Part shown: piece after piece, positions 1 through 21,317 of the stretch | How the letters are laid out: every line of letters starts with the position of its first letter | Position numbering within the stretch: the first letter of the stretch is position 1 | Virus record (IMG/VR): IMGVR_UViG_3300034418_010051 | Location: 1-21,317 of that record | Direction: 5' to 3' (one strand) | Length of the DNA stretch: 21,317 nt | DNA from: a virus | Made by a program: the position numbers and the translations under genes | Notes under the pieces: generated by a model | The model's database searches: none | The model's input: the letters and a program-made list of their open reading frames with translations, nothing else | Told to the model about the DNA's origin: nothing

Positions 1-1847
1 CGTTTTACACGGGACAACCTGCAGCTAGACAAGCTGTTATTCCTGCAGCTCCTCAATCAGCTCAACCGTTAGTTGGTGTTGAGGCTCCTCAAACAGTATT
101 AAGCCAACCGAGTGTATTGGACACTACTAGGCAAGCTCCTGCGCCGATGCAGCAACCTGTCAGTGCTCCTACTGGACAATCGCAAATAATGAGTCGTGTT
201 GCCGAAGAACCTGCTCAACAAGAGGAACCTCTTCAAGTTGCGAGTCCTGATACAGGCGAGATACTAACGGAGTTTGGTAAGGACGTTGCACTTGATATAG
301 CAAAAGATGAAATCAAGAGCCAACTAGGCATAGAAACAACATCAGAAGGTCTCAAAGCTCTTGCTGAAATTATATATCCCGGGAGCACAGGTGTTGGAAC
401 TAGCGGTGTGACTGCTGGCTACACACCTGTTAGTGCTGGTCAAATTGCGACAGACTTGTCTATGGCAACGCCTGAAACACAAGCTGCGTGGAACGCTCCA
501 ATGGGAGCTGAGACTGGCGCATTAACTACGGCTGGAAACGTCGTTGGTGGAGCTGTTGCTGCATATAATGTTACCGATGCCATACAAAATATTGCCAGCG
601 GTAGTAGACGTGGCAAAGGTGCTGTTGAAGGCGTGTTCACTGGTATTGGAACTGCTGTTGGTGCTATTTATGGTGGCTGGATGGGTGCTGGGATTGGTTC
701 TGTCATTGGTCGAACTGTTGGTAGAGGTGTTGCTAGTCTAGGTGAGTCGTTAGGTCTTGTTGGTGGTCGCTCGACCACACAATATCAAATAGACCGTTGG
801 ACCTCAGCCATGGAGAACGCTGCTAGTCCAGAAGAGCAAAAGTGGGCAGCTCGTCAGATGGACCGAGTCATAGAACAAAAGCAATCTGGTAAACCACCCA
901 TTTGGGAAGAGGGACCTCTTGCTGGTAGAAAGTGGAACCTACAAGACATCAATGGCATGGGTCGTGGAGAAGATGTCTGGGGTGAGTATGCATTCTTTGA
1001 GGCGTTTCCAGACTGGTTGACTGGATGGACCGAGCAAGAAAGGAGAATTATTTCTGAGGCTGCATTACGTGAAAATTTACTGAGCACTGACAAAGGTTCA
1101 GTTCTCTTTAGTGGAAAGCGTGGTCACCTAGCTCGTATTCAAGAAATTGGGTATCAGGTCAAGCAAGGTACGTATGTTCCTGCCATTTCAGATGAACAAC
1201 GAATGCAAGACAGAGCTGCTTATGCTCAAGCTAATGGCATAGTTTGGGACCCATCAATGGATGCTCAAGTGGATGCTCAGCGAGCGGAAGAGCACAGACA
1301 GATGATGGCTGGAGAACTAAAGCAACAAGCAGCAGCTCGTGCAGAACAAGCAGGTTATCAGCAGGTACAAGGACAAGCTTTGTGGAAGCCAAACTCTGAA
1401 AGGGATGGCAATCTTGTAATGTTATTCCCATATCCAGTTGGTGAAGTAACGATTAGAGATGCCAACACTGGACAAGTACTTGCGGTAGGACAATCTTCAG
1501 GTCCAAGCAACGGATTTGCGGATACCATTCGATTTGATAGACCAGGAGGAGCGTTTCAAAATGTCATCGTGGAAGATAGGTATGGTAACTCGATACCTAT
1601 ATCGGACGGTAGCCAAAGGATGGAAGGGATATCTGTTACAGGGTACGCTGCGCCTGGTGCAGGGATGGGTGCGTTCCCGAGTTTCACGCCACCGCCAGTA
1701 ACACCACTACCGCCAGTAAAGCCTCTCAAGAAGATAAAATATAAGAAACGTGAGTTGCCGAAGGTGACATATAAAGCGCCAAAAGCGCCAGTACAACCAA
1801 AGGCACCTAAGATTCCAGCTGGAGTAGAGAAGTCTAAGGAGAGGTAA
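1..1847 (+). CDS. Gly-zipper virion protein, 5' end outside window
   Basis: The reading frame is open from base 3 to a TAA at 1845-1847, with no stop before the left edge, so the gene begins outside the window. A TTG at 117 could serve as a start, but nothing marks it as one. The N-terminal part is rich in Ala, Pro and Gln. A long Gly/Ala/Val stretch at about 525-770 has glycine-zipper spacing, as in membrane-inserting or ejection proteins. The middle is Trp-rich and hydrophilic. The C-terminal tail is Pro/Lys-rich and strongly basic. The next gene begins 2 nt after the stop. A role as an internal virion or ejection protein is inferred from composition and from the structural genes that follow. 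I do not recognise a specific family. Confidence 0.75.
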   Translation, partial: FYTGQPAARQAVIPAAPQSAQPLVGVEAPQTVLSQPSVLDTTRQAPAPMQQPVSAPTGQSQIMSRVAEEPAQQEEPLQVASPDTGEILTEFGKDVALDIAKDEIKSQLGIETTSEGLKALAEIIYPGSTGVGTSGVTAGYTPVSAGQIATDLSMATPETQAAWNAPMGAETGALTTAGNVVGGAVAAYNVTDAIQNIASGSRRGKGAVEGVFTGIGTAVGAIYGGWMGAGIGSVIGRTVGRGVASLGESLGLVGGRSTTQYQIDRWTSAMENAASPEEQKWAARQMDRVIEQKQSGKPPIWEEGPLAGRKWNLQDINGMGRGEDVWGEYAFFEAFPDWLTGWTEQERRIISEAALRENLLSTDKGSVLFSGKRGHLARIQEIGYQVKQGTYVPAISDEQRMQDRAAYAQANGIVWDPSMDAQVDAQRAEEHRQMMAGELKQQAAARAEQAGYQQVQGQALWKPNSERDGNLVMLFPYPVGEVTIRDANTGQVLAVGQSSGPSNGFADTIRFDRPGGAFQNVIVEDRYGNSIPISDGSQRMEGISVTGYAAPGAGMGAFPSFTPPPVTPLPPVKPLKKIKYKKRELPKVTYKAPKAPVQPKAPKIPAGVEKSKER

Positions 1848-1848
1848 C

Positions 1849-2181
1849 ATGGAAAAACAACTAAAAAGAGAAGTTGATTTTGGAGCTATGCATCGAGATG
1901 CGATGGATACAATGGCTGCCATGGAGCAGATGCTTGCTACAGTTCGCCGTATGGCTGACTTTGCTGCACATTACATGGAGAACTACGAGGAAGAGGAGTA
2001 TGACGACGAAGAAGAAGATACTCACGAAGACCCTATGAAAGATGCTGACAAGGTTATTGATGACAAGAACATTAATCTCGAAGGCATGATGAATGATGAC
2101 AGCGGTAAGACCAATATGGTTGACCGTTCGAACAAAGATAGTCGCAAGAAGATAGCAATCATTAAGTTACGAAGGATGTAA
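1849..2181 (+). CDS. Small acidic protein in the virion gene block, unknown
   Basis: This is a 110-aa protein. Its ATG is preceded by a good SD (aaggagaggtaac), and its TAA overlaps the ATG of the next gene as TAATG, so the two are probably translationally coupled. The N-terminal half is Met-rich and likely helical. A very acidic patch of Glu and Asp covers about residues 44-60, and the C-terminus is basic. No family is recognised. Its place between two virion genes suggests a small structural, assembly or chaperone protein, but the sequence itself does not show this. Confidence 0.7.
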   Translation: MEKQLKREVDFGAMHRDAMDTMAAMEQMLATVRRMADFAAHYMENYEEEEYDDEEEDTHEDPMKDADKVIDDKNINLEGMMNDDSGKTNMVDRSNKDSRKKIAIIKLRRM

Positions 2182-3131
2182 TGAGATACGTTGGTGATTT
2201 ACTGACATCTGTACGGGAGCGCAGCCACAACCAAGAATATACGATTGGTAGTGGCACATCCTCTATTGAAGATGTAGTAGAGGGCGTTGGCAATCAGCAG
2301 CTCATTGAATTTGTCAATGAAGGGCAAACGCATATACAGAGTGCTATCATAAACGCTCATCCTGTCGAGTTCGTTGTCAGTAAAGAAATCAATGTAGTTG
2401 CTAATCAAGAAGAATATTCAATTCCTGACAACGTCTTTGTCAATAACAGACTTATTTCAGTTCAATACACTTCTACTGGAAATGCAATTGACTACTACCG
2501 ATTGCCACCACGTCCTCTACGAGACAGATTTACAGATATTACTAGTCATCCAAGTTGGTACATCCGCAGGTCAGGGAAGATATTGTTGAATCCAATTCCG
2601 ACAATAGGAGTTGGTAAGATTCGTGTTGAGTATTATAGAGAAGCTGACAGGCTAGCGTTACGGGCAGGTCAAATCAGTGCGATAACGGACAACGGTACTA
2701 TTAGTGCTCTTACTATAGGAACTGCCGATGACTTACCTAATCTTATCAGCAATATTGGCGACAAGTATCTGTGTATTTGTGACAAGGACGGAAATGTTAA
2801 GGAATATAATATTTCATATACGTCCTATGATTCAGGAACTGGTGTTTTTTCTGGTATTAATCATCTCCGCACTAACAATGCTGGAATTACTACAGATGAT
2901 TTTATCACAGTTGGGAAATATACAAGTACACATTCAGAACTGCCAGTAAACTGCGAACGGTTTTTAGTCAGCTATGGAACCGTTTTAGCATTGAAATTAG
3001 ACTCGTCGTCAGATTGGCAAGATGAGTTAGCAATGTTGCAGGTAATGAAAGCAGATATCGTAGATAGTTTTGGGGACATGGATGAGGATGTAAAAGACTT
3101 CCCTGTTCTTGATAGTGAGATACTTTTCTAA
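2181..3131 (+). CDS. Neck/adaptor protein, tail tubular protein A-like
   Basis: This is a 316-aa protein starting in a TAATG overlap with the gene before it, with SD GAAGGATG. It has the pattern I associate with podovirus head-tail adaptor proteins (T7 gp11 and P22 gp4-like): an N-terminal helical part with QQLIEFVNEGQTHIQ (about residues 38-52), then a region with EEYSIPDNV, a strand-rich part (RLISVQY), a Pro-rich turn, HPSWYIRRSGKILLNPIP, and IRVEYYREAD. Such proteins form the ring between portal and nozzle. The very large nozzle-like gene directly downstream, also overlapping by TAATG, matches the T7 order gp11-gp12. The family call rests on motif pattern and gene order and was not searched. 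Confidence 0.6.
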   Translation: MRYVGDLLTSVRERSHNQEYTIGSGTSSIEDVVEGVGNQQLIEFVNEGQTHIQSAIINAHPVEFVVSKEINVVANQEEYSIPDNVFVNNRLISVQYTSTGNAIDYYRLPPRPLRDRFTDITSHPSWYIRRSGKILLNPIPTIGVGKIRVEYYREADRLALRAGQISAITDNGTISALTIGTADDLPNLISNIGDKYLCICDKDGNVKEYNISYTSYDSGTGVFSGINHLRTNNAGITTDDFITVGKYTSTHSELPVNCERFLVSYGTVLALKLDSSSDWQDELAMLQVMKADIVDSFGDMDEDVKDFPVLDSEILF

Positions 3132-6100
3132 TGAGCGCACCCGGTGGAATCCGACGCAACTTTAGCAATTTCAAAGGACTCAATCAGGGTGCTGATGACC
3201 TTACACGTCCTGTAGAATTTGCTGATGAAGCTACCAATGTCGAGATTACAAGAAAGGGTTCTGTAGTTAAGCGACCTGGCGTTAAGAGTCAGACTTTTGT
3301 CACAACAAATTCATTTCATGGCTTATATAGTCACGTATTTTCTCGTCCAGCTCCTAGTACTAATACAAGCTTCTCTTTACCAAACACGGTGACAACAAAC
3401 ACCACGTCCTTTTTTGCACCAAGTGGATTTGGGATTAATTGGATAAACACATCTGCATTGTTAACTACTGGCTTTTATTGTACTGCGATTTGTCCCACGG
3501 CTGGCGCTGACTATTATACAGAGTATGTTGTTGTAAAAAATTTGAATTTTAACGTACCAAGCGACGCAGAAGTTGTTGGCATAACCGTGGAATCATTGTG
3601 GGTTGCTGCAAGTGTTAATTATATCAAGCCAATTCTTGCACTTACTTTAGATGGTGGCACAACTTTAGAAACAGATATTCAACTGGATAACGTGCCAGTT
3701 ACAGGGTTACAAGAATTACAAATTTACGGAGGTAAGACCGACACACTTGGAATCGAAACACTTACCCCTTCCATAGTAAATGATTCGAATTTTGGTGTTG
3801 CCTTACGTGTTATTGCAAACGCCATAACTAGTTCTCCCACAGGCAATGTGCGTCTAGCTTATTTGAAAGTTGCGGTGAATTATAGACCTGCGATTGACAA
3901 CAGCGACACGACCAAACTGTTTAGCTTTGGCAAACATTTAGAAGAACACTCTAATGGAAATATAAAAATAGTATACAGTCCTTCTGGTGGTGGAACTCCT
4001 CCACCAGCCAAATTGTTTATATTGCCAGACACAGCTACTGGTCAATATAAAGTGGATTTGCAAATTAACGATTTAAGCATTGTTGGGTTTCCTAAATACT
4101 ACGACACAGACACAGCCCCAGCGCTTATTAAAAATTTATACGACGATATTAACGCTACTGCTGACTTTTACATGGAGGCAACTCCGGCAGGTGAAGTAGC
4201 TACAACTGTGACAGAACAACCCTACATCCACTGCCCCGGACATACATTTACTGATGTGGATAATGTCACAATCTGGTCAGAACGATATTTGACAAACACA
4301 TCGCGTTATATTCTGGGGTCGGACTATAATTACGTAAGATTAGATGGCAATGTTTCTGCCGATGCTGGGACTGTTATGGGGATTTTTAACCAGCTGGTTG
4401 CTTCAATTCCGGAACAAGATGGAGTGTTGCTACCTGCCAACGACACGACGGCGGGAGATATTGAAGTGCCTTGGCAAGTGCCCACCAACAACATTTTGAC
4501 CACGAATCTATACAAGATAATTCAAGGAGAAACGAGGTTCCAGCCATCGACTGTGTTTGAAGAAGAGCCGTTTGTCTCTGCTCAGACAACTCATGGGGTC
4601 AACGATACAAACACCAGTTTTGTCAGTAAAAGTAGCAACATATATTTCGGACTGCCCTTTTATATAAATTCTGGAAATTTAACACAGAATGGAACCACCT
4701 TAACTGAAGAAAATGGGGGGTTATGGAAACACGATGGTAGGGATACGTATTTAGCAGGAATGCCCAGTATTCCCACTCCAGATTCCATAGTGCCAGTGCT
4801 GTCGTATGGCAACGATGGGATGACGGCGAGTTCAACTTATAAGTTTAAGTTCCAATATTGTTACAGAGATTATCGTGGTAATTTTATAGAAGGACCGTTG
4901 TCTGACGAAATTGCCATGCAGACTAGTGCCACACAACTGAATGCAGTTTTTACGTGGAACAATCCGCGAGCACACAGAGCGCCTTTTGCTTGGCGTGGAG
5001 TCTTGCCTCAAAGCGATATTGGAGGTTGGGTTACTATTATTACTGACGAAATCCCAGGGACAGATGGTGGTATTTTAATAGGAAACGTACTGCCGGGAAC
5101 CGAAGTGGCTTTGTTTAATGCTGGAATCGCTCCGTTTACTGGTAATTTTACTACGCGAATTATTGCAGATACGGACGCTACTCCTCTTGGCACAACTTAT
5201 TATTTGGACGAGCCAATTAGATATATGCCAGCTGGCGGAAGCCTTCTCACGTATAAACATCATGCTTGTTTATCGCAAATCCGAATCAGAGTATGGCGAA
5301 CCGTTGCAGACGGTAGCTTGTTTTATTTTTGTTGCGACTTGCCAGCTATTAGAATCCCAGGAGAGACGTATGCATTTTTTGACGGAACGGCAGATTCCGA
5401 CCTTGGCGAGCCGCTAATTGAGCCTGACAGACGACCTTCCTTGTTTCCAAAAATTTCAACGCTCTCGACGCATCAAGGATTAATCATAGCCAGTGGAAAT
5501 CCCGACGACCCAGAAACAATCTATTTTGAAGACCAACTAATACAGGAATCAAGCCCAGCTTCGACATCTTCCTTTCAAGTCGTAGGGTCACAAAGCAGCG
5601 GTGCTGTTACCGCGCATGCTTCGGATAATGACGACATGTTGGCTGTATTTAAAGACAATCATTATTTCAACGTGGTTGGTGATTTGGACAGTCTCAGTTT
5701 TCAGGTCTTGGAAGTTTCCAAAGGTCAGTATGGTTGTTCGGCACACGCTGCAATTGCAAAAGTTAACAACACGTTGTTGTTTCCTTCTAATACGGGTTTC
5801 AAGGCTATTGCTGGAGGACAACTAATTACCGATTTTAATGATGTGTTTGTTGATGACTTCTTAGGTAATGAATACACGCAAAGTGTTGGACAAGCTATTG
5901 CAACGGAAAATCAAGACAAGTTTGTATTAAGAAGAGCTACAGCTACATATTTTCCAGAGACACAACAATACGTTTGTTTTATTCCATGTGAATCTGGGGT
6001 GGTTGGTTTCGAAGGCAGTCGTGAGCCTAATGAGAATAGTCGTGTTTTTGTGCTTCATCTAAAGCAACAAGCTTGGACAAAATGGCAAATGTCACCTGAC

Positions 6101-6607
6101 CTAAACATGGCTGGTGGTGTTACGGTTCATCGAGATGAGTTATATTGGGCAGCTCGGCGATATAATGAATCTACCTATGCAATGATGTGGGGTAAGTTAT
6201 ATCGGCAACGGAATGATGGTACCTCTATTGATTTCCTTGACGAAACACAGCCAATAGAAATGCGACTTCGGATGACATGGGATTCTCTGGATAATCCAAG
6301 TGACTACTTTGTTCCCGTGTTTCTTAAGTTATATCAATTTAACAATGAGGACTTTCTGACGGCATTTGATTTGACTGTTAAAGAGTATCGCAACTACAAC
6401 GAAAACACTGTGTACACACAGGCGAGTCGTACGTTCAGCACGGCTGCTGATAAAGAAAAAAGATTGAAATTCAAGAACGGAAGAGCCAGTTCAATTAGCC
6501 TTGAGTTTTACAACAACACAGCTCAGCAAAAACCTGTCCTTACAGGCTACGAGTATGAAGTTCGCAATCCATATCTTCCTAGAATAAAAGCAGGGAGGAA
6601 TAGGTGA
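3131..6607 (+). CDS. Tail nozzle / tail tubular protein B-like structural protein
   Basis: This is an 1158-aa protein, the largest in the window. Its ATG overlaps the previous stop (TAATG) and has only a weak SD, so it is probably coupled to the adaptor gene. The N-terminus (GGIRRNFSNFKGLNQGADDL, then ATNVEITRKGSVVKRPG) is typical of podovirus nozzle or packaged-DNA-stabilisation proteins. Such proteins start with a statement-like strand set before a beta-propeller. The rest is long, strand-rich and low in Cys. A region at about residues 785-900 (DDPETIYFED, KGQYGCSAHAAIAKVN, NTLLFPSNTGFKAI) resembles propeller blades of this group. It is longer than T7 gp12 (about 800 aa), so extra domains are likely. 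Role: tail tip below the adaptor. Confidence 0.65.
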   Translation: MSAPGGIRRNFSNFKGLNQGADDLTRPVEFADEATNVEITRKGSVVKRPGVKSQTFVTTNSFHGLYSHVFSRPAPSTNTSFSLPNTVTTNTTSFFAPSGFGINWINTSALLTTGFYCTAICPTAGADYYTEYVVVKNLNFNVPSDAEVVGITVESLWVAASVNYIKPILALTLDGGTTLETDIQLDNVPVTGLQELQIYGGKTDTLGIETLTPSIVNDSNFGVALRVIANAITSSPTGNVRLAYLKVAVNYRPAIDNSDTTKLFSFGKHLEEHSNGNIKIVYSPSGGGTPPPAKLFILPDTATGQYKVDLQINDLSIVGFPKYYDTDTAPALIKNLYDDINATADFYMEATPAGEVATTVTEQPYIHCPGHTFTDVDNVTIWSERYLTNTSRYILGSDYNYVRLDGNVSADAGTVMGIFNQLVASIPEQDGVLLPANDTTAGDIEVPWQVPTNNILTTNLYKIIQGETRFQPSTVFEEEPFVSAQTTHGVNDTNTSFVSKSSNIYFGLPFYINSGNLTQNGTTLTEENGGLWKHDGRDTYLAGMPSIPTPDSIVPVLSYGNDGMTASSTYKFKFQYCYRDYRGNFIEGPLSDEIAMQTSATQLNAVFTWNNPRAHRAPFAWRGVLPQSDIGGWVTIITDEIPGTDGGILIGNVLPGTEVALFNAGIAPFTGNFTTRIIADTDATPLGTTYYLDEPIRYMPAGGSLLTYKHHACLSQIRIRVWRTVADGSLFYFCCDLPAIRIPGETYAFFDGTADSDLGEPLIEPDRRPSLFPKISTLSTHQGLIIASGNPDDPETIYFEDQLIQESSPASTSSFQVVGSQSSGAVTAHASDNDDMLAVFKDNHYFNVVGDLDSLSFQVLEVSKGQYGCSAHAAIAKVNNTLLFPSNTGFKAIAGGQLITDFNDVFVDDFLGNEYTQSVGQAIATENQDKFVLRRATATYFPETQQYVCFIPCESGVVGFEGSREPNENSRVFVLHLKQQAWTKWQMSPDLNMAGGVTVHRDELYWAARRYNESTYAMMWGKLYRQRNDGTSIDFLDETQPIEMRLRMTWDSLDNPSDYFVPVFLKLYQFNNEDFLTAFDLTVKEYRNYNENTVYTQASRTFSTAADKEKRLKFKNGRASSISLEFYNNTAQQKPVLTGYEYEVRNPYLPRIKAGRNR

Positions 6608-7050
6608 GGCGGTTAAAGACAGGTCGTACGGCTAATACAGTAGGTAACGAACAGCGTGTACCTAACGTACTTCGAGGCTTGCAGAACAAGTCTATATCTG
6701 AGGCTACGTATAAGCAGGGTCAGGAGAAAGAAACGGGAGAGACTTGGATAACGGGTGCTCCTATTTTTCGGCAGGTGCTAAGCCTTGGCACCTTACCGGA
6801 TGCTTCGACAGCACAAGTAATTAAATACTATTCAGTTCCTACGAGTGTAGGTAGAATGTTGAGTATGACGGGTATGGCATATCGCAATGATGGATATGTT
6901 CATCTGCCCATACCGTACGTGGATGATATGGCTGGAAACTATATTCAACCAACGTTTTATCCAAATGGTGGAGGATTGAGGATTCAGTACGTGGGCTTTG
7001 ATTACAGTATTTACAGTGAGGCGCACGTTGTACTGAGGTATATAAAGTAA
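6604..7050 (+). CDS. Small appendage-domain virion protein (fibre/decoration type)
   Basis: This is a 148-aa protein with a GTG start, overlapping the nozzle stop as GTGA. The start is fixed by a strong SD (cagggaggaatag). From residue 40 onward it has the pattern of a beta-sandwich domain seen in phage tail and capsid appendages: GETWITGAPIFRQVL, SLGTLPDASTAQVIKYY, SVGRMLSMTGMAYRNDG, LPIPYVD, LRIQYVGFDYSIYSEAHVVLRYIK. In that pattern a GxTWI-GxPIYR strand opens the domain and a DxSxYxxxVxLxYxK strand closes it. The domain is often the C-terminal module of fibres. Here it is nearly the whole protein, which suggests a small capsid decoration or short fibre. The domain call is from memory; the exact role is inferred. 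Confidence 0.6.
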   Translation: MRRLKTGRTANTVGNEQRVPNVLRGLQNKSISEATYKQGQEKETGETWITGAPIFRQVLSLGTLPDASTAQVIKYYSVPTSVGRMLSMTGMAYRNDGYVHLPIPYVDDMAGNYIQPTFYPNGGGLRIQYVGFDYSIYSEAHVVLRYIK

Positions 7051-7058
7051 GGATAGGT

Positions 7059-8291
7059 ATGGTACAGTTAAGTGAAGAACAGAGAGCACAGATAAGAGCA
7101 CTTCGAGCAGCTGAAGGTAAAGATGCTGCGAAGGCTTTGCGTTTCCAGATGAGAACACAGGCAGGCTTACCAACCAATCCTGCTAATGTTCCTTCGGGAG
7201 TTAAGCAGGTTGTTCAGCAAACCCCTGAAGAGTTGGCGAGGATTAGAGAAGCTAGAAACACTCCAGATGCGAATGGAATGTTTTTTCAAATGGGCACTCG
7301 TGACGCGCAGTCACAAGGTCTTTCGCCGTTTATTCAGGAGACTCCATCTGCGCCAGCAGCTCCTGCACCTGCAGCTAATCCTAATCGACTAAACCCTGAG
7401 CAAAGAGCACAGATAAGAGCCTTACGAGAGTCTGGCGGTAGGGAAGCTGCTCGTGGATTGCGATACTCATTGCGTACTGCAGCTGGGTTACCTGCCAATC
7501 CAGCTAATGCTCCTGCGCTACAATTCCAAAATGCGCCTGCAGCCCCAGCCCCTGAAGCACCAGCTCCTGCAGCTGGAGAAGCTCCTGCAGGGGAAAAGCC
7601 ACTGACCTTTGGTCCTCGTATCAGCAAGCGCATGGACAAGATGTTTGGTCTCGGTCAGGAGATGGTGGATAGGTTCCTACCTGATATTAGCGTTCTCGGG
7701 ACGGTAGACCCGTCTCGTAGCGCTGAGATGCAGGAAACCCTAGCAATGTCTAAAGGTGGGCTAGGAGGGCTGACAGCAGCCGAGAATGAGGCTTTAAGGG
7801 CTAGAGGGTATGAGGAGCTTAATCGTCAGTTCATGGGCGGACAGAGGGCGCTAGCGAACCTTCAGGCGCGTTCTGGAGTACAGGGTGCAGCTGCTACAGC
7901 TCAGTTCGGGGATTTGATGAGACAAAGAGCGCAGCAGGCTGCTGGGATGGAGCAGGACATCATGCTCAAGAACATAGCGGTACAAGACCAGCGTAGACAA
8001 GCATTCCAGAACCTTCTTAGAACGGCAGAGCAGGATGAGCTGGCAAGACAGCAGTTCAACATCGGACAACAGGCAAACCTCCTATCTGGACAGCAAGCGC
8101 TCTTCTTTGGTGGTGCTGGGTTGGCTGGTCAGCTTATGGAGCAGCAGCGTCAGAGACGTTTGGAGCGTGAGCAGATGGAAGCTATTAGACAAGGGCAGAT
8201 TGCTCAGGCGAATGCTTACCAGAATGCCTATGGGCAGCTGATGGGAATGTCTGGTGGTGGATTTGGCGCTCCTTTGGATATGGGCTACTAA
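7059..8291 (+). CDS. Ejection/internal virion protein with three N-terminal repeats
   Basis: This is a 410-aa protein with ATG after the SD-like AAGGATAGGT. Residues 5-45 and 112-152 are close copies (EQRAQIRALR, then GLP-NPAN-P). Residues 55-88 (TPEELARIREAR, FFQMGT) look like a third, diverged copy. Ala/Pro-rich linkers separate the copies. The C-terminal half is Ala/Gln/Arg-rich and predicted to be long helices or coiled coil (RQRAQQAAGMEQDIM, GQLMEQQRQRRLEREQ), ending in a Gly-rich tail. This composition is common in podovirus internal virion or ejection proteins, which leave the capsid ahead of the DNA. No enzyme motif is seen. Function is inferred from composition and position. Confidence 0.6.
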   Translation: MVQLSEEQRAQIRALRAAEGKDAAKALRFQMRTQAGLPTNPANVPSGVKQVVQQTPEELARIREARNTPDANGMFFQMGTRDAQSQGLSPFIQETPSAPAAPAPAANPNRLNPEQRAQIRALRESGGREAARGLRYSLRTAAGLPANPANAPALQFQNAPAAPAPEAPAPAAGEAPAGEKPLTFGPRISKRMDKMFGLGQEMVDRFLPDISVLGTVDPSRSAEMQETLAMSKGGLGGLTAAENEALRARGYEELNRQFMGGQRALANLQARSGVQGAAATAQFGDLMRQRAQQAAGMEQDIMLKNIAVQDQRRQAFQNLLRTAEQDELARQQFNIGQQANLLSGQQALFFGGAGLAGQLMEQQRQRRLEREQMEAIRQGQIAQANAYQNAYGQLMGMSGGGFGAPLDMGY

Positions 8292-8305
8292 TGCGGTAAC
8301 GAGCT

Positions 8306-9688
8306 ATGGCTAAAGAAGACGAAGACGAAAAGAAGAAAGAAGAAGTAGAAGCTGCTACTGAAGAGGCTCCTACTGAAGAGGCTCCTACTGAAGAGGCTCC
8401 TACTGAAGAGGCTCCTACTGAAGAGGCTCCTGCTGAAGAGGGCATGGATGAGCCTAATGAAGAGGAGTCTGAGACTGCGCTTGCCAACCGAGAGGCTTTT
8501 AGGTCTGCGTTAAAAAATGAATTAGAAGCAGCAACTGAAGATATTCTAAGACGCACTGGTGGTGCGGGTACTGATGGTTTGTCTGATGCTAGTGGCGTAC
8601 AAAATTTAATCAATCAACTAGCTGGTCAAATACAACAAGAACGAGCTGGAGCGGTTGAGCTAGCCAAACAAAAGCCCGGTGCTCCTGACCTTGCTGACCT
8701 TGTCGTAGCTTTATTGCCAGCAGCTATTGGTGCTGCAGTAGGTGACAGCAGGACTGCCCTTGCTGGTGCCGTTGGTGGTATGACCGGATTATCCGAAAGG
8801 CGGGCTAAGGAGCGTGAGGCTATCAGCGAAGAAATAAAGGCTAGAGAAAAGTATGCTCAGACACTAGAGGGTAGACTCACAAACTTACAAGGCAGGGTTG
8901 CCGTTGCGCTGGAAAACAGGATAGGTGGATTACCACACCCAGTCTTACAACAAATGGCTGATTATACGGTGAGTGCAGTTCAGGTGCAGCAAACCTTAGA
9001 TTGGGTTAATAAATTCTTTCCGAACGATGAATCTCTTACCGATTATGCTGCAAGATTAAAAGACCAGTATCTCAACACTGGTTTAACTAACGCACAAATT
9101 TTAGCAAACCTAAAGGCTAATTTGAGATTGGCTTTACAGGCTAGCATCAAAGGTATTCCGAGTAATGCGGACCAAAAAATCATTGATAAAATCCTATCGG
9201 GCGGTGCCACGATTGAGGGAATTCAGCAGTTCCGAAATGCCTTACAAAACTCAGTGCGAAGAATTACCTTAGAAGCAAATACCATTGGTGAAGCTTATAA
9301 AAGGTTTCAACGTGGGGAAGCCATGACCACTGAATATATCCAAGAAATGGCGGGTCGTGTGCCGATTGCTGGCATTGAAACGCCAGAAGATGAAGAGAAG
9401 CAAAAGAAAGAATCGGCTAAGGAAGTGCAGCAGAGGGAAGTTGGTACCGTTTCTCGAGATGGAATAATTTTGTTCAAAAGACCTAATGGGGTTATGTCAG
9501 AAGCCTCAATAGATGCTCCTTGGTTGTCAGAGTTTTTGAACTTGCCAGAAAATGTTGATGCTATGCGAGACATGCAAAGTGGCAGAATCAGTTCACGTAA
9601 TAAGTTAGCATTTCAACAACGCTTGAATGAGCATGTTGCTAAAACGCTAGCAGAGATGCAGACACAACAGAGCACGAATACACAATAA
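8306..9688 (+). CDS. Virion/ejection-type protein with TEEAP repeats
   Basis: This is a 460-aa protein. It begins with a charged Lys/Glu segment, followed by five exact copies of TEEAP at residues 18-42, encoded by a perfect 15-bp tandem repeat. A hydrophobic Ala/Val/Gly segment lies at about residues 125-163 (DLVVALLPAAIGAAVG, then AGAVGG). It is followed by a helical charged stretch that looks like coiled coil. The SD is weak (GGTAACGAG). The combination of an Ala-rich hydrophobic segment with long helices, and the position between two similar large proteins, suggests a DNA-ejection protein. No family is recognised with certainty. Confidence 0.6.
   Translation: MAKEDEDEKKKEEVEAATEEAPTEEAPTEEAPTEEAPTEEAPAEEGMDEPNEEESETALANREAFRSALKNELEAATEDILRRTGGAGTDGLSDASGVQNLINQLAGQIQQERAGAVELAKQKPGAPDLADLVVALLPAAIGAAVGDSRTALAGAVGGMTGLSERRAKEREAISEEIKAREKYAQTLEGRLTNLQGRVAVALENRIGGLPHPVLQQMADYTVSAVQVQQTLDWVNKFFPNDESLTDYAARLKDQYLNTGLTNAQILANLKANLRLALQASIKGIPSNADQKIIDKILSGGATIEGIQQFRNALQNSVRRITLEANTIGEAYKRFQRGEAMTTEYIQEMAGRVPIAGIETPEDEEKQKKESAKEVQQREVGTVSRDGIILFKRPNGVMSEASIDAPWLSEFLNLPENVDAMRDMQSGRISSRNKLAFQQRLNEHVAKTLAEMQTQQSTNTQ
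8357..8431 (+). repeat. 15-bp tandem repeat, five perfect copies
   Basis: The unit actgaagaggctcct is repeated five times without a mismatch and encodes TEEAP x5. A partial sixth unit (gctgaagag) follows. The lack of any synonymous change among copies points to recent expansion by slippage or unequal recombination. Changes in copy number would keep the reading frame. Confidence 0.95.
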
Positions 9689-9697
9689 AGGAATACC

Positions 9698-11926
9698 ATG
9701 GCAGACCCCACAGAATTATCAAATGAAGCCACTGAGGTTAAATCAGATTTGTGGCACAAATTATTTGGTGACCAACCAGTTCCGACTCAAGAAGAAGTTA
9801 CACAAGCGCTAACAACGCCGTCGGATGAAACGGAGGAGGACAGAACTGCTAGGTTACTCGGGATTGTACCAGCAGATGTCGCAGAGCCAATCTTAGAGAG
9901 GCAGAAGGAAGCAGAGTACCAAAGGTTCATCAGTGGTGTTGCAGAACCATCAATGACCGATGCTGGCACTATTGAGCTAGCAGCATCGGTAGCTGGCGGT
10001 GTTGGATTGCCTATGGCATTGGGAAGAAGATATGGAGGACCAATCCTGCGCGAATTAGGGACAGCTGCCATAAGCAGTGTCGGTTCTTCTTTTTCCGAGG
10101 AAGTAGCAAATAAAATCTTATCAGATTTGGGTCTACGCGAGCAGAAAAAATTAGTCGATAGGGGCGAAAGAATTGTTAGTAATACCTTCATCGACATGAT
10201 GTTAGAAGGTGGGGTAATTGCTGCTGGTCGTTTGTCTGGTCCAATGAGGGAATTGGCGGACATATCCGAAATGGTTCTCAAACATTTTGACCCTGCAATA
10301 AACTTAACTCGCGCTTTTGTGGACGACATCGCTCAATTCAACAAGTCTATTTATGGTGGAGTTGGTGGCAATGCCTACACGGCAGTAGAAGCTTATCAGA
10401 AAATGAAAGAGAAATTACTGAACGATAGAAAGTTCCGTAATTTACCTACAGCTAAAATTTTTAGTGTTGTTGAAAAGAGGTTTAATGAGAGCCTAAAGGC
10501 TACTCAGGAGGGTCTAGACAAAACTATTACACAGGTGTCTGATAAAGTTAATAGCTACTACGAAGTGGCGGAAGGAAAAGCAAAAGGCGCACCGGGTGCG
10601 TTTTATCTTGCAGGTCGCACTGGTCGGGAAGCTCCACCTTCATTCGATTTCAAAATGTCCGAATTTAACTTCGAAGGACTTTACAAAGCGTTAAATGATA
10701 GAAGCATTGAAATGTTCGATGCGTGGAAAGCTAAGGGGCAGGACTCTTTAAAGGGAGCGATTGATACCGGAAGGGGCAACACGACTATTACCAAACGGGT
10801 TAGGGAAGAGATTGACAATCTTTATAAAAAATATGAACCGGACACTTTTGATTCCATGATTCTTGCTCAGAACGATGCTGCTGTCACAAAAAAGAAATTA
10901 CGTAAATTGTATTTCGAACAGCGACAAGGTAGATGGACTAATCCAAAGACCAGAGCTAAAAAAGAGGCAAAAGTAACTGAATTAAAAGAGGACTTAGAAG
11001 TTTATGAAGCCAACATAGCTGATTTTCAATCTATATTAGATGACATCTCAATTCCAGCAGAGGACTTAATCAATATCCGACGAGGTATGGACCAGCTATC
11101 TAACTTAGATGCGAAGACAGCAGATACTAGCGTATCGGGTAGGCTATCATATGAGTCAATGCAGTTGTTGTCGAATAAGTTTCGAGAAACTCTTGGACGA
11201 CGCATACACGAAATTGACCCTGACTTAGCTATTTCTTGGGCAAATATGAATGAGACGTACGGAGTTCTTAAGAGAGTTGAGCCGGGAGTTCGTCATAGAG
11301 CGCTACCTGACCAAGCTGCTGACAATCTCATACGGAGACCAGTCGGCGGAGTTGTCAGTGATTTTGTGTTAGGCATGTCGCCAGCAGGTGCATTTCGTGT
11401 TGGTATGGAAGATGTTGGAAGCAGAGCATCATTTATAAAGCCGATAGCAGCTGTTACATATAGAGGCGCAGAGGCAATGCGTCGTCCATTAGCAGCAGCT
11501 GCAGAATTAGGACCGGGTACTGCTAGTGCTATGTCTCGATTAATTACAGATGCAACCGATGTTGATATCAGACAATGGGCAGCTGATGTTATTAACAATG
11601 GAGCAGAAGCTGCATTGCAAACGCAAAAAACTGCCGAAGAAGAAGCTCGTGCTGCTCAACCGTTGCCATTAATAGACTTAAAGCAGGAGCGCAGAACACA
11701 CATACTAAACGTACTGCAGGGAGCTAGTGACAGTTTGGCATATGCAAAGAAAAAGCTAATGTACAACAATGGAACGCCTACAGGTTCAGACAATGTTACT
11801 GAGATTTTTATAAGGGGTGCTGGCATAACCACACCGCCTGAGGAGGAGGAAGAAGAAAAGACTGAAACTCCAACAATAGAGATGGAAGATACTGGATTAG
11901 GTACTAAGAAGAGAAAGGTGCAGTGA
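9698..11926 (+). CDS. Large internal virion/ejection-like protein, unknown
   Basis: This is a 742-aa protein with ATG after a clear SD (AAAGGAATACC). Two moderately hydrophobic Gly/Ala segments lie at about residues 91-108 (ELAASVAGGVGLPMALG) and 164-180 (FIDMMLEGGVIAAG). The middle is long, charged and mainly helical with Lys/Glu-rich parts. A second Ala/Gly-rich part follows near residues 545-640. The C-terminus has a Glu-rich run (about 713-731) and then a basic end. No transglycosylase or peptidase motif is evident. Its size, its last place among the large late genes and its position just before the lysozyme suit an ejection-complex protein, but this is inferred. Confidence 0.55.
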   Translation: MADPTELSNEATEVKSDLWHKLFGDQPVPTQEEVTQALTTPSDETEEDRTARLLGIVPADVAEPILERQKEAEYQRFISGVAEPSMTDAGTIELAASVAGGVGLPMALGRRYGGPILRELGTAAISSVGSSFSEEVANKILSDLGLREQKKLVDRGERIVSNTFIDMMLEGGVIAAGRLSGPMRELADISEMVLKHFDPAINLTRAFVDDIAQFNKSIYGGVGGNAYTAVEAYQKMKEKLLNDRKFRNLPTAKIFSVVEKRFNESLKATQEGLDKTITQVSDKVNSYYEVAEGKAKGAPGAFYLAGRTGREAPPSFDFKMSEFNFEGLYKALNDRSIEMFDAWKAKGQDSLKGAIDTGRGNTTITKRVREEIDNLYKKYEPDTFDSMILAQNDAAVTKKKLRKLYFEQRQGRWTNPKTRAKKEAKVTELKEDLEVYEANIADFQSILDDISIPAEDLINIRRGMDQLSNLDAKTADTSVSGRLSYESMQLLSNKFRETLGRRIHEIDPDLAISWANMNETYGVLKRVEPGVRHRALPDQAADNLIRRPVGGVVSDFVLGMSPAGAFRVGMEDVGSRASFIKPIAAVTYRGAEAMRRPLAAAAELGPGTASAMSRLITDATDVDIRQWAADVINNGAEAALQTQKTAEEEARAAQPLPLIDLKQERRTHILNVLQGASDSLAYAKKKLMYNNGTPTGSDNVTEIFIRGAGITTPPEEEEEEKTETPTIEMEDTGLGTKKRKVQ

Positions 11927-12684
11927 TGGCAGAAGAAGAAAAGAAGTCAGCTGTGGAACAGGTATGGGAAGAAAGCAACAAGACTGGCATCGACGGTCCT
12001 AGCCCTAATGCTACTAAGCTCATCAAGGAGTTTGAGACTTTCAAAACTGAGGCGTACGCAGCTACTGAAGGGGAGAAGGCAGATGGCAAGCTAACTATAG
12101 GCTGGGGGTCTACGCTAGACCTAAATCGTAAGATGATACAACCGGGACAAAAGATAGACAGGGAGACAGCTGAGAGGTTGCTAGGGCGTGACATGTTGGA
12201 AGCTTCTGATTTTGTTAAGAGAATGGTCAAGGTGCCTTTGAGTCAAAATCAGTTTGATGCTTTGGTTAGTCTTACTTACAACACTGGTGCTAAGAACGTT
12301 GCCAAGTCTAATCTCTTAAAGAAGCTAAATGCTGGCAAGTATGACGAGGCTGCTAAAGAGTTCTGGGATTGGAATAAGCAGACAGTGAATAAAAAAGACC
12401 CAAAGACTGGCAAGACTATAATAAACTCAAGGACTGGCAAACCTCAGACTATGAAGGTCACGCTAGATGGTCTTACTCATAGGCGAGTGATTGAGGAAAG
12501 CTTGTTTCGTGGGGAAGCTCCCAAACAAGTCAATGCTCGTAGACCCAAGAAGTTTCAGCATGTACGCGATGAGCCTTTCCGTACTGCTGATATTAATTTT
12601 GTTGGTGATGATAGTCAGAACGAGATACAACCTGCAGGAGTAACAAATGACGGAAGCAACGGTAACACAAGTCCAGCGTCTTAA
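11926..12684 (+). CDS. GH24 lysozyme (phage endolysin)
   Basis: This is a 252-aa muramidase of the T4/P22 lysozyme family, cutting the MurNAc-GlcNAc bond of peptidoglycan. ATG 11926 (TGATG overlap with the previous stop, SD AAAGGTG) is preferred to the GTG one codon upstream. Seen: IKEFETFKTEAY with catalytic Glu37, LTIGWGST with Thr57 (the T26 equivalent), then VPLSQNQFDALVSLTYNTG, the hallmark family segment, and a final GLTHRRVIEESLF. The residue aligned to catalytic Asp20 of T4 lysozyme is Ala46, and there are about five extra residues before TIG. A Lys/Thr-rich insertion lies near residues 150-175, and there is a hydrophilic tail of about 45 residues. No signal peptide or SAR segment is visible, so release would need a holin. 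Confidence 0.9.
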   Translation: MAEEEKKSAVEQVWEESNKTGIDGPSPNATKLIKEFETFKTEAYAATEGEKADGKLTIGWGSTLDLNRKMIQPGQKIDRETAERLLGRDMLEASDFVKRMVKVPLSQNQFDALVSLTYNTGAKNVAKSNLLKKLNAGKYDEAAKEFWDWNKQTVNKKDPKTGKTIINSRTGKPQTMKVTLDGLTHRRVIEESLFRGEAPKQVNARRPKKFQHVRDEPFRTADINFVGDDSQNEIQPAGVTNDGSNGNTSPAS

Positions 12685-12937
12685 CTGGGCAGTCATACTA
12701 TTCTTGACGTTGCACACTGCTGGTGCAATCTGGTGGGCATCTCGCATACAAGCTGGCTTCGATTACATGTCCCAGCAAATCGCAGAATTAAAATCAGAGC
12801 TACGAATTGTTAATCAAGATAGGTATACAGCAGTGGAAGCTCAGAAGGATACTCAGCTAATCTTGGAGCGATATAACATGCTCAATATCAGGATATCTCG
12901 ACTGGAGAGTAAAATATTCAACGGGGCTAAACCGTAA
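12647..12937 (+). CDS. Single-membrane-segment coiled-coil protein (holin or i-spanin candidate)
   Basis: This is a 96-aa protein. Its ATG lies inside the lysozyme gene (38-bp overlap) with a strong SD (GCAGGAGTAACAA). Residues 14-31 form one hydrophobic segment with three Trp. Residues 36-92 are charged and helical with heptad-like spacing (QIAELKSELRIVNQDRYTAVEAQKD, then RISRLESKIF; written here in parts of a longer run). The layout resembles an inner-membrane spanin (N-terminal anchor, periplasmic coiled coil) or a single-segment holin. Overlap with the endolysin supports a lysis role. No partner lipoprotein gene is apparent next to it. Its 3' end overlaps that of the minus-strand nuclease gene by 11 bp. 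Confidence 0.65.
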   Translation: MTEATVTQVQRLNWAVILFLTLHTAGAIWWASRIQAGFDYMSQQIAELKSELRIVNQDRYTAVEAQKDTQLILERYNMLNIRISRLESKIFNGAKP

Positions 12938-13412
12938 CGACACGAGAAGCAATGGCTTTCAATTCGTGCAACGGCACCACCACACCAGTGCTATGATACG
13001 TGGGGTTATTGCAAATCTTTTTATCATACTGCTTTAGCCACTGAGGAATTGTTTCTCGTAGAGTCAGCATATTTACAATGGCTGCGCGTTTCAAAGGAGG
13101 GATATAGTAAACTAACATTTGTGCAACTGAGCTATACGCCCAACCCGGCTTACCAGTATTACTATTTGATTCTATCTCGACAAAGATGCGCTTAGTTTCT
13201 GCAGCTCGTATGTCCGCTTTGTACTCCACGGTAAATCTTCGTTTAGGGGTGCCTTTAAAGATGAATATCCTATCGACCCCAAGTTTTTGCACCGTCAGCG
13301 GTACTATTGACACTCTAAAGAATTGCGAGAAATACCTGTCAAGAAGTTTTTCGTAGGATTCGCCTACTGTGAGTTGCGTTTCAAAATCATAGACTGACGG
13401 AACTTTGTGCAT
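12927..13412 (-). CDS. PD-(D/E)XK nuclease-fold protein
   Basis: This is a 161-aa protein with a strong SD (AAAGGAG). It has the likely core of a PD-(D/E)XK nuclease: Glu18 in the first helix (VGESYEKLLDRYF), Asp47 in GVDRIF, and E63-Y-K65 in FTVEYKAD, followed by a strand FVEIES and GWAYSSVAQMLVYYIP, a helix-strand pattern frequent in small phage nucleases. These residues would bind metal and cut DNA. It is the last gene of the leftward block and converges with the late genes. It may act in recombination or host DNA breakdown. The fold call is from motifs; substrate unknown. Confidence 0.65.
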   Translation of the reverse strand: MHKVPSVYDFETQLTVGESYEKLLDRYFSQFFRVSIVPLTVQKLGVDRIFIFKGTPKRRFTVEYKADIRAAETKRIFVEIESNSNTGKPGWAYSSVAQMLVYYIPPLKRAAIVNMLTLRETIPQWLKQYDKKICNNPTYHSTGVVVPLHELKAIASRVVTV

Positions 13413-13430
13413 TGGCTCCTTTCAGATTTT

Positions 13431-13458
13431 AACCTACAATACGAGTGCTATTAAGCAA
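13431..13458 (-). promoter_or_regulatory. Possible promoter for the nuclease gene
   Basis: On the minus strand, TTGCTT is followed after 16 nt by TAGGTT, with an AT-rich stretch after it, about 20 nt before the nuclease ATG. This is a weak sigma-70-like match. It would explain transcription of the nuclease gene after the spacer at 13459-13504. Confidence 0.3.
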
Positions 13459-13473
13459 GATGTTGGTGCTCGT

Positions 13474-13506
13474 GGGGTAGGGAGCTATTGCTCTCTGCCC
13501 CTTTTT
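13474..13506 (+). terminator. Rho-independent terminator ending late transcription
   Basis: ggggtagggagc (13474-13485) pairs with gctctctgcccc (13490-13501) across a TATT loop: 12 pairs with two G-U wobbles, followed by TTTTT. The T-run is on the plus strand only. Its place, beyond the minus-strand nuclease gene, means late transcripts run antisense through that gene before stopping. Confidence 0.85.
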
Positions 13507-13789
13507 AATCGTCTAAAATATCTGAGACACTTTTAGTACTCCACAACTTACACGCCCAATATTTGGCTTTCGTTTTAGGACCCGGATTGTCGCAGTTATG
13601 ACGAGCGCGGAAAGCTTTACGCGCTGCAGGGTTGTCTCGTCGTATCTCCATGTCAGGGTCACCAAACGTGACTTTGACTATGTTGCCCTTCTCATTCCGT
13701 ACGTACACTTTGTACTTCTTGTTGCCACCTTCGTTACGCATAACTTTGTTAAGAGGTGGGTCTTTCTTTTTCTTTTTTTTATCAGCCAT
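13505..13789 (-). CDS. Small basic conserved phage protein with RARHNC…WACKLW motif
   Basis: This is a 94-aa protein with SD AGGTGA just before the ATG. The N-terminus is a Lys run (KKKKKKD). The rest has the pattern KKYKVYVRNEKGNIVKVTFG, then MEIRRDNPAARKAFRARHNC, then PGPKTKAKYWACKLW. This pattern is familiar to me from small proteins in marine phages and some large DNA viruses of eukaryotes (possibly DUF5872; not checked). Cys65 and Cys80 could bind metal or form a pair. No function is known to me. A terminator-like hairpin separates it from the gene upstream. Confidence 0.65.
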   Translation of the reverse strand: MADKKKKKKDPPLNKVMRNEGGNKKYKVYVRNEKGNIVKVTFGDPDMEIRRDNPAARKAFRARHNCDNPGPKTKAKYWACKLWSTKSVSDILDD

Positions 13790-13800
13790 AGGTCACCTGT

Positions 13801-13865
13801 AAAAAGGTGGGAGGGTAGTCGAAAAAGGTTCTTGGGAGAAACTACTAAGACTCGACCCCCTCCCA
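13801..13865 (-). terminator. Probable rho-independent terminator, minus strand
   Basis: On the minus strand, TGGGAGGGGGTCG pairs with CGACTACCCTCCCA (imperfect), followed by CCTTTTT (A-run at 13801-13805). A smaller hairpin sits in the long loop (AGTTTCT/AGAACCT, one mismatch). It lies between the genes ending at 13870 and starting at 13789, so it would reduce expression of the two last leftward genes. Confidence 0.55.
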
Positions 13866-13869
13866 TAAA

Positions 13870-14139
13870 TCACCACACCAGCCAGCCGAAGGCTCGTGCT
13901 AGTCCATAGTACACGTAAGCCTGTGCTTTCATCCAGCTACTATTTACTGTTGTAGCTTCTACGAGCATACGGCGGAGGAATAAGTCATCGACTTGCTTGC
14001 GCGTTAAGCTGCCGGCGTTATCATATAGAGCATCATGGAGAGTACAGGCAGGAAGCATAGGGTCTGTAGTCCCCAACCACTTGAAAATCTTGTCAGTAGC
14101 AAACCACCTATATCCACAGCGAATTTTATTGTCCCCCAT
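13870..14139 (-). CDS. Small phage protein with CTLHDALYD motif
   Basis: This is an 89-aa protein with SD AGAGGT. The core is ACTLHDALYD followed by RKQVDDLFLRRMLVEA, i.e. HDxLY then an Asp-Asp helix. The layout resembles the phage family I know as DUF1353 (HDYLY, then ADxxF-xxM), and more loosely the His-Asp motif of phospholipase A2. The C-terminus is aromatic and hydrophobic (YVYYGLARAFGWLVW). It overlaps the upstream gene by 14 bp. Biochemical function is unknown. Confidence 0.55.
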   Translation of the reverse strand: MGDNKIRCGYRWFATDKIFKWLGTTDPMLPACTLHDALYDNAGSLTRKQVDDLFLRRMLVEATTVNSSWMKAQAYVYYGLARAFGWLVW

Positions 14140-14347
14140 CTCGTACCTCTTTTTTTATCTTATCCAACTCCGCCATTAATCGAACTACATTTTTCTTGAG
14201 GACCTGTACTGTGCTACCGTTTAAGCCATGACTATCCATGAGACGCTCTCTCGCAGCATTCAGCTCACGTTGAGTTTGCCTGTATTTTTCGTTATTCAAT
14301 AACTCTTGAGATAAATTGCGAGTCGAACGCTTTCTAACAGTCCCCAT
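14126..14347 (-). CDS. Small helical protein, unknown
   Basis: This is a 73-aa protein. Its ATG follows a very strong SD (GCAGGAGGACGT) and lies inside the 3' end of the RuvC-like gene (14-bp overlap). The protein is basic at its N-terminus and otherwise charged and helical, with a probable coiled coil over residues 15-70 (a helix, the turn HGLNGST, then a second helix). No family is recognised. The tight overlap on both sides supports it as a real operon member. Confidence 0.65.
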   Translation of the reverse strand: MGTVRKRSTRNLSQELLNNEKYRQTQRELNAARERLMDSHGLNGSTVQVLKKNVVRLMAELDKIKKEVRDGGQ

Positions 14348-14774
14348 ACGTCCTCCTGCAGTATTCGCAAATCAGTATAGCATCTGCCACCTTGTGAGTG
14401 ATGTGCAAGTCAGGAAAGAGCTGCTGCGCTTTCTGTTTGGTGACATTCTTGTCCCCCTTTGTCAGACAGCTGAGGCTTTTTTGCCACGTACTCGGAGCGA
14501 CATCGTCAAAAGGAGTCCGTTGCGCTGTCAGTACTCCACGCAGAAAGCCATAGCCTCGTCCGAAGGTAAAGGTGCTCTTGACCCCTTGCTTCGGCATGGA
14601 ATGAACCTTCTCTAATAGAGCAAATGCTTTACCTCTGCCGAAGTCCCAGAGCAGCTCGGCTACATCCGCTTCTGTATCTGGCATTGCCCACGCTTGCATC
14701 ACCCCATCCGCAAAAACTGCAATGCCTCCATTCTTTCCCGGGTCTATCCCGATGATTTTGCTCTGTTCTCCCAT
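14334..14774 (-). CDS. RuvC-like Holliday-junction resolvase
   Basis: This is a 146-aa protein of the RuvC / RNase H fold. Seen: IIGIDPGKNGGIAVF with catalytic Asp11, LLEKVHSMP with Glu55, FTFGRGYGFLRGVL, then PSTWQKSL, and C-terminal HKVADAILICEYCRR with His127 and Asp131. These supply the metal-binding acidic residues. Such enzymes cut branched DNA formed during replication and recombination before packaging. It starts with SD AAGGAG, inside the 3' end of the OB-fold gene (31-bp overlap), so the two are probably translated together. The length is normal for phage RuvC-like proteins. Confidence 0.85.
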   Translation of the reverse strand: MGEQSKIIGIDPGKNGGIAVFADGVMQAWAMPDTEADVAELLWDFGRGKAFALLEKVHSMPKQGVKSTFTFGRGYGFLRGVLTAQRTPFDDVAPSTWQKSLSCLTKGDKNVTKQKAQQLFPDLHITHKVADAILICEYCRRTYGDC

Positions 14775-15382
14775 GGTCGCTCTCCTTGTCGTAACCGTCG
14801 TAACCCTATCTCTATATAAGCCTCTTTGAGCACTGCGTAATCTTTGAAGTTTTTCTTATCAATTCGAGTCCAGTCATAACCTTGCGCCGTTAAGATATCC
14901 TCCCACTCCGTGCCAAACATAAGGTGCAAAAAGTCGACCTTATCAACATACCGCTCATTCAGTTGAATGCAGTTATCAATATGCGTATACTCGTGACGAC
15001 CGTCAGCACGTTTGATGTAAATCACGTCGAACTCGCGCATCCACTCTTTATGCTCTTCAGTCACTATACTATCACAAGCGTCGTGCCGAATTGCCTTCTT
15101 GGTCACCTCCTGTTGCTTATCCTCATCGACGAAGCCCCAGCTCGAGACTAGGACAGAGCGTATATCGTCCTCTACTGTCTCGTCGACCTTACCACATACG
15201 AAAAGGTTCTCTCCGTGATGAGTAAGCAGTGTTTTAGCCCTGTCAGCCTGCTCTCTGAATGCTCTACACTGATAGTGTATGCCGTCTTTGTCACGTATAA
15301 CGAACAGGCAATACTTATTACCACGCTGACTGACTCGCTCGGCAGGTTTTACCGTCAGCTTCCCTTCTAAAACTCTTTCCAT
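14744..15382 (-). CDS. OB-fold nucleic-acid-binding protein
   Basis: This is a 212-aa protein with SD GGGAG. Residues 4-75 follow an OB-fold pattern like SSB or tRNA-anticodon domains: LEGKLTVKPAERVSQRGNKY, FVIRDKDGIHYQCRAF, LFVCGKVDE. The second half (residues 100-212) is charged and has no family I recognise; it contains DVIYIKRADGRHEYTHIDNC and WEDILTAQGYDW. Position between the repeat genes and the RuvC-like resolvase, with overlap, suggests a role in replication or recombination, perhaps binding ssDNA or branched DNA. The OB-fold part is moderately sure; the rest is unknown. Confidence 0.6.
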   Translation of the reverse strand: MERVLEGKLTVKPAERVSQRGNKYCLFVIRDKDGIHYQCRAFREQADRAKTLLTHHGENLFVCGKVDETVEDDIRSVLVSSWGFVDEDKQQEVTKKAIRHDACDSIVTEEHKEWMREFDVIYIKRADGRHEYTHIDNCIQLNERYVDKVDFLHLMFGTEWEDILTAQGYDWTRIDKKNFKDYAVLKEAYIEIGLRRLRQGERPWENRAKSSG

Positions 15383-15393
15383 TTGTTTCTCCC

Positions 15394-15678
15394 TTAATTC
15401 GACCTCGACCTCGACATCGCCCTAGACCACGACCACGACCACGCCCACGCCCACGACTTCGACCTCGACAACCACGACTTCGACCCCGACCTCGACCAAG
15501 AACTCGACCCCGACCACGACCACGACCACGCCCACGCCCACGACTTCGACTTCGACCACGCCCCAGACCACGACCACGCCCCCGACTGCGCCCTAGACCA
15601 CGACCGCGACCACGCCCTTGACCACGACCCCGACCTCAAAGACGCTTCCAGCCCTCTTCTCATTATTGCTGCTGTCAT
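15394..15678 (-). CDS. Ser/Trp/Arg hexamer-repeat protein, copy B
   Basis: This is a 94-aa protein. ATG 15678 stands 1 nt after the stop of copy A, with SD GGAGG just upstream. It opens with MTAAIMRRGLEASLR, the same as copy A. The rest is an alternating array in which nearly every second residue is Ser or Ala and the other is Trp, Arg, Gly or Lys (e.g. SWAWAWSWSWS, twice). Codons follow (T/G)CG-NNG, nearly all ending in G. The segment SKSWAWAWSWSWS is itself duplicated. It ends 11 nt before the OB-fold start. No known function. It could be a structural or membrane-active peptide, or coding may be secondary to a DNA-level role. Confidence 0.6.
   Translation of the reverse strand: MTAAIMRRGLEASLRSGSWSRAWSRSWSRAQSGAWSWSGAWSKSKSWAWAWSWSWSGSSSWSRSGSKSWLSRSKSWAWAWSWSWSRAMSRSRSN
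15402..15633. repeat. Degenerate hexanucleotide array B
   Basis: On the plus strand, GAC or GCC recurs every 6 bp (gacNNc type; minus strand TCG-NGG) over about 230 bp, with 3-bp register shifts such as gacaaccac. Every reading frame-compatible expansion by 6 bp would preserve the coding frame. An Asp-x-Asp-x frame is also open on the plus strand for the same reason. Confidence 0.9.
15631..15678. repeat. 48-bp flank repeat, copy B
   Basis: This 48-bp block encodes the shared N-terminus of the repeat proteins. It matches 15791-15838 except for one base (G at 15651, A at 15811). The offset is 160 bp. On the minus strand the difference is synonymous (CTG/TTG Leu); on the plus strand it would change Ser to Asn. 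Confidence 0.95.
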
Positions 15679-15679
15679 A

Positions 15680-15838
15680 TCACCTCCACCTCGACCAAGA
15701 CCGCGACCCCGATTCCGACCTAGACCTCGACCAAGAACTCGACCCCGACCTCGACCACGACCACGACAACCACGACCTCGACCAAGACCTCGACCTCAAA
15801 GACGCTTCCAACCCTCTTCTCATTATTGCTGCTGTCAT
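15680..15838 (-). CDS. Ser/Trp/Arg hexamer-repeat protein, copy A
   Basis: This is a 52-aa protein. ATG 15838 overlaps the TAA of the DUF6948-like gene as TAATG, so it is probably translated by coupling. It starts MTAAIMRRGLEASLR and then runs as an alternating Ser-x array rich in Trp and Arg (RSRSWSRSWLSWSWSRSG, then SSSWSRSRSESG). It ends TGA just before copy B. The array is shorter than in copy B but shares blocks with it (GSSSWSR, SWLS) in a different order. Positively charged and Trp-rich; no signal peptide. Function unknown. Confidence 0.6.
   Translation of the reverse strand: MTAAIMRRGLEASLRSRSWSRSWLSWSWSRSGSSSWSRSRSESGSRSWSRWR
15690..15793. repeat. Degenerate hexanucleotide array A
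   Basis: Same 6-bp periodic design as the array at 15402-15633, about 104 bp long, with GAC recurring on the plus strand and a 3-bp register shift at gacaaccac. It encodes the Ser-x part of copy A. Confidence 0.9.
15791..15838. repeat. 48-bp flank repeat, copy A
   Basis: Partner of 15631-15678, 47 of 48 bases identical. With the arrays, it shows that a gene-length unit was duplicated in tandem. Confidence 0.95.
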
Positions 15839-16095
15839 TACTTTTGTTCCCGAGGCAGTTCGTGCTTCCATTCAAAAACATCAACAATAGCACCAAGCGA
15901 AACTCGAACGAGTCCCTGTACTGGCTCTACCTCCGACAACTTGCCAGTTTTCAACGCATCGCTGAATCGTCCAGTATCTGCAATCCAAGCTGCATCAGAT
16001 AAAGTGACAAAAGTATCTGAAACCGCTACTACCTTGCCTGTGTGATACATCGTCACTGTGCGAATAAATACGTTTTCACCAATTAACTCTCTCAT
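15838..16095 (-). CDS. DUF6948-like small conserved protein
   Basis: This is an 85-aa protein. The start at 16095 is chosen because AGGAG lies 8 nt before it; an in-frame ATG at 16143 would make the terminator hairpin part of the protein. The sequence IGENVFIRTVTMYHTGKVVAV, then LSDAAWIADTGRFSDALKTG, VEPV, GAIVDVFEWKHELPR is a well conserved pattern in phages and bacteria, which I remember as DUF6948 (name not checked). It is probably a small beta-barrel with a Trp-containing helix. Function unknown. It is directly coupled to the two hexamer-repeat genes. I have the impression that relatives also sit next to short-repeat genes, which a search should test. Confidence 0.65.
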   Translation of the reverse strand: MRELIGENVFIRTVTMYHTGKVVAVSDTFVTLSDAAWIADTGRFSDALKTGKLSEVEPVQGLVRVSLGAIVDVFEWKHELPREQK

Positions 16096-16108
16096 GTAAT
16101 TTTCTCCT

Positions 16109-16137
16109 AAAAAAACAGGGGAGCCACGGCTCCCCCT
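16109..16137 (-). terminator. Strong rho-independent terminator/attenuator, minus strand
   Basis: On the minus strand, GGGGAGC-CGTG-GCTCCCC is followed by TGTTTTTTT. It lies between the ssDNA-binding-type gene and the DUF6948-like gene, overlapping the latter's leader. No promoter is evident after it, so downstream genes probably depend on read-through or antitermination. It would make the ssDNA-binding-type protein the most abundant product. Confidence 0.85.
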
Positions 16138-16143
16138 AAACAC

Positions 16144-16626
16144 CTAAAACGGTATGTCGTCATCAGCTAGAGGCACATCGCGAACATCTTGCTTCTGCAC
16201 ACCCTCAGCCACCGTAGGTAGCACACCTTCGATGTTTGAGTACTTCGTGTCGCCCTTGTCGACGACAACCACTTGCAGCATGCAAAGCTTGCCAACGAGT
16301 CCCTCGATAGCTCTAAGAGCTGTCTCGTCCTTTGTTAGTGCGCCAGAGCTAACAGCAGCTGGGTCAAGAGCCTCTATCAACTTATAAAGCTTGCTCTTGT
16401 TAGGCTTGCTCGCTAGCGATGTGCTAGTAACGTACCGTCCAATTTGACCCGACTTCAGCTTGAAAGAGAACTTTAAAGCCTCCTCCATTTCTTCACTCTG
16501 GTATTTCTTTTTTTCACATTCCTCAACGGCGACCACTTTAGCAGAGTAAAGTCCTGTTGGAACTACATCGTCAAATGTTCTCCCACCTGCGCCAGTTGGT
16601 CGTTTTAGAGTTATTGATAGTGCCAT
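16144..16626 (-). CDS. ssDNA-binding protein, phage type
   Basis: This is a 160-aa protein with a very strong SD (AGGAGGATGAA). It ends in LADDDIPF, the acidic tip ending in Ile-Pro-Phe typical of bacterial and phage ssDNA-binding proteins, through which partners are recruited. The body has the pattern TGLYSAKVVAVEECE, LKFSFKLKSGQIGRYVTSTS, KSKLYKLIEAL, VGKLCMLQVVVV, YSNIEGVLP, matching a phage family of OB-fold-like proteins found in replication operons. Likely role: coating ssDNA in replication and recombination. A terminator follows directly. Confidence 0.75.
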   Translation of the reverse strand: MALSITLKRPTGAGGRTFDDVVPTGLYSAKVVAVEECEKKKYQSEEMEEALKFSFKLKSGQIGRYVTSTSLASKPNKSKLYKLIEALDPAAVSSGALTKDETALRAIEGLVGKLCMLQVVVVDKGDTKYSNIEGVLPTVAEGVQKQDVRDVPLADDDIPF

Positions 16627-16687
16627 TTCATCCTCCTATGGTTTTGGCTAATTCAATTACAAATATGTCCACAACTTAGACATCGGG

Positions 16688-16894
16688 TTAATTTAATGTT
16701 TTCATGTCGTGCTCAAAGGTCTTCAAATCCTGCAGAGCCTCCCAAGGCGTGAGAACAGCATCGTCTTCGTATGCGCTCCACATCATGTGGCAGCAGTACC
16801 AGTATTGCTCATCTGTCAACTCCTCTTCTGCAACCAGCTCAAAAAAGCTCTTCGGAAACGCACTTTTGAAGTCCTCAAAAGATAATGTCGTCAT
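16688..16894 (-). CDS. Small acidic protein, unknown
   Basis: This is a 68-aa protein. The start at 16894 is favoured over an upstream in-frame ATG (16945) because AAAGGAGTGGAGC precedes it. The sequence has FEDFKSAFPKSFFELVAEEE, then YWYCCHMMWSAYEDD, and is acidic and aromatic. No family is recognised. It overlaps the 48-aa gene upstream by 20 bp, in keeping with operon packing. Confidence 0.6.
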   Translation of the reverse strand: MTTLSFEDFKSAFPKSFFELVAEEELTDEQYWYCCHMMWSAYEDDAVLTPWEALQDLKTFEHDMKTLN

Positions 16895-17021
16895 GCTCCA
16901 CTCCTTTGCCCTGAGTAACCTCGTGAGGTTGTTTTTCATCGTCATTATTCACCTTGCTCCGTATTAAATCACTTAGCCATAACGCCTCTTCGTAATCTTG
17001 AGGCACAATCTCATCAATCAT
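16875..17021 (-). CDS. 48-aa acidic small protein
   Basis: This short gene begins at ATG 17021, preceded by a strong SD (GAGGAGGTGTGCA). It runs 48 codons to TGA at 16875-16877. The product begins MIDEIVPQDYEEALWLSDL and ends VEHDDIIF. It overlaps the 64-aa gene by 8 bp and the following gene by 20 bp, filling what would otherwise be a gap. Function unknown. Confidence 0.55.
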   Translation of the reverse strand: MIDEIVPQDYEEALWLSDLIRSKVNNDDEKQPHEVTQGKGVEHDDIIF

Positions 17022-17208
17022 TGCACACCTCCTCACCCTTGCCATCTAATATCGCATTCCAGCGAGCGCGACGAGCTTGATAACGCTCTTCGAACGCTAT
17101 CCAAGCTTGGACATGCTGTCCTGCAGTCCACTCTGGATGTACTTTGACGCTAGTACGCAAGTACTCGAGCATATCCTGCCCTGATGTAACGTTAAGAATA
17201 TCGAACAT
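17014..17208 (-). CDS. Small protein, unknown
   Basis: This is a 64-aa protein starting 1 nt after the Gp157-like gene, with SD GGGAGTGA about 8 nt before ATG. The sequence is helical, with HPEWTAGQHVQAWIAFEERY and a basic patch (RYQARRARWN). No family is recognised. Placement inside the leftward operon and the good SD support it. Confidence 0.6.
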   Translation of the reverse strand: MFDILNVTSGQDMLEYLRTSVKVHPEWTAGQHVQAWIAFEERYQARRARWNAILDGKGEEVCND

Positions 17209-17209
17209 A

Positions 17210-17683
17210 TTACTTCACTCCCAAGTTAACTTTAGTCTTTAGCTCACAGCCCTCTACTCGCTCTCCTGCGCTTAGAGCTTGCTTAAGAGCTGTCTTGTCA
17301 GCTGCTACTGTCAGCCTTTGATACTGCTCAGGCAGCAGCTGAGGGTTACATGTGACCTCCACGGAGGTACTAGAACGCCACTGAAGCTTATGACGTGCTG
17401 ATTCGTACTTCTCTCGCTCGTCGAGCTGCATCTGGAGATATCCAGTCAGGCTCTTAGCGCGGTTAGCATACACTCGTGCACGCTCAGCGAGTACATCAGC
17501 TTCAGCTTTACATGCTGCAGCTAGAGCTTGCTGCTCTTTGATGTACGCACAAACATTCTCGATTTTCTCAGCTCGCTCGAGCTGGAGGGACTCCCAAGTA
17601 TCTTTAAAGGCTTCTTCGTCCAATTCAGGACGTGCAGCTAGCAATTGTAATAACTCTCCATTGATATCGTATAGTGTGCCCAT
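17210..17683 (-). CDS. Gp157-family phage protein
   Basis: This is a 157-aa protein with strong SD GGGAGG. Layout as in the siphovirus Gp157 family: LYDINGELLQLL start, acidic stretch with EEAFKDTWESL, a long coiled coil (about residues 30-95), then a short strand part (SVEVTCNPQLLPEQY), TALKQALSAGERVEGCEL and a final hydrophobic strand. In Streptococcus phage, a relative was linked to phage resistance when expressed from the host. In phages it lies among recombination genes (with ssDNA-binding or annealing proteins), and its biochemical role is not settled. Here it sits upstream of the ssDNA-binding-type gene, as expected. Confidence 0.75.
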   Translation of the reverse strand: MGTLYDINGELLQLLAARPELDEEAFKDTWESLQLERAEKIENVCAYIKEQQALAAACKAEADVLAERARVYANRAKSLTGYLQMQLDEREKYESARHKLQWRSSTSVEVTCNPQLLPEQYQRLTVAADKTALKQALSAGERVEGCELKTKVNLGVK

Positions 17684-17684
17684 A

Positions 17685-17879
17685 TTATTGTCCTCCCTGT
17701 TCTCTCTTACGCCGAAGTGCCTCAGTTGTGTGTGAGACAGCTACTCTCCGTGCCTCAGCCATTAGCTCATCACCTGTACGAGTCTCATCGACTGACTGAG
17801 TCACGGTGACTGACAGCAGCTCATGCTCATACTGAGCGAGAGTGCGTTTTATTTCATAGGTAACAGTGCTTACTTGCAT
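17685..17879 (-). CDS. First gene of leftward operon, small protein
   Basis: This is a 64-aa protein. Two adjacent ATGs (17882, 17879) follow GGGAGG. The second has the better spacing (5 nt rather than 2) and is chosen; a longer frame up to 17942 would run through the promoter. The N-terminal half (VSTVTYEIKRTLAQYEHELLSVTVT) is probably a beta hairpin or sheet, and the rest is a charged helix. No family is recognised. It is the first gene read from the divergent promoter. Confidence 0.6.
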   Translation of the reverse strand: MQVSTVTYEIKRTLAQYEHELLSVTVTQSVDETRTGDELMAEARRVAVSHTTEALRRKREQGGQ

Positions 17880-17914
17880 CATATCCTCCCAAGATAAGTT
17901 TTGATATGCTCTGA

Positions 17915-17942
17915 AATTATCATAGCAAGAGTCTTGAGTCAA
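17915..17942 (-). promoter_or_regulatory. Leftward early promoter
   Basis: On the minus strand, TTGACT (17942-17937) is followed by GATAAT after 15 nt (17921-17916), or by ATAATT after 16 nt. The -35 box is nearly consensus. Transcription would begin near 17908 and reach the operon's first ATG after a leader of about 30 nt that carries GGGAGG. Confidence 0.65.
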
Positions 17943-17958
17943 CCCTTTTCATGTGATA
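17918..17958. promoter_or_regulatory. Extended dyad operator over both promoters
   Basis: The perfect 9-bp palindrome TTGAGTCAA (17934-17942) contains both -35 boxes. TATCA (17918-17922) and TGATA (17954-17958) flank it with exactly the same centre, 17938. In all, 14 of 20 paired positions are complementary. This is the expected form of an operator through which one protein controls both directions. Confidence 0.55.
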
Positions 17959-17962
17959 AAAA
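17934..17962 (+). promoter_or_regulatory. Rightward promoter, possibly giving a leaderless message
   Basis: TTGAGT, 17-nt spacer, TAAAAA. The -10 box ends 8 nt before ATG 17970, so transcription would begin at or next to the A of the start codon. No good SD precedes this ATG. A leaderless repressor message is known for lambda cI from its maintenance promoter. Confidence 0.5.
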
Positions 17963-17969
17963 TAGGCTC

Positions 17970-18233
17970 ATGGAACAAAAAAAACACGAAGATTGGAAAA
18001 TCGGAATCAGAGCAGGTAGTTATCACCCCTTCTGGAGTGACCTTTTAAGAGATTACAAGGGCTCTGCAGGTGATTTAGCGCTGTTGTCAGGGTATTCGTA
18101 CCGTAATCTCAACAAATTGCTTAAAAAAGAGCTTAGTTTAGTGCGTGTGTCTGAGGTATATAGGATAGCGAGAGCTGCAGAAGTTGATTTAGACCTTTTT
18201 TATGGGCTTTTACATCGGTATTTCTATGTCTGA
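17970..18233 (+). CDS. Small HTH regulator, putative repressor
   Basis: This is an 87-aa protein. ATG 17970 is chosen because the longer frame from 17901 covers the promoter region. The segment GDLALLSGYSYRNLNKLLKKELSLVRVSEVYRIARAAEV (about residues 34-72; written here as one motif only to locate it by its first residues GDLALLSGYS) has the helix-turn-helix spacing of Cro/CI-like proteins: helix, SGYS turn, recognition helix with Arg and Asn. There is no oligomerisation or cleavage domain. The divergent promoter with a shared dyad suggests it regulates itself and the leftward operon. Specific function inferred. Confidence 0.55.
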   Translation: MEQKKHEDWKIGIRAGSYHPFWSDLLRDYKGSAGDLALLSGYSYRNLNKLLKKELSLVRVSEVYRIARAAEVDLDLFYGLLHRYFYV

Positions 18234-18543
18234 CTTGCTGCCAGAGAGCCACAGACGAATGTTACAAGCTCTTTTGGTACGGGCGTTAAAAGACCTACGC
18301 GACGAGCGAAGAGACGTGCGTTTAGACGCCGTTAAATGGCTCTTCTGTGACGATTTGAGCGAATTTAGCGTTACGGCAGTCTGTGACCTGCTGTCACTGC
18401 AAAAAGAGGCTCTCCGAGACTTTATCTTGACCAATTTTGACACGGCGCAGAGAATCACTGGGAGAATCGGGTCTGGGCGCGCGGTCAAGTTATCCGATAT
18501 TGATAGCTACTTATTGAGGGACGATATAGATGAAGATAGTTGA
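18226..18543 (+). CDS. Small phage protein, probable HTH
   Basis: This is a 105-aa protein. ATG 18226 overlaps the repressor-like gene by 8 bp; an in-frame ATG at 18202 is less likely, being deeper in the upstream gene and without SD. The core DAVKWLFCDDLSEFSVTAVC, then LLSLQKEALRDFI, looks like the phage pattern of DARxWLxSDD followed by a helix-turn-helix (CDLLSLQKEALRDFI). The C-terminus is acidic. It may be a second regulator or a replication accessory protein. It overlaps the next gene by 14 bp. Confidence 0.6.
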   Translation: MSDLLPESHRRMLQALLVRALKDLRDERRDVRLDAVKWLFCDDLSEFSVTAVCDLLSLQKEALRDFILTNFDTAQRITGRIGSGRAVKLSDIDSYLLRDDIDEDS

Positions 18544-18807
18544 TATCCTCCGCGAGCGCGGTCAGACCCACGGAGACTTCACGCTCGAGTCTCGCGCGGT
18601 CAGGAGCATAGTAGCGGAGCTGGAAGCCTTGCCGAGTTGGTACGACCTACCAGAGACCACACAGCACGCAGTCTATATGACTATCCTTAAGCTAGTACGC
18701 GCGGTTAACGGCGGAGACCCGACAGGAGACAGCATAGCAGATGCTATAGGGTACCTTACCCTTGCTCGCGCGCGGTCAGTCGCTGAATAGTCATATGGGC
18801 GCGGTCA
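18479..18807 (+). repeat. GCGCGGTCA direct repeats
   Basis: GCGCGGTCA occurs exactly at 18479, 18556, 18594, 18770 and 18799, with GCGCGGTTA at 18699, all in the same direction over 330 bp. Copies fall in two genes and the spacer after them. A related GCGCGGCCAGTT lies at about 20486. They could be protein-binding sites or origin elements. Confidence 0.7.
18530..18790 (+). CDS. DUF6378-like phage protein
   Basis: This is an 86-aa protein. The pattern ILRERGQTHGDF near the N-terminus, then AVYMTILKLVRAVNGGDPTGDSIADAIGYLTLA (located at residues 48-80), matches small phage proteins known to me as DUF6378, with ERGxxHGDF, a helix with K-x-R, and a D-x-x-D-x-x-GY helix. That order resembles all-alpha nucleotide hydrolases such as MazG relatives, but no activity is proven. 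It is the last gene of the short rightward group. Confidence 0.65.
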   Translation: MKIVDILRERGQTHGDFTLESRAVRSIVAELEALPSWYDLPETTQHAVYMTILKLVRAVNGGDPTGDSIADAIGYLTLARARSVAE

Positions 18808-18811
18808 GTTA

Positions 18812-18922
18812 TTAGCACGTCATAATGTACCTCCCGTACATGTTTAAAACTATGTTTCTGCTACAGGCAGCAAGCAGCAGAGCACTACGCAAAAATTGCA
18901 TAGCACTCCGCATTATTTTCAT
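18812..18922 (-). CDS. Tiny ORF with lipobox-like start, doubtful
   Basis: A 36-codon frame begins 12 nt after the stop of the 282-aa gene. It starts MKIMRSAMQFLRSALLLAAC, i.e. a basic start, a hydrophobic stretch and an L-A-A-C lipobox-like motif at Cys20, but no SD is present. The bases around its ATG (aacactATGAAaATA) resemble the start of the 282-aa gene, so this may be a copied fragment. Low certainty. Confidence 0.2.
   Translation of the reverse strand: MKIMRSAMQFLRSALLLAACSRNIVLNMYGRYIMTC
18825..18841. repeat. Perfect inverted repeat, 6-bp arms
   Basis: ATGTAC-CTCCC-GTACAT forms a hairpin between the rightward and leftward gene groups, followed by GTTTAAAAC. Without a T-run it is a weak terminator at best. 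Confidence 0.5.
18885..18905. repeat. 21-bp dispersed repeat, copy 1
   Basis: Starts ctacgcaaaaattg and matches 20968-20988 at 19 of 21 positions. It lies in the spacer after the 282-aa gene (minus strand). Confidence 0.55.
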
Positions 18923-18934
18923 AGTGTTTTCTGT

Positions 18935-19783
18935 TTAGAGGGACACAGCAAAAGAGCCGACCTCACTTGCTTGAATAGTGCCTTTCCCTTCGCTGTTCCT
19001 AGCGTTTTTACGTTTCGGGAGTTTATACCGTAGCCCGACTATGACCCCTCTCTCATCCAAGAATCTTAGGTCATGCACATCCCCATCGATTACTTTATAA
19101 CCCTGATAGGTCTCTGGCAATTGCTCACCTTTTTTTAGGTCGAAACATACTGCAACTGAAACCCCTCTCTCTAGTAGCATCTCGCACGCGCGCCAGTTTT
19201 CACCAGAGAAAGAGAAGGTCAAATGGTAGTCCTTAAGACCGTGCCTTGCCACATATTCCGGCAAGCATCGACCTGCCAATTTTGTATAATCATAGAACCG
19301 CGTGTTCTGGTATAGTCGCATTAATTCTTTAAGCGGTTTCCCGTTCTTGCGTGCTTCGAAAGGTACGTCGCTTGTCCCATTTAGTCGCACGCTATGCCCC
19401 ATGCCGTTTTTAAGAGCCTTGCGTGCCCCACGTGCTATTTCTTCGCTCACTCCTGTCCAGAACAGTAGAGGTCGAAAACGAAAGAGTAGCGTTCTTGCCA
19501 TAGTCGCTTTAATACCGCTCGAAAGTCCTAGCTGTCCGCTAGCGTTTAAGCATACAAGAGCGCAGGCATCACTCTTCCCGGCGCACAGTTCCATCCCTGA
19601 AAGGTCTGAAGGTGCAAGATATAGCATCTGAGAGAGATAACCGTAATCCAGCCCCTTGATGGTCTTGGTACTACTCTCTGTTAGTAGGTAACCTACACTC
19701 ACGTTCCTATCAGGGAATAGCTCTTGAACGTGCTTAGGGAGTACTAGGTACTCTCTTTCCGTTAACTTGAATGAATATTTCAT
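18935..19783 (-). CDS. Conserved phage protein with C-x6-C-x3-C motif (DUF7227-like)
   Basis: This is a 282-aa protein with SD TGGGAG. Conserved segments: LAPSDLSG, then CAGKSDACALVC (Cys67, Cys74, Cys78), CLNASGQ, VRLNGTSDVPFE (residues 132-143), RFYDYTK (162-168), DYHLTFSFSGEN (185-196), VIDGDVHDLRFLD (231-243), VGLRYK. I recognise this set from many phages and plasmids (DUF7227 from memory). The three Cys at the start of a likely alpha/beta barrel, with Asp/Arg-rich later motifs, recall metal- or FeS-binding enzymes such as radical SAM relatives, but the spacing is not the standard CxxxCxxC. Function unknown. Confidence 0.7.
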   Translation of the reverse strand: MKYSFKLTEREYLVLPKHVQELFPDRNVSVGYLLTESSTKTIKGLDYGYLSQMLYLAPSDLSGMELCAGKSDACALVCLNASGQLGLSSGIKATMARTLLFRFRPLLFWTGVSEEIARGARKALKNGMGHSVRLNGTSDVPFEARKNGKPLKELMRLYQNTRFYDYTKLAGRCLPEYVARHGLKDYHLTFSFSGENWRACEMLLERGVSVAVCFDLKKGEQLPETYQGYKVIDGDVHDLRFLDERGVIVGLRYKLPKRKNARNSEGKGTIQASEVGSFAVSL

Positions 19784-19797
19784 AGTGTTCTCCCATT

Positions 19798-19820
19798 AAA
19801 AAAATAGACTCCCTTAGTCT
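19798..19820 (-). terminator. Small hairpin with T-run in the leader of the 282-aa gene
   Basis: On the minus strand, AGACT-AAGGG-AGTCT-A is followed by TTTTTTT and then directly by the SD TGGGAG. The stem is short. It may work as an attenuator or a leader structure rather than a full terminator. Confidence 0.4.
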
Positions 19821-19917
19821 CTCACATGTACATTTTAGACACAATAGAATAGTGCGTTTTATCGAGAAAAAGACCTTGCTTTCCCTCTAGAATTCAGATA
19901 GAGTCCTCTCTGTTACG

Positions 19918-19946
19918 TTGGAACTACTTTTTCAGCGTAACATTAT
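19918..19946 (+). promoter_or_regulatory. Rightward promoter for the 61-aa gene
   Basis: TTGGAA, 17-nt spacer, CATTAT, with ATG 19971 about 25 nt after the -10 box. A plausible sigma-70-type promoter that would serve an isolated rightward gene. Confidence 0.5.
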
Positions 19947-19970
19947 GAGCGCGGGTAGAGGGATGAGGGT

Positions 19971-20156
19971 ATGATACGCAGTTATCGCGGTACGATATCG
20001 AGAGAGATTGATAAAATTATGAACCCCACTAAAGTATATCGCGGTACTGATATTCCTGAAGAGATACGAAAGAAATTAGAACAGAGAGAAAACAAAAAAA
20101 AACAGACCGAAAACGGTGAGTCTTTCGAAACACCGCGCTTCCGGTCTGCTAAATAA
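19971..20156 (+). CDS. Small protein with duplicated YRGT motif
   Basis: This is a 61-aa protein with a purine-rich SD (GATGAGGGT). Two related segments, SYRGTISREI and VYRGTDIPEEI, are encoded by similar DNA (tatcgcggta in both), so the gene grew by internal duplication. The rest is Lys/Glu/Gln-rich. The 3' end can form nested stems (cagaccg/cggtctg with cggtg/caccg inside), which may act as a transcript end. No family is recognised. Confidence 0.5.
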   Translation: MIRSYRGTISREIDKIMNPTKVYRGTDIPEEIRKKLEQRENKKKQTENGESFETPRFRSAK

Positions 20157-20158
20157 TT

Positions 20159-20200
20159 GCCTAGTACCTTTCCAATTAATTAAAAATTACCGCCCTAGGC
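20159..20200. repeat. Inverted repeat between convergent genes
   Basis: GCCTAG and CTAGGC face each other around an AT-rich centre (aattaattaaaaatt), at the ends of the convergent 61-aa and 94-aa genes. This may be a weak two-way transcript end. Confidence 0.35.
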
Positions 20201-20460
20201 GAGTAGCTCTCTTTACGGTTTCTACCTTGCCAATAGTCGCAATGGCTCTCGACTAGAGAGTAGGTTATTCCCTTCTCTTTTAATGCCAGTAGCAATTTAC
20301 TCGCGTCCGAGTCCTCTTCCAAGAAGTAGTAACGTGAATCCTGATAGCTAAAATGGCTTATACACGCGGTTAGGTCCAAGTCCCATACTATCGAGTGAGG
20401 TACTCTCAACCACCCGTGACCAGAGTCTTGAATATACTTGAACGTGTAGTGTTTATGCAT
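20176..20460 (-). CDS. Small conserved phage protein (HGWLxVP motif)
   Basis: This is a 94-aa protein with SD TGGGAGAA. The order HGWLRVPHSIVWDLDL, then ISHFSYQDSRYYFLEEDSDA matches a small family in phages and plasmids with HGWLxVP and FSY--YYLEEDxDA motifs; the function is not known to me. It has the same leader pattern as the two other leftward genes nearby, so they are probably expressed together. Confidence 0.65.
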   Translation of the reverse strand: MHKHYTFKYIQDSGHGWLRVPHSIVWDLDLTACISHFSYQDSRYYFLEEDSDASKLLLALKEKGITYSLVESHCDYWQGRNRKESYSPRAVIFN

Positions 20461-20481
20461 CGTTTTCTCCCATATATATAT

Positions 20482-20513
20482 ATACGCGCGGCCAGTTCTA
20501 CCGACTGCGCTAA
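20482..20513 (-). other. tRNA D-arm-like fragment in a leader
   Basis: On the minus strand, TTTAGCGCAGTCGGTAGAAC resembles the U8 to D-arm part of a tRNA (TAGC-CAGTCGGTAGA-C), and is followed by CTGGCCGCGCG. Nothing after it makes an anticodon or T arm, so it is not a tRNA gene. It might be a trace of a tRNA or a leader hairpin (GCGCAG with CTG-GCGC). Confidence 0.3.
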
Positions 20514-20532
20514 AGTATCGGGTTTCAATTAA

Positions 20533-20587
20533 CCCCCAGAACCTCTCACATACAGAGAGAGAAGCTCTGGGGAGTAACCACTCCCTT
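20533..20587. repeat. Nested inverted repeats upstream of the 94-aa gene
   Basis: CCCCAGA and TCTGGGG pair around CTCTC/GAGAG, and next to it GGGAGT-AACC-ACTCCC makes a second hairpin. There is no T-run, so these look like leader or protein-binding structures rather than terminators. Confidence 0.4.
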
Positions 20588-20601
20588 ATTCCCTCTCTCT
20601 G

Positions 20602-20838
20602 TTAGAACCAAGTAGCGTCCTCTAATACTTCTCTACGGTAATCAACGTCACCCGTCCAACGTACTAGCATAGGGGCATTATCCCACCATTCGTCCTCTCT
20701 CTCTTCATCGAAACGATGTGACCAATTGGTGCTTAAGGTACGATATACTTCATAAGCTTCATCTTCATCATCACTCTCAAATATGATGATGGGTGAGTCT
20801 TTGAAGCGGTGATTCCGAACAGAAACATAAAACTCCAT
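20602..20838 (-). CDS. Small acidic protein, unknown
   Basis: This is a 78-aa protein with SD TGGGAGAA, 4 nt before ATG. It is acidic and Trp-rich, with VSVRNHRFKDSPIIIFESDDEDEAYEVY at the start (residues 5-32, a strand-strand-helix pattern) and WWDNAPMLVRW later. A short AGTC/GACT hairpin and TTTTT precede the SD. It is the last gene before the gene-free right end. No family is recognised; an acidic, DNA-mimic-like surface is possible but not shown. Confidence 0.55.
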   Translation of the reverse strand: MEFYVSVRNHRFKDSPIIIFESDDEDEAYEVYRTLSTNWSHRFDEEREDEWWDNAPMLVRWTGDVDYRREVLEDATWF

Positions 20839-20967
20839 AATCTTCTCCCAAAAACAGTCACTATCGACTACATAGAGAAGGTACCACAGCCTGAGTCATA
20901 TGTAAAGTCTGTTCATGTAAAAAGGTGAAAAAAATGTAAGTATCCGGAAACATTGTTTGAGATAGCC

Positions 20968-20988
20968 CTACACAAAAATTTCATAGCA
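20968..20988. repeat. 21-bp dispersed repeat, copy 2
   Basis: Starts ctacacaaaaattt; 19 of 21 bases match 18885-18905. It stands about 30 bp before the 20-bp tandem repeats. Confidence 0.55.
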
Positions 20989-21016
20989 AAACCCTACTCT
21001 CAGACCCAAAACCCCG

Positions 21017-21196
21017 AACATCTTCTCCAATCGAGAAACATCTCCTTGGTATGCCAAACAGTATGGCATGCCTAACTGCATTTGCTCGGTATGCCTAACA
21101 ACTTCTCGCCCCTAACAGCATCTCCTTGGGTCTAACAGCATCTCCTTGGAGTGAGAAGCATCTTCTCTCAGTAAGGAACATCTGTTCGGTATGCCT
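21017..21196. repeat. Nine contiguous 20-bp repeats (iteron-like)
   Basis: Units start at 21017, 21037, 21057, 21077, 21097, 21117, 21137, 21157 and 21177, with no base gained or lost. Consensus for the first 13 positions is A(A/G)CATCTYCTYGG, then often TATGCCT. Unit 3 is the most diverged. On the minus strand the core reads AAGGAGATG. Uniform 20-bp spacing puts each site on the same face of the helix about every two turns, as in plasmid and phage origins bound by an initiator. Confidence 0.8.
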
Positions 21197-21220
21197 AACT
21201 AACCAGCCAGTAGGTAGCTA

Positions 21221-21260
21221 GGGGGGGGTAGGGGGCGCCAGCGCGGGCGCGCTCACCCCC
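21221..21260. other. G-rich tract and strong GC hairpin
   Basis: Eight G, TA, five G, then AGCGCG-GG-CGCGCT nested inside GGGGG/CCCCC (21231-21260). Four G-runs of three or more could also form a quadruplex. The AT-rich tract at 21275-21300 follows. Confidence 0.6.
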
Positions 21261-21317
21261 GTATCCCCACATCCAAATTTTTTTTAATTTTCGTTTTGAT
21301 GTGTGTGGTGTAGTTTA

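Follow-up and report, generated by a model that had tools for sequence, protein, structure and literature searches.

A period-6 repeat array was found just downstream, and on the same strand, of almost every relative of a small phage protein with a predicted Sm-like fold. Comparison of these loci showed, at the level of sequence, a recurrent pairing with a constant gene order, start-stop overlap, a repeat alphabet specific to the family, quickly reshuffling arrays that use one codon per residue and retention of Trp, Arg and Gly. Judged by the literature and profile libraries searched, this coupled, alphabet-specific and codon-monomorphic module is not a known kind, whereas the Sm fold and low-complexity tails are already known kinds, and the system is larger than was supposed in a preliminary description of the locus. 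It would represent a new kind of phage gene module, one partner of which is a low-complexity protein of four main letters.

The window, i.e. the whole stretch of DNA that was analysed, is a virus record of 21,317 bases, with the following features at and around the locus:

17210-17683: Gp157/Gam-like gene (strong match)
16144..16626, minus strand: DUF669-like gene, upstream, ending 48 nt before the start of the Lsm gene (PF05037, E 0.004, below the gathering cut-off)
15838..16095, minus strand: gene for an 85-aa protein of predicted Sm/LSm fold, founder of the family 'Lsm-A' (ORF; 70-sequence alignment; AF2; Foldseek/VIA-align)
15680..15838, minus strand: first dipeptide-repeat gene, 52 aa, with leader MTAAIMRRGLEASLR and a Ser-[Arg/Trp/Gly/Glu/Ser] array (ORF and TRF; relatives have homologous array genes at this position)
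15794..15838, minus strand: conserved leader of the 52-aa gene, type A, family pattern M-N/T-x-A-x-L-R-x-G-x-D/E (leader type tracks the Lsm subfamily)
15394..15678, minus strand: second dipeptide-repeat gene, 94 aa, with leader MTAAIMRRGLEASLR and a longer array with Ser/Ala-x words (ORF, TRF; AF2)
15634..15678, minus strand: conserved leader of the 94-aa gene, its protein sequence identical to the leader of the 52-aa gene (sequence)
14744..15382, minus strand: SSB-like gene, downstream (PF00436, E 0.0016, below the gathering cut-off)

The coordinates and frames of the three coupled minus-strand genes, as given in the preliminary description, were confirmed on the sequence. The TAA stop of the 85-aa gene shares 1 nt with the ATG of the 52-aa gene (TAATG), and the 94-aa gene, probably a tandem duplicate of the 52-aa gene, starts 1 nt past the stop of the latter. 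The 6-bp arrays reported there were also recovered, both as a lag-6 identity of 0.62 across 15394-15838 (shuffle mean 0.31, maximum 0.38 in 2,000 shuffles) and by Tandem Repeats Finder, with period-6/12/18 arrays at 15400-15635 and 15682-15797. Both are rather degraded examples, with words for Ala, Lys, Gln and Glu and with slips of phase by 3 bp; the array of the 94-aa gene closely resembles that of locus L005, and its protein was modelled by AF2 with low confidence only (pLDDT 51).

An Sm-like fold is confidently predicted for the 85-aa protein from its AF2 model (pLDDT 97.4), in which the N-terminal helix and five-stranded bent barrel of the fold are both present, the structure being predicted and not solved. 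Sm/LSm chains made up nearly all of the best Foldseek matches in the PDB (E 1.6e-3 and probability 1.00 for the first), and the best 50 matches listed by VIA-align were all Sm, LSm, SmAP or Hfq, with Z 8.9-10.1 and rmsd 1.3-2.5 over 51-73 residues. Of 80 relatives collected from IMG/VR, 69 were aligned with the window protein to give the 70-sequence Lsm-A set, across which the motifs IRTVT, TG, DAAWIADTGR and EVEP are invariant or nearly so. The window protein matched no Pfam, PHROG or NCBIfam family, and the 70 members had no credible match in Pfam, where the Hfq family HMM was not matched even at E 0.1. Searches of Lsm-A against PDB sequences gave nothing better than E 2, those with the family alignments A1, A2 and A5 gave no credible relative, and the fold match alone cannot decide descent. 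Nor does the fold by itself show nucleic-acid binding; that the protein forms a ring and binds nucleic acid is inferred from a single-chain prediction, without oligomer or binding data.

Recurrence was counted over dereplicated genes in independent viral contigs with at least 300 nt of downstream sequence, using ORFs of the same loci as controls. A Ser-[Trp/Arg/Gly] array ORF lay within 200 nt downstream of 58/65 Lsm-A genes and of 22/1,888 control ORFs. A scan of IMG/VR for the bare hexamer pattern recovered arrays beside Lsm-A and also revealed a second Sm-like subfamily, Lsm-B, which was then searched for with Lsm-B itself; this is an 85-88-aa protein upstream of Ser-x arrays (...NYIYTGKLVGVN...IVYETG...) that is homologous to Lsm-A (hhalign 97%, E 1e-10), and it was followed by a Ser-x array within 200 nt in 50/52 cases, compared with 11/1250 control ORFs. 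Across both subfamilies, 9/117 genes had no array in place. The array frame consists of a short leader, commonly of the type A pattern, and then Ser-[Trp/Arg/Gly]n; in most Lsm-A pairs and many Lsm-B pairs its start codon lies at -4 (ATGA) or -1. The Lsm-B leader differs, with a KQKYR-like core: among the leaders that could be classified, each type was confined to one subfamily, the 33 of type A to Lsm-A and the 33 of type B to Lsm-B, with 43/109 (about 40%) left unclassified. The pair is also present in the GenBank phage MW202573 (UOF78858.1, MNAAIIRAGLDASWSWSWSW...), and the module has been duplicated, with two Lsm-array pairs in L021 and four tandem array genes in L010 (leader MNNFPLIAGYDLYY) as well as four in L070. 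The order is reversed in L007, L010 and L016, where Ser-x arrays are situated not downstream but upstream of the Lsm gene, at a distance of several hundred nt. Natural fusions of Lsm and array were looked for and none was found. A further 97 arrays from the AGCNGG scan, with an alphabet of one or two letters (SRSRSR, SWSWSW) and no Lsm gene nearby, were set aside and look like other frames of unrelated repeats.

The window protein had been labelled DUF6948-like, a label that fails by sequence and survives only as a resemblance in fold. Membership was rejected as the PF22253 HMM did not match the window protein; the profile matched 0/70 Lsm-A and 0/30 Lsm-B sequences, and sequence similarity between DUF6948 and Lsm-A is weak (hhalign 8%). 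The 50 best fold matches of the window protein nevertheless included four viral models named DUF6948 (best E 5e-4, TM 0.66). The true DUF6948 family has the same pattern as Lsm-A/B with a different repeat alphabet. Gly-[Tyr/Asp/Ser/Asn] arrays were scanned as a comparison set, and DUF6948 genes were searched for separately with a narrow DUF6948 alignment as profile: such an array lay within 200 nt downstream of 57/59 DUF6948 genes, compared with 12/468 control ORFs, bearing out the suggestion that relatives of this family lie beside short-period repeat genes. Ser-x arrays followed 0/59 of these genes, 0/126 Gly-x arrays lay near Lsm-A/B genes, and no cross-over of alphabets between the two sets was seen. 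In 34/40 DUF6948 pairs the array ATG lay at -13, counted in nt from the first base past the stop. From the opposite direction, 52/65 Gly-x arrays with upstream DNA had a protein of a single family directly upstream, and PF22253 matched 18/36 of the aligned upstream proteins. The IMG/VR loci L408-L522 and L608-L687 carry Gly-[Tyr/Asp/Ser/Asn] genes downstream of DUF6948 and of a sister family with the motif RGW/FVxxG...WGTTKGLGEL.

Several side observations were made on Gly-x arrays. The remaining 13/65 (L443, L473, L475, L480 and others) had no DUF6948-type gene upstream, and other partner families may exist. In some genomes a Gly-[Tyr/Asp/Ser] array and an Lsm-A/Ser-x module lie within about 2 kb of each other, the Gly-x array being upstream of the Lsm gene in L032 (-1421), L081 (-597), L021/L026, L011 and L014. 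In the human fecal phage L607 (MT835900.1), a larger protein comes after the DUF6948 gene and carries no more than a very short GYGSGYGDGYG stretch, which may represent the arrangement in a reduced or an ancestral form.

For the three families, the odds ratios of array against control were about 700 to 2,800, although the p-values are indicative only because the genes share ancestry. The enrichment of periodic arrays near homologues relative to control genes, which had been put forward as a test, was thus met, and the suggestion of a recurrent, undescribed two-part system is supported, with the pair present in nearly every member of the families tested. Literature searches gave no paper on DUF6948, on these repeat strings or on the Lsm-array system, and for none of the Lsm-A, Lsm-B or array proteins that were tested do the profile libraries (Pfam, PHROG, NCBIfam) contain a model. 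The system is easily missed because repeat genes can be unannotated, as in Iodobacter phage phiPLPE, where gp84 is accompanied by an unannotated Gly-x array (NC_011142, about 45,990-46,270). DUF6948-array pairs are also carried by Pectobacterium phage Ymer (WCD42788.1/WCD42787.1), Chlorobiaceae phage CV-1-33 (QOE32033.1/QOE32032.1) and Vibrio phage IKEMa6-1.

The placement of the locus in a replication operon held in part, the Gp157/Gam-like match being strong and the SSB-like and DUF669-like assignments resting on weak matches. Sampled neighbours that had matches were mostly DNA metabolism (replication/recombination) genes, including exonucleases, helicases, primases, integrases, ERF, Rad52-like and ssDNA-binding proteins, and no fixed third partner gene was identified among 116 neighbour proteins. 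Elsewhere in the window are a 15-bp repeat in six copies (EEAPT; 8347-8441, plus strand) in a 460-aa ORF, close to its N-terminus, an endolysin/lysozyme-like gene (11923-12684, plus strand) resembling the NCBIfam gene-transfer-agent endolysin BgtA far below cut-off, and 20-bp direct repeats near the contig end (21112-21163). Two long plus-strand ORFs (3131-6607 and 9698-11926; 1,158 and 742 aa) had no convincing PHROG match, suggesting a poorly sampled phage lineage.

The best explanation for the pairing, tentative and unproven in the absence of expression, binding, oligomer or phase-separation data, is a two-gene module in which an Sm-fold ring and a low-complexity partner form a condensate or scaffold. 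The first gene would encode the small Sm/LSm-fold protein, inferred to be an oligomeric nucleic-acid-binding ring, and the second, translationally coupled, a short cationic low-complexity protein made up of a leader of ~10-15 residues and alternating Ser and Trp/Arg/Gly. The leader is proposed as a docking motif that would place the repeat protein on its cognate ring, such that a disordered tail is supplied in trans to the Sm ring. The tail may then make multivalent weak interactions, with Trp and Arg as stickers and Ser and Gly as spacers, and in the DUF6948 class Tyr with Asp/Ser/Gly might take the corresponding roles. Ring and tail together could build up a condensate, gel or scaffold, and this assembly would serve early in infection either to concentrate the nucleic acid of the phage or to capture a host factor. 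Array order could scramble freely under this proposal because only composition would matter. The DUF6948-class arrays are acidic or neutral, so an 'RNA-binding tail' cannot be the general description.

The fold could alternatively indicate a regulator of host transcription or translation, such as a Rof-like Rho inhibitor or an Hfq mimic, which the array protein tunes or localises. The Sm-like protein Rof inhibits Rho (PMC11018626), T4 neck assembly co-opts Hfq hexamers (PMC12270204), and the early-region context is compatible with such a role. However, no sequence relation of Lsm-A to Rof or Hfq was detected in the Pfam and PDB sequence searches and the specific alphabets would be left unexplained, and this role is considered unlikely.

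The composition of the arrays bears on two further possibilities. Across 102 arrays, Ser occupied 2,492/2,623 phase positions (95%) and the x residue was Arg (34%), Gly (28%) or Trp (28%); the protein is always net positive (median +9), contains about 12% Trp and was not confidently folded by AF2, which in the absence of an alignment is weak evidence of disorder. Trp/Arg-rich antimicrobial peptides have a similar composition, which together with the charge and the tight coupling of the two genes could point to a membrane-active or toxic cationic peptide acting in lysis, superinfection exclusion or host killing, with the Sm-fold protein as its chaperone or immunity partner. This is decidedly unlikely given that the parallel DUF6948 class has acidic Gly-Tyr/Asp/Ser arrays and that the sampled neighbours are mostly replication/recombination genes, not lysis genes. 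The strict two-residue period, and a Gly-Tyr/Ser alternation in the DUF6948 class that recalls silk fibroin, might instead suggest a silk-like former of fibres or gels, structural rather than a liquid condensate, with alternating small and large residues favouring beta-sheet stacking; the strands predicted by AF2 are of low confidence only, there is no structural-gene context, and a silk-like role remains very unlikely.

The codon usage of the arrays informs what selection may act upon. Each array is built from about three different hexamer words, every amino acid being encoded by essentially a single codon, and the entropy of hexamer base 4 was 1.53 bits, close to log2 3, compared with 0.13 at the Ser bases (88 arrays). 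The variable hexamer base of the preliminary description is thus not free. Arg was all AGG or all CGG in 70/79 arrays (2.3 expected, maximum 8 in 2,000 simulations), and Tyr all TAT or all TAC in 38/46 DUF6948 arrays (1.4 expected). Most arrays contain a single Ser codon, which varies among phages (TCG, TCA, TCT, AGC or AGT) and can differ within one genome, L014 having one array of AGC throughout and another of TCA. Arrays from the TCGNGG/AGCNGG scans were preselected for one Ser codon with base 4 left free, and arrays found through the Lsm gene show the same. On a 96-gene tree about 17 switches of the Ser box (TCN/AGY), 30 codon changes and 26 Arg changes were counted, probably an overcount as the tree was built on an 85-aa protein. 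Three candidate explanations of the pattern were rejected: adenine-targeted, DGR-like mutagenesis, because the A-containing Ser codons (AGC, AGT, TCA) stay invariant; random hypermutation of the N base, because the Arg codons are either AGG or CGG and rarely a mixture; and overlapping products in alternate frames (Arg-Gly, Val-x, Gly-Ala), which are not conserved and differ between Ser-codon classes.

The conservation of NGG (870/901 Arg and 695/747 Gly codons), and the fact that Sm proteins bind repetitive RNA, could favour a hexamer array that acts as DNA or RNA, e.g. an origin element, a G-quadruplex, an Lsm binding array or an autoregulatory mRNA site, the reading frame being incidental. 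Since the Ser half differs among phages, however, it is Ser and not a nucleic-acid motif that is conserved; the frame is fixed by leaders and start-stop overlaps, the DNA of the DUF6948 arrays is unrelated, and homogenisation accounts for the frozen wobble positions, given that Arg is uniform within arrays but may be either AGG or CGG. A nucleic-acid role is on this evidence highly unlikely. The near relatives L040/L043/L046 differ by whole hexamers and word order, with indels in multiples of 6, and repeated 4-word strings numbered 379 against 197 in shuffles. That the arrays are merely selfish or neutral slippage repeats, arising easily at this position and functionless, is in keeping with these two observations but has only the faintest chance of being correct in view of the near-universal association in three families and two alphabets, the presence of Trp, Arg and Gly together in 82/88 arrays despite the loss of synonymous words, and the recurrent regeneration of arrays with other Ser codons.

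The simplest reading of these patterns is a rapid turnover of arrays, in which a few hexamer words slip or recombine and synonymous variants are lost by drift. The loss of synonymous variants while Trp, Arg and Gly are kept suggests that what is selected is the mixture of amino acids, irrespective of their order or of the DNA sequence. As far as can be judged without functional data, it is the repeat protein and not the DNA on which selection seems to act, and the arrays do not appear to be junk.

Returning to the ring with a low-complexity partner, its broadest form is a widespread phage Sm-fold superfamily in which each member is coupled to a cognate, reshuffled dipeptide-repeat protein, the alphabet being set by the Sm subfamily, and the two together form an RNP condensate or gel that would be the equivalent, in bacterial viruses, of Sm/LSm granules, its tail being supplied in trans; in this full extent the proposal is rather doubtful. 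Condensate formation by the pair, if confirmed, would connect three subjects: the Sm/LSm fold, low-complexity tails and phage replication. Carriers of the module include many uncultured phages and some that have been cultured (phiPLPE, Ymer and CV-1-33), and its arrays constitute a natural series of reshuffled low-complexity sequences of fixed composition, from which what selection sees in disordered proteins might be read.

Among known systems, the Sm/LSm/Hfq superfamily (SmAP, Lsm1-7, Hfq, Rof) has its fold in common with that predicted for Lsm-A, in which G-x-hydrophobic...L-x-D-A and GRGAI are reminiscent of the Sm1 and Sm2 motifs; Lsm-A differs in having no detectable sequence relation to solved members and in being partnered with a separate repeat gene. 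DUF6948 proteins are likewise small, of phage origin, similar in fold and followed directly by a period-6 dipeptide array gene, whereas their partner alphabet is Gly-[Tyr/Asp/Ser/Asn] and not the Ser-[Trp/Arg/Gly] of the window class, whose protein lacks HMM membership. Contingency or repeat-diversified loci and diversity-generating retroelements also place a fast-changing array beside a conserved gene; the phage arrays, however, reshuffle fixed hexamer words without frameshift phase variation, and the A of AGC and TCA is not mutated, which excludes the adenine mutagenesis of retroelements. Low-complexity RNP tails are known from the RG tails of SmB/D1/D3, the Lsm4 tail and the FUS/RGG domains. 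The composition criterion for RS/RGG-type sequences, i.e. dominance of Arg/Ser/Gly/aromatic dipeptides, is met by the Ser-x arrays, which share with these tails the Ser/Gly spacers with aromatic and Arg residues and the combination of an Sm-fold core with a tail, but the phage tail is a separate, coupled gene with a strict two-residue period and one codon per residue.
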